Below are positions 1 to 64,000 of a stretch of DNA of 64,000 bases, in pieces (position 1 is the first letter of the stretch; the number at the start of each line of letters is the position of its first letter). Below the pieces are notes generated by a model. The model did no database searches and was not told the origin of the DNA. It saw nothing but the letters and a program-made list of their open reading frames with translations. The translations under genes were made by a program, and so were the position numbers. Location of the stretch: positions 2,098,691 to 2,162,690 of the forward strand of contig CAJNDT010005556.1 in NCBI GenBank assembly GCA_905221615.1. Direction: 5' to 3'. The DNA is from Symbiodinium sp. CCMP2592 (lineage: Eukaryota; Sar; Dinophyceae; Suessiales; Symbiodiniaceae).

Positions 1-105
1 AGTACCCTTATTCCCTTTTTGTAGTCCTAGGTTCCTTATAAATTATAAAGTTACCCAATTCCAAAGAGACAGGCCTTTTTATACTTAGGTTACTGGGTAT
101 CCTAG
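1..105. mobile_element. Hairpin element F1, left end cut by window edge
   Basis: Family F1 has TIR CTAGGATGCCCAGTAG and a conserved 112-bp length in seven other copies here. This copy lacks its left terminus because the window begins inside it; the right end reads ACTGGGTATCCTAG. Confidence 0.8.
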
Positions 106-298
106 ATATTGTAGGAGCTGGAGTTATTTGCTCCATTCTTCCTTAGGGCCCTGGGGCTTCCTATTGTAATTTTTTAAATCCCCCCCAAAAAGCAATCTTA
201 GTCTAATGGTTAAGGCCCCTAAATTGAAGTGGAAGAGGAGGGAGGCTAAAGGCTGCTTAGGGCCGCCTAGGTTGTTTCTGTGGTGTTAAGGTGATGGG

Positions 299-409
299 TA
301 AGAAGCTGCCCCCACCCTGTAATAGTGGTATAATAGGAATATAAGAGGGCCCTAATATAATCCTATATAGTCCTTATGGTCACTATTACAGGGTGGAGGC
401 AGCTTCTAA
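299..409. mobile_element. Hairpin element F2 with 8-bp target duplication
   Basis: Family F2 has termini TAAGAAGCTGCCCCCACCCT and its inverted copy GGTGGAGGCAGCTTCTAA. It is flanked by direct repeats GTGATGGG at 291-298 and 410-417. The flanking duplication marks it as an inserted element rather than a local palindrome. Confidence 0.85.
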
Positions 410-496
410 GTGATGGGGTTGGAGGTTGGGGTGTCTTGCCACAGAGTGATAGAGTCTACGAGTCTACTTCACCCAGGACCCGAAGGCTTTTGGCAC

Positions 497-585
497 GGTT
501 TAGGGTTTAGGGTTTTGGGGTTTTGGGGTTTAGGGTTTAGGGTTTAGGGTTTAGGGTTTTGGGGTTTAGGGTTTAGGGTTTAGGG
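497..585 (+). repeat. Interstitial telomere-type repeat, TTTAGGG strand
   Basis: About twelve TTTAGGG or TTTTGGGG units read on the plus strand. The array is short, degenerate and followed by unique DNA, so it is interstitial rather than a chromosome end. Confidence 0.85.
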
Positions 586-867
586 CGATTGTTTTTTTGG
601 AGTTTGGAACAGATTAGTGTGAGTTTGGACTTTCGGGAACGGGGCTTTGGAGGTTACAGCTTCAGGGTATCGGCGCAGTAGTTGAGAAGTAGCCTCATCG
701 GTAAGGGAACCCTTTTCAAGTTTGAAGCGATCCCGAACCTGGCAAGTTTGTTCGTTCGCAACTTAGCAAGTCACAGTTCTGAATTGAGTCCCGGATTCCT
801 TCCCCACCACTTTGATCTGTACTCCAAGCCCCTTTGAACCTCGAACCCTTTAACGTAGCTCCTTAAA

Positions 868-971
868 GGGAACTCCAGAAAGTTGGAATATGGATTAATG
901 ATAGGATCCCCTATAATTTACCTTAAAGGGGTTAGGATAATGATATTCCCAACTTTCTGGCTTCTACTGTA
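868..971. mobile_element. Hairpin element F3
   Basis: Left end GGGAACTCCAGAAAGTTGG pairs with right end CCAACTTTCTGGCTTCTAC. The loop contains ATAATTTACCTTAAAGGGG. Other copies lie near 35.3, 44.6 and 48.8-49.0 kb. Confidence 0.8.
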
Positions 972-1149
972 GTTAGTCTCTTTCAACATGACTGTAGTCT
1001 GGCACTCCCCAGTTAAACTTCAGGCGCTGTGAAGCCTTAAAGCCCTGCCTCGCGACTCCAGAAGCCCGTTGACCCCAAGCTCCTTCGAAATCAATACAGT
1101 GAGGTCGCAACCACCCTCGTATGGAGGCCTTAGTAATTCTTAGAAACTT

Positions 1150-1740
1150 TTGGGTATTGTGCATCGTATTTTTACGTATCTTAAGGAACCCCAGAAGTCG
1201 TACGACTATGCTTTCAGGCTTGTAGATGAAGGACCGAAGCTCCGTCAATCTTTGATCCTCAACCTTCGATCATACATGGATCCCGAAATCCGGCTCCTCA
1301 CCCCAAAAGTGATTATCTTGTGCGTTGCTATACACAGCCTTCAGGGCTGTCTGAATGTCCTGCAAACTGATAAGCCCAAACTCCAAGCATCACGGACAGA
1401 GCTTGCTATACGCGCATTTTCGACCCTACGAAGACTTATAAGGCAACGCGCAGCCAGTTTGCGACCGCCTACATATCCTTATCACACCTCAAAATTCGTA
1501 CACCCAAACTCCAAGCGCCAGGGATGAGTGTCATTTGCCTGCACGTGCTGCCTGAGGGCTCTACGCAGTATGCCGAAGAGCCGGATTCCTGGAGACAACA
1601 CCAGTGACCCTAACTTAGGTTCTTATGACAGCTGTAGAGAATTCAAATCGGGTTTTGGCACAACTCCTGGGAACTTTAGACATGTAGTTTTACTAGGTCA
1701 ACCCCGCAGACTGCGCATGCAAATAGTGCTCGCACTGTAG
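1150..1740 (+). CDS. Hypothetical open region with one in-frame TGA
   Basis: One plus-strand frame stays open for about 195 codons except for a single TGA at 1525-1527, then ends at TAG (1738-1740). The upstream half includes LRSYMDPEIRLLTPKVI, the downstream half KSRIPGDNTSDPNLGSYD. There is no ATG at the upstream limit, so a start would need splicing or a non-ATG codon. The stretch lies in a hairpin-free island between F3 and F14. No family is recognised. It could be a chance frame, a decayed gene, or a gene in which TGA is read through. Confidence 0.2.
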
Positions 1741-1768
1741 GGTCTCAAGTTGATCTATCGTAATCCAA

Positions 1769-1868
1769 GAGGCTCCATATATACTACCAGTATGGAAATA
1801 GGTCCCAATAGACCACTCTTACTGTGGTTTTAGGGACTTCATTCCATAATGGTAATATGCGTGGAGCG
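1769..1868. mobile_element. Hairpin element F14, diverged
   Basis: GGCTCCATATATACTACCAG at the left pairs imperfectly with CATAATGGTAATATGCGTGG at the right. It resembles the better copy at 23351-23467. Confidence 0.55.
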
Positions 1869-1872
1869 TCTG

Positions 1873-1930
1873 GGTATGTATACATATACATATACATATA
1901 TATATTTATATATATATATATATATGTATA
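1873..1930. repeat. AT-rich dinucleotide microsatellite
   Basis: GTATACATATACATATACAT grades into a (TA)n run and back to TATGTATAC. Confidence 0.9.
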
Positions 1931-1954
1931 CGAAAAGTTTTAGGCTATCGCCAG

Positions 1955-2055
1955 ATAGTCTTTCGAGTAGAGTAGGTAACCTTTAACCTTTTCGAGGTAC
2001 TGTAAACCCTATATCGTCCCAAAGGTCAATCTGTAGTTGTCCTAGGATACTGGAC
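1955..2055. repeat. Diverged element F20
   Basis: It contains GTAACCTTTAACCTT and, about 60 bp on, AAGGTCAATCTGTAGTTG and GATACTGG. These match the order seen near 30.08 and 33.80 kb. Confidence 0.45.
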
Positions 2056-2131
2056 AGCTGAGCCTAGTTTCCCGAACCCTAAACCCAAAGCCCTATAAAG
2101 ACCTGCCTTAAATGTCCAAACCCCGAAACCC

Positions 2132-2251
2132 TACTTGGCGGGGCAGGGCACTCAGTAAGTAGGTTTTAAGTAGAGTTCTAAGTACCCTAAATGGAGCTAC
2201 CCCAATTATGACCCTACTTATAGACGACTTACTAAGTCCCCGGCCCCTCCC
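2132..2251. mobile_element. Hairpin element F5
   Basis: TACTTGGCGGGGCAGGGCAC at the left pairs with the right end containing AAGTCCCCGGCCCCTCC. The inner arms include AGTAAGTAGGTT and GACTTACTAAG. Family F5 recurs at 9.27, 19.56, 55.6 and 55.95 kb. Confidence 0.75.
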
Positions 2252-2259
2252 AGTAGCCC

Positions 2260-2995
2260 CCTAAAGTTCAATAGGCCGAGTATTCGACCCCCCCCCCCAG
2301 TGAACATTTGCTATGTTGCGTTGTTGTCCTCCGGCTTCCGGCGAAAGTGCTGGTAGTAGCAGCTCATTAGCACGAACATGTTTTAAAGACCTCTATGTTC
2401 GCAGAAGAGCTCAATCCAGGGGCCAAAGCACGACGCGCTCACGTGTCAGTTTAAGTTTTAGGGTTTAGTAGAATTGAAGGGTCGGAATAGTTGTCAACAC
2501 CATTTCCTTGTGGTCCCGATGAATTATAATTATACTTTAATAATCCCGAGCCCGAGGGTCAAGTTGTTAAGGCTCATACATTAGGGTTTAGGGGTTCAAG
2601 GTTTACACTAAGGTTCCCAGTACCTCATAGTCATATACTTTCCGAAATATTAAGCTACACAACTACCATCCTGAATCTAAGTACCTCATTCCTCCAGAAA
2701 ACCCGATTCTAGTGATGCAGGTTCGGGGGTTAGTCTTGTGAGCTTGGTAGCTTACCCACCCTATCTAGGGTCCGACGGCTGCGATACTGGATAACCTACC
2801 AACCTACCATCCCGAAGCGCTTACGGACACAGACATACTTTAAGGCTCAGGGGTTCAGCGCGTCGGCATCCGGGCAGACGACTCAGCGAGGGTTGAGCGG
2901 GACGGTTTCATAGGTTCAGATACAGGATACCCACCCACTGCGAAAGTCGGGAGCAAAGTTTCTGGTTCACACCCCAAACTCAGACTACCCAAGCT
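2260..2995. other. Unique DNA with no supported feature
   Basis: No hairpin, array or convincing frame is visible. A few isolated TTTAGGG motifs occur near 2458 and 2583. Confidence 0.5.
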
Positions 2996-2997
2996 TA

Positions 2998-3095
2998 CCC
3001 AGACCTTCCAAAATCCCTTAATTAAGGAGTATACCTGAAATCATATTCGGGATCCTACTACATTTTAGTATTAAAGGGATTTTGGAAGATCTGGG
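2998..3095. mobile_element. Hairpin element F7
   Basis: CCCAGACCTTCCAAAATCCC at the left pairs with GGGATTTTGGAAGATCTGGG at the right. The loop carries GGGATCCTACTAC. F7 is one of the commonest families in the window. Confidence 0.85.
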
Positions 3096-3189
3096 CAGTG
3101 TCTGATCCGATCCTCCAGGACGTTTTGGCGTTCTGCCGCGGACGTCGCCTTGAAGGCACATGCTGGTCCAGGCTTTGGGGTTTAGGGCC

Positions 3190-3275
3190 TACCTGAGCCC
3201 TGAAGGACCTACCTGTTTAAGGACTTATATAAGGAAATCATAATAGGGAACGCTAACAAGGTAGGTTATTCATTG
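3190..3275. mobile_element. Hairpin element F16, diverged
   Basis: CCTGAAGGACCTACCTGTTT pairs with AACAAGGTAGGTTATTCA, with GGAAATCATAATAGGGAA in the loop. The best copy is at 58135-58231. Confidence 0.55.
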
Positions 3276-3443
3276 TTATGGTAGTGTTTAGGGGTTTTGT
3301 TTAGGGCTCTTGGGGGTTTAGGGGGTGAGGGTTGCTGGCAAGTTAGCAGGATGTTGTGGTTAAGTGATATCTGCCTCAACTTACCATGGCCTTCTTTACT
3401 TTGAATGGTCCCGTGAACTTATCAATCTGAATATGGAATTTTA

Positions 3444-3512
3444 CTAGGTTGCCCAGTAGTACCCTTATGTCCTTTTTGTAGTACTAGGTTCCTTATGAAG
3501 TTAAACAATACC
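3444..3512. repeat. Truncated F1 left half
   Basis: CTAGGTTGCCCAGTAG and the usual F1 internal sequence run to about 3512. Then the element is replaced by unrelated palindromic sequence. Confidence 0.65.
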
Positions 3513-3550
3513 CTATTCTGATCATTAAGGGCCCTATAGTACCTAGCATA

Positions 3551-3655
3551 TGGGAGTTTCCGAAAATAGGGGATCCGAATATGGTACCCTAAATAATAGG
3601 ATCCTTATCATAAGGACCCCAAAATAAGGGTCCCCCTAATTTTCGGAAACTCCCA
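3551..3655. mobile_element. Hairpin element F4 at the centre of another palindrome
   Basis: TGGGAGTTTCCGAAAATAGG pairs with TTTTCGGAAACTCCCA. The outside flanks are themselves inverted: AGTACCTAGCA on the left matches TGCTAGGTACT on the right. F4 therefore appears to have landed in the loop of an older hairpin. Confidence 0.85.
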
Positions 3656-3769
3656 TATGCTAGGTACTATAGGGGCCTTATAATTAGTACTATATTTGGG
3701 TCCCCTGTTTTCGGAAACCCCCAGAAAGCCCTCTGGAATTGCGCTTGGGCGCCCTGAGCCTTCATCCTT

Positions 3770-3899
3770 CGGAGGCCTCAAAAGGCGGGATGAAGGTAGG
3801 TAGGATTAAGGATCCCAAAACCTAAACCCTAAACCCTTATATAAGGACTCTTATTTGGGAATATCCCACCTACCTTCATCCCACCTTTTGAGGCCTCCG
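3770..3899. mobile_element. Hairpin element F19
   Basis: CGGAGGCCTCAAAAGGCGGG at the left pairs with CCCACCTTTTGAGGCCTCCG at the right. The inner arms carry GATGAAGGTAGGT and ACCTACCTTCATC. A second copy lies at 10726-10834. Confidence 0.85.
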
Positions 3900-3977
3900 A
3901 CATCCTCAAACCCGGAACACTACAGGCCCTCAGCCCTTTAGACTTAAGCCGTCAATCCGAAGAAGCCCTAATCCTTA

Positions 3978-4228
3978 AGGGTTTATAGGGTTTAGGGTGT
4001 ATAGGGTTTAGGGTTTGTAGGGTTCAGGGTTTATAGGGTTTAGGGTGTATAGGGTTTAGGGTTTGTAGGGTTCAGGGTTTATAGGGTTTAGGGTTTGTAG
4101 GGTTTAGGGTTTGTAGGGTTTAGGGTTTGTAGGGTTTAGGGTTTATAGGGTTTAGGGTTTGTAGGGTTTAGGGTTTGTAGGGTTCAGGGTTTAGGGTTTA
4201 GGGTGCAGGGTTTAGGGTTTAGGGCCCT
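3978..4228 (+). repeat. Variant telomere-type tandem array
   Basis: Alternating GTTTATAGGG, GTTTAGGG and GTTTGTAGGG units run for about 250 bp. A longer period (TTTAGGGTTTGTAGGG) dominates the centre. It reads as a degenerated telomere-type array. Confidence 0.85.
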
Positions 4229-4624
4229 TTTCAAACCCGATAACCGCTGAAACTCCAATCGCGAAGCCTTAAACCCAGCCCCAACCCGTGTCCGCACCAC
4301 GTTGCAGCATATATTCTGATAGGCCTTAGAATATCTATCTCGAACCCCCTTGAAGGCATACATAGATATTACATAGGTGCATGACCCTTATAGGAACCCG
4401 ATTTTGAGAATCCCTTACTGTTATGGAGGAGCCCTTTTAAGGAAGCCAAACAGAAACCCTTATAGAAACCCGTAGAGGAACCCTTAACAGAAGCCTGAAG
4501 TCCAAACCCTATCCCTTCCTTCATAGGCCCCATGACAGAGGGGACCGCAAACGAAACCTTAAAAGGACCTCTTAGGGGAACCCAACAAGGAATCTTCATG
4601 AGGCGCTTTTTAAGGGGTAAAGGA

Positions 4625-4920
4625 CCCCTTAAAGGAAATCCTATAGATCCCTAAACCCTACACTGCACCCTAAATCCTAAACCCCCCATAGATCCCTTAA
4701 AGGAACCCCTATAGATCCCTAAACCCCAATCCCCCCATAGATCCCTTAAAGGAACCCCTCTAGATCCCTAAACCCTAAATCCTACACCCCCCCTATAGAT
4801 CCCTTAAAGGAACCCTTCTGGATCCCTAAACCCTAAATCCTAAACCCCCCATAGATCCCTTAAAGGAACCTCTATAGACCCCTAAACTCGAAACCCTAGA
4901 CGATCCCTAAACCCTAACCC
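4625..4920. repeat. Tandem array of the GATCCCTTAAAGGAACC unit
   Basis: Four to five copies of a roughly 60-bp unit are visible. Each has ATAGATCCCTTAAAGGAACC, then a GATCCCTAAACCCTAAATCC-like segment, then CCCCCC. The same signature is found beside hairpin termini elsewhere in the window. Confidence 0.8.
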
Positions 4921-5026
4921 GAAGGGTCCAATGTACCGATATAGTAGAATGTAGGGTTTCCATATTAGGAATTACTATTATGATTTAGGGAAGTATCCCC
5001 CATAACAGTACAAAGGACCCTTTGGG
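4918..5026. mobile_element. Hairpin element F15
   Basis: GAAGGGTCCAATGTACCGAT pairs with TACAAAGGACCCTTTGGG. The loop has TTACTATTATGATTTAGGG. Other copies are at 12.5, 25.6, 43.6 and 46.6 kb. Confidence 0.7.
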
Positions 5027-5771
5027 TAACCCGCCCAGGAATATGGCTTAAATTATATAGGGCTTCATGTTATGATTTAAGTCATAATAGGGAACCCTAA
5101 AAAGGTAGGTTATTCCGGCTTAAGGTAAACCCTAGGAGCCTTTGGGCTTTGAAGGTCGCAGTGGCGGGCGCGGCGCCAGCGGCGTCTGCGCGAAGCAGCG
5201 ATGCCCGGTTCGGGCCCCAGAAAGGGTCCGAAAGGTAGGGCTCCTTTAAAGCAGCCCTTCTAAGGGATCTCTTGGGCTTCCTTTTAAGGGATCTATGGGG
5301 GATTTAGGGTTTAGGGTTTAGGATCGGGTTCCTATACGACACTTAAAGGATCCCTGAAGGGATCCTGTGAGGGATCCTGTTAGATTATATAAGAGTTTCT
5401 CCATGGGATCCTTGCGGTTGGAACTCTTATAGTAACCCCTATATAGTAGCCCTTGTAGCAATATTTATAATCACCCAAATAGGGTAACCCTGAAATAGGA
5501 AGCCTTATGGTATAAGAACCTTCCAGGGCTCTTGAAGGTGTGTTAAGTTTGCGGTGTGGGTTTAAGGTGGAAGCTGCACCAGGGTTCCTTATAGGGGCTC
5601 CTTTGAGCGATGCGATCAGGGACCGCTTGATCCGGGGTCTTAGTAAGCAAGCTGAGAAAAGATTCGGGCTACAGGTACCATAGTTGTTATAATGCTAGTT
5701 GTTCTTTGTCGCGAGCTTCGGGTGCGTTAATTGTCGCCTATGTATGTGTGCATGTATGTAAGTGTGTATGT

Positions 5772-6158
5772 ATGACAGACAGTTGCACCCTGGATACCCA
5801 TGCACTCGAGGATGGGTTGCGATCGATCTGCCTGCACAAGGGCGAGCTTGCGACAAGTGGTCCCCACCAGACCTTGCTATTGGCTGACACTGGCGATGGG
5901 TTCCTAGCTGATGATGATCAGGTTGCCAACTGCACAAAATATACCTCGCGTTTATGCCATTCTGGCTATCTGCTTCTTCGCAAATGTGTGGATGACATCA
6001 GTCCAGATGTCGACCATTCCATTAGCTCGTTTGTGGTTCTGTCATACGCACCGGCATTAAGAGGCAGCGGGCACTACGGGGCGCGGCTTCCCCCATTGCG
6101 AGAGAGTGTCAAAGACACGCCACAACGCCTGTCTCTTCACATTGACATGTCGCTATAG
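5772..6158 (+). CDS. Hypothetical small protein, 128 aa
   Basis: An ATG frame starting MTDSCTLDTHALEDGLRSIC and ending at a TAG encodes about 128 residues. It has an acidic middle (TGDGFLADDDQVANC). It lies between GTAT-rich microsatellite stretches at about 5735-5775 and 6170-6205 and contains no hairpin or telomere motif. There is no signal peptide, no membrane span and no recognised family. The length is within chance expectation. An overlapping minus-strand frame also exists, so the strand is uncertain. Confidence 0.25.
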   Translation: MTDSCTLDTHALEDGLRSICLHKGELATSGPHQTLLLADTGDGFLADDDQVANCTKYTSRLCHSGYLLLRKCVDDISPDVDHSISSFVVLSYAPALRGSGHYGARLPPLRESVKDTPQRLSLHIDMSL

Positions 6159-6229
6159 GCCTTGCATGTACATACGTACGCGCGTATGTATGTATGTATG
6201 TATGAACCATGGGCACCTGACTTCTCATG

Positions 6230-6755
6230 CTACTTTCTAAGCCGCCCGATCCTTTGGTGTCTAAATGGAGGGTGCCCTTCAAGGTTTGGAGAGGCTTAAG
6301 GTTTCGGGGATAAAAGTTTGTAGGGCTGGTGACTGCGCTAGGTTCTGGAGTGTCGGGTTTACAGTTGGGGTTAGCGTATAAGGTTTACGGCCAGGGTTTC
6401 AGTTTGGGTTTAGGGTTGAAGTTTGAGGTTTGGGGTTTACGGTTAGTTTAATAAAATTTAAGATCGATCTAGGGTTTAGGCTTAAAGTTACGATTTAGGG
6501 TTTACTGCCGAGGGTTTATGGTGGAGGGTGAACCAGCTGGCTATACTTACGTATTAGACTTTGGGCCGTACATACCTGATATTGGGGTCGGGATAGTTAG
6601 TAATGGTTTGCCCTTGTGCTGCCTATGAAGTTCTACTTTTCTCTACCCGGACACCAAACGCCCCCTTTCAATCATTAAAGCCTTTGTATCATTCCGCTGT
6701 ACTTCGTGTTACCCATATGGCAGTGATGGTTTGAGGTTTTACAAAGCTAATCTTG
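6230..6755. other. Unique DNA with scattered TTTAGGG motifs
   Basis: Degenerate GTTTAGGGTT motifs occur from about 6330 to 6530. Nothing else is supported. Confidence 0.5.
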
Positions 6756-6762
6756 GTAGCTG

Positions 6763-6870
6763 AGTGGATACACTTTACGCTTTTGGGACTAATATTACCC
6801 ACTATACAGCTAAACGTGTACAGTTTCGGGGGCTTATGAACTCAGCAACTAAGTAATACACCCCAAACAG
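6763..6870. repeat. Dispersed repeat F18
   Basis: TAGCTGAGTGGATACACTTT starts the unit and GAACTCAGCAA ends it. A second copy at 44797-44905 shares both ends. Terminal inverted symmetry is short (GCTGAGT/ACTCAGC). Confidence 0.6.
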
Positions 6871-7420
6871 TCCTGGTGCCCTTGGGCCGAGACCCTAAAA
6901 ACTTGAACCCTTCCTTAGAAGACCACGACCTATGCAGTTGAGACACCCGAGCCTTAGCTCCCTGCAACCTACACACCGCACTCCGGAATTTAACAGAGGC
7001 CTTAACAGGAGCCTTGGGCTTCGGGGTGCATCAGACGTGTATAATAAAGCGGCCACACGGATAAACTTGAATGAAACTCTGATTAGTTCGCAGACCTCTA
7101 CTTAGTGAGCAGCAGGACTTTGCCTTCGCAAATGCCCCTTTTGAGTCCTGAAACGAATTTTAAGCCCATACAGCCTGCACCCCAAACTTTCAGCCTCGTA
7201 GAAAATCTAGACTCCTAAACTCCACGTTCAAACTCACAAGCCTTTAGGCTCCGTTGCCTTGTACTGCAGGGTCTGAATGGTCAGGATAGGCATGCGCTTA
7301 TCGTCCTTACAACTATGCTATACTATGCCCCAGTTGTCCCCAAATTCTACCTACTACGACAGGAACCCATCATCCCTGAAGCCACAGCCCCTTAAGCCCT
7401 GTGCCCCAAAGCTTCAACCC
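6871..7420. other. Unique DNA with no supported feature
   Basis: Mixed-composition DNA without visible hairpins, arrays or convincing frames. Confidence 0.5.
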
Positions 7421-7480
7421 TGAACCCTATACCCTATACCCTAAACTCTATAAGCCCTAAACCCTAAACCCCCAAAGCCA
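7420..7480 (-). repeat. Interstitial telomere-type repeat, CCCTAAA strand
   Basis: Short run of CCCTATACCCTAAAC and related units reading C-rich on the plus strand. Confidence 0.7.
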
Positions 7481-7952
7481 CGAAGGAGATGATCCCAGAG
7501 ATGCAAGGCCTCTTCGTCCCAGCCTGAGTCGAAAAGCCGGAATCCTTTATACAACCCTAAACCCCTAAACCCCTAAACACCCCTCAGGGGTACCGGACTG
7601 ACCTTCTCGTTTTGGTGGGTTTCCTGGTTAAGGGGTTCTTGGTTCAGATCCAGGGTTCGGTTTTGGGGCATAGGGTCCTTTAAACCATCAACATACAAGA
7701 CGAGATGCACCCTAAAACATAGGGTTCTTATCATGAGCTCTTATCCAATCATTACGCGATTTAACACTATAGCATACCGCCAAGCCCTATTCTGATTACT
7801 ACGGTCACTCTATCCGATGTTGCCGATTTTCAGGAAATTATAGACGCCTAGCCTGGGGGCAATGCCTCCTTACTTATTGGCTGTAGACTCAACTTTTCAG
7901 CTTTCTGGGGGTTCTTGTAAGGTAGTCGGTTCTGAAAGTTTCAACTTTTACC

Positions 7953-8052
7953 CTAAACCCTGAACCCTAAACCCTAATCCCTAAGCCCTAATCCCTAAAC
8001 CCTAAACCCTACTCCCTAAACCCTAATCCCTAAATCCTAAACCCTAAACCCA
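7953..8052 (-). repeat. Interstitial telomere-type array, CCCTAAA strand
   Basis: About 100 bp of CCCTAAACCCTAATCCCTAA variants. A G-rich array follows about 95 bp downstream, so strand polarity inverts here. Confidence 0.85.
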
Positions 8053-8146
8053 GCGAGCTTAAAAGCTATAGAGCCGCGACCCAGCCCTGAACCACAAGCC
8101 CTAAGCCCGCAGGAAACCCTGCAAGCCCCTGACTGTAAGACGCGCT

Positions 8147-8345
8147 TTAGGGTTCAGGGTTTAGGGTTTAGGGTCTATGTAGGGTTAAGGGTTTAGGGTT
8201 AAGGGTTTAGGGTTCAGGGTTCAGGGTTTAGGGTCTAGGGTTAAGGGTTTAGGGTCTAGGGTTCAGGGTTCAGGGTTCAGGGTTCAGGGTTTAGGGTTTA
8301 GGGTTTAGGGTTCAGGGTTTAGGGTTTAGGGATTAGGGCTTAGGT
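8147..8345 (+). repeat. Interstitial telomere-type array, TTTAGGG strand
   Basis: About 200 bp of GGTTTAGGGTTCAGGG variants on the plus strand, diverging outward from the C-rich array at 7953-8052. Confidence 0.9.
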
Positions 8346-8374
8346 AAGACATACAGCAGTTCATGCAGCCGAAA

Positions 8375-8486
8375 CTAGGATGCCCAGTAGTACCCTTATT
8401 CCCTTTTCGTAGTCCTAGGTTCCTTATTAAGTTACCCAATACCCAAAAGGGAGCCCTTTTTATTCCTAGGTTACTGGGCATCCTAG
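8375..8486. mobile_element. Hairpin element F1, full length
   Basis: CTAGGATGCCCAGTAG to TTACTGGGCATCCTAG, 112 bp. Confidence 0.9.
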
Positions 8487-8627
8487 TTTAAGGGAACCCC
8501 AAACATCCAAGCCTTCGCTCCGTGTACCACAAACCCTTCAGGGAAGACCCACATCCCAGCGAGGTCAATCCCTACCCTAAACCCTTGAGGGAACCCCAAA
8601 TCCCAACCCTATGAAGGGAACCTCAAA

Positions 8628-8740
8628 CACTATAGGGGCCGAAGAAATTACCAATACTATTTGTTGGGTGGTTCCTGACTAGAAGTATAGTATAGTGGCC
8701 CCAAAACCTTATTCTCGGCCCCTGTACTAAACCCCCATAA
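8628..8740. mobile_element. Hairpin element F22, diverged
   Basis: ATAGGGGCCGAAGAAATTAC and a right half with CCCCAAAACCTTATTCT match the copies at 43.4, 55.8 and 61.5 kb. Confidence 0.5.
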
Positions 8741-9157
8741 TAGCCTTTATAGTAAAATCCTTATGGACACCTTTCAAAGGAACCCTTAAAGGAACCTTAT
8801 TCGACTTATTAAGGCCCCTTTAGTACTCTCAACGCCTTGTGCTCCGAGGATGCCACGTTCCGAAAGATTTACACCCGCGACCGCCGGGGTGCTCCCATCG
8901 CAGATCGTTTTCACGTCCAGCAGGTCTATCGAAGCTTTTCTTCATTCATAGGGCCTTAGGGTTCAGGAGCTTGGAGTTTCATACCTGGGCCCCAGATAGC
9001 TTACCTTTTTAAGGATTAGATAAGGAAATCATAATACCGAATGCAGGATTTTGTCCATCAGCAGTATTGGTCAGTCTTCAGGCTTTTAGATTTTGAGGTC
9101 TACTGCAGGTACTCCAATGCACGGGGTGTAAAGCTTTATGACAAAGACCCTCTTATA

Positions 9158-9269
9158 CTAGGATGCCCAGTAGTACCCTTATTCCCTTTTTGTAGTCCTA
9201 GGTTCCTTATAAAGTTACCCAATACCAAAAAGAGAGGCCTTTTTATTCTTAGGCTACTGGGTATCCTAG
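9158..9269. mobile_element. Hairpin element F1, full length, abutting F5
   Basis: CTAGGATGCCCAGTAG to CTACTGGGTATCCTAG. Its right end touches F5, and TATCCTAG/TATCCTAA flank that neighbour. Confidence 0.9.
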
Positions 9270-9402
9270 TATACTTGGAGGGGCGGGGGACTTAGTAAGT
9301 AGGTTATTATAAGCAGAGCTATATAAGTACTCTAGATGGAGATGCCCTGATTCTAACCCTACATACGAACGACTTACTAAGCCCCCTGCCCCTCCAAGTA
9401 TA
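9270..9402. mobile_element. Hairpin element F5
   Basis: TATACTTGGAGGGGCGGGGG pairs with CCCCCTGCCCCTCCAAGTAT. The inner arms read ACTTAGTAAGTAGGTT and GACTTACTAAG. Confidence 0.85.
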
Positions 9403-9513
9403 TCCTAAGCCCTAAAAAAAGCCAATAAACCAAAAAAGGAGCTACATCGAGTCATTGAATAGCAGACGAAGGTCTGTGTTTTGGGGTTCGGGGTTCTCTA
9501 CTGCCATCCCCAC

Positions 9514-9612
9514 AGGCTCCATGTATCTTTATGGTAGATACTTAAGCCTTAAAGGGGTCCCTATATAGGTACTTTAAGGCCAAGGTATATACTATAAGGG
9601 TACATGGAGCCT
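9514..9612. mobile_element. Hairpin element F8
   Basis: GGCTCCATGTATCTTTATGG pairs with ACTATAAGGGTACATGGAGC. The central part includes TTAAAGGGGTCCCTATATAG. Confidence 0.85.
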
Positions 9613-9694
9613 TAGGGATCACCTCGTCGCCCGCAGGTTCCAGGGGAAAGCCTGGGCTTCTCAGCTTTGTTGCTCTTTGGGTCCAAATACCTAC

Positions 9695-9806
9695 CCTAAG
9701 GCTCCATGTACACTTATAGTAGAGAGACTTAGGCCTTAAAGTACCTATATTATAGGGACCTCTTTAAGGCTTAAGTATCTACTATAAGGGTGCAGGGAGC
9801 CTTTGG
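9695..9806. mobile_element. Hairpin element F8
   Basis: CCTAAGGCTCCATGTACACT pairs with AGGGTGCAGGGAGCCTTTGG. This is a second F8 about 80 bp from the previous copy. Confidence 0.85.
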
Positions 9807-9830
9807 GCTAATAACCAGGAGCACATACTC

Positions 9831-9903
9831 TCCCGAACGCTAACCTCCATAACTACCATCCTAATACCGAGTACCCATGTATTGTATCCTTTGGACCCTT
9901 AGG
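9831..9903. repeat. Truncated element F12, right part
   Basis: CTAACCTCCATAACTACCAT, CCGAGTACCCATGTATTG and TCCTTTGGACCCTTA follow the F12 order. The left terminus is missing. Confidence 0.6.
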
Positions 9904-10725
9904 GTTATGGCTGCTTCTAAGTGGCTAAGAGTGCTTGTTGGTCTGCTTCGTCCTTGTTTGAACAACAGGGTGAGCGCATTGTCAAGAGTGAGCAACACTG
10001 GTAAAACCTGCCCAAAGAACCCTGAACCCGTAAACACTCCCCACCCTCAACCCCAAAACCCCATAACCCTAAACCCAAACGCCTCCACCCTAAGCCCTTA
10101 ACCTCATAAACCTAAAACCCTATACCCTAAGCCCCCTCCTCCACCTGCTCTGTTGTCGTTGCCCAGGAGTGCTCAACGACCAGGCTGGCGTGCAAAGCCA
10201 ACACCTTGACCCTATAAAACCTACCCTGTTTAGGGCTCCCTATCTATCGTTTCGTTATACCCTAAACCCTAAACCCTAAACCCTCTTAAGTCCTTAAAAA
10301 GATAGGTTACACGGTTCCCTTCAGGGTTCCTTTCAGGGGCTCCGCAAGCGTTTGGGTTCAGGGCTTCGTGCAGGGGCGATGGGGCTCGGGGCGGATTATC
10401 AATATGCTATGATGATAGCGAGAATTTTGGAGGAATAGCTTTGCATAGTGTTACTCATGTTTCAGCACTCTATACCTCAAACCCCAAATTTCTGAGCTGT
10501 AGGATGTCGATCGTTAGAGGCATATGTGTCATTAGTTTTTTGGAGAGGGGGGGGGTTGGGTTGAGGGTGGAGTATCAACTGCTGCTTCGCAGCTGCAGGG
10601 CTTTTAGGATGTTGGGGGCATTCAGGGGTGGTAGGTTTCTCTGTATCAGCGCTTTGGACTCTGTTCGCATTCTCAGCTGCTTCAAGGCGGCATGGAACCC
10701 ACTAGTCAAAGGCGGCAGGAACCCC

Positions 10726-10834
10726 GGGGCCCTCAAAAGGTAGGATGAAGGTAGGTGGGATATTCCCAATAAGAGTCCTTATATCAGGGATCCTTAATCC
10801 CACCTACCTTCATCCCACCTTGTGAGGCCTCCGA
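10726..10834. mobile_element. Hairpin element F19
   Basis: GGGGCCCTCAAAAGGTAGGA pairs with TCCCACCTTGTGAGGCCTCC. Matches 3770-3899. Confidence 0.85.
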
Positions 10835-10923
10835 GGAACCCAGTAGTCATCCCCAGCTCTCCTTAATATCCGCTCTAAAGCTACCTGCCCTCTTAAACCC
10901 TAAACCTTTTTCGAGATCCCCTC

Positions 10924-11038
10924 CCCAGACATTCCACAATCCCTTAAACAAAGAGATAGACTTTACATTGCAGTGGGATCCTAATGTATGAAATGATGAA
11001 GGTATATTCCTTAAGCAAAGGATATTGGAAGGTCTGGG
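10924..11038. mobile_element. Hairpin element F7 upstream of a candidate split gene
   Basis: CCAGACATTCCACAATCCCT pairs with GGATATTGGAAGGTCTGG. It borders the exon-like region at 11043-11703, which another F7 closes on the other side. Confidence 0.8.
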
Positions 11039-11042
11039 TAAT

Positions 11043-11703
11043 GCCAGGGTTTGAGCCAGCTTACAGTAGTATATCTACAAATCACGGCTCATGTTCACGT
11101 GCCTGCTTAGCAGCGCACATCCACAGCCGGGCGCAGAAGGAATTCCAGGATTCAGGTCGAGTCGCTGAGCAGTTGCCGAATCGAGCTTGGCTGGTTGGGT
11201 CAACTGCGTTTTTTTGGGGGCTGCCGTTCCTGGCCTTGCCGCTGAGGTTGAAGATGGAAATGATCTCACCAAGGCGGAGTTCACAGCCATCAACACCATC
11301 AGAGAGCGGGAGCGAGGTGGCCTGAACTCTGACTGGTGGGGCCTCCAGGTCGCTCCCCTGCGAGAGTGCAAAGGGCAGGTACAAGGGCTTGGGAATCACG
11401 GCCAACATCAGGCTGCAGCGGCATCAGAAACACAGAAGCCTGCCTATGAATTTGGGCCACAGTTGAGAATCTTCCTGTGGTTAGCGAAGGTTTTGAGTTC
11501 ACTCAGCCTGATCGTTTGCACCAGCGCTAGGACCGGTATGCCAAGAGCATGCTGTCCATGTGCACGACGATCTGCAGCCGTTGCGCTGCATGCGAAGCGG
11601 ATGCGGAATGCCAGAAAGCTTCTTCAGAGCAGCAGAAAGCTGCAAAAGAAGCAGAGGGAGCCAGCGTAGATCTGCCTGAGGTTCGGCGTCTGAGAGGGAA
11701 AGC
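11043..11703 (+). CDS. Candidate split or decayed gene between two F7 hairpins
   Basis: Protein-like segments follow each other in different plus-strand frames. First is HSRAQKEFQDSGRVAEQLPN, then DGNDLTKAEFTAINTIRERE ending before CAG|GTACAAGG near 11380, a donor-like site. Last comes SEGFEFTQPDRLHQR, an in-frame TAG, and DRYAKSMLSM leading to a Lys/Glu/Ala-rich tail (KASSEQQKAAKEAEGA). The first frame change coincides with T7G5 at about 11209-11220, which may be a frameshift or sequencing error. The TAG is either a Gln codon in an altered code or part of a 3' splice site. No family is recognised. The region is free of hairpins and telomere motifs. Confidence 0.4.
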
Positions 11704-11706
11704 TAC

Positions 11707-11814
11707 CCCAGACCTTCCAAAACAAAATCTTTAGTTGTTTTAGAAATATACCTCGAATTGTAGTGGATCTTTAGTAGGTATAAAATTCCGTGTTTGGGTT
11801 TGCGGAAGGTCTGG
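11707..11814. mobile_element. Hairpin element F7 downstream of the candidate gene
   Basis: CCCAGACCTTCCAAAACAAA pairs with GTTTGCGGAAGGTCTGG. The loop contains TAGTGGATC. Confidence 0.75.
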
Positions 11815-11889
11815 CTACCTTCCGGCTTAAGTTTCGCCGAAGTGTAAAACCTGATTCACTAATCAAGAAGACCTGGATCCACTAGATTG

Positions 11890-12290
11890 TTAGGGGTGCT
11901 TGGAAAACAATTTGAAACGCTGCGCGTCGTCCGCCTCGGCCCGGCTGTACGCGCATGCGGCGAGTGGCTACTATCTGCAGCAAGCTCTTGTAGGAAAAGT
12001 AACAGTTGGAATCGCACTTATAGTAAAAGTAATGTTCATAGCAACACGAAGCAGGATAATTGTGAGTAGTATTAGTAGTGGTAGTATCAGTACGAATTTT
12101 GGTGTCGTCATTCCGAAACACTGGATACCAAGACTCTCGCAAGCGGCGGGATGCCTTAAGTATGGGCCGTTGAGGCTGTGTATTTCGTGGGCGTCTTGGA
12201 TTAGGGAAGCATCACAGCCTTTTCAACCACGTTACTCCGCCTATCCCAACGAAAGGGCGTCTAAAACAAGCCTGAGACGCACATAAAGAT
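11890..12290 (+). other. Hairpin-free island with open frames on both strands
   Basis: A plus frame is open for about 128 codons to a TAA at 12284-12286, without an ATG at its upstream end. It contains YYLQQALVGKVTVGIALIVK, a hydrophobic stretch. An 86-codon minus frame overlaps it. Neither has support beyond length. Confidence 0.2.
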
Positions 12291-12354
12291 GCTACATTGC
12301 AGTCCCGTGTCGTCGAAAACTCCAGAAAGCTCGCACCTGTCAGCGAGCGGAGGA

Positions 12355-12407
12355 GGGGCGGGAGGGAAGGGGGAAGGGGGGGGGAGGGGGGGGGGAGGGG
12401 GTGGGTC
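12355..12407 (+). repeat. G-rich homopurine tract
   Basis: About 50 bases of almost only G and A with many runs of four or more G, followed by GGGTGGGTCACTGGGG. This can form G-quadruplex or triplex DNA on the plus strand. Confidence 0.85.
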
Positions 12408-12519
12408 ACTGGGGAGGGGATTAAGAGGTGGGGAATAGGAGAATCCGAATAGGAACCTCTGACCGCTTCGGCCTTGGCCGAGGCGAATTTATAATTATGG
12501 TTCCGATAATCCCTAAGAG

Positions 12520-12629
12520 CCCAAAGGGTCCTAGGTTCCGTTATGGGGGATACTTCCCTAAACCATAATAGTACTTCCTGATATAAAAACCCTACATTCT
12601 ACTATATAGGTACTTTGGATCCTTTGGGG
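12520..12629. mobile_element. Hairpin element F15
   Basis: CCAAAGGGTCCTAGGTTCCG pairs with TACTTTGGATCCTTTGGGG. The loop includes ACCATAATAGTACTTCC. Confidence 0.75.
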
Positions 12630-12712
12630 AATTGAGTATATAACCCTTAATATAGCCATTATATACCCATGATATAGCCCATTATACGGTAGGGGTCCCC
12701 ATTAAGGGTCCC
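12630..12712. repeat. Dispersed repeat F23
   Basis: AATATAGCCATTATATACCC, then ATATAGCCCATTAT and GGTAGGGGTCCCC. The same order recurs near 57.80-57.88 kb. Confidence 0.6.
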
Positions 12713-12769
12713 TTCCGAATCCCCTTTGAATTATAGTTCCGAGAATTTCTAAGAAACTTGGCAAAGTAG

Positions 12770-12850
12770 GGGTACGTACCTTATTTGGGAGTCCCTATAA
12801 TAAGGATCCTACTATTTAGGGTACCATATTAGGGTCCCCTGTTTACTATA
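12770..12850. repeat. F4-type core without complete TIRs
   Basis: GTACCTTATTTGGGAGTCCC, AAGGATCCTACTATTTAGGG and TATTAGGGTCCCCTGTTT match the F4 interior. The GGAAACTCCCA ends are lacking. Confidence 0.6.
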
Positions 12851-12960
12851 TAGGACCCTTTGGGGAAACAAGTTCCGGAATACTTTGCCCCCCTGAAGGT
12901 CTGGCGCGAGTACGAGAGGCGGCAGAGGGAGCGGCGATGCCTAGTCGGTCCACAGATATG

Positions 12961-13063
12961 ATGGGAGTTTCCGAAAATTAGGGTACCTTATTTTGGGGGT
13001 ACTGATATTCAGGATCCTACTATTAGGAGACTTTATTAGGCTCCCCTATTTTCGGCAACCCCA
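12961..13063. mobile_element. Hairpin element F4
   Basis: ATGGGAGTTTCCGAAAATTA pairs with a decayed right end TTTTCGGCAACCCCA. Confidence 0.75.
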
Positions 13064-13975
13064 AAATTTACAGTTTAGCAGCTTGGAGTGCAGTGGAGGG
13101 CATGTCGAGATGACTTCATAGCTCCTTGGGGCTGGCTTCGTGTTTGACATCAGGCTTGTTTCTTTGGGAAGGGTGGCTTCCTTGCACGGCCCCTTCCTCA
13201 AAGCATCTCGAAGCACTGAATCGGGGTTTAGGGTTCAGGGTTTCGGGTTTTGTGTTTAGGGTCTCGGGTCGAGGGGTTTGACGTTAAGGGTTTAGGGTGT
13301 TGGGTTTCATGTTCTGGGTTAAGGTGATGTGTAAACGGTCGACACTTCCTCCAAGCTAGCCGCGGCCACTTCGCCAAAGAGCATCCAGGTCTTTAGCCTG
13401 AAAGCTGGAGCCCGAAAGCCTGAAGGGCTTTGGGGCTGTACTCAGGGCTTTCTCAGACCTCGAGTTTATAAATGCCAAACCCACAACTTACTCCTGGGAA
13501 ATGCCCTCGAAGCCCGTGCATGAAGGGAACTCGCCCCTTATAGAACCCTTCATGGACGTCCCTCCGAATCTCTGGCGGAATCCGAACGACAACCCTTGTA
13601 AACATGTCCGGCACAACAGGTTATTTTCATATATATTCAGCACTCACGTGTTTCTTACTTAGTTATATACTGTTCGCAATTACATGCCTCAACAGCGTGT
13701 TCTAATTACTCAGGGCCCCTATATACAGATGTTATGTCTTAGGCTCTGAGGGCGGCGCAAATTTCTCTCGAGCTTGCAACAACCCCTCCTTTAGGAAAGC
13801 CCGAAAGTCCCTACCCTCAAACCGCAAGACCTACAGCCTAATGCCCTACAGCCCATGCCTGGCCTGGACCCTAAGTAACCTGCCCTTTTCGGGTTCTTTA
13901 TTCTGATCTCCTTCTAGAAGTCTTTGAAAACGTAGATCAAACTAGCTTCTATATGGGTTCGGGGAAAACCTGAAC
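13064..13975. other. Unique DNA with weak TTTAGGG motifs
   Basis: Degenerate TTTAGGG-like motifs lie at about 13224-13325. The rest shows no hairpin or convincing frame. Confidence 0.5.
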
Positions 13976-13977
13976 CC

Positions 13978-14172
13978 GGAATACCCTACACCCCAAAACC
14001 CTAAGCCCCAAAACCCGAAACCTTAAACCCTAAAGCCCTAAACTCCCTAAACCCTAAACCCCTAAGTCCTGAACCCCTAAAACCTGAAAACCCTAAATCC
14101 CGAAGCCCTAAACCCCAAAACCCTAAAGCCCTAAGCCCTAAACCCCTAAGTCCTGAACCCCAAAACCCTCGA
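13978..14172 (-). repeat. Interstitial telomere-type array, CCCTAAA strand
   Basis: About 195 bp of CCCTAAA, CCCCAAAA and CCTAAGTCC variants. Confidence 0.85.
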
Positions 14173-14549
14173 CCGTCTTTTTGCTGAATCCCTCCTGCCA
14201 GTCATCGCGAGAAGATCCGCCTACTCCGATGGAACTGCGACGCCCTCGACCGGCAAATCCCAGGCGGCTTAGGTTTTTAGGGCTTCAAGGTTTAGGAGGT
14301 AGGGCTGTAGGCAGCTCGGGGGGTTATATCGATTAGGGGGTAGAGTGGCGAATGATGTTCTGTGTTTGTTTTTTTGTTGTAGGATGGGTGGTTTGCAGCT
14401 TGCGGTCTAGGATGGCTTATCAGGTATCCAGAAGGCTTCACCGATTGGAACGCAAGACCCGGCTCTTCTAGAACATTGGGCAACTTCTGGCAGGATCCGT
14501 AGTCTGCTGTAAGGGTTGTACTGTTATACCTTTAATTATAGCAGCAATC

Positions 14550-14660
14550 CTTCATATGCCTTAAGGAGCATACCTGGAATTATGGTGGCACCCCTGATAT
14601 GGTTGGAAAAAGTATATATACCTGTTTATCATACTTAAGGGATCTTGGAAGATCGGGCAC
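14550..14660. repeat. Decayed element F7
   Basis: CCTTAAGGAGCATACCTGGA and AAGGGATCTTGGAAGATCGG preserve F7 order. The left terminus is lost. Confidence 0.5.
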
Positions 14661-14673
14661 TGAGTGTTGCAGT

Positions 14674-14791
14674 GCCCAGACATTTCAAAACCCATAGATT
14701 AAGGAATATTCCTGAAGTAAAGGTAGGATCCCTAATACAGTTCAAATTTTAAGGTATACTCCTTAAGTAAGGGATTTTTGGAATGTCTGGG
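14674..14791. mobile_element. Hairpin element F7
   Basis: GCCCAGACATTTCAAAACCC pairs with GGGATTTTTGGAATGTCTGG. It is followed directly by a (GT)n run at 14792-14812. Confidence 0.8.
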
Positions 14792-14879
14792 TGTGGGTGT
14801 GTGTGTGTGTGTTCTGCCAAGATTGCACAAGGCATCTATGCTCAGTTCCCCAGCGATGCCATCAGGGCTTCCGATCTCG

Positions 14880-15095
14880 GGTTACAGGGTTCCAGGGTTT
14901 AGGCCTTTCGGGTGTAAGGTTTAAGGCTCTATATAGGGTTGTAGGGTTTAGGGCTTTCGAGTTCACGGTTTAAAAGTTTAGGGCTGCAGGGTTCTAGGGT
15001 TTAGGGCTTACGGTTTTCGGGTTTCGAGTTTACGGTTCAGGGTTCTAGGGCTTACGGCTTTCGGGTTTACGATTCAGGGTTCTAGGGTGAGGGTT
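14880..15095 (+). repeat. Degenerate TTTAGGG-derived repeat
   Basis: Repeated GGGTTCTAGGGTTTAGGGCT and TTTCGGGTTTACGGTTCAGG blocks with a period of about 55 bp. Confidence 0.7.
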
Positions 15096-15367
15096 CAAGC
15101 TTTGTTTTTTTTAACTTCAACAGAATAATCATAGGAGACAGCCATTACTCTTAGGGGGTACTGGGGAACCAGTAGGTCAAAGGGTGCCCGTCATTCGGGG
15201 GGCTTACAAGGGGTCGGAACAACTCGTCGCAGTTAATTAAACATAACCCAAAACAGCACACTGACTATTCAGGCCCAGTAGATTGTATTTGTGTTGTCCT
15301 GATGCTTATGCGGTCTGTGTGTTGCAAAACAGTAGGTTCTGTTTCTACCAGAAGCTGCCGAGTCTAC

Positions 15368-15456
15368 CCACAGGCCCCAAAGTAGTCCCTTTTTTGGGAT
15401 TACCTTATCGGATTCTAAGTATGAACCCCAAAAAGGAACTACTTTGGGGCCTTAGG
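15368..15456. mobile_element. Hairpin element F11
   Basis: CAGGCCCCAAAGTAGTCCCT pairs with GGAACTACTTTGGGGCCTTA, about 30 nt apart. Confidence 0.8.
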
Positions 15457-15917
15457 GTATTCCGGGTTTTTGAGGATGGTGGGGTTCACAGTTGGGGCTT
15501 TAGGGAATCACACGTAGAGCCCTTTAATCGATCCCTCATGTGTCTAGGATTCCCACTCGGTTCCTTACTACAATCTAAAGAAGGTTAGTGTAGTAATCCG
15601 GCGTTCATAACGGCTCCCTTCCCACCAGTGGTATCACCAGGTCCGTGAATGCAAAGCAGCCCACCAACTTTAAAGGTTGCCTAGGGCCGTAGCTTTAGAG
15701 TTATTCGCCATCTGACTGAATGGTATAGCATAACTGCAATGCGACCGCACAAAGAGAACACGTTAGACTGTTAGGGCCAAACCCAAACCCTTAAACAAGC
15801 CCAACGTTCCTTGTTCAGAACCCTGATCAAGGAACTCTAACACACAGTAACACCCTGTAAAACCTTTAATTACAGAACGCTGCGCAACTTACAAAACCCA
15901 AAGCCCAAAGAACCCTA
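15457..15917. other. Unique DNA with no supported feature
   Basis: No complete hairpin or convincing frame is seen. It becomes CCCTAA-like toward the right. Confidence 0.5.
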
Positions 15918-16023
15918 ATGTAGGAACCGAATTAAGAAACCCTAGGTCTATAACCCCAAAATAGTAGGATTCATACAAGGAACCCTAATAAAGGCCCCAG
16001 GCTTCTTAATCAGGTTCCTACAT
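15918..16023. mobile_element. Hairpin element F28, single copy
   Basis: ATGTAGGAACCGAATTAAGA pairs with TCTTAATCAGGTTCCTACAT (two mismatches). It has the size of the other hairpins but a TIR I did not find elsewhere in the window. Confidence 0.75.
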
Positions 16024-16043
16024 AATGCCCCAAACTCCAGACC

Positions 16044-16148
16044 CTACCTAGAGTCTCTATTGTAGTTCCTTTTTCTGGTTTAACCAAATTTATACTAAGG
16101 ATCTTAAAAGGTACCCCCAACAAGGAACTACAATGGAGACTACAGGTA
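16044..16148. mobile_element. Hairpin element F10
   Basis: TACCTAGAGTCTCTATTGTA pairs with ACAATGGAGACTACAGGTA. The loop contains GGATCTTAAAAGGTACCCCC. Confidence 0.85.
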
Positions 16149-16302
16149 AACCCTACCCCTAAACCCTAAAGCCCATACCTTAAAACGCGCCCCAAAATCC
16201 TTAAAGCGGAAAGCCCCAAACCCTAAACCCCTTAAAACCCATATCCCTTAAACTTTCAAACCTAACCCGGTAACCCCGATGTCTTCGGGCTCAACACCCT
16301 TT

Positions 16303-16411
16303 CCCTAATGGTCCATGTACCCACATAATGGATACTTTGGCCCCAAAGTGCCCCAACAGGGATTACTTTAAGGCCACAGTATATACTATTTGGGTACATG
16401 GACCCTTAGGG
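16303..16411. mobile_element. Hairpin element F8
   Basis: CCTAATGGTCCATGTACCCA pairs with TGGGTACATGGACCCTTAGG. Confidence 0.85.
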
Positions 16412-16725
16412 TTGGTGTGGTTTCGGCAGGCGGCCCTGCAACGTGCCTTTGATGCAAGGCAGGGACTTCCCAGAAGTTTCGGGAGGATCCTTTAAAGGGA
16501 TCTAACTGTACAAATTATAGCGACGTCACGCGACGTCACCCTGAAAATCTCCAAAATTAGCGACCGCAGTCTTCCCAAATTAAGCGAAATTAGCGACCCA
16601 GCCCTCTGACCCATTGGGCCGAGACAGGCAGGATTTCTGCTGGTTGGCACAAAATTTAAACAACGATATCGCTCGATTTCTGCTGCGATTTCTGCTTGTC
16701 GGCTTGAGCATTATTTGGCTCAGGA

Positions 16726-17100
16726 CGGCTCGCTTTCCGCTTTTTGGCTTGTGGGATCCCACAAAAAGCACTATCTGGCCCAGATAGGCTCGTTTTCTGC
16801 TTTTTAGCTTGTGGGACACCAACAAAGCACTATCTGGCCCAGACAGGTTCGTTTTCCGCTTTTTGGCTTGTGGGACCCCTCCCAAAACAGCACTATTTGG
16901 CTCAGGACGGCTCGCTTTCCGCTTTTTGGCTTGTGGGATCCCACAAAAAGCACTATCTGGCCCAGATAGGCTCGTTTTCTGCTTTTTAGCTTGTGGGACA
17001 CCAACAAAGCACTATCTGGCCCAGATAGGCTCGTTTTCCGCTTTTTGGCTTGAGGGACCCCCCCAAAACAGCACTATTTGGCTCAGATAGGCTCCTTTTC
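16726..17100 (+). repeat. 60-bp minisatellite with a three-monomer higher-order unit
   Basis: Monomers begin near 16748, 16809, 16868, 16929, 16990 and 17049. Each contains CTTTTTGGCTTGTGGGA and a palindromic TATCTGGCCCAGATA-type core. Copies three monomers apart (181 bp) are the most similar, which indicates block amplification. Confidence 0.85.
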
Positions 17101-17244
17101 TCCGCCTAAGAAAAATGAAAGATGGACTGCCGGATCCTTGACATTGCTGTCTTGAGTGTCAGTCCAAATTGACTACCGGTAATTACCAGTACCACCTACA
17201 CTGCCAACTGCTACCACTATAATATTACTGCTTTTAATGTTGAG

Positions 17245-17450
17245 TCCCACAAGCCAAAAAGCTGAAAACGAGCGTATCTGAGCCAGATAGTGCTTTTTTA
17301 GTGGGCCCACAAGCCAACAAACAGAAAACGAGCCTATCTGAACCAGATAGTGCTTTTTGAGGATCTTACAAGCCAAAAAGAGGAAAACGAGCCTATCTGA
17401 GCCAGATAGTGCTTTTTTGGGGGGGTCCCACAAGCCAAAAACCTGAAAAC
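17245..17450 (-). repeat. Inverted copies of the 60-bp minisatellite
   Basis: Three to four monomers in the opposite orientation (TCCCACAAGCCAAAAAG, GATAGTGCTTTTT). They form foldback arms with 16726-17100. Confidence 0.85.
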
Positions 17451-17461
17451 ACGCCACTAGC

Positions 17462-17716
17462 TATTGCTGCTTCTGCTGCTACTACGACTACCACTACCAC
17501 TAGTACTACTAGTACTACTACTACTACTACTACTGCTGCTACTACTGCTACTACTGCTACTGCTACTGCTACGACAGCAACAACTACTACTCTACCACCA
17601 CTACTACTACTACTACTACGACGACGACTACTATTGCTGCTACTACTTTTATTGCTACCACGACGACGACTACTACTGCTACTACGACTACGACACTACT
17701 ACTGCTACTACTACTG

Positions 17717-17773
<57 letters not shown>

Positions 17774-17870
17774 TTACTACTAGTAGTACCACTACTGCTG
17801 CTGCTACGACTACTACTACTGCTACTACTACTACTAATACGACGACTGCTATTACGTTTACTTCCTCTAC
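17462..17870. repeat. CTA trinucleotide microsatellite, about 400 bp
   Basis: Imperfect CTA/CTG/CGA trinucleotide tract; the purest stretch is about 17700-17775. Frames across it encode only Thr, Leu, Tyr, Val or Ser runs and are not genes. Confidence 0.95.
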
Positions 17871-18019
17871 CACGACGCCTTACCACTTCTGCTACTACTC
17901 TTGGACACACAGCCCTCAGCCCGCTAATTTCGGGTGTGAAATTAAATAGCGACCGCAACGGAAATTATCCGAGACGTCACCGGCCTAATTTCGAATTGTA
18001 TTTATTATAATTTGTGCAG

Positions 18020-18095
18020 GATCTAAGGGTTTAGGGTTTAGAGGTTTAGGGTTTAGGGGTTTAGGGATTAGGGGTTTGGGGTTTAGGGTTTAGGA
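18020..18095 (+). repeat. Interstitial telomere-type repeat, TTTAGGG strand
   Basis: GGATCTAAGGGTTTAGGG followed by about nine TTTAGGG-like units; it abuts the right end of the foldback element. Confidence 0.85.
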
Positions 18096-18200
18096 TCTAG
18101 AAAGCAGATCCCCTAATTTGGGGCCCTATACTACTAAGGGTACTGTATAGGAACCCCCATGAAGGGATCTTCTTTTTGGATCCTCCCGGGGGTCTGGGTA
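18085..18200. mobile_element. Hairpin element F25
   Basis: GATCTAGAAAGCAGATCCCC pairs with GGGATCTTCTTTTTGGATCC, followed by TCCCGGGGGTCTGGGTAGA. A second copy at 29880-30000 shares the order. Confidence 0.65.
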
Positions 18201-18564
18201 GACAGATTTATACCCTGAGGTGTCATGGGGTCTGTATATATTTACATTTACATAGAGGGTTGCAGACTCTACAAACCACATGCTCCTCGTCAAGAGTTCC
18301 TGCTCTCTGCTCCCTGAATGCGGAAAGCTTGGCGGCTTTGTGAACCACCCGTTTTGACGATGAAAAAACACTCGACGCCCACTGAGTTAGCAATCTTCTC
18401 TTCCGGATTCAGTCTGAGACTTGCATCCAGTTACTAGGACCCCGCATCGGCGACGGCTTGCCGGGAGAGAGACAAAGGAATTCCTGGTACGCAAGTATGC
18501 GACGAAAGGAGTCGACACAGCACTGGGAACATTCGTTTGACGATTGATTGTGCCGACAGCGAGC

Positions 18565-18668
18565 AGGTCCTTATTCCCTTTGTTAGGGTTCAGGTTCCCT
18601 TATAACCCTCTTTAAACCCAAAAAGGGCACCCTTTCTATTCCTAGGTTATTCTTGGGTCTAGGTTAAG
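18565..18668. repeat. F1-related element
   Basis: CCTTATTCCCTTTGTTAGGG, AAAAGGGCACCCTTTCTATT and CTAGGTTATTCTTGGGTCTA. The F1 outer TIR is replaced. Confidence 0.55.
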
Positions 18669-18881
18669 ACACACGCCGTCATTTCTTCTGAAGACAGCAT
18701 TCATACCCAACACTCAGAGTTTTGCGCGTGGTGACGCTGGTCTATTCAGGGTTTTAGGGGTTCAAGGGGTTTTTGCTGGGTTCAAAGTAACCAATATTCA
18801 GGTAGTTACCAGTGTTTAGGATGGCTTTGCAAAATAGTTTTTGGGAGAGTATAAGCATATGGTTGCTAGGTAATAGCTGCA

Positions 18882-19001
18882 CCTAGAGGCTCATGCCCCA
18901 CCCCATTTTTAGGGTACCTAGTTCTATGGTTATATAGGATCTCGTATATAGAAAAGTAGGTACCCCCCAGCAAAAAAAGGGGTAGGGTATGAGCCTATAG
19001 G
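18882..19001. mobile_element. Hairpin element F21
   Basis: CCTAGAGGCTCATGCCCCAC pairs with GGTAGGGTATGAGCCTATAGG. The second copy is at 31075-31186. Confidence 0.75.
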
Positions 19002-19557
19002 TACTTGAACCCGAGCCCTTCAACAGGATTCAGGTCACTTCAAAGCCCCGCTAGACTTCGAGCATCCAAGGCACGCTTTCTGCGAGTCGCTTCGGCGTTT
19101 GGGGCGGAGTTGGGTCCCCGCTTGGCGTGTCAGTGTGCTCTTCGGTTTTTTCGTTTATTACCACCCGATAATGAGGTACTTGGGTTTAGGGTAGTTGTTA
19201 TGTAGCCTTATATGATTATTAGGCACTTGGACCCTTGGGGTAGGGCTTCAATTGTTTGCAGGGGGTGTTTCCTCGGTTTTTGTGCTTCGGGCTTATCGGG
19301 GCTTTGAGGACTGTACGAGTTTTGGGTGTTTAGAGTTTCAGTGGGCGTTTAGAGGCTTTGAGCTTTCGGACCAAAAGGCTTGCGCGGCCCTGGCATCATG
19401 AAGGCCCAAGCCGAAAAAGCTCCAGATTCCACAAGGTTTCCACAACCAAACAATGAAGTCCCCAAGCCAAAAACCTTCGAGCCCCGCCCAAAAACAACCC
19501 TGAATCGCCAAACCCCAGAGCCCTATACACCCAGCCCCCCCGATGCCCCAGTTTGAA
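19002..19557. other. Unique DNA with no supported feature
   Basis: A 66-codon plus frame at 19005-19205 is within chance length. The rest is unremarkable. Confidence 0.4.
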
Positions 19558-19681
19558 TACTTAGAGGCCCAGGGGACTTAGTAAGTCGGTAATAAGTAGG
19601 GTTAGAATTGGGGTAACTCCATTTAGGGGACTTATAACTTTACGTATAACCTACTTACTACGTCCCCCGGGCCTCTAAGTA
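19558..19681. mobile_element. Hairpin element F5
   Basis: TACTTAGAGGCCCAGGGGAC pairs with GTCCCCCGGGCCTCTAAGTA. Confidence 0.85.
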
Positions 19682-19769
19682 GGCAGTTGTGAAGATTTTA
19701 AACCAGACCATCACTGTCTGTCACGGAAGTTTGCTATGTTTGTAGCGCTTCGCCTGACAAAAACCCCTT

Positions 19770-19877
19770 CCTAAGGGTCCATGTACCCAAACAAGGGATA
19801 CTTTGGCCCCAAAGCACCCAATTAGGGACTTCTTTAAGGCCTAAGTACCTACTATATGGGTACATGGAGCCTTTGGG
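19770..19877. mobile_element. Hairpin element F8
   Basis: CTAAGGGTCCATGTACCCAA pairs with ATGGGTACATGGAGCCTTTG. Confidence 0.85.
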
Positions 19878-20236
19878 ACAGTAGCTGTGTCCTGAAGGCG
19901 CTTCACAGCTCCAGTTCCGAAAGCTTCACGGTTGAGATGTCAATCCACGCCCGTCTCTGCCCAAGTAGCGGAAGACACCGCAAGGAGGGTCGACATTCCC
20001 TCAATCACGCGGTTCAGGTCTTGAGGGTGGGTTTCGGGGGCATCAACTGTATATCCGAGACCAGCAGAACAAGACTTGTGAAACTCTATTGTTGCGTATC
20101 CTTCATATCGGGAAGATACTGCCTGAAACCCCACCAGGTTGAAATCGCAGGTTTGGGCATCCGAGCAGCTGTTTAGCCTTCCTAAGCCGCAAACTTGATC
20201 TGAACTCCACATACCGGGAACCGCGCTTGTTCATGG
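19878..20236 (-). CDS. Candidate gene start, partial, ending at a hairpin
   Basis: On the minus strand ACCACCATGAACAAG gives a well-placed ATG at about 20236 with a basic start (MNKRGSRYVEFRSSLRLRK). A second frame, opened by an ATG at 20212, runs 90 codons and includes SRYEGYATIEFHKSCSAGLG and APETHPQDLNRVIEGM. It meets TGA at 19940-19942 and continues in frame as HLNREAFGTGAVKRLQDTA up to the F8 hairpin. The frame change needs a short intron or an indel. Telomere-like repeats lie just upstream of the start. No family is recognised. Confidence 0.35.
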
Positions 20237-20269
20237 TGGTTTTCTTGTAGAAGTGTTTGAAAATCCTAA

Positions 20270-20325
20270 AACCCTATACCCCAAACCCAAAAAACCCTAA
20301 ACCCCTAAACCCTAAACGGTTTTAG
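20270..20325 (-). repeat. Short CCCTAAA array
   Basis: CCCTATACCCCAAACCC to CCCTAAACCCCTAAACCC, just upstream of the minus-strand candidate gene start. Confidence 0.7.
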
Positions 20326-20347
20326 GGTCCAGGTATTGGGCGAAGGT

Positions 20348-20399
20348 AAGGATCCTACTATTCAGTTATTAGGTCCCCTGTTTTCGGAAACTCTCATAT
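20348..20399. repeat. F4 right half, truncated
   Basis: AAGGATCCTACTATTCAG to TTTTCGGAAACTCTCATA. Confidence 0.65.
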
Positions 20400-20489
20400 G
20401 AAGGATCCTGTCTTGGGCATTTCTACCGTAGCTTTAGCCATGGCCTCCTTCGCTGCGCCGCCACCATACTGCAGCCCTGCACTCAGCAT

Positions 20490-20645
20490 CCGGGGTTTAG
20501 GGTTTAGGGTTTCTGAGTTTAGGGTTTGGGGTTTCTGAGTTTAGGGCTGGGTTTGCGGAGGGTTTCTGAGCTTAGGGTTGGGTTTGTGTTTAGGGATTCA
20601 GAGTTTAGGGTTGGGTGTGTGGTTTAGGGTTTCTGAGTTTGAGGG
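20490..20645 (+). repeat. TTTAGGG-derived repeat
   Basis: Repeated GGTTTCTGAGTTTAGGG units with a period of about 30 bp. Confidence 0.7.
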
Positions 20646-20679
20646 GTCCTGCTGCTATAGGGTCCGAAATCGCTTACGC

Positions 20680-20767
20680 AACTAAGGAATATACCTTAAA
20701 TCACATTAGGGATGATGCGATAATTTAGGGAATATTCCTTAATTAAAACATTTTGGAAGATCTGGGA
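20680..20767. repeat. F7, left end missing
   Basis: AAGGAATATACCTTAAATCA to AACATTTTGGAAGATCTGGG. Confidence 0.65.
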
Positions 20768-20920
20768 AACCCTAAACCCCGACTGTAGCAGGGAGGAAAA
20801 GGGCCCTCAAAAACAAAACAAGAAAGCCAAGCCCTCAAACCCAAACTTCAGGTGCCGGCATGATGAAGCCCATCTGCGCGACCGTGCATACGCTGAAGAA
20901 GGACTGGCTGGTGCTTAGTA

Positions 20921-21025
20921 CCCCAAGGATCCAAGTACCCAATAATCATATACTCTCCAAAATCCTAACCTACATAACTACTATCCAAAAACCGAGTACC
21001 TGATTATTGGGTCCTTTGGACCCTG
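20921..21025. mobile_element. Hairpin element F12
   Basis: CCCCAAGGATCCAAGTACCC pairs with GGGTCCTTTGGACCCTGG. The interior has CTAACCTACATAACTAC. Confidence 0.8.
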
Positions 21026-21037
21026 GTGGAATGGGGG

Positions 21038-21190
21038 AATGGATCCCGATAGTAGTCCCCTTTAGTCGTCACCTTTAGTAGTCCCCGATAGTAGTCCCCT
21101 TTAATCGTCACCTTTAGTAGTCCCCTATAGTAGTCCCGTTTAGTAGTCCCATTTAGTAGCCCCTATATTACCCCCAATAAGTCCCCCATT
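21038..21190. repeat. Short tandem repeat based on TAGTAGTCCCC
   Basis: Units of GATAGTAGTCCCCTTTAGTC and TCACCTTTAGTAGTCCCC recur with a period of about 40 bp, then decay to about 12-bp units. Confidence 0.8.
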
Positions 21191-22000
21191 CCCTAGTAAG
21201 AACCAGACAGGAGATGCAGAAGCCTTCGCCAATGCGAATGGAGCCTCAGCTCAGTTTCTTTTGCTATATGGGGCTTAGGGTTTAGGGTTGTGTGTTACAG
21301 GGCCTCAGGGTTTCTTCTATAAGGCTTTGTATAGGCTTCTACAGGGGCACAGGGTTATTGAGGCAGGTTGGATGGGCTGTTTACATTGGCTTTGTGGCCG
21401 TGTTAAGAGTAAGGCTCAGATAACTTAGCATGTAGTTGCTTTTGGAATCAGTGGTATGACCTCCGGACATAGATGTATGCCGGTTTATGCCTTGTAGAGC
21501 GTTATATACTCTATCCTCTTGAACCATCGAGGCAAGCAGTTTCTAAGTAGATTCTAAGGCGTTAATTGAGGCGTTTCAGACAATTCGGGACTCTAGCATA
21601 GACTTCCGCTAGTTAGTAGAGTGCCTAGTAATTAAATTATCAGGACCCTAAGCTAACTTACTGATGCTAGTCTTGCTGTCCTTGGAATCCCCGTAACACC
21701 TCTCCGATCGTTGCGGACTGCCTGAGTCAGCAATTGAACTCAGCCACAAAGGCAGAACATTTAGCCCGAGACTGCAAACCTCAGACAAATACGGGAACTC
21801 CTCGGCGCCAAAGCCTAACCTCCCCTCTGAACCGGCGAACCCTAAACCCCTAAAGCCGCAGCAACAATGCTACACATAGCTCTTGAGAGACCCCCTTAAA
21901 GCAACTGCCCGCTTAAAACCTAGAAGACTTTCTGCCGCCATAGAACCGCACACAAACAATCCAACACTTTCCCAAACCTTAAACTCTCCTATGCTAGGAC
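21191..22000. other. Unique DNA with no supported feature
   Basis: No intact hairpin or strong frame is visible. Confidence 0.45.
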
Positions 22001-22450
22001 TCTTTGTGGATCCCTCAAGGGTTCCTTATTAAAGGCTCCTTCACAGTTTCCCTTTGAAGGGGTCCTTTCAGGGTCCCTTTGAAGGTCCCTCTATGAATTC
22101 CTGTAAGTGGGCCCGTTTGGGTCTCCTCCAAGGGAGGTCTCTGGTACCCTTAAAAGAGCCGTAAGCCTTGAAGCTTTCACCCCTTAGAATATCCTTGGTA
22201 GGCAGCCCCTCAAAGAAAGCCCCAAAAGGATCCCTTAAAGGGATCCCTTGAAGGAGCCCTATAGTACCCTTGTAAGATCCCTTAAACGAACCCTTCAGTA
22301 CCCTTAGAGGATCCCCTTAAAGGAACCCTTGAGCGCTCCTAGAGGATCCCTCAAAAGGAACCCTTAAAGGATGCCCCAATAGGACCTCTTAAAAGGATCC
22401 CTCAAAAAATACCCTTGAAAGGATCCCTTGAAATCCCTTAAGGGGCTAGA
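22000..22450. repeat. Dispersed GGATCCCTTAAAGGAACCC-type repeats
   Basis: Many direct and inverted variants of GGATCCCTTAAAGGAACCC, such as AAGGATCCCTTGAAAGGA. It is a diffuse array of the unit found beside hairpin ends. Confidence 0.7.
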
Positions 22451-22624
22451 CCCTATCCCTAAAACCCCAAAACCCAAAACCCCTAAACCCCAAAACCCTA
22501 AACCCCTAAACCCTGCAAGACTCCAAACCCTTAAGGGAACCTTGAGCTTTCAGGAAACAATCGCCGGAGAAAGTCCGCTGGAGCTCTCGACCATCCTCCG
22601 CAGGCCTGGCGCCCAGGGGTTCAA

Positions 22625-22725
22625 TTTGGGGTTTAGGGTTCTATAGGGGTTCCTTTAAGGGATCTCTATAGGGGTTCCGTTAAGGGATCTCTATAGGGCT
22701 CCTTAAAGGGATCTCTATAGGGGTT
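22625..22725 (+). repeat. 33-bp tandem repeat
   Basis: Three to four copies of GGGATCTCTATAGGGGTTCC with TTTAAGG spacing. Confidence 0.85.
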
Positions 22726-22828
22726 TTAGGCCCAGGGTTCTGGTGTACCACTCTTTGGGACCAAGGGCTCTTAAAGGGCTCCTTAAAAGGATCTATAGGG
22801 TTCGTTATGGGTTCTGGTGTACCTTACT

Positions 22829-22931
22829 TGGAAGTTTCCGAAAATAGGGGCCCCGAATATAGTACCCTAAATACTAGGATCCTTATTATGAGGACCCCAA
22901 ATAAGGTACCCCTAATTTTCGGAAACTCCCA
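22829..22931. mobile_element. Hairpin element F4
   Basis: TGGAAGTTTCCGAAAATAGG pairs with CTAATTTTCGGAAACTCCCA. Confidence 0.85.
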
Positions 22932-22937
22932 CTTAGC

Positions 22938-23050
22938 TAGGACGCAGAGTAGGCCCTTATTCCCTTTTTTTGGGGGGTTCAGGTTCCCTTATAACCCCCA
23001 TTAAACCAAAAAGGGCACCCTTTCTATTCCTAGGTTACTCTTGGGTCTAG
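22938..23050. repeat. F1-related element
   Basis: AGGACGCAGAGTAGGCCC to GGTTACTCTTGGGTCTAGGT; same subtype as 18565-18668. Confidence 0.6.
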
Positions 23051-23059
23051 GTCTGGTGT

Positions 23060-23212
23060 ACCATACTTAGGGTTTAGGGGTTTAGGGTCTATAGGGGTTT
23101 AGGGGTTTAGGGTTTAGGGGTTTCGGGGTTTAGGGGTTTAGGGTAGTAGAGTTTTAGGGTTTTGGGGATTTTGGGGTTAGGGGTTTAGGGTCTAGGGTTA
23201 TCGGGACCTCTT
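23060..23212 (+). repeat. Interstitial telomere-type array, TTTAGGG strand
   Basis: About 150 bp of GGTTTAGGGGTTTAGGG variants. A C-rich array follows at 23590, giving converging polarity. Confidence 0.85.
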
Positions 23213-23350
23213 CCTTAACAGACTCACTATGAAATAAGAGCCTGGGACCTCTTCATTAAAGGAACCCCCATGGAGCTGGTACCATGCTCAAATATGTGTC
23301 TTTGATGGGGACCTGTTCCTGAAAGGAACCAGTAGGAAACAAAAGCCTAT

Positions 23351-23467
23351 CCCAGAGGGTCCATGTATACTACCATTATGGAATTAGGTCCCAAAAGACG
23401 ATCTCCATTATGGTTTCGGTTTTGGGGGGCCTGATTCCATAATAGTAGTGTACATAGACCCTCTGGG
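23351..23467. mobile_element. Hairpin element F14
   Basis: CCCAGAGGGTCCATGTATAC pairs with GTACATAGACCCTCTGGG. The inner arms have ATTATGGAATTAGGTCCC and CCTGATTCCATAAT. Confidence 0.9.
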
Positions 23468-23476
23468 TCTAGGTTA

Positions 23477-23588
23477 CTAGGATGCCCCGTAATACCCTTA
23501 TTCCCTTTTTGTAGTCCTAATTTCCTTATCAAGTTACCCAATACCGAAAAGGGAGCCCTTTTCATTCCTAGGCTACTCGGCATCCTTG
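23477..23588. mobile_element. Hairpin element F1, full length
   Basis: CTAGGATGCCCCGTAATACC to CTACTCGGCATCCTTG. GTTA lies on both sides, a possible 4-bp duplication. Confidence 0.9.
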
Positions 23589-23589
23589 T

Positions 23590-23692
23590 TAAAGCTTTAA
23601 CCCTAAACCCTAAACCCCTAAACCCTAAACCCTAAACCCCTAAACCCTAAACCCCTAAACCCCTAAACCCCTAAACCTTAACCGTTTAGGGT
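23590..23692 (-). repeat. Interstitial telomere-type array, CCCTAAA strand
   Basis: About fourteen CCCTAAA/CCCCTAAA units. Confidence 0.95.
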
Positions 23693-23758
23693 TCGGGATT
23701 GAAACAAGGGGCCGGGCCGCAAGTTTTGGAGATCCAGGGTTGGAGGATCCCGGACCCC

Positions 23759-23988
23759 TACTTGGAGGATCATGGGACTTAGTAAGTAAGGTTTAGGGTT
23801 CCTTTCAAGAAGGGTACTATAGGGTTCTATAATAGGGTTCCTTAAAGGGATCTATAGGGGTTCTAGAATGGAGGATCATGGGACTTAGTAAGTAAGGTTA
23901 GAAGTACCTCAGATGGGGTTATAAGTAGTTATAAGTATAGTTACCCTAATTATAACCCTAGTTACTAAGCCCCATGATCCTTTAAGTA
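23759..23988. mobile_element. Hairpin element F6 with duplicated left terminus
   Basis: The left terminus GGAGGATCATGGGACTTAGT... occurs twice, 30 bp each and identical, at 23764-23793 and 23870-23899. A 76-bp segment with TTAAAGGGATCTATAGGGGT separates them. The right end ACTAAGCCCCATGATCC closes the hairpin at about 23980. Confidence 0.85.
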
Positions 23989-24128
23989 AGGCTCCATGGT
24001 TGTTCCTCCGTGGTTTCTTCGAAGTCAAGTGGTGCCCAGGAACTTTCAAAGGCGCTTCGCCAAGAACTATAACTCTAAGGCATCATGTATCTATATTTTT
24101 CGAGGCGGTGTTCTTATTATTGTTATCA

Positions 24129-24160
24129 TATATATATATATATAGATATATAGATATAGT
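24129..24160. repeat. AT microsatellite
   Basis: (TA)n run then TAGATATAGATATAG. Confidence 0.9.
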
Positions 24161-24263
24161 GTTTTTTTGCGGGGTTCTTAACTTATAGCATACCATGCCC
24201 CGTTATCCACTGAAGCTCTAATCAAGCTAATTATTAAGGCACCTATATTCGCCAAGAGCTGCC

Positions 24264-24660
24264 TTAAGGATGCATGTGCACATCAAAATGCCCATCTATA
24301 TAGTACAAAACTGCGCATGCCTCAAACCAGCCTGCTGCCGCTGGCGAGCCACCCTTGGCCTCTCCCGCCGTATCCGTATCTGTCCTACGCCAGATTCCAC
24401 ACGGGAGAGACCCACTGAGCACGTACGACCCTGCCTTTTGGAGCTGCTGCTTTCCAACGCTGTTTCCTTGGGGCCTGGGAGGGCACGGCGAGATGCGCGT
24501 TGCAAACATTTCCTTCGCTGCTTGGGCTCGCTTGCTTCTTCTGCGAGTCGATCGCCTCGGCGACACTGCCTGGTGCCGCCACCCAGTCTTCCTTGCCGTC
24601 CTCTTCGCAACCGCACATCGGCGCGACATGTCCCAGGGAATTCGAAAGGCGCTTAATTTG
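24264..24660 (-). other. GC-rich island with overlapping open frames
   Basis: Several frames on both strands are open together for 65-128 codons, which GC-rich DNA can cause. The most protein-like is a minus frame at 24385-24618 with EEDGKEDWVAAPGSVAEAID. The island lacks hairpins and differs in composition from its surroundings, so a gene fragment is possible, but strand and frame are unresolved. Confidence 0.2.
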
Positions 24661-24719
24661 GCTGTACGAGGTTTGTGGTTTAGGGGGTTGGGGTTAGGTT
24701 TGGATTTTTAAGGGCTAGG

Positions 24720-25089
24720 GTTTAGCGCCTATGCTTGCGGGTTTAAGGTTCAGAGTTCAGGGTTTAGGGCTTAAGGGCTTCTTTGGATTTGTAAGGTGTT
24801 CTGATTGATGTATATTGCATTTAATCAGCTTTATGACATTATTGTATTATGATGTTTCCTGACTTACAGAAACTGTCCCGACAGCAAACCCCAACCCTCA
24901 ACCTTCAGAACCGCTGAGCCCCCGAAAAGGGCTTCAAGTGTTAGTGGGAAGCCTTTTGGAGTCATGGTCTGTCCGTTTGTTACGGTACCTTTCTATATAT
25001 CAGGTCCTGACCATTAAGCTTGGTGCCCTAAGAAACGAGTAGGGTATGACAGCATGACCTTCTATGATTCTTGTCAAAATGCTGCAGAA

Positions 25090-25121
<32 letters not shown>

Positions 25122-25620
25122 GGAGACACAAGAAGCAAACCGAGTTTAGAGAACGAGAACTACGCACGCAATTATTATTTACCTTTAGGGTTTGGGAGAG
25201 AAGAACGACAGCTATCCTGTACTCAGGTTTGGACTAGGGTAGGCAGCCTCGTCACCTTTTCTCGGGTACTAAGGCTAACCATTATTCCCCCTTGGATACT
25301 CCACAAGTAAGGTTAAGGGCCACCCCTAAACTTCGCTGAACGAGGCCAGAGATTTTGCGCCGCTTGGCACAGAGAGTAATAGAGGGTTGGAAGAGTTAGT
25401 ATTGTGATCGTACCGTCTATCCTTTGGTAGATCCCAAAAGCTTTTTCTAATGATTCTAGTACTGTAATAGTACCAGCCCTACAATTATACTTTAATGAGT
25501 AGATCCCCAAGACTTTTTGCTAATGCTTCTAATCAGTGAAGTCCCGATCTTCGCTCGGCTATTTCGGTGCTTCAGAACCCAGAGGATTTTGCTTTCGCGC
25601 CGTTGGGCCAATGACCAGAA
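24720..25620. other. Unique DNA with an AT run and a short duplication
   Basis: (TA)n lies at 25088-25118. The phrase TAGATCCCAAAAGCTTTTTC at about 25428 recurs in changed form at about 25500 (TAGATCCCCAAGACTTTTTG), a small local duplication. No gene is supported. Confidence 0.45.
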
Positions 25621-25623
25621 ATC

Positions 25624-25730
25624 AAAGGGTCCTACGTACTGTTATGGGGAATACCTCCCTAAGTCATAATATTAATTCCTAGTATGGAAGCCCGACATTC
25701 TACTATATCGGTACAGAGGACCCTTTGGGG
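25624..25730. mobile_element. Hairpin element F15
   Basis: AAAGGGTCCTACGTACTGTT pairs with GGTACAGAGGACCCTTTGGG. Confidence 0.8.
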
Positions 25731-25792
25731 AAATCAACCAGCACTTGCCATCTTTTATCCTTTTGGGAGTTCGGGGCTGTGTCTGTAGGGTA

Positions 25793-25882
25793 TCCCAAGG
25801 CCCATGGTCGTTCCTTTTTTGGGATTACCTTATAGTGTTCGAAATATGAACCACAGAAAGGAACTGCTATGGGGCCTCGGGG
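25793..25882. mobile_element. Hairpin element F11
   Basis: CCCAAGGCCCATGGTCGTTC pairs with GAACTGCTATGGGGCCTCGG. Confidence 0.8.
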
Positions 25883-26245
25883 TAGGCTTTAGGGTTTAGG
25901 ATGTTGGGTCAGGGTTTGCGTGCTTAGCCCGCCGTAATGGCCGCGTTATGTTGTAGGGGCCTGCATGTTTGCTAAGAGCATTCCCAGATCCTGCACCGCT
26001 TGACATTCAAATGTTATCAAACTCTGTTGTATCAACTACAATAATTAGTGTCGGCGTATTGCTCTGGATTTTTCCTGACACCTGAAACCCTACTATTTAC
26101 AGTATTCAATTACGGAGCCTGGGACAGTACAGATTCCACGAGCCTTGAACCGTACTATTTGCGTAGTACCATCAAGCCCCCGAAGCCTCTACAATCATAG
26201 CGAGGCCTCCTTAAACGACCGCTTCAAGAGACCCTTGTATATAGC

Positions 26246-26347
26246 TTAGGAGGGTCCCCCACCCTGTAATAGTTGTATAATAGGAATATAATAGGGCCCT
26301 AGTATAATCCTTATAGTCACTATAACAGGATGGGGGGCGGCTTCTAA
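26246..26347. mobile_element. Hairpin element F2 with 8-bp target duplication
   Basis: TTAGGAGGGTCCCCCACCCT pairs with GGATGGGGGGCGGCTTCTAA. TATATAGC flanks both sides (26238-26245 and 26348-26355). Confidence 0.9.
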
Positions 26348-26391
26348 TATATAGCCCTGTTGTAAACCCATTATTCGCCCAGTACAGACAA

Positions 26392-26503
26392 CTAGGATGC
26401 CCAGGCGTACCCTTATTCCCTTTTTGTAGTCCTAGGTTCCTTATAAAGTTACCCAATACCAAAGAGGGAGCACTTTTTATTCCCAGGTTATTGGGCATCC
26501 TAG
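26392..26503. mobile_element. Hairpin element F1, full length
   Basis: CTAGGATGCCCAGGCGTACC to TTATTGGGCATCCTAG, 112 bp. Confidence 0.9.
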
Positions 26504-27005
26504 ACGATGATTGCACTGGAGCCCAGATAGGTTGCATCTGTTAAGGAAGCCCTGTGCGTCCTACCCAGGGCTTCGCCACGGCTTCGAGGATGCAGTTGCG
26601 GCCAGCGAGACACTCTCTTAAACAGATAGCTGGCATTGGGGGTGTTAGTGTTTTTTATGCGAACATCCACAAGATTTGATCGGTCCTTGCATGTTCTTAG
26701 GGTTAGGGGTTCAGGGATTCGCGTGCAGGTGTAAGTGCGAAGATAGCTGTTTCAAGCGCCTCAATCCTAGAAGGGGTGATGGGTATGACAGGCTACATAC
26801 TTAGTGTGGCTCAAAGCTTCTATGTGCTTAGTACCATCAAAATCATACGAGCAGCATGATTCTGCAATCTAGGTCGGTCTACCTGCTCTTCCAAACCGTA
26901 AAGCTAAGCTGCTGTGCCTCTTAACCCTAAAACCCCAAACCCTAAAGGACCTAAGCCCCAAAACCCAAAGCCTCAAAGAGCCTAAGGGACAGTGTTGAAG
27001 GAACC
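26504..27005. other. Unique DNA, CCCTAA-like at its right end
   Basis: No supported gene. Short CCCTAAA motifs lie at 26925-26980. Confidence 0.45.
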
Positions 27006-27008
27006 CTT

Positions 27009-27135
27009 TGCCCAGACGTTCCAAAATCGAAAAAAATGATACCGTGTATATGTATATATATATATATATAAAGGGATCCCTACTACAATTTACAGTAAAT
27101 GTATTCCTCAGTTGAGAGATCTTGGAAGGTCTCCG
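27009..27135. mobile_element. Hairpin element F7 with AT microsatellite in the loop
   Basis: CCCAGACGTTCCAAAATCG pairs with AGATCTTGGAAGGTCT. The loop holds a (TA)n run at 27045-27070. Confidence 0.65.
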
Positions 27136-27261
27136 CCTTCAAGGAACCCTTCCATTTGTTCACGGCGCCAAGGTCGGCCGTCAGCTCCCTGACGGGACTG
27201 AGCCTCCCGATGCTGGGGCCACGACCTGAGCGAAAGTGGGACTTCATTGGGTTGCCTGAAA

Positions 27262-27345
27262 GAACCCTAAACCCTAAACCCTAACCCCCAAACCCTATAC
27301 CCTAAACCCCTAAACCCTAAACCCTAAACCCCTAAACCCCTAAGG
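27262..27345 (-). repeat. Interstitial telomere-type array, CCCTAAA strand
   Basis: About eleven CCCTAAA-like units, followed by TTCCTTTAAAGGGTGCC repeats up to about 27510. Confidence 0.85.
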
Positions 27346-27959
27346 GTTCCTTTAAAGGGTGCCTTCCAGAGCCCCTTAACGGGCGTTCCTTTCCAGGGTT
27401 CCTTTAGGCCAAAGGGAGCACTTACAGGCTTCAAAGGTTTCTCTAAGAGTTTCTTTACAGGGTTCCTTTACAAGGTTCCATTAGAGACCCCGCGAAGCTT
27501 TAAAGGGTTCCCTTACATTTTAGATAGCCTATGGGCAACCTTTAAACTTCATGGCTTTATCTAATTTTTGTCTGTCTTGCACTTTTGGGCCCGGTTCTTA
27601 GAGAGAATATTCAAGGGGTTCCCAAACATACCCTTGACCCCGTAAAACAGATTTTCTGAAGGACCTGTTTATATAAAGATATCTTGATAAAGTGGTTAGT
27701 TTGGGATAATGTGAACCCTAAACCCTGAAGAGGGTTTAGGCGTTCTGGTAAGGTTTAGGGCTCAGAGGCGTATGGGGTCATGGTTTCAGGTTGAGGATTT
27801 AGGGTTATTTATTTATGATTCATCATGGTTTTCTATTCGTGTCATCAAGGTTTAGGGTTTCAGGGTTAGGTCAGGGTGTACGACTTAACGTTATTGCGCG
27901 TAATCTGACATTTTCTCAAGGAGCATAGGACATTGAAAGCCCAAGCACAAAAGCCATTT

Positions 27960-28048
27960 GGCAGTTTCCGATAATTAGGGGGTCCTTACATAATGGGTCC
28001 TACTATTTAGGGTACTATGTTACGGTCCCCTGTTTTCGGAAACTCCCA
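27960..28048. mobile_element. Hairpin element F4
   Basis: GGCAGTTTCCGATAATTAGG pairs with TGTTTTCGGAAACTCCCA. Confidence 0.8.
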
Positions 28049-28289
28049 TATAGCTTAAATCATAACATGAAGCCCCTCATAATTGAACCCCTCTGAGGCT
28101 TAAGTATATACTATATGGGTCCACGGAGCCTTAGTCTCATCTGCACTATTTTGGGGGGGGCTCCATATTATATATAACTGCAGTATACTAATATTATACC
28201 CATAAAGACCCTAAACCCTATACCCTAAACCCTAAGCCCTATATCCATAAAGGCCCCTATATCATGTGCAGCCTCTTGGCGTGGAAGCC

Positions 28290-28358
28290 CTTAAATCATA
28301 TTATGGATCCTACTATACTTTAAGGTATATTCCTTAATTAAGGGGTTTTGGAGGCTCT
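28290..28358. repeat. F7 right half
   Basis: TATGGATCCTACTATACTTT to GGGTTTTGGAGGCTCTGGG. Confidence 0.65.
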
Positions 28359-28384
28359 GGGCTTCTCTACACCATTTGGGGGCC

Positions 28385-28508
28385 CTAAACCCTAAACCCT
28401 AAACCCTAAACCCCTAAACCCTAAACCCTAAACCCTAAACCCCTAAACCCTAAACCCTAAACCCTAAACCCCTAAACCCTAAACCCCTAAACCCTAAACC
28501 CTAAACCG
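28385..28508 (-). repeat. Interstitial telomere-type array, CCCTAAA strand
   Basis: About 17 well-conserved CCCTAAA units, one of the cleanest in the window. Polarity flips to G-rich at 28585. Confidence 0.95.
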
Positions 28509-28584
28509 TGGAAGCCAAAGGCTCCTTGCGCTGTGTGTCTTCGCCGAGTCTTCCAAGTGCTTGCCACTGGCATCCCAATTAGGA

Positions 28585-28840
28585 CTTGAGGGGTTTTTGA
28601 GTTCAGGGTTTTGGGACTTTAGGGATTTGGGGTTAGCGGTTAGGGGTTTAAGGTTTAGGGTTGTAGGGTTTAGGGTTTTTGAGTTTAGGGGTTTAGGGTT
28701 CCAGGCGTTTAGGAATTTGGGTTTAGGGATTTAGGGTTGTAGGGTTTAGTGTTTAGAGTCTAGTTTAGGGTTTAGGGCTTTAGGCTTTAGCGGTTTAGTA
28801 GTTTAGTGTTTAGGGTTTTAGACAAGGTTCAGGGTTCAGG
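28585..28840 (+). repeat. Degenerate telomere-type array, TTTAGGG strand
   Basis: About 250 bp of TTTAGGG variants diverging from the array at 28385-28508. Confidence 0.8.
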
Positions 28841-29067
28841 GCTTCGGGTTGCGAGCTCGGAAGTTGAGCAAGTGTAGCGCTAAAGGGTGCTGTATAGGAG
28901 TCGTAATGAGGTTATTGTAAGGCTTACTTTCTCGGGTGCCTAGCGCTGCTATATAGGGGTTATTATGAAGGTTATAGTAATGTTTACTATATGGTTACTA
29001 CGTTATACTACGTTAAGACTGAGGATTCAGGAGTTTATGGTTTCGGGTGTTGGAATGGAGATTTGGG

Positions 29068-29069
<2 letters not shown>

Positions 29070-29107
<38 letters not shown>

Positions 29108-29112
29108 TAGAT
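29070..29112. repeat. AT microsatellite
   Basis: (AT)n, about 35 bp, then AGATAGATAT. Confidence 0.95.
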
Positions 29113-29244
29113 ATCCAGGCGGTTTCTGTCTGAGGGCCGGGTAGCGTTTGGCGCAGTTGAAGAGATTGTCGGGGCTGCCGTGTGTTTCGGGCTCTGGGAT
29201 TTGGCTCTTTGGTACAGGGTTTGAAGTTCTGGTGCTTAAATTAG

Positions 29245-29470
29245 TCTATTACTACTTTTCTTATCTCTATTCGCATTGGTTTTTATTACAATAGGTGTTA
29301 TCATTCGTATTATGTTTCTTCTCAGTTTTATTCTTACTCTTATTCGGATTCTTACTAGTTTTGTTCGTAGTCTGGTTATTATTATTGTTATTCTTATCCT
29401 TAGTCTTACTACTATTATTATTACTATTATTGTTATGATTACTACTGTTATTGTCGTGATTAGTGTTAGT
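29245..29470. repeat. TTA-rich low-complexity tract
   Basis: Imperfect TTATTACTATTATTG triplets. Long frames over it encode Ile/Val/Thr or Asn runs and are not genes. Confidence 0.85.
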
Positions 29471-29620
29471 AAGGGATCTGTCGAAATGACCTTTCGTTTC
29501 GGCAAATGACTCGCTGGGTTCCATTTTGTCACCGATTTTCCTTCAATGCTTGGGATCAGATGCTGGCCTTTGCGAGAACCAGGCACTGTGCGTTTGTCTT
29601 TGCTTTTGTGTGATGCTTTT

Positions 29621-29734
29621 CCCCAAGGGTCCAAGTATTTCATAATCATATACTCACCGAAATCCTAACCTACATAACTACTACTGTATCCTAAAACCGA
29701 GTACCTGATTATTGGGTCCTTTGGACCCTTGGGG
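29621..29734. mobile_element. Hairpin element F12
   Basis: CCCCAAGGGTCCAAGTATTT pairs with GGGTCCTTTGGACCCTTGGG. Confidence 0.85.
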
Positions 29735-29879
29735 TTTGTGTTGGCGATTTAGGATGCTCGGCTTGTCCTGTTTGGACTTGGGCGGCCTCCGCCCTCCTCC
29801 AAGAGAGGACTCACGCCAGAAAGCTTTGATGACTCAAAGGAAGCCTTAAGCCGCTACCTACAAGCTCCTTTGCCCAGAC

Positions 29880-30000
29880 CCCAGGGAGGATTCAAAAAGT
29901 AGATCCCTTAATGGGGGTTCCTTTAAAGTATCCTTAGTAGTATAGGGCCCCAAATCAGGGGATCTACTTTCTAGATCCTCCCGCGGGTTTGGGTGTAGAT
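29880..30000. mobile_element. Hairpin element F25
   Basis: AAAAAGTAGATCCCTTAATG pairs with GGGGATCTACTTTCTAGATC. Confidence 0.7.
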
Positions 30001-30069
30001 CCTTTCTCGGTTGACCAGGTTTATGGCCAGCCCTAAACCCCGCCCGTGTCAGGTCTCAAATTTTGGGAT

Positions 30070-30190
30070 CCCTTCCTAGTAGTAGAGTAAGTAACCTTTA
30101 ACCTTCTTTGGGCAGTAGAGTCCCTATATAACCCCTTTATACCCAAAAAGGTTAACCTGTAGTTCCCCATGATACCCGACCAGTAGGCTT
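30070..30190. repeat. Dispersed element F20
   Basis: CCTAGTAGTAGAGTAAGTAA, CCTTTAACCTT, then AAAAAGGTTAACCTGTAG and GATACCCGACCAGTAG. The same order occurs at 33803-33895. Confidence 0.65.
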
Positions 30191-30361
30191 TACAGAGTCT
30201 GGTAACAACCCTTGGCTGCCCGAAAACCTGCAATCCTAGACCTTCTGCAAGCCCCCAAAAAGCCCTAAACCCCTGCAGCCACAACCTTATAAACCCTAAA
30301 TCTTAACCTCTCCCTACCGCAAACCCAAAGCCACAGACCCTAAACCCTCGACTGCACCCGT

Positions 30362-30670
30362 ACCCATGGGCTCCATAGTAGTTCCTTTTTGGGATTGCCT
30401 TTATAGGTTCCTAACCACAAAAAAATTACTGCGGAGCCTACTTAAAGGATCATGGGACTTAGTAACTAGAGTTATACTTAGGGTAACTATACTTATAACT
30501 ACTTATAGCCCCAATTAAGGTACTTAGAACCTTACTTACTAAGTCCCATGATCCCCATTCTAGAACCCCTATAGATCCCTTTAAGGAACCCTATTCTAGA
30601 ACCCTGAACCTTACTTACTAAGTCCCCTTTCTAGGATCCTAGCCACGAAAAAAATGCTACGGAGCCTATG
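30362..30670. mobile_element. F11 hairpin split by an F6 element, host arm duplicated
   Basis: F11 starts with GGGCTCCATAGTAGTTCC. Its right arm appears twice, at 30406-30440 and 30634-30668 (CGGAGCCTA at both ends, diverged within). Between them lies F6 (30439-30554) plus filler and a second F6 terminus. Confidence 0.75.
30439..30627. mobile_element. Hairpin element F6 with duplicated right terminus
   Basis: Left TACTTAAAGGATCATGGGAC pairs with GTCCCATGATCC. The right-arm piece GAACCTTACTTACTAAGTCC recurs at 30527 and 30606. The segment between contains TATAGATCCCTTTAAGGAAC. Confidence 0.85.
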
Positions 30671-30672
30671 GG

Positions 30673-30785
30673 TACCCAGAGACTCCAATACCCCTTAATT
30701 AAGGAATATTCCTTAAATCAGATTAAGGATCCTACTATAATTTAAGGTATACTCCTGAATTAAGGGGTATTGGAGTCTCTGGGTA
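30673..30785. mobile_element. Hairpin element F17, near-perfect ends
   Basis: TACCCAGAGACTCCAATACC pairs exactly with GGTATTGGAGTCTCTGGGTA. The loop has AAGGATCCTACTATAATTTA. F17 shares its interior with F7. Confidence 0.9.
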
Positions 30786-31074
30786 GCTCCCAGGCTCGCG
30801 AACTGGGAGCGTGAGACCAAAGCTGTCCAGGGTGCCCTGGCTGTTAGGGCTCCCATGACTTACCTGGGGTTTTAGCTAGAATAGGGTTCCTTTTGAAGGG
30901 TTCCCTTTAAAGGGGTCTATAGGGTTAAGATAAGGGATCTATAAGAGTTTAGTGTAGGAGGTCAAAAGGGGTTTTAGCCTATGGGGGTTTAGTAGGGATT
31001 AGGGTTCCCATAATAGGGTTCATATTAAGGAATCCCACCCCAAGAATCGTAAAGGCCCCTTTTGGCTTCCCATC

Positions 31075-31186
31075 ACTATAGGCCTCGTACCCCACCCCTT
31101 TTTTTAAGGTGCCTACTTTTCTATATAGGAGATCCTAACCATAAATCTGGGTAACCTAACACAGGGGTAGGGTATCACCCTCTAAG
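31075..31186. mobile_element. Hairpin element F21
   Basis: ACTATAGGCCTCGTACCCCA pairs with GGGGTAGGGTATCACCCTCT. Confidence 0.7.
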
Positions 31187-31239
31187 TAATGCTTGGACAT
31201 GAAATCATACTTGCATGTATGCATACGTGCCTGTATGTG

Positions 31240-31254
31240 TTGAGGTATAATATA

Positions 31255-31285
<31 letters not shown>

Positions 31286-31305
31286 ATATATATATATATA
31301 TACTT
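31240..31305. repeat. AAAT then AT microsatellite
   Basis: (AAAT)n, about 9 units, passing into (AT)n. Confidence 0.95.
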
Positions 31306-31486
31306 TTTACGTATGTGTGCATTTCCATATACGTATTCAGATACTTACGTATAAAGAGTCACAGTTATATTCACACATAGGCTGCACATGTACATATACA
31401 TATTCGCATAGGCGTTCACATACTTACATTTGCATATATGTAGATGTGCACAGATATGCTTGAAGCATCTAACTCTCTCTCTCTCT

Positions 31487-31723
31487 CTACGTAGATATAC
31501 AGATCTCAGATGTACATAGCGATCTTCGGGTGTAGCTGTGAGTAAGTCGGCACCACCGCAAAATGGGGTATGCTTGCGGAACTCGTGTTTGGGAGAGTAA
31601 GCGAAGTTTTTTGAAAGGGTCCTCATCACATATACAGTAGAAAGTCAGGTTCCTACAAGGGGAATTGCTACTATGATTCGGGAAAGTATCCCCGTGCAGG
31701 CACTTTGGGGACGGCTTATGCAT
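31487..31723 (-). CDS. Hypothetical 78-aa frame abutting a hairpin
   Basis: An ATG at 31723 begins a frame with FPNHSSNSPCRNLTFYCI and EDPFKKLRLLSQTRVPQAYP, rich in Cys, Ser and Arg. The ATG directly touches the F9 element at 31724, so this may be an exon fragment rather than a complete protein. No family is recognised. Confidence 0.2.
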   Translation of the reverse strand: MHKPSPKCLHGDTFPNHSSNSPCRNLTFYCICDEDPFKKLRLLSQTRVPQAYPILRWCRLTHSYTRRSLCTSEICIST

Positions 31724-31904
31724 ACGGTTGAAGATATAAATCCTGCATTACCTCAAGAACCCTAAACTATGATATTCCTTATTATGGGTTTTGCAGGATT
31801 TATATCCCAAAACCCCAAAACCCTATGGATCCCTTAACAGGAACCCCTACAAGGTACCCTTGTAGCTCCCTTTAAAGGAACCCTAGGATTTATATCATCA
31901 GCCG
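31724..31904. mobile_element. Hairpin element F9 with duplicated right terminus
   Basis: Left ACGGTTGAAGATATAAATCC pairs with GCAGGATTTATATC. AGGATTTATATC recurs at 31885-31896 after a 78-bp segment containing CTATGGATCCCTTAACAGGA. Confidence 0.8.
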
Positions 31905-31919
31905 TTGGACCCTTAGGGT

Positions 31920-32262
31920 AAGTTTCAAGAGTTTAGGGTTTGGGACTTAGGTTTGGTTTTTCAAGGCTTCGGTTGCAGGGTTGTTAGGTTTGAGAGTTTA
32001 AGGGATATGAGTTTTAAGAGGTTTAGGGTTTGGGCTTTTGGGTTTAGGGTTTGAGAGTTTAAGGGATATGGGTTTCGAAGGGGTTTAGGGTTTGGGGTTT
32101 TCAGCTTTAAGGATCTTGGCGCGTTTTGAGGTATAGGCTTTAGGGCTTTAGGGTTTGAGAGTTTAAGGGATATGGGTTGTAAGGGGTTTAGGGTTTGGGG
32201 TATTTTCAGCTTTAAGGATTTTGGCGCGTTTTGAGGTATAGGCTTTAGGGTTTAGGGTTTAC
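31920..32262 (+). repeat. TTTAGGG-derived array with a 107-bp period
   Basis: TTTGAGAGTTTAAGGGATAT occurs at about 31990, 32050 and 32154. TTGGCGCGTTTTGAGGTATA occurs at about 32115 and 32222. Confidence 0.85.
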
Positions 32263-32366
32263 CTGTAGTCTCCATTGTAGTTCCTTTTCGGGGTTACCTT
32301 TTAGGATGATCATTGATATAACTTTAGTTAAACCGGAAAAAGGAACTACAATGGAGACTATAGGTA
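32260..32366. mobile_element. Hairpin element F10
   Basis: TACCTGTAGTCTCCATTGTA pairs with TACAATGGAGACTATAGGTA. It borders the last exon-like piece of the minus-strand candidate gene. Confidence 0.9.
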
Positions 32367-32370
32367 GGCT

Positions 32371-33680
32371 TGCTCCAGGTCGACAGCCGCCTTTTGCACC
32401 CTTCATGATCTTCATCAAGCCACTGACCCAGCACGCAGGAGCATGACACTTGGGTGGTTGTCCATACTAGGGTCCCTTGTTGGGTCCTTATTATAATACG
32501 GCACTTAATATAAAGGGCACCAAAGCGGGACACCAATTTTAACAACCACCCATTTAGGGTTTGCCTTAATCTTGAATTCCTATAGGTATACATGTTTTAT
32601 CTGTTCCAAGGTACCTGGATTACTGCAGGTAACTGCTAGGTTCCGGCATTCAGGCGGTTTGGGAGACAACACATTAAACCCCTACTTTTTTTGTATGGGA
32701 TATCGGTATCAAGTTCGAGGAAGGCAAAAGACTCATACTGAGGTTTACTGATAAATTTCTTTTGGGCCTCGTAGCATTTTGCTTCATGATGGCTGGCAAG
32801 CGCGATAAGCCGCAGAACTTCCACCCTAGACAAACCTCTATAGTGAGGCTGCCGTTTTCCTCGGGGTAGCCCTACAAATATTGCAATGATTTTCCTTGGG
32901 TATGCGGGACATACTGCTGATGGACAAAATCCTGCGTGACCTAAGGACTCTAAACTATGGGAACTAAGTATATTCCTTATAATGGGTCATGCAGGATTTA
33001 TATCATCAACCGTATTGCAATGATTTTCCTTGGGTATGTGGGACATAGCACATGAAGCCCCTAGACCCACAGACTGACCCCAACAAACAGGCCTCACTCT
33101 GGCACGCCAAACCCAACCCAGATCTTCCAAAATCCTTTAAAATTTAGGGAATATTCCTAAATTATAGTAGGATCCCTAATATGATTATTCCTTATAATTT
33201 AGGGAGTATTTCCTAAATTAGAGTAGGATCCCTAATATGATTTAAGGTCTATTCCTTAATTAAGGGATTTTGGAAGGTCTGGGAAGGCCTGCAATTGCAT
33301 CTGCGAACCCCAAAAACTCAATCCCTAACGTTTGATGATATAAATTCTGCATTACCCATAGTAAGGAATATCCCATAGTTCCCATAGTTTAGGGTCCTTA
33401 AGGTCATGCAGGATTCACATCATCAACCGTAATCACCCAAAAGCCAGTCAACGCACCCAGGGTCTTGTAATCCCTGTCGCATTCTTCGAGACTTTCCGAA
33501 GAAGCCGCAAGTTGGGCTTCCAACACATGCAAGAGTAGCATAAACCCTACACCCTAAACACCAAAACCGTAAACCCGGCAAATATGTGGACCGGAAGTCC
33601 TCTTCCAGAGTGAACGTGCAGCCCAGGAACCTCTTATCTTTGTCATTGCTTCTGCTGATATCTGCACTCTGGGGTGGAAG
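32371..33680 (-). CDS. Candidate gene split by hairpin elements
   Basis: This is the best coding candidate. Reading leftward on the minus strand, protein-like pieces sit between hairpins. 33680-33575 contains DKRFLGCTFTLEEDF. 33541-33431 contains EAQLAASSESLEECDRDYKT and stops at F9. 33327-33284 contains LGIEFLGFADAIAGL, between F9 and F7. 33116-33048 ends SCAMSHIPKENHCN at the next F9, and after that element 32913 onward repeats MSRIPKENHCN and continues ICRATPRKTAAS. 32833-32680 contains HHEAKCYEAQKKFISK. 32450-32371, between F13 and F10, contains GQWLDEDHEGCKRRLSTW. Exact joins are not canonical and at least one frame change is unresolved. No family is recognised. Confidence 0.45.
32451..32552. 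mobile_element. Hairpin element F13 between exon-like pieces
   Basis: TGGGTGGTTGTCCATACTAG pairs with TTTTAACAACCACCCA. Confidence 0.85.
32914..33012. mobile_element. Hairpin element F9 flanked by 35-bp direct repeats
   Basis: CTGCTGATGGACAAAATCCT pairs with AGGATTTATATCATCAACCG. The 35 bp at 32879-32913 are repeated at 33013-33047 with one mismatch. The duplicated sequence is the exon-like code for MS(R/H)IPKENHCN. Confidence 0.9.
33117..33283. mobile_element. Hairpin element F7 with internally duplicated core
   Basis: CCCAGATCTTCCAAAATCC pairs with GGATTTTGGAAGGTCTGGG. The core AGTAGGATCCCTAATATGAT occurs twice in tandem, so the element is 167 bp rather than about 105. Confidence 0.85.
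33328..33430. mobile_element. Hairpin element F9
   Basis: ACGTTTGATGATATAAATTC pairs with GCAGGATTCACATCATCAAC. Confidence 0.85.
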
Positions 33681-33802
33681 ACATGCCGTGAAACAGGCGG
33701 GTGAGGGTCACGTTTTGGAGGATAGGGGCTAGAGTTCGGGGTCAGATTATGGTCCTCGGCTTCATGCGTACTCCAAGCCACTTCTTGGTGCGTTGATAGT
33801 TT

Positions 33803-33895
33803 CCTAGTAGTAGAATAAGTATCCTTTGACCCTAGATAAGCCCTATATAACCAAAAAGGTTAACCTTTAGTTACCCACGATACTCGACAAGTAGG
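33803..33895. repeat. Dispersed element F20
   Basis: CCTAGTAGTAGAATAAGTAT to GATACTCGACAAGTAGGG. Confidence 0.65.
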
Positions 33896-33899
33896 GTTT

Positions 33900-34645
33900 C
33901 CCCTATATGCCAAGTCCCGTGAAGCAAGCCTGAAGCCTCAGATCTTCTTAGAACATTATGATAACACCATCGTGAAACCCTGTAAGGGCCTATATCACTC
34001 TGATGTCAGTAAGGTCTGCAAGGTGGTATGGGAAGAAGGTATGTTTATCGAGGCTCGTGGGTTGGAGTTTGCCTGGACTCTCAACGAACTACCTGTTGAT
34101 GGACTTATATCTCAAACTCACAAGAAGCAGCGCTAAAAGGGTAGGCAACCAAGGGGTTCCGGCAGGGTCGTCAAGTCTAAGGGGTTCTGCAGCAATTAAC
34201 CATGTAGTTTCGGAATAAACCTTGAATGATGAAATGGTGAAAACAACGTCTTGTTGGGAGTTTCCTTTGGCTTACACCGGACAGATATTCTGATTTCAGG
34301 TTTATTCCGCAATGCAGGCCTGAAGCGAGAGCTGTTAAACAACGAGGGGACCATCATGATTAAACGGGTGCAAACCTAAGCTAGAAAACTCTGAGCCGGC
34401 AGCTAAGCCTAATCCTCAAAACAATCCAAAAGCCGGTTCAACATCGCCTCTCTCCACCCGATCAACGTAAGACTTTGCTTGCAACAGAGCAAAAGTAGCT
34501 CCTAGGGGTTCCTTCTTATGGCATCCTTCTTTCTTCCCTTAAAGCGGGGGCAACAACGCTGCTGGTATACGTAAACTACAGACAGGATCAGCGAGCAGAG
34601 CGGCATGTTTGGGGTTTATGCTACTTTTCCGTTGGCCCTGTTAAG
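33900..34645. other. Hairpin-free DNA with one 71-codon frame
   Basis: A plus ATG frame at 34003-34218 (MSVRSARWYGKKVCLSR at its start) ends in TAA. Its length is within chance. No other feature is seen. Confidence 0.3.
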
Positions 34646-34648
34646 CTT

Positions 34649-34735
34649 CCCTGAGGCTCCGGAGTAGTTTTTGTGGCTCATAGTTAGAATCCTATAAGGT
34701 AACCCCAAAAAGGAACTACTATGGAGCCTATGGGT
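34649..34735. mobile_element. Hairpin element F11
   Basis: CTGAGGCTCCGGAGTAGTTT pairs with AACTACTATGGAGCCTATGG. Confidence 0.8.
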
Positions 34736-35121
34736 AAACCCCAACGTTTCAGTAAAGACCCCAAAATCTAAACCCAAGGCTCTTAGCCCTGAGCCCCAAA
34801 CCGTATGACCTAAACCCTAAGCCGAATCCGAAAACCCCTTCAACGAAATGAGGCCATCTCCCCGCGACGGGTGCTCCTCTTTTGGCCCTTTGCCTTCTGC
34901 TTCGCTGCGTCACAGGTCGCTGGCCTGACATCTGGGGGGTTTCTAAGTTTGAGATTCTCCAGAGTTTCCCGGGTTCCCAGAGATTCAAGCAAGCCTTACC
35001 TCAGGAATAGACCTTAGATCTTATTAGGGTTCCGGTGTTTTGTGTAGAAATAGCCAAGCGAACATCCAGCAAGGCCTCGGCCTGAAGCCTTTCACGCCTG
35101 ACATTCCCAAAAGGTACTACT

Positions 35122-35216
35122 GCGGGGTAGGCCCTGCCAAATCATAATATTTCTTCCTAGTCCTAACGTGAAAGCCTCACAGTCTACTATGTAGGTACTT
35201 CGAGCTCTTTGGGATT
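35122..35216. repeat. Diverged element F15
   Basis: CAAATCATAATATTTCTTCC and GTCTACTATGTAGGTACTTC then CTCTTTGGG match the F15 right half. Confidence 0.5.
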
Positions 35217-35306
35217 GAGCCTGATTAAGAAACCCGGGGCTTGGAACCATACAGAACTCCAATAAAGACCCGGGGGTTTCTTAGTAAGTTTCCTACGCTA
35301 GGCCTT

Positions 35307-35412
35307 ACAGGGAACTCCAGAAAGTTGGAATATGGTTTCATGGTAGGATACCCTATAATTTACCTTAAAGGGGTTACGATAATGATATTCCAACTTTCTG
35401 GCTTTTACTGTA
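35307..35412. mobile_element. Hairpin element F3
   Basis: ACAGGGAACTCCAGAAAGTT pairs with CCAACTTTCTGGCTTTTACT. Confidence 0.9.
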
Positions 35413-35689
35413 CAACAACAAACCCCAGTTCTAAACCCTACACCTGACGAGCCGTACAGCCGCCAAATCCTGAACCTCAAACCCCTGTGTTGAACAACCC
35501 TATAAGCCCAAGAACCTAGACATTGGAATCCCCTGAAAACCTGAAGCTCTAAACATCTGACATTTCTCAACCGTAAACTTAACACCCAAAAGCCCTCAAC
35601 CCCATGACCTTCTAACCCCGAACTAAAGCCACAAACCCTAAGCCCCAAACCCTAATGTCTCGAAACAAACCTAAACGATCCCCTTCAAG

Positions 35690-35935
35690 AGCCCTGTAAG
35701 GAGCCCTTTCAGGAAATCTTTGACTACCCGTTTAAGGATGTTCAGAAACACACTTTACTGGAGGGATCCTCAAAATTCAGGACGTCCCTTCAAGGATTCC
35801 TCTAAGGATCCCTTCTAAGGATCCCTTTTTAAGGATCCCTAGGATTTCAGGATTCCTCTTAAGGTTTTCTAGGATTTCAGGATTCCTTTTAAGAATCCCT
35901 TTTTGAGGATCCCTAGGGACTCTCCCAGCCACCCC
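35690..35935. repeat. Array of AAGGATCCCTTTTT units
   Basis: GGATCCCTTCTAAGGATCCC and TAGGATTTCAGGATTCCTTT recur tandemly. Confidence 0.8.
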
Positions 35936-36107
35936 CCTCGCCCCCCGGGGAGGTCTGCGCGCTGCTGGCGCTGAAATCGTTCGACGCGGGGAGCCTGAAG
36001 GACGGGCGTTGAAGCCTTCTTTAAGTTAGTAACTAGGGTTCCTTCAAGGGTCCCTTTAAAGGGATCTGTAGGGGTTCCTTAAAGGGATCTATACGGTTAA
36101 GGGGTAC

Positions 36108-36172
36108 TTAAAGGATCATGGGACTTAGTAACTACGGTTATAATTAGGGTAACTCTATTTATAGCTAGGTCG
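36108..36172. repeat. F6 left half
   Basis: TACTTAAAGGATCATGGGAC then AGTAACTACGGTTATAATTA; no right terminus. It is preceded by GGGATCTATACGGTTAAGGG. Confidence 0.7.
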
Positions 36173-36194
36173 GGCCTTGAAGCCTTCTTCTTTA

Positions 36195-36300
36195 ACCCTA
36201 AGGGTCCAAAGGACCCAATGTTTAGGTACTCTGTTTTGGGTTAGTAGTTATGTAGGCTAGGATTTTGCAGAGTATATGATTATGGGGTACTTGGACCCTT
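36195..36300. mobile_element. Hairpin element F12, inverted orientation
   Basis: CCTAAGGGTCCAAAGGACCC to GGGGTACTTGGACCCTT, with GTAGTTATGTAGGCTAGGAT inside. Confidence 0.8.
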
Positions 36301-36312
36301 CTTTAACTTAGA

Positions 36313-36403
36313 TCCCCAATAGCCAACCTTTAAACTTTTTGGGTTCTTGTAGTTTAGTAGGAACCGGAAAGTTTAACCTTTTATTTCGGTGGCTTATTGG
36401 GGT
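36313..36403. mobile_element. Hairpin element, F20-related
   Basis: CCCCAATAGCCAACCTTTAA pairs with AGTTTAACC...GGCTTATTGGGG. Confidence 0.7.
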
Positions 36404-36535
36404 AGTAAGACAAAGGGGCAAGGGTTTAGGGGTTTAGGGTTTAAGGGTTTAGGCTTTAGTTCCTTCAAAGTTGTTACAAGGGTGTGTAGAGTGCTTATGG
36501 TCCTGAATAGTGGGTATTTGGGGTATCTTTAAGGG

Positions 36536-36655
36536 CCCAGAGACTCCAACATCCCTTGATTCAGGTATATATATATATCTTAAAGAAGTAGGATCCATCA
36601 TATTTATGATTTAAGGAATATAGTCCTTGTTTAAGCGGTTTGGGTGGTCTTTACG
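36536..36655. repeat. Diverged F17/F7 element
   Basis: CCCAGAGACTCCAACATCCC at the left, then AGTAGGATCCATCATATT; the right terminus has decayed. Confidence 0.5.
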
Positions 36656-37235
36656 GGGCTTCTTCAAAAGTTCTATAAGGGTTCGTTTAAGGCTTTCTTA
36701 TACGGGTTACTTTGCTCCTTCTACAAGGGTTCCTTCCAGAACGCCCCAATGGCCGGTAATTTGAGTCCTTATGGTCCTTAATTAATAGTGGGTATTTGCA
36801 GTATCTTTAAGGGCCCAGAGACAAGTAACTGTTGTCTTTGGGCTTACACACACACACACATACAGAGCTTCTAAACCCCAAATTCTGAATTCCTCCTTTG
36901 ATGACCTGCCTGGAGGTCTTCGCACAGGTCCAGCTACCACTGACCGCGCTGCTTTCGCATCTCATCTTCGGGCGACGTCCCTCCTCCGGCACTCCATGGT
37001 TCTGCTCAGACTAGGATGTTCAGTGGTATCCTTTTGTGATTTTGGGGGTTATTGGTTCCTCGTGTAGTTAGTATGACCAACTAACCCTCAAAATAAGCCA
37101 CGTCTTGGTCAGAAGTGTCGTAAACAAGTCAAGCAACTATGACAAGTGCTACTCAATGGCAACCCTAAATCCTAAGCTGAACCGCTCCATGGCACAAAGT
37201 TGAGGTTGTCATTCGCCAGAGCCACATAAGCCTTC

Positions 37236-37334
37236 CCACAGGTACCCATTTAGTAGGTACTTAGGCCTTAAAGGAGTCCTATATAGATACTTTAAGGCCT
37301 AAGTGCCTACTATTGGGTACATGCAGCCTGTGGG
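37236..37334. mobile_element. Hairpin element F8
   Basis: CCCACAGGTACCCATTTAGT pairs with TATTGGGTACATGCAGCCTG. Confidence 0.75.
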
Positions 37335-37950
37335 CTTCATGCCGATCCCTCAACCCCAACGCCAGAATCCTCAGGAGGACCACGTAGAAAAGAGGCCTTT
37401 GTTGTCCCTCACGGTCTATAAGGACCCCAAAACAAGGTACCTTTTATTATTTTTGGGAAACTCCCATATTACCTCGAGGCTCTAAGGAGCCTCCCAGATA
37501 GGGTCCGGTACCTCGTAGTAAGCATCCTCTCTTCTCATTTTTATTTGGGCGGGTGGGCCAGGAGTTTTGGGGTATACAGACATGGAAACCCTTATAGGCT
37601 CCCACAAGAACTCCTTTGAGGGTTCCTTTAGGCACATGTTAAGGTACCTTTCAGGGGTCCCTTTGGGCGAGGAGCGAGAGCTTCACTCCTTGAATCAAGT
37701 GTGGTTGAGGGCATTGGGTTTAGGTGAGGGTTCAGAGTCTTTAGAGTTACTGGGTTTGGAGTTTATTTCTCTTGATGAAAAGTCTTGTAAGGGGAAGTAT
37801 AAGGGCTTTAGATGAGTTCTATGTGGATCGAGAGGTACCAGAAGGACAAAAGAAGGCCAACCGGGACTATTTCGGCTTTAGGGTTTTGTGTTCAGAGTTT
37901 AGGGGTTTCGGGCTTGGGGTATCTGCAGATGTTCTGTAGGGAGCACTAGG

Positions 37951-38078
37951 GTGCCACAGCGGATAGTGTCGAGGTCCCTCGTACCAGAGCTCGATCCGCA
38001 TACTGACAAGTCTGGGGCACTGCCGAAGGCTAAGTTCCTAGGAAAGATGGCATTCTTGCAGCATCCTTTCGTCCGGTA
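37951..38078 (+). CDS. Exon-like piece ending at an F1-related hairpin
   Basis: A plus frame encodes SRSLVPELDPHTDKSGALPK followed by AKFLGKMAFLQHPFVRY, with no stop until the hairpin at about 38079. CGGTAT occurs just before the element and again just after it. There is no ATG at the left, so it would be an internal or terminal exon. An overlapping minus frame exists. No family is recognised. Confidence 0.25.
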
Positions 38079-38196
38079 TGCTAGGTTCCTCAGTTCCTCA
38101 GTAGTACCCTTTTGCCTTTTTTGTTTTGGGGTTCCCTTATCAACACCAAATAGTAGGGAAAAGGGTGCCCTCGTCATAATGGGGCTACTCAGGAAC
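38079..38196. mobile_element. F1-related hairpin with CGGTAT at both sides
   Basis: GCTAGGTTCCTCAGTTCCTC pairs with GGGCTACTCAGGAACCTAG. The interior has GTAGTACCCTTTTGCC and AAAAGGGTGCCC. Confidence 0.75.
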
Positions 38197-38644
38197 CTAG
38201 ATGCGGTATATATGAGATGATGGTGGGCATTAGTCCAACAGGATGGGGAATTTCCTACAATGAACTTGTCTTTCCCTGAATTTCAAGCCCTACCTACTCA
38301 CCCCATTCTACAGGAACATATAGGGATTTCTGTAAGTTGTGATCGTTAGTTTGGGAGGTTTTCCTGATCAGAGGTCGGGACACCTCTGGCTGATTTGTTG
38401 TGCAAATCTTCTCTAAACCATAGTCTGATGTGTGAAACCCAATCTGTATACACATACCGATAGTTTACCGCCCGCACTCTGAGCTCTAAACTAAACGGTT
38501 ACTCGTGGATCCACAGGGTTTTATTGAGGTGCATTTCCTGATTTTTGAGGCTACGTGCCTCAAACCTTGAACTGAGAGCATGAAGCCCAGTCATCATTCA
38601 AGACAGCCCTGGTCCGCATAGACTTAGATTTAGATAAGTACGTT

Positions 38645-38651
38645 TATATAT

Positions 38652-38696
<45 letters not shown>

Positions 38697-38710
38697 ATAT
38701 AACATATATA
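38645..38710. repeat. AT/TATG microsatellite
   Basis: (TA)n interrupted by TATGTATATG. Confidence 0.9.
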
Positions 38711-38860
38711 CATCTAAGCCCTTGAGAGCCTGTGAGGCTACAGTCACACGCAGTGGCAAGCCGCCTCTTGCCCGCTGTGTTGAGTTCGGGCACAAGTTCT
38801 AAGCTTTCGAGAGTCCGGCTTCGGGCTTCGTATTTGTTTCGAAATTTGAATGTGTCTACA

Positions 38861-38962
38861 TCGGAGTTTCCGAAAATAGGGGCCCCTAATATAGTGCCCT
38901 AAATAGTAGGATCCTTATTACAGGACCCCAATTCAAGGTGCCCCCTAGTTTCGGAAACCCCC
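38861..38962. mobile_element. Hairpin element F4
   Basis: TCGGAGTTTCCGAAAATAGG pairs with CTAGTTTCGGAAACCCCCA. Confidence 0.85.
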
Positions 38963-39125
38963 ATATGTATATCGATGTACATGTATGTATGTAGTAGGTA
39001 GGTATTTCCGTATCTGTACATGCACATGTGTATGGATATTTTTTGCGTTTATGTATATGCATATGTATATGCATATGTATAGTATGTATATATACACAAA
39101 TTTTTTATACATATGTATGTATGTA
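38963..39125. repeat. TATG/TGCA-rich low-complexity tract
   Basis: Long stretch of GTATGTATGT, ATATGCATATG and TATATACACA. Confidence 0.85.
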
Positions 39126-39254
39126 GATCGAACTTGGTATTTGAGGGAGTTCATAGGGTTCAGTACTTAGGATTCAGGGTTCTGGGTCCAGAGCTTCCGG
39201 ATTGTGCGACAACTGGCAAGCAATGAAGGTATCCTGCAGAGGTCAGAATTTGGG

Positions 39255-39284
39255 ACTGTGTGTGTGCGGGGGTGTGTGTGTATG

Positions 39285-39319
<35 letters not shown>

Positions 39320-39322
39320 CAA
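39255..39322 (+). repeat. TG microsatellite
   Basis: (TG)n, about 60 bp with minor interruptions. Confidence 0.95.
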
Positions 39323-39881
39323 GGTTTTGAGGTATGGGGTTCGGGTGGTATTGCACTTGAGCTTTTGAGTGTCGTACAGTACTGACCTGTGCTAGGCACC
39401 CTGAACGAAGAATATGGCAGGTATTCAACCCATAAATTAGCAAGCCAACCTTAATCTTCAAGTATGCTACCTGTAGGGTCGTTTGCAATAGTTTGGTTTG
39501 TGGGAAGAATTTCGAGTTTTGGGGCAGCGCTTCCTTGTGGCATGGACAGCACTAGCGTTGCAAGAAACGTTGCCAACGCCATTTCAATATTGGCTTTTAA
39601 CGGTGCCCGAGTCTTGCTTATACCAGGCGACCATTCTCCGATTCCAGCACCATGCCATTGAACACCTAAGCCCTCAGCCCTAAACCCCAGGCCCTGAAAG
39701 TATCCCACACTAGCAGCATGCAATAGCACCGAAAATGTTCACCCACCAATACTCCCAGGGATCCTTAAAAGTATTCACCACAACCTCGAATACTTAGGGT
39801 TTCGGGATATATATCCACCCGTAGAGTAACCGATAAAAGACGCCTCAAACCAACCCCGAAGTCGGTCTCCATCAAGCCCCG

Positions 39882-40070
39882 ACGGTCTATGATATAAATC
39901 CCTAGGGCTCCTTTAAAGAGATCTTTAGGGGTACCTTTAAGGGGCTCCTTTAAGGGATCTATAGGGTTTAGGGTTGATGATAAAAAATGCATTACCTTAA
40001 GAACCCTAAACTCTGGAAATTATGGTATAGTCCTGATTACGGGTAATGCAGGATTTATATCATCAACCCC
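39882..40070. mobile_element. Hairpin element F9 with duplicated left terminus
   Basis: GGTCTATGATATAAATCC (39884) and GGTTGATGATAAAAAATGC (39971) are two copies of the left end. Between them lies CTTTAAGGGATCTATAGGGT. The right end is GCAGGATTTATATCATCAAC. Confidence 0.8.
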
Positions 40071-40339
40071 CTGGGGCCCGCCCTCTGAACGCCTACCTAA
40101 CATCTTAGCATTTGAACTCTGTAAGCTCCACGAGCCCTATGTACCATCAACCCTGGTCTCTATATGCCCTAAACCCTACTATTATAGCAGGTGAACTGGT
40201 AATCAACATTCCGAAGCCATGAGAAGCACCAAAAGCCGAAAAATCCTGAAAATTTAATGCCCGGAACTCGCGAAACAATTTCATATCCTTGAACATCAAA
40301 CTCGGTCCTTAACAAGTCCCAAGTCCCACCTATCAGAGG

Positions 40340-40790
40340 CAGATAAATCCTAACCCTAAACCCTATAAACCCTATAAACCCTAAACTACGTACCGTATGA
40401 GCCCTGCTTCATTTAAGGTGGCCTTCCTGGGCTTGTTATAGAGTTCTCTCCCCCTAGCTCTCGGACAAACAAACCCTATGAATTCTAAACCTCAAACATT
40501 AAACCTTAAACCCTGTAAATCCTATAAATCCTTTCAACCCTTAGCCTTTAAGCCCTATCAACCCTAAATCCTTAACCCTTAAACCCTAAACTGTACATCC
40601 GAAACTGTGAGTGCTACGAACCCTGTACATCCTAAACCCTAAGCCCCGCAACCCTGAACCCCTAAACCCTGAACTGTACATCCGAAACTGCAAGCCCTAG
40701 CTATCGGAGGTACGGTTCCTGGGCTTATCAGAAGTATACACCCCCAAAGCCCTAAACCCAAGGCCTTTAAACCCTAAACTTTGTTTCTGA
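40340..40790 (-). repeat. Diffuse CCCTAAA-derived region
   Basis: CCCTATAAACCCTATAAACC, CCCTTAGCCTTTAAGCCC and related motifs cover about 450 bp. ACTGTACATCCGAAACTG occurs twice, about 75 bp apart. Confidence 0.7.
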
Positions 40791-40804
40791 GTCCACCAGC
40801 CCTC

Positions 40805-40998
40805 CTACGGTTGATGATATAAATCCTGCACTACCCATAATGAGGAATATACCATAGTTCCCATAGTTTCGGGTCCTTAAGGTAATGCAGGCTTTATATC
40901 ATCAACCCTAAACCCTATAGATCCCTTAAAGGAGCCCCTTAAAGGTACCCCTAAAGATCCCTTTAAAGGAGCCCTAGGGATTTATATCATCAACAGTA
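40805..40998. mobile_element. Hairpin element F9 with duplicated right terminus
   Basis: TACGGTTGATGATATAAATC pairs with TTTATATCATCAACC at 40893. TTATATCATCAAC recurs at 40982 after a 75-bp segment with TATAGATCCCTTAAAGGAGC. Confidence 0.85.
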
Positions 40999-41021
40999 GT
41001 ACTTATCGGAGGTAGCCTTCC

Positions 41022-41246
41022 TTGGCCTGTGCTCTACCGCCTTCATGGAAGTCCGCATCCTCTTCGAGACTGGCGGCTTCGGCTTCTTTTTTACGTTTTT
41101 TCTGGAAGAAAGGAGACCTAGTTGTCTTAGAAAAAGTTAACTTAGGTTCGGTTTTTCTCGAAAGAGGTAACCTAGTTTTTCTAGAAGAAGGAAACCTAGC
41201 TGTTCTTGAAAAAGGTAACCTAGCTTTTCTAGAAAGGGGTCTATGA
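41022..41246 (+). CDS. Hypothetical frame over a 30-bp minisatellite
   Basis: From about 41100 a 30-bp unit (AAAAGGTAACCTAGCTTTTC and variants) repeats four to five times. Because 30 is divisible by three, a plus frame yields a ten-residue repeat such as VFLEEGNLAVLEKGNLAFLE. The frame opens near 41022 with a non-ATG codon and ends TGA at 41246. It starts 25 bp after an F9 element. It could be a short repeat protein or a non-coding minisatellite. Confidence 0.25.
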   Translation: MACALPPSWKSASSSRLAASASFLRFFWKKGDLVVLEKVNLGSVFLERGNLVFLEEGNLAVLEKGNLAFLERGL

Positions 41247-41309
41247 TGTCGGCTTCTTTTATGGGTTCTGGGGTGAGGGTGTTTAGTTTTGGGCTTGGGG
41301 CTTGGGGAC

Positions 41310-41415
41310 TACCCAGACCTTCCAGTATCAGTTAGATAAGCAATCTAACTTCAGTTTTTCTAGGGATCCTACTATTAGTTCAGGTATGCTGCTTTATGAA
41401 GGGTTTTGAGATTCG
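41310..41415. repeat. Decayed element F7
   Basis: ACCCAGACCTTCCAGTATCA at the left, then AGGGATCCTACTATTAGTTC; the right end has decayed. Confidence 0.5.
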
Positions 41416-41598
41416 TTTATGGCGGTTTTTGGCATAGGGAGCTTCCGGTATGAGGGCGTTGTTTAGGGGTTTAGAGTTTCCAGGGGTCTGGAGGTAGACC
41501 AGTGTTTTAGAGGGTTTTCTGTCATGTAGAAGCATCTGGAAGGACTAGTAGTACTATTCCTCAGCGATCCGGTACATACTCGATCGGCTTCTAATACC

Positions 41599-42940
41599 CT
41601 AATAATTATCTTGTTCAGTTATTATGGCTTGGGAGAACGTTAAGCTTCCCCTGCAGTCACCCCCCCCAAAACTCAGCACACGAAATCTGCTCGCTACATC
41701 GCGTCCACGTATCCGAGAAAGTTCATGCACAATGCTATGGTGAAGCCAGGTTCCCCCGACCCACAGCAAGAAGGGACTTGTTGAACCTTCAACCCTAGAC
41801 ACCCCGGTTAACATGTGTGTCCCTAATGCGATCCCTTTTTGAGATACAGATACGGGAAAGCGTTTAATCACGGGTCTACATTAGTCATTAGTCCTAGTTG
41901 CGAGTTTCACGAAGAATCCAATTCTTCAAGCAGTTGCCACCCCGCGTTAATTACTGCTTGTTTGCATGGAGATTGTTAGGGCGTCCACAAGACTCCAAGC
42001 CTACATATGATGTCTACATCGGGGTTCAAAGTCTGCGAATGATTCTGTGTCTGGGGTGTGACAAGCGTTACACACCACCTTAAACCCCTTACCTGTAACA
42101 CGGTCAAAGGCCCAAGCTTTGCCCGAGCCTTCCACGCTTCAGCCTCATACAGGTATGCAGCGTTCCTTAAGGGCTCCTTTCAAAGTTTCCTGTAAGGGCT
42201 GAACAGCAAGGTCTCCATGAGGGATTGGAGGTTGTTGGGGTTTAGGGCTGAGGGACCTTGTAGCGCAATAACCATCGAGCCATCCCAAGCATAAAGAAGC
42301 ACCAACATCATTAGAGATTGAGTTCGGAGGTTGTCCTCATAGATTTCTGACAAGGGATGGTCCCAGTCCCGAATAAGCATACGCTCTCCCCAACACTATC
42401 TTACATCATAGACTACGATTCCAAACCTTTAACTATCGGGCGGACCCCGAGTTTGATGCCAAAGTCAAACCTTCAACGTTTTTGGCTGCTATCCCAGTGC
42501 CATGACTACACCATCGATTGGTGTGCATGCCTGGGGTCTGAAGCCCTAAACCCTGAAATCTGAAGCACGAGTGCAAAGAGTCGGATTCCGATCTTCCGCC
42601 CTAAGGTGCGCCATCTCCCTTGGAGCTTATGTGCCTTGGAATGGAAGCGCATGACGGTGCCAGAGACGTAGTGTGACGTCAAACAGCACTACATCTTCTT
42701 TCTGCGGACTTGCAAGACCGTCAACGGAATGAAGCACTTTCTGGATAGGTGAATCCAGGTGGCAACATCAAACAACGTGCGAAGACATACATGCCAAACT
42801 CGTCCCCAGTTCCAAATCACGAGTAGCTCTTTGTTAGCTACTGAGTTGATATCTTGCACGTGTTCACATACCTGCCTGCATACTCCCTTGGAATTTATGT
42901 AGAATTCGTGTAGCTGAGCAATGTTGTAATGGGTTCCCAT
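41599..42940 (-). CDS. Candidate gene in a repeat-free island
   Basis: About 1.35 kb without hairpins, with long minus-strand frames in series. An ATG at 42940 opens 83 codons with HEFYINSKGVCRQVCEHVQD and the module NWGRVWHVCLRTLFDVATWI, which has a relative at 50.4 kb. A second ATG at 42380 opens 66 codons (IRDWDHPLSEIYEDNLRTQS) to a TGA at 42180-42182. The same frame goes on as KEPLRNAAYLYEAEAWKARA to a GTAAGG donor-like site. A third open stretch lies at 41871-41599. Joins are unresolved. The module includes hydrophobic, Trp-rich sequence. No family is recognised. Confidence 0.35.
42736..42811 (-). repeat. 76-bp module shared with 50424-50499
   Basis: About 83 percent identical over 76 bp, with no indel, to 50424-50499. 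The similarity stops sharply at both sides, as for a shared exon or small dispersed repeat. Confidence 0.75.
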
Positions 42941-42949
42941 CCACTTTTC

Positions 42950-43440
42950 GTTATTGAGCGCATGTTAGCTTTCGAAACCGATAGGAACCTCTTCTAAAGC
43001 CCACGGCAACCCGCCCAGCCTTCAATACTCTAAATCCCACAAACCTATCCCAAATCCCATGCAGGAGACAATGAATAGCACTCCTTGGTCAAGTTGAAAC
43101 TTTGGGGAGCACCCAGAGTGTCTAAAGGAACATACATTAGCTCAGACAGCAGGAAGCCAACAAGCATAGACTTAAACCCTAAACACCCCAAAATCTGAAA
43201 CCCTAAAGACCTAGACCCAAGCTCCTCAATACCCTATGCTGTGAAGGCCTAAATAAAGGTAAACCCTAAAGTCTTAAGTCCTTAAACCCTAAACCCCAGA
43301 CCCTAAACCCCAACCACAAGAGCGAGCAAGGTTGGGCCTGCAGTCACAGCCAGGCCAAGGGGATGTTGGCTTACCCACTATAAAGGCTTCTGTAGGGTAT
43401 AGTCGGGTTTAGGGTTTAGGGGTTTAGGGTTTAGGGTTAT
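42950..43440. other. Unique DNA becoming CCCTAA-rich
   Basis: Loose CCCTAAA motifs at 43165-43320 and a TTTAGGG run at 43405-43440. No gene is supported. Confidence 0.5.
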
Positions 43441-43560
43441 AGTATAGGTGCCTTAATAACTACATATACTATTTGGTGGGTTCCTTTTTTATAGTTATAG
43501 TTATAGTCAAATGGGCCCCAAAACCCTATCCTAATTAATGAGGCCCTTACTTATACTACC
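43441..43560. mobile_element. Hairpin element F22
   Basis: ATAGGTGCCTTAATAACTAC and AAATGGGCCCCAAAACCCTA then GAGGCCCTTACTTATA. Confidence 0.6.
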
Positions 43561-43589
43561 TACAAAAGGGGGCCTTCCTTCGTTAGAAT

Positions 43590-43692
43590 CCCAGAGGGTC
43601 CAAAGTACCTATATGGTAGGAGATCTATGCTGAAAGGAACTACTATTATGATTTGGGGAAGTACCCCCCCCCCCCATAACGGGACCTCTGAG
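43590..43692. mobile_element. Hairpin element F15
   Basis: CCAGAGGGTCCAAAGTACCT then TACTATTATGATTTGGGGAA and CATAACGGGACCTCTG. Confidence 0.65.
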
Positions 43693-43704
43693 AATAGCCG
43701 GACG

Positions 43705-43805
43705 GGCTGTGTATACTGCAAGTGTGGGATTCGGTCCCAAAAGACGATCCTGATTATGGCTTCGGGGACCGCATGCCGTAATTGTAGTATATACCGACCC
43801 TCTTG
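43705..43805. mobile_element. Hairpin element F14
   Basis: GGGCTGTGTATACTGCAAGT to GTAGTATATACCGACCCTC, with CCCAAAAGACGATCCTGATT inside. Confidence 0.65.
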
Positions 43806-43938
43806 GACATAGCTTTCACAAGAGTGTTATGCAGGTTCTGTAGTTTTTTGTTCAGAAGGGCTTTGTAGACACCTAGGGATATGTAAGGTTTGTAGAAGGT
43901 TTTAGGGTTGTCACCACAGTTTCCTTTGGTTTTACACA

Positions 43939-44132
43939 TGGGGGTTTCCGAAAATCGGGGACCCTAAGAAAGTAGCCTAAATAGTAGGATCCTCATTATA
44001 AGGACCCCCAAACAAGGTAGCCCTAATTTTCGGAAACTCCAAACCCTAAACCCTTTATAGAACCCTTATAGTACCCTTATAGATCCCTTAAAGGATCCCT
44101 TGAAAGGTACCCCTAAGTTTCGGAAACTTCCA
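43939..44132. mobile_element. Hairpin element F4 with duplicated right terminus
   Basis: ATGGGGGTTTCCGAAAATCG pairs with CCCTAATTTTCGGAAACTCC (44021-44040). CCCTAAGTTTCGGAAACTTC recurs at 44111 after 70 bp of CCCTAAACCC and TATAGATCCCTTAAAGGATC. Confidence 0.85.
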
Positions 44133-44350
44133 CATGTGTTTAGCCTTCGTTCAGACGTTCAGACCGAGCCTTCTTTGAATCCTAACCTGGAGCTAGGTTG
44201 GATTTGGGGACATTTTTTATTTTCCTTATTTGGGCTTATAAGGGACCCCATATATAAAATATTTTTTCATGGTGTTTAAAGGCCAACCCAGGGGGATGCA
44301 ATAGCCTGGTGATTAGTGGGTTGTGTAACTTTAGAGTTTAGGGTTTAGGG

Positions 44351-44454
44351 TGTTGATGGACAAAATCCTGCATTACCCCGCCCAAGGACCCTAAACCATG
44401 AGAATTATGGTATATTCGTTGTTATGGGTAATGCAGGATTTTGTCCATCAGCCG
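44351..44454. mobile_element. Hairpin element F9
   Basis: TGTTGATGGACAAAATCCTG pairs with GCAGGATTTTGTCCATCAGC. Confidence 0.9.
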
Positions 44455-44590
44455 AAGGAAACTTATGGTACGCATGTCGGCCGGGGATTTCAGGTCTTTA
44501 GGGCGCCTTTTCTTCGTGGTTTCGGGTACAGGGCTTCCTTTTCGCAGAGGTCCCGAAGGTGTTCTGGAGCTCCTAAGGGTTTATCAGGTC

Positions 44591-44798
44591 CTACCTAGAC
44601 TCTCCATTCCTTTTTTTGGTTTAGAGGGAACTCCAGAAAGTTGGAATATGGCTTCAGGGTAGGATACCCTATAATTTACCATAAAGGGTTTAGGAGAATC
44701 ATATTCCAACTCTCTGGCTTTTACTATAACCAAACATATAATTAATTAGGATCCTAAAAGGTAACCCCAAAAAAGGAACTACAATGGAGACTATAGCT
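44591..44798. mobile_element. F10 hairpin containing a nested F3
   Basis: F10 begins CTACCTAGACTCTCCATTCC and ends GGAACTACAATGGAGACTAT. It is interrupted at GGTTTA|CCAAAC by F3 at 44624-44728 (AGGGAACTCCAGAAAGTTGG to CCAACTCTCTGGCTTTTACT). The intact F10 at 50164 lacks the insert. Confidence 0.85.
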
Positions 44799-44905
44799 AG
44801 TAGCTGAGTGGATACACTTTGCACTTTTCAGGGCAATAGTACCCACCATAAAACTGAAAGTGTAAACTGAAAGTGTAATCTTTTAGGGACTTAGGAACTC
44901 AGCAA
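44799..44905. repeat. Dispersed repeat F18
   Basis: TAGCTGAGTGGATACACTTT to GGAACTCAGCAATTGAG. ACTGAAAGTGTAA is tandemly doubled inside. Confidence 0.65.
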
Positions 44906-45159
44906 TTGAGAATGCAGGCTGCCAAGTTTAGGGTTTATACAGCTTAAGGTTTGGGGCGTTAGGGTTTAAGCACCGGGCTTCGGATTAGCATACTTTAATG
45001 TTTTTTTTCTTAAAGCAACCATTATGAAATAAACAAAAGTCTATACTTCTTTCTCCCTTCTTATTTAAAAGGCAAGAGAAGCGGTCTTCAAGGTCCTTAC
45101 ACCTTGCTGCCCCAACCCTGCAATCAAAGCCCTCGACTCGAACTTCTACAGTCGACCCT

Positions 45160-45250
45160 AAACCCTTCCTTAACCCCGAAGAACCTACAGTTTTAAGGAC
45201 GTATACAATAGGGAACCCCAAAAAGGGTAGGTTCTTCAGGGTTAAGGTTC
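45160..45250. mobile_element. Hairpin element F16
   Basis: CCTTAACCCCGAAGAACCTA pairs with GTAGGTTCTTCAGGGTTAAG. Confidence 0.8.
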
Positions 45251-45599
45251 ATACCCTAAACCCTTATTTAACCCCAAACCCTTTATAGAACCCATATAGA
45301 TCCCTTTAAAGGAACCCTAACTGCTTTCAGCCGGTGCTCTGAAGGCTTGGAAGGAGATGGCAACCTGACCTCTGCTCTGCCGCGCTGGCCGCAAATTCGA
45401 CGGGAGAGCTCGTGGGGCCTGTAGGGTTTATGAGGGGGTTTAGGGGTTTAGGGTTTATAAGCTTTTTGGGTTTAGGGTTTAGGATTTATAAGCTTTTTGG
45501 GTTTAAGGTTTAAAGGGGTTTCTTGAGATTTTATTAGTCAGGGCTAGGGCTTAGGGCGTACTTCTCGACAGATGGGGCGGATGATAAGGGGGACAGGTT

Positions 45600-46118
45600 T
45601 CACTTAGGATTTCCTTGCCGGTAGCACAAGAGTTCTTCAACGAGTTTGAGCACTTTAGGTTCTGCCCGCGGTTTAGGACACCGTCTTAAAATAATATTTC
45701 GCCACGCCTGGTTTAGGTCTTGGGACGTGGCACCACGGTATTCTGCAACATGTAGGCACGCATAGTTTCTCTTGTGCGGATATGTGGACAAAATCCGAAC
45801 AAGGGGCTCTAGACCGTCAACCCCCAAACCTGAACACCCTCTCGGAAAGCTGCTGAGAACTACCGAAGCGCCGGAAATTGCCACGTACTCACATCTGAGC
45901 CAGGCCCCTGTGAAACCAAAGGCCGAAGCCCAAATTACTCCCCTGTAAAAATGAAGCCAAACCCCTATCAAGCCATGGGAAACCTTGTTTCCCAGGCCCT
46001 CCCGACCAGGACCCACCAAGTACCCTTGAATAGAGCCGTTTTGGTCCTTAACAGGGGATTTTAAATGGTATGTTACAGGGTAGCTGGGGGGGCCATGGTA
46101 CAACCTACAAAGCCTCAT
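45600..46118 (-). CDS. Longest ATG frame in the window, 172 aa, unknown
   Basis: From an ATG at 46118 to a TGA at 45600. The N-terminal part is Gly/Trp/Phe-rich with no clear motif. The C-terminal third is more protein-like (LVRILSTYPHKRNYACLHVA, then a basic CPKPRAEPKVLKLVEELL). It lies between TTTAGGG-rich DNA and an F11 hairpin and contains no hairpin. A frame of this length is expected about once by chance in DNA of this size and composition, so the call is tentative. Confidence 0.2.
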   Translation of the reverse strand: MRLCRLYHGPPSYPVTYHLKSPVKDQNGSIQGYLVGPGREGLGNKVSHGLIGVWLHFYRGVIWASAFGFTGAWLRCEYVAISGASVVLSSFPRGCSGLGVDGLEPLVRILSTYPHKRNYACLHVAEYRGATSQDLNQAWRNIILRRCPKPRAEPKVLKLVEELLCYRQGNPK

Positions 46119-46140
46119 ACACCCTGCTATATACTATATA

Positions 46141-46332
46141 CCCATCGGCTCCATAGTAGTTCCTTTTCGGGATTACCTCATAGGAATCTACAAAAGTGCC
46201 GCAACAATGAGCTACTATGGTTGATGATACTAACCTGCATGACCCGGAATATGTAATATGCCATACTTCCTATGGTTTAGGGTCTTTACTTGTAATGCAG
46301 TGTTCATATCATCAACAGTATGGAGCCTCTAG
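46141..46332. mobile_element. F11 hairpin interrupted by F9
   Basis: F11 begins CCCATCGGCTCCATAGTAGT. Its right arm GAGCTACTATGG|...|TATGGAGCC is split by F9 at 46221-46318. TATGG lies on both sides (46216-46220 and 46319-46323), a 5-bp duplication. Confidence 0.9.
46221..46318. mobile_element. Nested hairpin element F9
   Basis: TTGATGATACTAACCTGCAT pairs with GCAGTGTTCATATCATCAAC. Inserted in F11. Confidence 0.85.
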
Positions 46333-46618
46333 GTAGCCTTGCAAAAAAATTGAAACGGACCCCTTTGAAGGAGCCAAGTTCTAATCACTAAGGCCCCTAT
46401 ATTGAACCGAATCATGAAGTCCTGTAGCCCTTTTTGAAAAGCTTGAAATCCTAAACCCTAAGACCTGAAGCCGGGTTTTCAATATGATGTTTACAAAGCC
46501 CTACGTATGGCCCTGCAAAAAACGCTTGAAACGCAGCCAACTAGGTGGCCGGGAGGTTCGCTCGAAGGCCTTGGGTATGTCATGGCAGCAGCTCGGCCCG
46601 AGCTGCCCTTTTTTTTTC

Positions 46619-46727
46619 ACAAAGGGTCCAAAGTACCTTTATAGTAGAATGTGGGGGATCCATATTCGGAACTACTACTATAACGCAGGGAAGTATCCAC
46701 CATAACAGTACCTAGGACCCTTTGGGT
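46619..46727. mobile_element. Hairpin element F15
   Basis: CAAAGGGTCCAAAGTACCTT pairs with CAGTACCTAGGACCCTTTGG. Confidence 0.8.
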
Positions 46728-46744
46728 TTGGGGGGGGGAGGCTC

Positions 46745-46818
46745 GGTTCCTGAGTGGTGACCTTCTGATTGAAAAGGGTAACCTTATTATAAAAGGGCTA
46801 CTCAGGAACTTCGAAGGT
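46745..46818. repeat. Small F1-related hairpin
   Basis: CGGTTCCTGAGTGGTGACC pairs imperfectly with GGGCTACTCAGGAAC. Confidence 0.55.
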
Positions 46819-47100
46819 TCTTTTAAGGGTTCTTCTAAGGGTTTCAAGGCTTTAAGGTACCGGGGTTTAGGATTTATTGCGGGTTCCTTACATATGTGGG
46901 AGATTTAGGAATTTGAATCTCTTGGAGTTATAATTGTTCAATTTTTACGACTACTTCCAGTTTACGGGTTTAAGGTCAACGGCTTCAGCTTAGGGGTGTT
47001 TAGGGGGTTTGGGATCAGGCGAGGGGGTTGGTTCGGCTTGGCGAGTCAGCGATCCAACATTCGGGCACCGCACCTTCCGGGTCTCGTTCTGATCAGGATC

Positions 47101-47205
47101 TGGGTGGTTGTCAATATTAGGGTCCCTTTTTGAGTCCTTATTCTAATACGGCACCTAATATTTAGGGTACCCAAAAAAGGCACAAATGATTTTGACAACC
47201 ACCCA
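47101..47205. mobile_element. Hairpin element F13
   Basis: TGGGTGGTTGTCAATATTAG pairs with ATTTTGACAACCACCCA. ATC flanks each side. Confidence 0.9.
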
Positions 47206-47552
47206 TCTATCTCGATTTGTGTTGTCGTAGTACCCGCTTTGAACCCAAGGGCGTATCAAATGTTTTGGTCGTCTATGGGAGGCACAATCACGACCCAGGG
47301 TTCCTTTAGGGGTTCTACAGGGTTTAGGGTTCCTTTAAGGGTTCTTATAGCGTTTAGGGTTTCGGGTTGTTTTCAAGGGTTCTATTTATAGGGTAAAGGG
47401 TTTAGGGTAGCTGTAAGAGGTGTGTAGAGCATAGCATCCTCACACTGAAGTAGGCTCAACACGGCGCCACACGTAGCCCCGCTCCTGACTCGCCTTCACT
47501 CACACCTTCAGACCGGGAACCCTTCATCCTGAAAACTCAAACCTCAAACCTT

Positions 47553-47650
47553 AGGGGTACTTAGAAATCGTTTTTTTATTTTTGCTTATAATCATCCCTA
47601 AGAAACAGCTAAAATTGTGATTTTTGCTAGGGTTCTAAGTTCAGTATAGA
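47553..47650. repeat. Dispersed repeat F24
   Basis: AGGGGTACTTAGAAATCG, CTAAGAAACAGCTAAAATTG and GCTAGGGTTCTAAGTTCAGT. The same order occurs at 50637-50735. Confidence 0.75.
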
Positions 47651-47657
47651 AACTTCC

Positions 47658-47739
47658 TTGAACTCCCAACTTCAGACCGTTGTTTTGGGCTGCCTCGCCT
47701 CCGTCTTCGGAGAGAAGCTGCTGAAAAAGGACGGGTACT
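47658..47739 (+). CDS. Exon-like piece on the left of an F2 insertion
   Basis: One plus frame reads TVVLGCLASVFGEKLLKKDG up to the element; a second frame is also open (FGLPRLRLRREAAEKGRV). If F2 and one 8-bp repeat are removed, the first frame continues as CCLKDEVIWFLLRISG on the other side. Exact boundaries and frame are uncertain. Confidence 0.25.
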
Positions 47740-47835
47740 TTAGAAGCTGCCCCCACCCTGTAATATATAAGGATTATATTAGGGCCCTATTATATTCCTA
47801 TTATACCACTATTACAGGGTGGGGGCCCCTTCTAA
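47740..47835. mobile_element. Hairpin element F2 with 8-bp target duplication
   Basis: TTAGAAGCTGCCCCCACCCT pairs with AGGGTGGGGGCCCCTTCTAA. CGGGTACT (47732-47739) and CGGGTGCT (47836-47843) flank it. Confidence 0.9.
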
Positions 47836-47912
47836 CGGGTGCTGCTTGAAGGATGAGGTTATTTGGTTTCTCTTGAGGATCTCGGGTTTGTTGTGGGGTT
47901 GTGGTTTGGTCT
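47836..47912 (+). CDS. Exon-like piece on the right of an F2 insertion
   Basis: It reads on from 47658-47739 when the element is removed (CCLKDEVIWFLLRISGLLWG), ending at a TAG near 47912. It then becomes G/T-rich low-complexity DNA. Confidence 0.2.
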
Positions 47913-47934
47913 AGAGGGTGAGGGCCGGAGGGTT

Positions 47935-48045
47935 GTTTTTTTGTTGTTGTTGTGGTTTAGGGTTTAGGGGTTTAGGGCTTGGTCTAGAGGTTTAGGATTT
48001 GTTCTGTTTTCTTGTGGTTTAGGGTTTAGGTCCGGGTTTGATGGG
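47935..48045 (+). repeat. GTT and TTTAGGG low-complexity DNA
   Basis: (GTT)n at 47940-47953, then TTTAGGGGTTTAGGG and related repeats. Confidence 0.75.
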
Positions 48046-48518
48046 CTCTTGCGGCTTGGGGTGGAGCATCTTTTCTTCCAGTCCTAAAGGGCCGTTATCA
48101 TGAGGATCCTACGTGTATGGATTGTGCATAAATCCCTCATTGTTCATACCACGCCAGGCTCCAATTCTGATTCAAGGTTCTGAAGTATCACGTGGCGCCA
48201 GCTGAATTCCGAATCCTCAATCCATTAACCCTCAAGCTGTCCCCAAAGTCCGAATCCCAAAATCTAAACACCATGGCAGCTTATGTGCACAATGTACACT
48301 ACATACGGTCCGAGTACATGGAGACGGCCAGTGGACCATTCTACCCTAGGCATCCAAGGAGCCATATTTTAAGGCTTTTGGGCCCAAAGACCATACTATA
48401 TAAGGCTTTTGGGCTATTTTGATCCTTACTAAACCCTTATTAAAATACCCTGAAAGAAACCCTTATAGAAACCTTAAGGGCCCAGGGCTACAAGCTGCAG
48501 AACCATGCCTTGGGATTT

Positions 48519-48730
48519 CCCAGAGAGCCCAATACCCCTTAATTACGGAATATGGCTAAAGTCATATGGGAGTTTCCGAAAATTAGGAGTACCTTACTTT
48601 GGGGCCTTCATAATAAGGATCCTACTATTTAGGGTACCATATTAGAATCCCCTATTTTCGGAAACTCCCATAGAGGGCCTCATATTATCATTGAAGCTAT
48701 CCTTAATTAAGGGGTATTGGGCTCTCTGCG
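48519..48730. mobile_element. F17 hairpin with nested F4
   Basis: CCCAGAGAGCCCAATACCCC pairs with GGGGTATTGGGCTCTCTG. F4 occupies 48567-48670. The intact relative at 59555-59667 shows the uninterrupted form. Confidence 0.9.
48567..48670. mobile_element. Nested hairpin element F4
   Basis: TGGGAGTTTCCGAAAATTAG pairs with TATTTTCGGAAACTCCCA, with TA on each side. Confidence 0.9.
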
Positions 48731-48800
48731 TTGGGGATGCTCCGGCCGCTGAGTGCAAGCCCTGGATCCTCTAAGCGTGAATCCCGTACTGCAGCAAGAT

Positions 48801-49018
48801 ACAGTAGAAGCTAGAAGGGCCCCCCACCCTGTAATAGTGGTATAATCGGAATATAGTAGGGCCCTAATATAATCCTTATAGTCACTATTTAGCGGGTGGG
48901 GGCAGCTTCTACAGTAGAAGCAAGAAAGTTGGAACATCATTAGCCTTAAAGCAAAGTATAGGGAATCATAGAACTGATCCTTCTAAACCCATGTTCCAAC
49001 TTTCTGGCTTCTACTGTA
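48801..49018. mobile_element. F3 hairpin with nested F2 and 11-bp duplication
   Basis: F3's left end ACAGTAGAAGC occurs at 48801-48811 and again at 48911-48921. F2 (TAGAAGGGCCCCCCACCCTG to GGGTGGGGGCAGCTTCT) lies between. F3 ends CCAACTTTCTGGCTTCTACT. Confidence 0.9.
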
Positions 49019-49074
49019 GGCCCCGTCCCTTACCCCTAATAACCTTAGGTCCTCTTACCCGGACCCAAAACCTA

Positions 49075-49172
49075 CCCTGAGGGTCCATGTACTCATATAG
49101 TATATACATTGGGTCCCTATATAGGTACTTTGGGGCCCATGTATCTCTATATGGGGACATGGACCCTGAGGG
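49075..49172. mobile_element. Hairpin element F8
   Basis: CCCTGAGGGTCCATGTACTC pairs with GGGGACATGGACCCTGAGGG. Confidence 0.9.
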
Positions 49173-49489
49173 CTATAAACCTGAAGCCTGAAGCCTGGTC
49201 AAAGATAGCACTACTAGAGCCATCAAGCTTTGGTACTTAAAAGGGGTAAGCCGTAGCAGGCTAACCGTGATTGAGCATAGACCCTAAGCCCCTTTAACAC
49301 CACCTGCAAACCCGATATTAACTCCTACAAGCCCTGCATCTTTCACCGCAGCAGCATTTTCAACTGACCTGCGACAGGACATCCAGGCCCCATACTACGT
49401 CCAGAAGCCTGGGCCTCTACCTAACCGAAGGATGCAGAGGGGTTTGTAGCACTGTATACGGGCTTCTACGTGGCTTTGCAAGGATAGAG

Positions 49490-49582
49490 AAAGACAGAGA
49501 CATGGATAGATAGATAGACCGATAGAAAGATAAATAGGCAGATAGAAACATAGATAGACAGATAGATAGATAGTATAGAGAT
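49490..49582. repeat. GATA microsatellite
   Basis: Imperfect (GATA)n, about 90 bp. The minus-strand frames across it (Tyr/Leu/Ser repeats) are artefacts. Confidence 0.95.
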
Positions 49583-50160
49583 GGATAGATGCAATACGGG
49601 GTTTCATGCGGGTTTAAGCGGTTTGTCTCAATGAGTCCCATGCATGAAACTCCAAGACAAACCTCCTTGTCTTTTGATGGCCCGAGCTGCAGGGGTATGC
49701 AGATCACTGTTTGCGGTGTTGTTGAAGGCTTGGTAAGTCACTCTTGAGCTCTAGGGCTCCAGCACCCTGAAGCCCCACAAGAGATGAACACTGAGTGTCC
49801 TTGACCCTCATTCGGAGGTTCACTAGAACCTTGGGGGTGGGCCATGCGCAACCTAACCCTACGTATAGCAGATAGCCTTAATGCGGAGATGGCGTTGAAT
49901 CGTCACGCGAAGTAGGGGTTAGTTTGTTGCTCTTTGTGAGTTCACAAAGGTATATGTATATATATACACACACACGTAGTATGTATAGGGTTCATCAGGG
50001 AATTGGACGTATATATTTATTTTGTTTTATTTAAACCCCATGACTGCTTCGGATCACCTGCGCTCAGGTGCAACCTGATGGTCGGTGAGACAGGAAGCGC
50101 TTTGCTGATGCGCATTGACTGAATCTCAAAGGGTGCTTTTCTAGCCTCTAAAGCCCTGAA
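49583..50160. other. Unique DNA with an AT/AC run
   Basis: ATATGTATATATATACACAC at about 49950. No supported gene. Confidence 0.45.
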
Positions 50161-50163
50161 CCT

Positions 50164-50275
50164 TACCTGTAGTCTCCATTGTAGTTCCTTTTTGGGGTTA
50201 CCTTTTAGGATCCTAGTTAATTATATACGTATTTGGTTAAACCAACAAAAGGAACTAGAATGGAGACTACAGGTA
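50164..50275. mobile_element. Hairpin element F10, intact
   Basis: TACCTGTAGTCTCCATTGTA pairs with TAGAATGGAGACTACAGGTA. It serves as the uninterrupted reference for 44591-44798. Confidence 0.9.
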
Positions 50276-50423
50276 GCACCCTCAAACATCAAGCCCAGAA
50301 CTAAGGAACCCCTAAAGGATCCCTTAAGCCTCCAGCGGTAAACGATCCACCCACAAAGACGAAGGCTCAGAAGTGCCATCATCTAAACCCTCATAGTGAA
50401 GACCTCCCAAAAAACCCAAGAAA

Positions 50424-50499
50424 GATTCTGGACAGGTGAATCCAGGTGGCGACATCAAACAGCAGGCGAACGCGTATATGCAAAACTCTTCCCCAGTTA
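50424..50499 (-). CDS. Exon-like module paralogous to 42736-42811
   Basis: On the minus strand this encodes NWGRVLHIRVRLLFDVATWI, then HLSR. The copy at 42.7 kb encodes NWGRVWHVCLRTLFDVATWI, then HLSR. Many differences fall at codon third positions, suggesting selection on protein. The flanks are unrelated. The function is unknown; it could be an exon of a small family or a transposon-derived domain. Confidence 0.4.
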
Positions 50500-50636
50500 C
50501 CGAAAAGCTCCACACCCCTAAAGCGAAAGCCCAAAACTCTATACCTCAAACCTCTACGAACTCACAAAAACCCAAACAAGGTCCTCGGTTATAGAACCCT
50601 AAAGTCCGAGAATCCTCACTCTGATAGATCCCTTTT

Positions 50637-50735
50637 ACTTCGGGGTACGTAGAAATAATTTCTATTTTTTGTTGTTATACTCTCTAAGAAACAGCTAAAA
50701 TCATAATTGTTGCTAGGGTTCTCAGTTCAGTATAG
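50637..50735. repeat. Dispersed repeat F24
   Basis: CGGGGTACGTAGAAATAATT to TTGCTAGGGTTCTCAGTTCA. Confidence 0.75.
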
Positions 50736-50781
50736 CTAAGGTACCCTTCAAAAGACCCTAGAACCCCTACGGTATCCTTAT

Positions 50782-50893
50782 CCAGGATGCCTAGTAGTAC
50801 CCTTATTCCCTTTTTGTAGTCCTAGGTTCCATATAAACTTACTCAATACTAAGAATGGAGCCCTTTTTATTCCAAGGTTATTGGGCATCCTAG
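50782..50893. mobile_element. Hairpin element F1, full length
   Basis: CCAGGATGCCTAGTAGTACC to GGTTATTGGGCATCCTAG. TTAT on both sides is a possible 4-bp duplication. Confidence 0.9.
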
Positions 50894-50926
50894 TTATAGG
50901 ACCCTACGAATGCCCAAAAACACAAG

Positions 50927-51147
50927 TGGGAGTTTCCGAAACCTAGGGGTATACCTTCTCTCGGGGTCCTTCTAATAAGGACCCTACTATTGAGCGTACT
51001 ATGTTACCTTCTCTCCGGGTCCTTCAGCACCTGTCTGTTCTTTCTGTCTCACCTTTGTCGCCTATGACCTTGTGTCCGCCAACCTTCTAATAAGGATCCT
51101 ACTATTTAGGGTACTATAATGGGGGCCCCTATCTTCGGAAACTCCCA
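50927..51147. mobile_element. Hairpin element F4, enlarged by internal duplication
   Basis: TGGGAGTTTCCGAAACCTAG pairs with TATCTTCGGAAACTCCCA. ACCTTCTCTCGGGGTCCTTC and CCTTCTAATAAGGA(T/C)CCTAC occur twice, around about 70 bp of unrelated sequence. Confidence 0.8.
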
Positions 51148-51197
51148 TAATCTTACCCAAGGGCTCTAAGGACTGATATATATTAAGGCTCTTGAGG

Positions 51198-51357
51198 ATC
51201 CTACTACTTAGGGTACTTTGTTAAGGTTCCCCTACTATTTGCTTAAGAACCCCCAAAAGATAAAGAATATATTCCTTATGGGGGTAATATAGGGATTATT
51301 ATTTTTTATTTTTTGGTGGTTTCTTAAGCAAATAGTAGTCCCCCATTTTCGGAAACT
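51198..51357. repeat. F4 right half carrying a nested hairpin
   Basis: GGATCCTACTACTTAGGGTA to CCCATTTTCGGAAACTCCCA. Interrupted by the element at 51232-51338. Confidence 0.8.
51232..51338. mobile_element. Nested hairpin with 4-bp target duplication
   Basis: CTACTATTTGCTTAAG is an exact inverted match to CTTAAGCAAATAGTAG. TCCC flanks both sides (51228-51231 and 51339-51342). I saw no other copy of this family. Confidence 0.9.
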
Positions 51358-51362
51358 CCCAA

Positions 51363-51467
51363 CCTAGAGGGTCCAGCTATACTACTCTGGAATTAGGCCC
51401 CCCAAACCATAATGAGAATGGTCTTTTGAGGCCCAATTCCATAATGGTGGTAGGTATATGGAGCCCT
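51363..51467. mobile_element. Hairpin element F14
   Basis: CCTAGAGGGTCCAGCTATAC pairs with GTAGGTATATGGAGCCCTT. Confidence 0.75.
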
Positions 51468-51476
51468 TAAACCCTA

Positions 51477-51591
51477 TACGGTTGATGATATAAATCCTGC
51501 ATGACCTTAAGGACCCTAAACTATGGGAATTATGGTCTATTCCTTATTATGGGTAATGCAGGATTTATATCATCAACAGTAGAACCCTAAT
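51477..51591. mobile_element. Hairpin element F9, intact
   Basis: TACGGTTGATGATATAAATC pairs with GGATTTATATCATCAACAGT. It is a good reference copy for the family. Confidence 0.95.
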
Positions 51592-51654
51592 GAGAGCCCT
51601 TGAAGGAACCCTTACAGAGGCTCCATAAGGACCCTCTGGGCAAGCAAGTCCCAG

Positions 51655-51745
51655 GCTCCTTCTATTATAGTACCCTAAATCGTAGGATGCTTCTTCTAAG
51701 GAACCCAAAGTAAGGTACCCCTAACTTTCGGAAATCCCCTTATAG
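51655..51745. repeat. F4, left end missing
   Basis: TAGTACCCTAAATCGTAGGA to CTAACTTTCGGAAATCCCC. Confidence 0.65.
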
Positions 51746-51777
51746 GAGCCTACGAAGTCCCCCCAAAAAAACCCAAG

Positions 51778-51859
51778 TGGGAGTTTCCGAAACCTGGGGG
51801 TACACCCTGTCTCTATTAAGGGTACTATGTTAAGGTTCCTCCATTTTCGGAAACTCCCA
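51778..51859. mobile_element. Short F4 hairpin (82 bp)
   Basis: TGGGAGTTTCCGAAACCTGG pairs with CATTTTCGGAAACTCCCA; part of the loop is deleted. A further F4 right half follows at 51862-51912 and another at 52022-52061. Confidence 0.8.
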
Positions 51860-52269
51860 TAATCTACTATTTAGGGTACTTCGTTAGGGTCCTCCCTTTT
51901 CGGAAACGCCCACTTAGAGGCCCAGGGGACTTAAGTACTTAAGGGTTCCTTCAAAGGGATCCTTTCAGGGATTCAATAAAAAGGATCCCTAAACCCTAAA
52001 CCCTAAACCTATACCCTAAACCCTACTTTGTTAGGGTCCCCCCATTTTCGGAAACTCCCACGTAAGTCCCAGGCTCCTGCTGGGCCCCCAGCTGGGGCTC
52101 GCACCGACGTCGCAGAGCGCATTTTCCTTCGAGGACGGGGCCACCTTTTGTCATAGGGATCCTTAGGGGTGAAGGGGAAGGGGGGGTAGGGGGCCTTAAG
52201 ACCCATAAAAAGGACTAATAAGGCCTATTTAAGGAAATATAGTCCCCTACACCCCTCCCCCCTACACCC

Positions 52270-52950
52270 TTTGGGGGGGTTAGGGATCTCTGGATCTATA
52301 GGGTTTAGGGGCTTAGGGTTTAAGGATCTAGGGATCAAAAGGGCTTAGGGTTTAGGGCTCTATAGGGTTCAGGGGTTTAGGGATTAGGGATCTAGGGATC
52401 TATAGGGTTTAGGGGCTTAGGGTTTAGGGATCTATAGGGTTTAGGGGTTTAGGGGCTTAGGGTTTAGGGATCTATAGGGTTCAGGGGTTTATGGGTTAGG
52501 GATCTCTGTATCTATAGGGTTTAGGGGCTCAGGGTTTAGGGATCTAGGGATCAAAAGGGCTTAGGGTTTAGAGATATATAGGGTTCAGGGGTTTAGGGGT
52601 TAGGGATCTCTGGATCTATAGGGTTTAGGGTTTAGGGATCTAGGGATCAAAAGGGCTTAGGGTTTAGGGATCTATAGGGTTCAGGGGTTTAGGGATTAGG
52701 GATCTAGGGATCTATAGGGTTTAGGGGCTTAGGGTTTAGGGATCTAGGGATCTATAGGCTTTAGGGGTTTAGTGTTCAGGGATCTAGGGATCTATAGGGT
52801 TTTTTGGTTTAGGAGCTTAGGGCCCAGGGATCTAGGGATTTACAGGGTTCAGAGGTTTAGGGTTCACGGATCTAGGGTTCAGAGATTTAGGGTTTAGGGA
52901 TCTATAAGATCTTAGGGTTTAATTTGGGTTTTATAAGCTTAGGGGCTCTT
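52270..52950 (+). repeat. Large tandem array of GGGATCTATAGGGTTTAGGG units
   Basis: About 650 bp of GGGATCTAGGGATCTATAGG and GTTTAGGGGCTTAGGGTTTA blocks with a period near 60 bp. It is the longest array of the telomere-like/GATC unit in the window. Confidence 0.9.
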
Positions 52951-53349
52951 GAAAAGGATCTTTGTAAGAGTTTTGGGTTCCTCAAAGGGATCTTTGAGAC
53001 TTTAGGGTTCTTCACCGAGGGATCTTGAAGAGTTTGGCGTTTGAGGCTGTTGGGCTTTAGGGTTCGCAGGGTCGAGGGCTTCAGGCCTTAAGGCTTGAGG
53101 GCTTACGGGCCTTATGGGTCTTACGGTGTTCTTTCTTTGGATTGATGATTTTCGGGTTTTAGGATTGCTTTTTTGGTTCACATGCTTTTCTGAAGTTGCG
53201 GAACTAGGGTGGATTTGAGGGCCATGGCTTTACGAGGCCTGAAACATGCCCGCCGCCGGGATCCACTCAACCGTAAACCCCACAAGTCCTAAATGCCAAG
53301 CTCTCAACCTCAACCCTGCACCCACTTCCCCTTGCCAAAATGCGAAGCC

Positions 53350-53485
53350 TTGCACTATCAGCCATGTGAAGGATTGGGACTGGCGAAGTTGCGTGGTGGT
53401 GACGCTCGACAGTTTGCCGAAGGGTCTGAGCAGCTTCCATTATTCACGTCGTACCTTACTATCTGATTTGATGGTCCCGGTGTAA
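53350..53485 (+). CDS. Exon-like frame, unknown
   Basis: A plus frame includes KDWDWRSCVVVTLDSLPKGL and SSFHYSRRTLLSDLMVPV before TAA. Upstream in the same frame the sequence is low in complexity. The flanks carry no hairpin within 150 bp. Weak support. Confidence 0.2.
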
Positions 53486-53682
53486 TGAAAACGAAACTCT
53501 TCTCCAAAAGCACGAAGCCGTTCAACTTATGAGCAGCTGCACACAGAATTGACAGGAATATAGAGCCCCATCAAAGGCTCCAAGAGAGTCTACGTCATTG
53601 TGAGCTCAGTAGACCTGCAAGAGTGAGCAAAAAGATGTTTGGAGTTGAGGGTTTAGGGTGAAGGTCTGGAGCTTCGGGTATA

Positions 53683-53792
53683 GCCCTAAGAGTCCATGTA
53701 CTCATATAGTATATACATTGGCCTTAATGTGGTCCCTATATAGGTACTTTGGGGCCCATGTATCTCTATATGGGTACATGGACCCTCAGGGT
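53683..53792. mobile_element. Hairpin element F8
   Basis: CCCTAAGAGTCCATGTACTC pairs with GGGTACATGGACCCTCAGGG. Confidence 0.9.
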
Positions 53793-53923
53793 AGTTTAGG
53801 GCTTGGTGTTTGCAAGTTGCGGGTCCGGCGTTTAGAGTTCGGATCATTGGGGCGTTTGTGGATTTGGGTTCAGAGCCCATCGCTGCGACAATGGATACAC
53901 TACAACTCAGGTGCTTCTTACCT

Positions 53924-54000
53924 TCAACGAGCTGTAAAGGCTTGGCAACAGTCCCAGGGACAAAGAGCAAAGCGAAAGCACCTTGAACTTGTGAAGCCAT
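53924..54000 (-). CDS. Possible first exon with donor-like site
   Basis: On the minus strand ATG at 54000 begins MASQVQGAFALLFVPGTVAK and runs to GAAG|GTAAGAAG near 53924, a good match to a canonical donor. The frame also stays open beyond it (EGKKHLSCSVSIVAAMGSEP). An overlapping plus frame exists. No family is recognised. Confidence 0.25.
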
Positions 54001-54059
54001 TACAACTTATAACCTTCGAGGGGCCAGCATGCCATCATTGACCTGACAAGTCTACGGCT

Positions 54060-54483
54060 TTATCTGAGGACCGTCTGGCTGCTGCATGGTGCCAGCCTCA
54101 GAAGCGTGTTCTGGGTCAAGGCGTGTGGTTTAAGGTTCAACCGTAGCAGAAAATCATTTTCTTTAACACTATAATAAAAATATACTGAGACTCGGGTATT
54201 TCGGCGTTAACTTGTCCCGAACCCCACAACATTGTAGGTCATGAGCCCATGAATCTCGGGAGCTGGGCGGGGGAGGGAGTAAAAGACCTTGCACTAGGTC
54301 ATTGGGTTTACAGGGGGGGCAGGGAGTAAAAGATCTTAATGCACTGGATTATTTGGTTTGGGTTATTGGGTTTACAGGTAGATCCTGAACCCTGCAACCT
54401 CAAATCCCAGACCCCAAACTGCCTTGAACCTGATCAGAAGGGAGCTATTCAGTACCCTTAACGCCAATGAAGAGTTCAAGTAG
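54060..54483. other. Unique DNA with a small duplication
   Basis: GCAGGGAGTAAAAGATCTT and an earlier GGGAGGGAGTAAAAGACCTT, each followed by GCACT and ATTGGGTTTACAGG-like text, form a local duplication at 54265-54380. Confidence 0.5.
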
Positions 54484-54584
54484 CTACGGCTGATGGTATA
54501 AATCCTGCATGACCTTAAGGACTCTGAACTATATGGTATATCCCGTATTATGGGTCATGCAGGATTTATATCATCAGCCGTAGC
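54484..54584. mobile_element. Hairpin element F9, intact
   Basis: CTACGGCTGATGGTATAAAT pairs with ATTTATATCATCAGCCGTAG. The TIR extends through CTACGG. Confidence 0.95.
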
Positions 54585-54849
54585 AGTCAGGAACTCCCCA
54601 AAATCACCTCTGATCATCGACTGACCACAGTACAATGTCCGCTTTAAGAGTACATTGCAGCTTCATTAGCAGTAATCATCATAGAAGCACCTCACGGAAA
54701 GACCCTATAGGAGTGCAATTCTGATTCTTGAGGCCCCAATACTAAACCCTTATAGTAGATACAGTAGCCCTTTTCCTAAGGCCCCTGTACTACACCCTTA
54801 TAGTATATAGCCTTTATAGCAGCCCTTATGGACCCCTTTAAAGAAACCC

Positions 54850-54955
54850 TACGGTTGATGATATAAATCCTGCATTACCCATAATATGGAATATACCACA
54901 ACTCCCATAGTTTAGGGTCCTTAAGGTCATGCAGGATTTAGATCATCCACAGTAG
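54850..54955. mobile_element. Hairpin element F9
   Basis: TACGGTTGATGATATAAATC pairs with GGATTTAGATCATCCACAGT. Confidence 0.9.
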
Positions 54956-55147
54956 TAATCAGGAGCTGATTCTTGAGGCCCCTATACTAAATTTTTATAG
55001 TTATAGTAGTTCTTATAGTAGCCCTTATAGATCCCTTTAAAGGAACCCTATTACCGAAGGCTGGATCGCCGGGATGGTGGCGAAGCGCCTCTCTGCACTG
55101 ACGAAGAGCCTGGCGAACATCCTCTCAGCAGCAACTCGGTGCACATT

Positions 55148-55256
55148 CCCTAAGGGTCCATGTACTCATCTAGTATATACATTGGCCTTAATGTAGTCCC
55201 TATATAGGTACTTTGGGGCCCATGTATCTCTACATGGGTACATGGACCTTGTGAGG
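55148..55256. mobile_element. Hairpin element F8
   Basis: CCCTAAGGGTCCATGTACTC pairs with CATGGGTACATGGACCTTG. Confidence 0.9.
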
Positions 55257-55593
55257 TTTAGGGTTTACGGTTTAGGGCTTTGGGAGTTAAGGGTTCAGGG
55301 CGTAAGGGCTTGGGGGTTTCGGGGATTACAGGTTTGAGGGTTGAAAGTTTAGGGTTTGGGGGCAGTTCGGTGCTACAGAGGTTTGGGAGGTTTGTTTCAG
55401 GCGTCTTTGCACGTTTCGACAGTGCTTAGGGGTAAGGTTCAGGGTTTCAGTCCCACGGTTTAGGGTTTAGGGTTTAGGATTTCGATGCCCGAAAAAATCT
55501 GCAAGAGCCCTCGGTCTCAAGTAGAGGCGTTTACTTACATTACCGCAACTTCGGCACTCAAATTATCGAGGGATTCAGATACCGGAGGCCCTT

Positions 55594-55730
55594 GCTTGGG
55601 CGGGGGTCGGGGGACTTAGTAAGTAGTTAGTAAGTAGACTTATAAGTACCCTAAAAGGGACCCGAATTGGGGTTATGGTACTTATAAGTCCCCAAAATAA
55701 CCAGTTACTAAGTCCCCCGACCCTCCAAGT
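55594..55730. mobile_element. Hairpin element F5
   Basis: GCTTGGGCGGGGGTCGGGGG pairs with AGTCCCCCGACCCTCCAAGT. Confidence 0.85.
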
Positions 55731-55774
55731 TCTACATAAGTTACGGGTTTGGGGGTTTATAGTTAAGGGTTTAC

Positions 55775-55872
55775 TCTAGGGGCCTTAATAAGTACCAATA
55801 CTCTTTTGGAGGTTCCTTACCATAATTAGTGTCTTCCCCAAAACCCTATTCTACTTCTTCAAGGCCCTATTA
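55775..55872. mobile_element. Hairpin element F22
   Basis: CTAGGGGCCTTAATAAGTAC pairs with TACTTCTTCAAGGCCCTAT. Confidence 0.75.
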
Positions 55873-55944
55873 GGCTTCAGCCCAAAGCCCTAAAGAAAGC
55901 GCGTAAAAAGGGTTCCTGGAAGGGCTGCGATGGTATCAACGTGC

Positions 55945-56059
55945 TACTTGGAGGGGCAGGGGACTTCTTAGTAAGTAGGTTATAAGCACCCTAAATGGAG
56001 TTACCCCAATTATAGCCCTACTTATAAACGACTTACGAAGTCCTCTGCCCCTCCAAGTA
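55945..56059. mobile_element. Hairpin element F5
   Basis: TACTTGGAGGGGCAGGGGAC pairs with GTCCTCTGCCCCTCCAAGTA. Confidence 0.9.
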
Positions 56060-56214
56060 TCTAGCCGGCCGCAAGGGCCCAAGGGCCCTATGACTCGGTA
56101 AGTCGAAATAGTATAGTAGCAATCCCTGAACACTATGGGGCTCAGGTTCCTTTAAGGGGTTGGGGGGTTTAGATTTGTTTCAGGGTTCTATATACCTTAA
56201 ACCTCAAATCTATA

Positions 56215-56298
56215 TGGGTGGTTGTCCGTACCCTGAATATTAGGTGCCGTATTATACTAGGGACCCAAATAGGGGCCCTAATTTTGACAACCACCCAT
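56215..56298. mobile_element. Hairpin element F13 followed by an AT run
   Basis: TGGGTGGTTGTCCGTACCCT pairs with AATTTTGACAACCACCCAT. A (TA)n run continues to 56322. Confidence 0.85.
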
Positions 56299-56400
56299 AT
56301 ATATATATATATATATATATATAACATGAGGATTTGTACCGGGTCTTCTTGTGGTCTGTGGGGCTGCATTGCCTTGGACCCCGGGGGGCGACGAGAGACA

Positions 56401-56489
56401 TACTGTTGATGGACAAAATCCTGCATTACCCATTATAAGGAAGATACCATAATTCCCATGGTTTAGAGGATTTTGTCCATCAGCCGTAG
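56401..56489. mobile_element. Hairpin element F9, short form
   Basis: TACTGTTGATGGACAAAATC pairs with GATTTTGTCCATCAGCCGTA; the right half of the loop is partly deleted. Confidence 0.85.
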
Positions 56490-56605
56490 CACATTCCATT
56501 TTTAGGGTTTAGGGTTAGGGTTTAGGGCAGTTTAGGTTTCGGCCAGCATCTTGTAGGGCTTGCGTCCATCAGCAGCAGATGCTACGTTGAGTTACTACAT
56601 TCATG

Positions 56606-56820
56606 CCCTAAACCCTAAACCCTAAACCCCAAACCCTAAACCCTAAACCCCTAAACCCTAAACCCTAAACCCTAAACCCCTAAACCCCTAAACCCCTAAA
56701 CCCTAAACCCCTAAACCCCTAAACCCCTAAACCCTAAACCCCTAAACCCCTAAACCCCTAAACCCTAAACCCTAAACCCTAACCCCCTAAACCCCTAAAC
56801 CCCTAAACCCTAAACCCTTG
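56606..56820 (-). repeat. Longest clean CCCTAAA array
   Basis: About 29 CCCTAAA/CCCCTAAA units over 215 bp. Unique sequence lies on both sides, so it is interstitial. Confidence 0.95.
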
Positions 56821-57110
56821 TCATCCAATGGAGGTTTTTCTGAATCCCCAGGCCGCCCTGGAGCCTGAAGCCTTCAACCCGACGATTGTTTTTAAGACGT
56901 GTAAGTACCCCAAACCCCAATTAGGGTCCCAATTTAGGGTACTTGTAACTCTATAAGAGAACTTCTTACTAAGTCTCCCGACCCAAACCTTCATCGAACC
57001 TTTGGAGAAGCTTGAAAGAGCCCTATAGACCCTAAGCCCTGAGGTAGTCACCTATGCCGGGGCCACCGCTCTGTGGCCACGAGCTCCATTCTTCCCCCGC
57101 AGCTGGGGCT

Positions 57111-57206
57111 ACAAAGGATCCATGAATAAGGTACTTGGGTTGAGGATACTAGTTATGTATGCACATATTTGGGAGAGTGCATGATGATTCGGTATTTGGA
57201 CCCTTC
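57111..57206. mobile_element. Hairpin element F12
   Basis: AAAGGATCCATGAATAAGGT to GATTCGGTATTTGGACCCTT, with GATACTAGTTATGTATGCAC inside. Confidence 0.65.
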
Positions 57207-57506
57207 GGCATATGCCTTAAGAAAGTCCAGCCTCAGACCTTCCCAAACCCTAGGGATCAACATAGCCCAAAAGCCTTATTTTGTATGGTCTTTGGGCCCA
57301 AAAGACTTAATATATGAGTCCTTAGATCCCTAGGGTGAACCCTGAACCCTAAACCCCAAAACCCTGTAGATCCCTTAAAGGAACCCTTAAGGATCCCTTA
57401 TAGATCGCTTTACAGGACCCCTATATAGGCTGGTTCATCAGTGACAATGATCCTTTTATCACATTTGACCAACCCGAAACCCCGAAGCGAGCACGAAGAC
57501 CTATAG

Positions 57507-57732
57507 TGGAGTTTCCTAAAATTAGGGGTTTAAACCCTAAACCCTAAACCCTAAACCCTTTAAAGGGATCCTTTAAGGCTTCCAAAAAGGGATCTATAAG
57601 GGTTCCAAAAAGGGTTTGGGGTTTAGGGTTTAGAGTTTTCGAAACGAGGCGTACCTTATTTAGGGGTCCTTACAACGAGGATCCTACGATTTAGGGTGCT
57701 ATATTAGGGTCCCCTATCTTCGGAAACTCCCA
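57507..57732. mobile_element. Hairpin element F4 with duplicated left terminus
   Basis: GAGTTTCCTAAAATTAGGGG (57509) and GAGTTTTCGAAACGAGG (57633) are two copies of the left end. Between them are CCCTAAA repeats and AGGGATCTATAAGGGTTCC. The right end is CTTCGGAAACTCCCA. Confidence 0.85.
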
Positions 57733-57794
57733 TTTTAACCCTAAGCTCTCCTCCGACTTCCTCTCCAAGAATAAAAGGAGGGAACCTTAATAAG

Positions 57795-57885
57795 GACCCC
57801 TAGGTATATACCCTTAGTATAGCTATTATATACCCGTTATATAGCCCATTATAGGGTAGGGGTCCCCAGTAAAAGGGTCCCTCCT
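57795..57885. repeat. Dispersed repeat F23
   Basis: ATACCCTTAGTATAGCTATT to GGTAGGGGTCCCC, matching 12630-12712. Confidence 0.65.
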
Positions 57886-58134
57886 GTTCCCCTTTGATCT
57901 TCGGACCTGCAAACCTAACTAAACCTAAGCGCCCCTCAGGTTTGGGGGGGTTCCTTTTTGTAACTATAGTATAATATACCCCCAACCCTACAACAACCAA
58001 GGCCCCTAAATTTACCCTTAAAACTTACCCTAAACCCTGACCCCTAGTTTGAGTACTGGGACCTGTGCTGAGGCTGCGTGCCAGCAGCTCTGAGTGCTGT
58101 GTTGGTCTTCTTGGGCGACCTGGATGAAAGCCTT

Positions 58135-58231
58135 TACCTTAACCCTGAAGGACCTACCTTTCTAAGGCCTTATAGAAGGAAATCATAATAGGGATCCCTG
58201 AAAAGGTAGGTTATTCAGGGCTAAGGTTTAC
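58135..58231. mobile_element. Hairpin element F16, best copy
   Basis: ACCTTAACCCTGAAGGACCT pairs with AGGTTATTCAGGGCTAAGGT. Confidence 0.9.
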
Positions 58232-58605
58232 CTTAAACTACCATGTAGGTTCTTCTTATAAACCTTATATACGGAGGCTCTTAGTATATAAACCCTATGT
58301 AAAGTAGAGTTTTGGAAGGTTAAGGTACGGTGTAGGTTTCAGCGTCCAGGGAAGCCGTAACCCCAAAGCATAATAAATGCATGAGATGGTGTTTGGCATG
58401 TAGGGTGTAGGGTTCGAGAAGCACCCTGCAACTTCATACCGTGAAACCAACAGCACCCAAAACAACTAAACCTCACAAAACTGTACCTGGTGCTACGCTT
58501 CAGGGTCAAGATCTTCACGGCTGAAAGTGCATGCTTCAAAACCGTAAGTCATTTCCGACGCGTCGATGAGTCCTTTCAATCGCCGTTCGCAGGGCTTTTA
58601 AGTTA

Positions 58606-58707
58606 TGGGGGTTTCCGAAAATAGGGGACCCCAATATAGTACCCTCAATAGTAGGGTCCGTACTATTTCGGACCCCAAAATGTGGCCCTCATTTTCGTAA
58701 ACTCCGA
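58606..58707. mobile_element. Hairpin element F4
   Basis: TGGGGGTTTCCGAAAATAGG pairs with CATTTTCGTAAACTCCGA. Confidence 0.85.
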
Positions 58708-58836
58708 TATATCCAAGAATATTCCGCTTTAACCCGGCTAGTGCCCCAACACCAAGTCCCCGCTCCAACCACTAAACCCTAAACCCTTAAACCTCAATTC
58801 CTGCACCCCAAAGTCAAAGTCAGATAGCTATAGGTA

Positions 58837-59100
58837 ATGCGGAACCTTGATCACAAGTGGGTTTTATGGTGTTTTCTGTTGTTTATAAATCCCATTTCTG
58901 TGGCGCTTATAACCTTGCATGCTGAGTGCCCTGATCCTCCAAGTGCGGAACCCGAGCAATCAGACCATCAAGCATCCTGTAACCACCTGCGAAAAGCTTG
59001 CAAAAACCCTTTCGTACAACCCAACAAATGTAGATGTCTGAAGTTGTCTGAATATTCACTAGCAGTCTCCCCTTGCAGTCACCTCATACTTCCGCTATAA
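58837..59100 (+). CDS. Possible small secreted cysteine-rich protein, 87 aa
   Basis: A complete ATG-to-TAA frame. Residues 1-29 look like a signal peptide: a short charged start, then a hydrophobic core (WVLWCFLLFINPISVALI). The remaining 58 residues hold six cysteines (ECP, ASC, KAC, NKC, RC, SPC), an even number compatible with disulfides. It lies in a hairpin-free stretch. Length alone is not significant and no family is recognised, so it could be a chance frame. Confidence 0.3.
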   Translation: MRNLDHKWVLWCFLLFINPISVALITLHAECPDPPSAEPEQSDHQASCNHLRKACKNPFVQPNKCRCLKLSEYSLAVSPCSHLILPL

Positions 59101-59550
59101 TGGCTTCAAATCTTGTCGGGGAAGTTACCTTGTGTGAAACCCCAACGGTATCAACTGTAGAAGCCCGTATAAAACCCATGTAAAAGCACCCTGCAAAAGG
59201 AACCCTGTTCTAATGATTGCGGCCGCTACCCAGACCCTCAAGTGGAGTACCTTGCTTGGTTGCCTGAGTTTCTTATTACCGGCTCCTAAGGATGCAAACA
59301 AAGTTTAAACTCTGAACCTAAACTCCATCCCTGAGCTCCAGATCCTAAACCCTAAGAAGTAGGTCTAATCAGCTGACCTGTGCTCGTGTAGGCCATAAAC
59401 TGGCCGGACCTTTTGCAGAAAAAGGCCCCATTGCACTTTAAAAAAACCGTAGGGAAAGTATCTGAGACCCTCTCCCAGGGGATCTTCACTAGGGTTATGA
59501 TACTTATAAGGCTATAGATCAACTACTTATTACTAGGTCCCCCGACCATT
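59101..59550. other. Unique DNA with no supported feature
   Basis: No hairpin or array except CTAGGTCCCCCGACC-like F5 remnants at about 59530. Confidence 0.45.
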
Positions 59551-59554
59551 CAAG

Positions 59555-59667
59555 TACCCAGAGAGCCCAATACCCCTTAATCGAGGAATATAGCTTAAAT
59601 CATAATATGGAGCCCTATATAATTTAAGCCATATTCCTTAATTAAGGGGTATTGGGCTCTCTGGGTA
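59555..59667. mobile_element. Hairpin element F17, intact
   Basis: TACCCAGAGAGCCCAATACC pairs exactly with GGTATTGGGCTCTCTGGGTA. The loop has AAATCATAATATGGAGCCC. Confidence 0.95.
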
Positions 59668-59751
59668 ACCCCCCGAGCCCTACACCTTCTCCCAGGCGTC
59701 TTCATGTTCGCGACTGTGAGGCCCCTGAAGTGGAAGGCCGGAAGTGGTTTG

Positions 59752-59795
59752 AAGGGTTTAGGGTTTAGGGTTGAGGGTTTAGGGTTTAGGGTTTA
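59752..59795 (+). repeat. Short TTTAGGG array
   Basis: GGGTTTAGGGTTTAGGG and variants. Confidence 0.8.
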
Positions 59796-59807
59796 TGATT
59801 GACGATG

Positions 59808-59910
59808 TGGGAGTTTCCGAAAATTAGGGGTACCTTATTTGGGGCCCTTATAATAAGGATCCCACTATTTAGGGTGCTATATTAGGGTCCCCTATTTTCG
59901 GAAACTCCCA
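59808..59910. mobile_element. Hairpin element F4, intact
   Basis: TGGGAGTTTCCGAAAATTAG pairs with TATTTTCGGAAACTCCCA; a good reference copy. Confidence 0.95.
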
Positions 59911-59924
59911 TGTAGGGGCCGTAA

Positions 59925-60034
59925 CCCTAAGGGTGAATGTATTCATATAGTATATACATTGGCCTTAAAGTACTCCCTATATAGGTACATCGGGCCCAAA
60001 GTATATGCTATATGGGTACATGGACCCTTAGGGT
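59925..60034. mobile_element. Hairpin element F8
   Basis: CCCTAAGGGTGAATGTATTC pairs with GGGTACATGGACCCTTAGGG. Confidence 0.9.
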
Positions 60035-60182
60035 AATGGTTAGAATAGGGTTCCTTTCAAGGGGTCGATAAGCGCGACTATAAGGGGTCAGTATAGGGCC
60101 GATCCTCCCAGACCTTCCACTATCCGTCGATTAAGGGATAGACCTCTCAGGGCTCCTTAAAGCGATCTGTAAAGGTTTCCAT

Positions 60183-60277
60183 ACCTTAGCCCTGAATAGC
60201 CTCCCCTTTTAGGGCTCTTAATTATATTTTCTTTATTTGGGTCCTTAAAAAGGTAGGTTATTCCGGGTTAAGGTAGG
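60183..60277. mobile_element. Hairpin element F16
   Basis: ACCTTAGCCCTGAATAGCCT pairs with AGGTTATTCCGGGTTAAGGT. Confidence 0.8.
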
Positions 60278-60691
60278 GCTTCCAGAAGAGTGCGATAAGA
60301 ATTAAGAAATATGCCTTAAATCATGCAAGGGTTTTGTTGCTTGACGTATCTTCCTTCATTAAGGGACTTTGGGAATATTTGGGTGCAAGGCTTCCTTTGA
60401 GGTTCCCAGAAGGTTACTTAAGGGGGTTCAGGGTTGTAGATTTGGGGGGGTTCAGGGTTCTTTTTATAGGTTCCCAGAGAGGTTCTTCAGGGCTTCAAAG
60501 TTTCAGGGTTCCTGTAAGGTTTCCATAAGGGTTACTTTGGGGGCGTGCAGGGCTTTTTAGGGTTTGGGGCTGAGGCGGTTTGAGTTTCTTGTTGGGTTCC
60601 TTTTCGGATCTTGCGCCCGTGTTCCACCCTGTCGACTTGGGCCACTTGGGCTTGGATGAGCTGTAGAGGCTAAGGCGGCTCGGTTCTCTCC

Positions 60692-60957
60692 CTAAGGGTC
60701 CATGTACTCATATAGCTTTTACATTGGCCTTACTGTAATAGGTACTTTGGGGCCCATGTATCTCCATATGGGAGTTTCCGAAAATACGGGGTACCTTATT
60801 TTGGGGTCCTAATAATAAGGATCCTATTATTTAGGGTACTGTATTAGGGCCCCCTATTTGCGGAAACTCCCATATGGTATACGCTTGGGCCTCAAAGTAC
60901 CTACATAGGAACCTCTTTGAGGCCTAAGTATATGCTATATGGGTACATGGAGCCTTA
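60692..60957. mobile_element. Composite: two F8 parts joined by an F4 hairpin
   Basis: CCCTAAGGGTCCATGTACTC opens one F8, which stops at CTCCATA. A full F4 follows (60769-60872). Then the right three-quarters of another F8 runs to GGGTACATGGAGCCTTAGGG. The F8 halves are of different subtypes. Confidence 0.85.
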
Positions 60958-61209
60958 GGGAAGCTGAAGTTGGTGCTTTGGATGCTGACACGGCTGCTGT
61001 CGAGTCTGAACCTGCTCCATGTGAGTTGGTTGGGCCACGTCGGCCAGGTCTTTCGGAGCTGGTGGTATCTGTGGGTGATAACGGTTGCCTGCGATTCAAA
61101 GAGACAGGCAACTATATGTGTGCAGGATGCCCAGGACAGGACTACTTTCGACGACGTGCTCTTTATGGCCCTGTTGCAAGTGCCTCTCTAGTGTCCATAG
61201 AGTGTGACA
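60958..61209 (+). CDS. Exon-like piece between two hairpin elements
   Basis: An open plus frame of about 84 codons reads ALDADTAAVESEPAPCELVG, then LSELVVSVGDNGCLRFKETG and MCAGCPGQDYFRRRALYGPV. It begins at the end of the F8/F4 composite and ends where a partial F9 starts (CTGATGGACAAAATCCTGC). The composition is protein-like: balanced acids, and Cys as CxxC (MCAGCPG). No start codon or family is recognised. It is probably an internal exon or a captured fragment. Confidence 0.4.
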
Positions 61210-61245
61210 CTGATGGACAAAATCCTGCAGCGCCCTAAGAACCCT
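61210..61245. repeat. F9 left end only
   Basis: CTGATGGACAAAATCCTGC, then CCCTAAGAACCCTGAACG; the right half is absent. Confidence 0.7.
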
Positions 61246-61468
61246 GAACGAGCGTATTGTAGCGCAGCAACATCGCACCCCCCATTGTAGCGGAGCAAAG
61301 AATTAGCCTGGTGAAGGTCTGCCCAATCCGTACCCCAAGCACCAGACTCCTTCAGAGTTTTGTAGAGCTTATTTGGGCTCTAAAGCTTTCCAACGAAGCT
61401 GACACGCAGGAACGCCGTAATCCTCCAAGCATCTGCCATGCCCAGATCCTGCATGCGAGAAGCCATAC

Positions 61469-61571
61469 TATAGGGGCCTAAAATATTACTAATACTATTT
61501 TGGTGGCTCCTTATTAAAGTTATAGTGTAATGGGCCCCGACAAAACCTTATTCTAATTATCTCGGCCACAA
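61469..61571. mobile_element. Hairpin element F22
   Basis: TATAGGGGCCTAAAATATTA then ACAAAACCTTATTCTAATTA and CTCGGCC. Confidence 0.6.
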
Positions 61572-61730
61572 TACTGAGCCCTTATACTCGCCCTTATCGA
61601 CCCCTTTAAGGGAACCCTATTCTAAGTGCGAACAATTACGGCCCCTATATTGAACACTCAGTCCTGAAAGCTAAAAGCCCTGCACCCCAAAAGTCTTCCT
61701 TGTGGGAGCCTTAGGGAACCCTACGATAGA

Positions 61731-61950
61731 CCTCAATCCTTAAGAGTAATGTAGAGGGAATCCCAGCGCTATTTGGCCTTAATCCGGTTTCCAACTTTTT
61801 GGGGCTTACTATAAATCCTGAAGGCTAAAGCCCCGAAGCCCTGAAGGTAAGCCTCTCGGCAACCCTTCAGTAAACCCCATAAAGTTGGAAACCGGATTAA
61901 GGCCAAATAGTGCCAGGATTCCCTAGACACTACTGTTAAGGATTGAGGCT
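61731..61950. mobile_element. Large inverted repeat with 80-bp arms
   Basis: 61731-61810 and 61871-61950 are inverted copies, sharing TATTTGGCCTTAATCCGGTT and CCTCAATCCTTAA, separated by 60 bp. The arms are three to four times longer than usual here. Confidence 0.85.
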
Positions 61951-61976
61951 ATGGGGTTTCCCAACTTTTGGGCTTC

Positions 61977-62086
61977 CCCCAAGGGTCCAAGTACCCAATA
62001 ATCATATACTCTCCAAAATCTTAACCTACATAACTAGTATCCTAAATCCGAGAACCTAATTATTGGGTCCTTTGGTCCCTTTGGGT
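61977..62086. mobile_element. Hairpin element F12
   Basis: CCCCAAGGGTCCAAGTACCC pairs with TTGGGTCCTTTGGTCCCTTT. Confidence 0.85.
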
Positions 62087-62198
62087 TCTACTGTAAAGGC
62101 AAAGATTCTAGGTCTCAAGCCACCACCGGCATTCTGCTTGACTATTCTCTCCTAGAACTCCATAAGCCTGAAGACTGATCTTGGATCCCCTACTTAAG

Positions 62199-62310
62199 CT
62201 AGGATGCCGAGTAGTACCCTTATTCCCTTTTTGTAGTCCTAGGTTCCTTATAAAGTTACCCAATACCAAAAAGAGAGGCCTTTTTATTCTTAGGTTATTG
62301 GGTATCCTAG
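62199..62310. mobile_element. Hairpin element F1, full length
   Basis: CTAGGATGCCGAGTAGTACC to GGTTATTGGGTATCCTAG, 112 bp. Confidence 0.9.
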
Positions 62311-62311
62311 T

Positions 62312-62397
62312 AACGGATATACCTGAAAATATAGCAGGAACCCTAATATGATTTAAGGAGTTTTACCCTAGCTAAGGGATATTGGAGTCTCTGGGTG
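62312..62397. repeat. F17, left end missing
   Basis: AACCCTAATATGATTTAAGG to AGGGATATTGGAGTCTCTGG; it touches F1 on its left. Confidence 0.65.
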
Positions 62398-62516
62398 TGA
62401 ATCCGCGTATCAAACCCTGATCTCTCGGGGCAGGTGCTATATTTCTATTTCTAAGCTCAATTACAGTTATTGAGGCCGTAAAATTAAAGCCATCAAGAAG
62501 ATTTTTCTTATGTTGT

Positions 62517-62647
62517 CGGTAGGATCAGCATGAGCGGCCCCGTTAAATTCGAAGCTCTAAACGTTAGACCCTGAATCCTAAGCCCTAAATCCTGATAAAA
62601 GCCCTAAACCCTAAACTTTATTCCTCGGCAGGATCAGCATGAACGGC
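62517..62647. repeat. 22-bp direct repeats around CCCTAAA-like filler
   Basis: CGGTAGGATCAGCATGAGCG (62517) and CGGCAGGATCAGCATGAACG (62626) flank about 87 bp rich in CCCTAAA/TCCTAA motifs. Confidence 0.8.
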
Positions 62648-62903
62648 GACGGACAGCCTTTATGCGGCAGTTGCGCAGCTGGACTCGCTCTTGCATCTTG
62701 GTCCGGAACAGCGAAGTCTTTTATTGGGTGGTATTTGTATATAAGTTTGGGGTTGTGTAGTACCCTACCGAGGTAGTGAGGTACCTCGGTTTAGGGTAGT
62801 AGCCTTTTTTGGAGTCTATTTAGACTTGCGGGGTTTAGGTGTTTAGGTTTAGGGTAGCCGTAGAATATTGGTATTTCGGGAGTGTGATAATTGGGCCCAT
62901 ATA

Positions 62904-63027
62904 GGTTGAGATCATGGGACTTAGTAACTAGGGTTATAATTAAGGGTAACTATATACTTATAACTACTTATAACCCCAATTAAGGTACTTATAGCCTTAC
63001 TTACTAAGTCCCATGAACCTCCAAGTG
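62904..63027. mobile_element. Hairpin element F6
   Basis: GGTTGAGATCATGGGACTTA pairs with ACTAAGTCCCATGAACCTCC. Confidence 0.85.
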
Positions 63028-63144
63028 GGGGTTCCGAAGTCTAGGGTTTAGGGCTTGGGGGTTCTAAGTTTCGGCCTTTGGGCATTCAGGGTTCAGAGCT
63101 TTGCTGGTCTTGGGCTTGGGGCACAGGGCTCTTTGGGGTTCAGG

Positions 63145-63796
63145 GATAAGGTGCCAAGAGGGTCAATGTGCGCGAGTGTTGCGGAATCACGACAAGCGAC
63201 CCGCAAGTGAGTCAAGACCAGAGTGGACCACGAAGGGCGCTGATCCAAAAGTAAGCACCCTTGTACCTGGTCTCCGCCAAGGACTTCCGCATGTGGAGCT
63301 TGTGGTTTTGGCTTTAGGGTTGGTGGTTTAACGTAAATGCTAACCCCGAAACTTGGCTGCAGAAAGGGTTTAGTACGACACAGGCCCACAATAAACAGAA
63401 TTCAATTCAGGGTGTGCCAGAAAGCTTCGATACTGAGATCGCTAACCGCGCTTTTCCGCAACGACCTCGCGGCTTGCCGAACTGCAGAAGGAATCAGGAA
63501 GATCCCAACAGACCATACCTGCAGTAGTCTACCAAACCTTACTTTTTTGTAGGGTCCCTGTAAACTCCATGTTAGGGTTCATGATAAGAACCTACAAAAA
63601 GTGGGTTTGGTAGGCTACGGTAGAACCTAACTTCCTAAATCCTAACTTCACAAGCTACTTCCTCAATCCAAATGTCGTGTTCCAACTTGTCACACACAAT
63701 AGGGCACCCTGTACAACAGCACCTGCTTCGGAACATGTGCCTCGATTGCGGACCCCTGTTCGGCAAAGTGCGTGTTTTTCCTTGGGCCAAAATGAC
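63145..63796 (-). CDS. Candidate gene pieces split by hairpin F27
   Basis: Minus-strand pieces lie on both sides of F27 (63524-63620). On its right, between F6 and F27, a frame contains HFAEQGSAIEAHVPKQVLLY; an alternative frame is open for 62 codons. On its left, 63523-63400 encodes PSAVRQAARSLRKSAVSDLS, and further on LGGDQVQGCLLLDQRPSWST and TLAHIDPLGT. Frames and joins are unresolved. No family is recognised. Confidence 0.3.
63524..63620. mobile_element. Hairpin element F27, single copy
   Basis: GTAGTCTACCAAACCTTACT pairs with AGTGGGTTTGGTAGGCTAC. The inner arms have TTTTTTGTAGG and CCTACAAAAA. Confidence 0.85.
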
Positions 63797-64000
63797 TACT
63801 TTGAGGATCATGGGACTTAGCAAGCAAGGTTATAAGTACCTCAATTGGGGCCATAAGTAGTTATAAGTATAGTTACCGGAATCATAACCCTAGTTACTAA
63901 GTCCCATGATCCTTTAAGTAGACCCTAAGTCCCCTCTTATACTAGAACCCCTATAGATCCCTTTAAAGGAGCTCTTTAAGGAACCCTGGTTACTAAGTCC
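63797..64000. mobile_element. Hairpin element F6 with duplicated right terminus, cut by window edge
   Basis: TACTTTGAGGATCATGGGAC pairs with GTCCCATGATCCTTTAAGTA. After a segment with TATAGATCCCTTTAAAGGAG the right-arm text GGTTACTAAGTCC reappears at the window edge. Confidence 0.85.

What the first reader, a model, noticed from the sequence alone, without database searches (positions are those of the whole stretch)
23764..23899. Recurrent unit (TATAGATCCCTTTAAAGGAACC plus CCCTAAA) sits between duplicated hairpin termini
Eight cases in three families: F6 at 23.79, 30.55 and 63.92 kb; F9 at 31.81, 39.90 and 40.91 kb; F4 at 44.04 and 57.53 kb. In each, 12-30 bp of the element end occurs twice with a 57-103-bp segment of the same sequence type between. 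At right ends the segment reads C-rich; at left ends it reads G-rich, so its orientation relative to the element end is constant (57.53 kb is mixed). A chance arrangement is unlikely. It may be a second, unit-specific insertion, or a repair/extension product adding telomere-like filler at element ends.
Basis: seen in the sequence. Interest (0 to 1): 0.85.

Follow-up and report, generated by a model that had tools for sequence, protein, structure and literature searches.

The report
Telomere-like modules extending hairpin transposon ends
In this dinoflagellate genome many families of tiny hairpin-shaped jumping genes carry, at one end, the same telomere-like DNA cassette followed by a second copy of their own tip, and these enlarged elements have multiplied and in places grown into tandem arrays, which shows how jumping genes can turn into satellite DNA.

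Summary
In the window 6 of 8 cases are clear, 39.90 kb is a decayed sister of 40.91 kb, 57.53 kb is weak; two pairs share one insert. Genome-wide (1.098 Gb; dinoflagellate by spliced-leader motif) the unit has 24,752 places, reversed control 0. F6 hairpins are MITEs with a 2-bp, mostly TA, target duplication. The structure is [hairpin][CCCTAAA repeats + unit + second copy of the last 12-31 bp]n. Composites form subfamilies (1,429 and 588 junction places); 25 of 40 outer F6 ends keep TA; n reaches about 23 copies of 107 bp. Orientation bias beyond the end is 5.1:1 (F6) and 4.1:1 (F8), 0.6:1 in a control family. Best reading: hairpin ends acquired telomere-like filler by template switching, then moved as larger MITEs and expanded in tandem. 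The acquisition step is inferred. MITE-satellite composites are known; one telomere-like module recurring in many end types is the new variant.

The parts
23761..23986 (-). F6 composite MITE bounded by TA (23759-23760 and 23987-23988): hairpin plus one module at its left end
   Evidence: sequence read directly; hairpin arms
23763..23793 (-). distal (outer) copy of the F6 terminus, 31 bp identical to the proximal copy
23794..23868 (-). C-rich unit filler, 75 bp
23869..23899 (-). proximal copy of the F6 terminus
30441..30626 (+). F6 composite sharing the filler of 23.79 kb: hairpin, proximal copy 30527-30547, spacer 30548-30605, truncated distal copy 30606-30626
63886..64000 (+). F6 right end (proximal copy from 63886), TAGACCCTAAG..unit filler, distal copy 63982-64000 cut off by the window end
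31795..31896 (+). F9 right end: proximal 31795-31806, filler 31807-31884, distal 31885-31896
39886..39990 (-). F9 left end with nearly the filler of 40.91 kb (filler about 39902-39972), decayed end copies; coordinates by eye
   Evidence: not recovered by the script
40890..40994 (+). F9 right end: proximal 40890-40906, filler 40907-40977, distal 40978-40994, followed by AG-TA
44014..44128 (+). F4 right end: proximal 44014-44038, filler 44039-44103, distal 44104-44128
57513..57625 (-). F4 left end, mixed C-rich and G-rich filler; weak case
36022..36166 (-). truncated F6 plus unit plus truncated F6 end, flanked by a 23-bp direct repeat (35999-36021 and 36167-36189, 21 of 23 identical)
32914..33012 (+). 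F9 hairpin without module, the 'empty' architecture; flanked by a 35-bp direct repeat (34 of 35 identical)
   Evidence: fold z-score -5.5

Best explanation
The feature is a modular extension of MITE ends. SHOWN: F6-type hairpins are short TA-target MITEs; many copies carry, beyond one end, a module made of CCCTAAA repeats, then a 23/24-bp unit, then a second copy of that same terminus; composites often end in TA again, recur as subfamilies with fixed joints, and can hold 1, 2, about 6 or about 23 tandem modules. INFERRED: each family's first composite arose when DNA synthesis entering the terminus stalled at the hairpin, switched by CCC-type microhomology onto abundant telomere-like DNA, and switched back to recopy the terminus. 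Because the outermost copy is a usable end, the transposase could then move the composite as one larger MITE, and unequal exchange changed the module number, making an incipient satellite. Orientation is constant because most affected termini are themselves C-skewed when read outward, so the C-rich reading offers more matching joints.
For: MITE nature: of 36 F6 elements with both ends, 33 start and 32 end in TA; of the four exceptional elements three match on both sides (CA..CA, TG..TG, TG..TG), so the dinucleotide is a target duplication. One F6 and two F9 hairpins fold with z -5.5 to -7.2. Composites: junction GGAACCCTAGTTACTAAGTCCC (up to 1 mismatch) at 1,429 places, control 0; of 40 fetched, 30 have F6 interior upstream against 0 of 200 random places, and 25 of 40 distal ends have TA at the exact position. 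F9 junction 588 places, control 1; 15 of 20 fetched show F9 hairpin sequence directly upstream, by eye, in L120 only its right part. Among 40 F6 loci taken in list order, 5 are composites by eye. A scan for two F6 ends 30-250 bp apart on one strand found 5 pairs, all with unit-type filler. Tandem: L069 about 6 modules, L070 two; L109 an F6 hairpin followed by 23.3 copies of 107 bp. Generality: 27 of 47 unit loci touch a hairpin end with C-rich outward, 1 of 47 only in the opposite sense, against 112 and 78 of 1000 random positions; flank duplication and hairpin signals exceed mispaired flanks, permutation p <= 5e-5 each. Orientation: F6 1651 to 324, F8 1379 to 337, control family Fa 185 to 289. 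End skew: of 11 end types touched by units, 10 are C-skewed outward; the control Fa is G-skewed (end strings typed by eye). Proximal and distal copies agree more within than between elements (2.03 against 2.58 mismatches in 27 bp, none of 10,000 permutations as low, 31 of 40 loci). Template switching in TIR elements followed by transposition (FoSTeST) is published for animals (PMC8277862, passages).
Against: No event was caught in the act: no orthologous empty site or sister genome was available. In the systematic 264-kb sample the looser test (any C- or G-rich 60 bp beyond an end) gives F6 16 C to 8 G of 46, but F9 4 C to 9 G of 22 and F4 2 to 2 of 17, so the bias of F9 and F4 rests on the unit-bearing copies alone. 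The Fc family carries units although its end is not C-skewed, and Ft is C-skewed with no composite seen. A filler drawn freely from the genome should vary; it is nearly always unit-type (L080 and part of L073 differ). F6 and F8 share a joint (TAG[A/G]CCCTAAA), which fits exchange of a finished module between related families as well as repeated switching. 19 of 47 unit loci have no listed hairpin end nearby. With unit words masked, only 9 of 47 loci have a duplication at p < 0.05. Microhomology was judged by eye, not tested. The background sample is one contig plus the window, and 5,000 of its bases read N. No transposase for these ends was searched for.
Confidence: 0.58

Rival explanations
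1. The unit is its own mobile sequence: a C-rich RNA with a fixed 3' end (..GGAACCCTA) is reverse transcribed from a nick inside the hairpin terminus (TPRT-like, or telomerase-like), leaving a 12-31-bp target duplication.
For: In loci not selected by that joint the outer joint is ..GGAACCCTA at 23.79 and 31.81 kb..GGAGCCCTA at 40.91 kb..GGAACCCT at 63.92 kb, while the inner joint varies; the 60 junction loci were selected by this joint and do not count. Duplication lengths 12-31 bp suit TPRT. The polarity equals G-strand synthesis from a 3' end. Duplications of 23-24 bp flank unit-bearing or telomere-like inserts in otherwise unrelated DNA at window 35999, window 62516 and L150.
Against: Of the 19 unit loci without a listed hairpin end, 1 (L150) has a flank duplication at p < 0.05. 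Outer joints differ at 44.04 kb (GGTACCCCTA) and in the two L017 copies (GGTACCC). The order CCCTAAA then unit is the same as in standing arrays (L003, L142, L148), which suggests copying from DNA. No reverse transcriptase or unit RNA was looked for.
Confidence: 0.19
2. End bypass: a MITE landed at a TA just inside another element whose right part was already unit plus TIR; transposase then used the outer TIR, and this composite spread, with modules later exchanged between families.
For: In F6 the proximal end is complete to TA in 28 of 31 junction loci (counted), and termini within arrays end in TA. L074 looks like a free unit-TIR piece.
Against: Proximal ends in other families are often truncated (F9, Fg, Fc; some F8: complete in L143 and L167, shortened in L149, L156 and L169, by eye). 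About ten end types would each need such a nesting. Distal copies tend to match their own element's end.
Confidence: 0.16
3. Background: MITEs that target TA land in abundant CCCTAAA tracts, and the rest is coincidence in a telomere-word-rich genome.
For: 384 CCCTAAA in the window where 33 are expected; plain TA insertions in telomere-like tracts exist in both orientations (GTA-AACCCTAAA and GTA-GGGTTTAGGG).
Against: Plain insertion predicts no orientation bias, as roughly seen in the control family Fa (185 to 289), but F6 and F8 show 5.1:1 and 4.1:1; it does not predict a second copy of the terminus, 1,429 and 588 junction places, or tandem modules.
Confidence: 0.03

Closest known systems
miDNA4 and similar satellite-bearing Tc1/mariner MITEs of Xenopus (Scalvenzi and Pollet; seen only as summarised in passages of PMC12628747)
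   Same: A short non-autonomous element of TA type carrying a tandem repeat whose copy number varies from one to many; microhomology-guided capture proposed.
   Different: Here the repeat lies outside one complete end and each monomer includes a copy of the element's own terminus; the captured part is telomere-like; about ten end types share it.
Xstir MITE plus tandem-array composites (Hikosaka and Kawahara) and Tetris foldback element (Dias et al.), both seen only as cited in passages of PMC12628747
   Same: An element end or interior becomes the monomer of an emerging satellite.
   Different: As summarised there the monomer is element-derived; here it is a hybrid of a telomere-like unit and the terminus.
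Pack-TIRs and the FoSTeST model (PMC8277862, passages)
   Same: Filler captured by template switching at TIR elements, with microhomology, then multiplied by transposition; tandem changes at foldback TIRs.
   Different: Pack-TIRs capture varied host DNA inside the element; here one recurrent filler sits at the end together with a terminal duplication.
Interstitial telomeric sequences inserted at double-strand breaks (recalled, no paper read)
   Same: Telomere-like DNA between short duplications of the break site.
   Different: Filler is mostly a 23/24-bp unit, not pure repeats, and it is amplified by transposition.
Introners of dinoflagellates (PMC7789003, passages; PMC11453091, passages)
   Same: Hairpin-forming short elements in dinoflagellate genomes.
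   Different: No intron position or splice site was examined here; the elements studied have 2-bp TA-type target duplications.

Membership tests
TA-target MITE (Tc1/mariner-like or Stowaway-like) | Terminal inverted repeats, about 100 bp, hairpin fold | tested here: met
   one F6 and two F9 folded
TA-target MITE (Tc1/mariner-like or Stowaway-like) | 2-bp TA target duplication | tested here: met
   36 F6 elements, 33 start and 32 end in TA; three of four exceptions matched on both sides. F9 and F4 only by eye
TA-target MITE (Tc1/mariner-like or Stowaway-like) | Cognate DDE transposase elsewhere in the genome | not tested
MITE-satellite composite (miDNA4 type) | Tandem monomers of variable number carried by the MITE | tested here: met
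   1, 2, about 6 and about 23 modules
MITE-satellite composite (miDNA4 type) | Stand-alone arrays without the MITE | tested here: inconclusive
   unit-only arrays exist (L003, L140, L164), but no hybrid-monomer array without a hairpin was seen; L109 starts with a hairpin
Pack-TIR / FoSTeST | Microhomology at the joints and a parental copy of the filler | tested here: inconclusive
   joints read by eye; arrays with the same order exist; no statistical test of microhomology was made
SINE/LINE-type retroposon | Variable target duplications around copies in unrelated DNA | tested here: inconclusive
   a few, 23-24 bp (window 35999, window 62516, L150); 1 of 19 unit loci without hairpin end at p < 0.05
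Telomerase-type interstitial telomere insertion | Filler of pure telomere repeats | tested here: not met
   filler is CCCTAAA repeats plus a 23/24-bp unit

The most novel reading that the evidence does not exclude
Each module is a scar of a miniature chromosome end: a break inside a hairpin terminus was capped by subtelomere-like unit plus telomere repeats, in the polarity of a real chromosome end (terminus, then unit, then TTTAGGG on the 3' strand), and was later fused back onto the intact hairpin end. Such telomere-capped breaks would have happened in about ten MITE end types and then been copied by transposition. Whether the unit lies next to true telomeres was not seen here.
Probability: 0.1. 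Interest if true: 0.85.

Novelty: new variant of a known kind. Interest (0 to 1): 0.6.

Why it matters
Dinoflagellate genomes are large and repeat-rich. Here one telomere-like module has been taken up by about ten MITE end types, nearly always in one sense, and in at least one place has grown into a satellite whose monomer is part MITE terminus, part telomere-like DNA. Intermediates (plain hairpin, one module, two, six, about twenty-three) sit in one genome, so the path from transposon to satellite can be followed step by step, and the template-switching model can be tested on many families at once.

Tried and rejected
Long target duplications as the rule for hairpins: rejected. Of 59 window hairpins 5 have flank repeats at p < 0.05 where 3 are expected, the top three lying in arrays or overlapping hairpins; of 36 F6 elements 6 reach the 95% level of mispaired flanks, the two highest being a composite (L050) and an insertion between telomere-type flanks (L039). 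Single cases do stand out (32879, 35999, 62516). L154 looked like a 19-bp duplication but proved to be a duplicated stretch of about 80 bp. Amoebophrya as source: considered, dropped because of genome size. Pfam on three window ORFs gave nothing above cut-off; Rfam none at gathering score; tRNA none; phage records none for 23400-24300. The masked-flank test loses sensitivity because the mask also hides parts of termini. The hairpin-end catalogue was made partly from the same 47 loci, so its enrichment is partly circular; a locus with ends of both senses was counted under the C-rich-outward sense, in the background too. Six listed unit places were skipped because they were already held as F9-junction loci (L110-L115), and L007 was dropped as overlapping L006. 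One search kept 31 of 40 loci (9 dropped for a poor or missing proximal match) and gives only a small difference; unit core within 75 bp outward of 54 exact F6 ends, 6 C-rich and 3 G-rich (two of these with 6 errors) against about 1.5 expected each, so that small sample alone is weak. Counts from the genome search are lower bounds and include tandem arrays and overlapping matches: 17 of the 100 places listed lie in one array. One search was an abandoned tabulation; the paper (PMC11508785, passages) was not used.

Full report
Source. The window lies in contig C4940 of a 1.098-Gb assembly.

Observation. The unit is present at 18 window places with up to 3 mismatches, none in shuffles. 39.90 kb is a decayed inverted sister of 40.91 kb; 57.53 kb is weak and mixed. 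23.79 and 30.55 kb share one filler. The window therefore shows about six histories. Among 147 C- or G-rich window segments, flanks repeat each other with score 15 or more in 9 where 1.3 are expected, 23.79, 63.92 and 40.91 kb among them; a second scan, which left out repeats of telomere-type words, holds 30.55, 31.81 and 40.91 kb among its 46 pairs.

The hairpins. F6, F9 and F4 are short elements with terminal inverted repeats; one F6 and two F9 folded with z -5.5 to -7.2. Of 36 F6 elements with both ends, 33 start and 32 end in TA; of four exceptional elements three agree on both sides (CA..CA, TG..TG, TG..TG), so the dinucleotide is a target duplication. F9 composites are commonly bounded TA-CGGTTGATG..CATCAACCG-TA, and in L123 an F4 sits inside an F9 at a duplicated TA (by eye). 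These are TA-target MITEs; a cognate transposase was not looked for.

Genome-wide counts. The unit (up to 2 mismatches) has 24,752 places, reversed control 0. The F6 terminus has 24,830 exact places. The distal F6 junction has 1,429 places, control 0, the distal F9 junction 588, control 1. Among 40 F6 loci in list order, 5 are composites by eye: L030, L047, L049 and L062 at a right end with C-rich filler, L050 at a left end with G-rich filler. Among 40 F6-junction loci (three of them picked for tandem spacing), 30 have F6 interior upstream (0 of 200 random places), and 25 have TA exactly at the distal end. Among 20 F9-junction loci, 15 show F9 hairpin sequence directly upstream by eye and one more has an F4 nested in it.

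Architecture. The rule is [complete or shortened hairpin end][CCCTAAA repeats, then a 23/24-bp unit, ending mostly ..AACCCTA][second copy of the last 12-31 bp]. In F6 the proximal copy is complete to TA in 28 of 31 loci, and the first joint reads TAGAC.. in 16 of 31, the others being mostly C-rich too (counted). The module repeats: L069 has about six, L070 two, and L109 an F6 hairpin followed by 23.3 copies of a 107-bp monomer made of unit plus F6 terminus. This is an incipient satellite built from a MITE end. An independent scan for two F6 ends 30-250 bp apart on one strand found 5 pairs, all with unit-type filler.

Generality. Forty-seven exact-unit loci (7 of the 8, 40 fetched by place) were not chosen for hairpins; six listed places already held as F9 composites were skipped. 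In 27 a hairpin end lies within 90 bp upstream or 75 bp downstream with the unit C-rich outward, in 1 only the opposite sense, in 19 none; random positions give 112, 78 and 810 of 1000. The end catalogue was partly made from the same loci, so the enrichment is partly circular; the orientation contrast is less so, though a locus with both senses was counted as C-rich outward. With unit words masked, flank duplication and hairpin pairing exceed mispaired flanks (p <= 5e-5 each); single-locus duplications at p < 0.05 are 8 of the 27 and 1 of the 19. End types touched by units are F4, F6, F8, F9, F10, F12, Fg, Fc, Fr, Fp and Fz; F6, F8, F10 and F12 look related to each other.

Orientation. Within 12 bp beyond the F6 end there are 1651 CCCTAAA and 324 TTTAGGG; for F8 1379 and 337; for a control family with no composite seen, 185 and 289. 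Many of the listed G-rich places are plain insertion into TTTAGGG tracts (GTA-GGGTTTAGGG), with a plain mirror class GTA-AACCCTAAA. The excess is the module class. A looser test in the 264-kb sample, any C- or G-rich 60 bp beyond an end, gives F6 16 to 8 of 46 but F9 4 to 9 of 22 and F4 2 to 2 of 17, so for F9 and F4 the rule holds for unit-bearing copies, not for flanks in general. Of the 11 end types with units, 10 are C-skewed read outward, Fc is not; Ft is C-skewed without composites seen; the control is G-skewed. This suggests, without proof, that the orientation follows from the sequence of the ends.

Mechanism. Shown: composites, their spread as subfamilies, their tandem growth. Inferred: first formation by stalling in the hairpin, template switching into telomere-like DNA at CCC-type joints, and recopying of the terminus, followed by transposition of the whole. 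This is close to the FoSTeST scheme proposed for animal TIR elements (PMC8277862, passages). Arrays with the same order (CCCTAAA, then unit) exist as possible templates (L003, L142, L148). Against it: the filler is nearly always unit-type, Fc and Ft break the skew rule, and microhomology was not tested. A TPRT-like insertion of the unit stays possible: the outer joint is ..GGAACCCTA at 23.79 and 31.81 kb and close to it at 40.91 and 63.92 kb (different at 44.04 kb and in L017), and a few copies in unrelated DNA have 23-24-bp duplications (window 35999, window 62516, L150). End bypass after nested insertion would explain the complete F6 ends but not the truncated ones elsewhere.

Relation to known systems. 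Satellite-bearing MITEs (miDNA4, Xstir) and satellites from foldback ends (Tetris) are described (PMC12628747, passages), so the kind is known. New here are the telomere-like module, its place outside one end with a copy of the terminus, and its recurrence in about ten end types of one dinoflagellate genome. Paper searches listed nothing that describes this by title or abstract start; only listings and the named passages were seen, so absence from print is not shown.

Noticed in passing
window 32879-33047: An F9 hairpin without module is flanked by a 35-bp direct repeat (one mismatch), although TA-type MITEs should leave 2 bp.
   Followed up: partly
window 62516-62647: A C-rich telomere-like insert of 86 bp lies between 23-bp direct repeats in otherwise unrelated sequence with no hairpin seen.
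   Followed up: partly
window 30398-30668: The flanks of the 30.55-kb composite repeat each other over 43 bp with 36 identities, far longer than a TA duplication.
   Followed up: partly
L114: An F9 composite with unit filler at both ends and the hairpin interior nearly gone: a new, larger inverted repeat built from units.
   Followed up: no
window 16727-17450: Two facing arrays of about 60-bp monomers; their inner parts form an inverted repeat of about 305 bp span.
   Followed up: no
window 52276-52906: A G-rich array with 32- and 104-bp periods built of TAGGG-type words, a higher-order version of the same vocabulary.
   Followed up: no
genome-wide: The control family Fa shows a mild excess of TTTAGGG over CCCTAAA outward (289 to 185); its ends are G-skewed, as the template-switching reading would predict, but target geometry could also explain it.
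   Followed up: no
window 54690-55050, flanks of L034, L035, L050: Another dispersed family (..GGCCCCTATA..AGAATAGGGTTCCTTTAAAGGGGTCTATAAGGG..) contains the unit and may account for many of its genomic copies.
   Followed up: no
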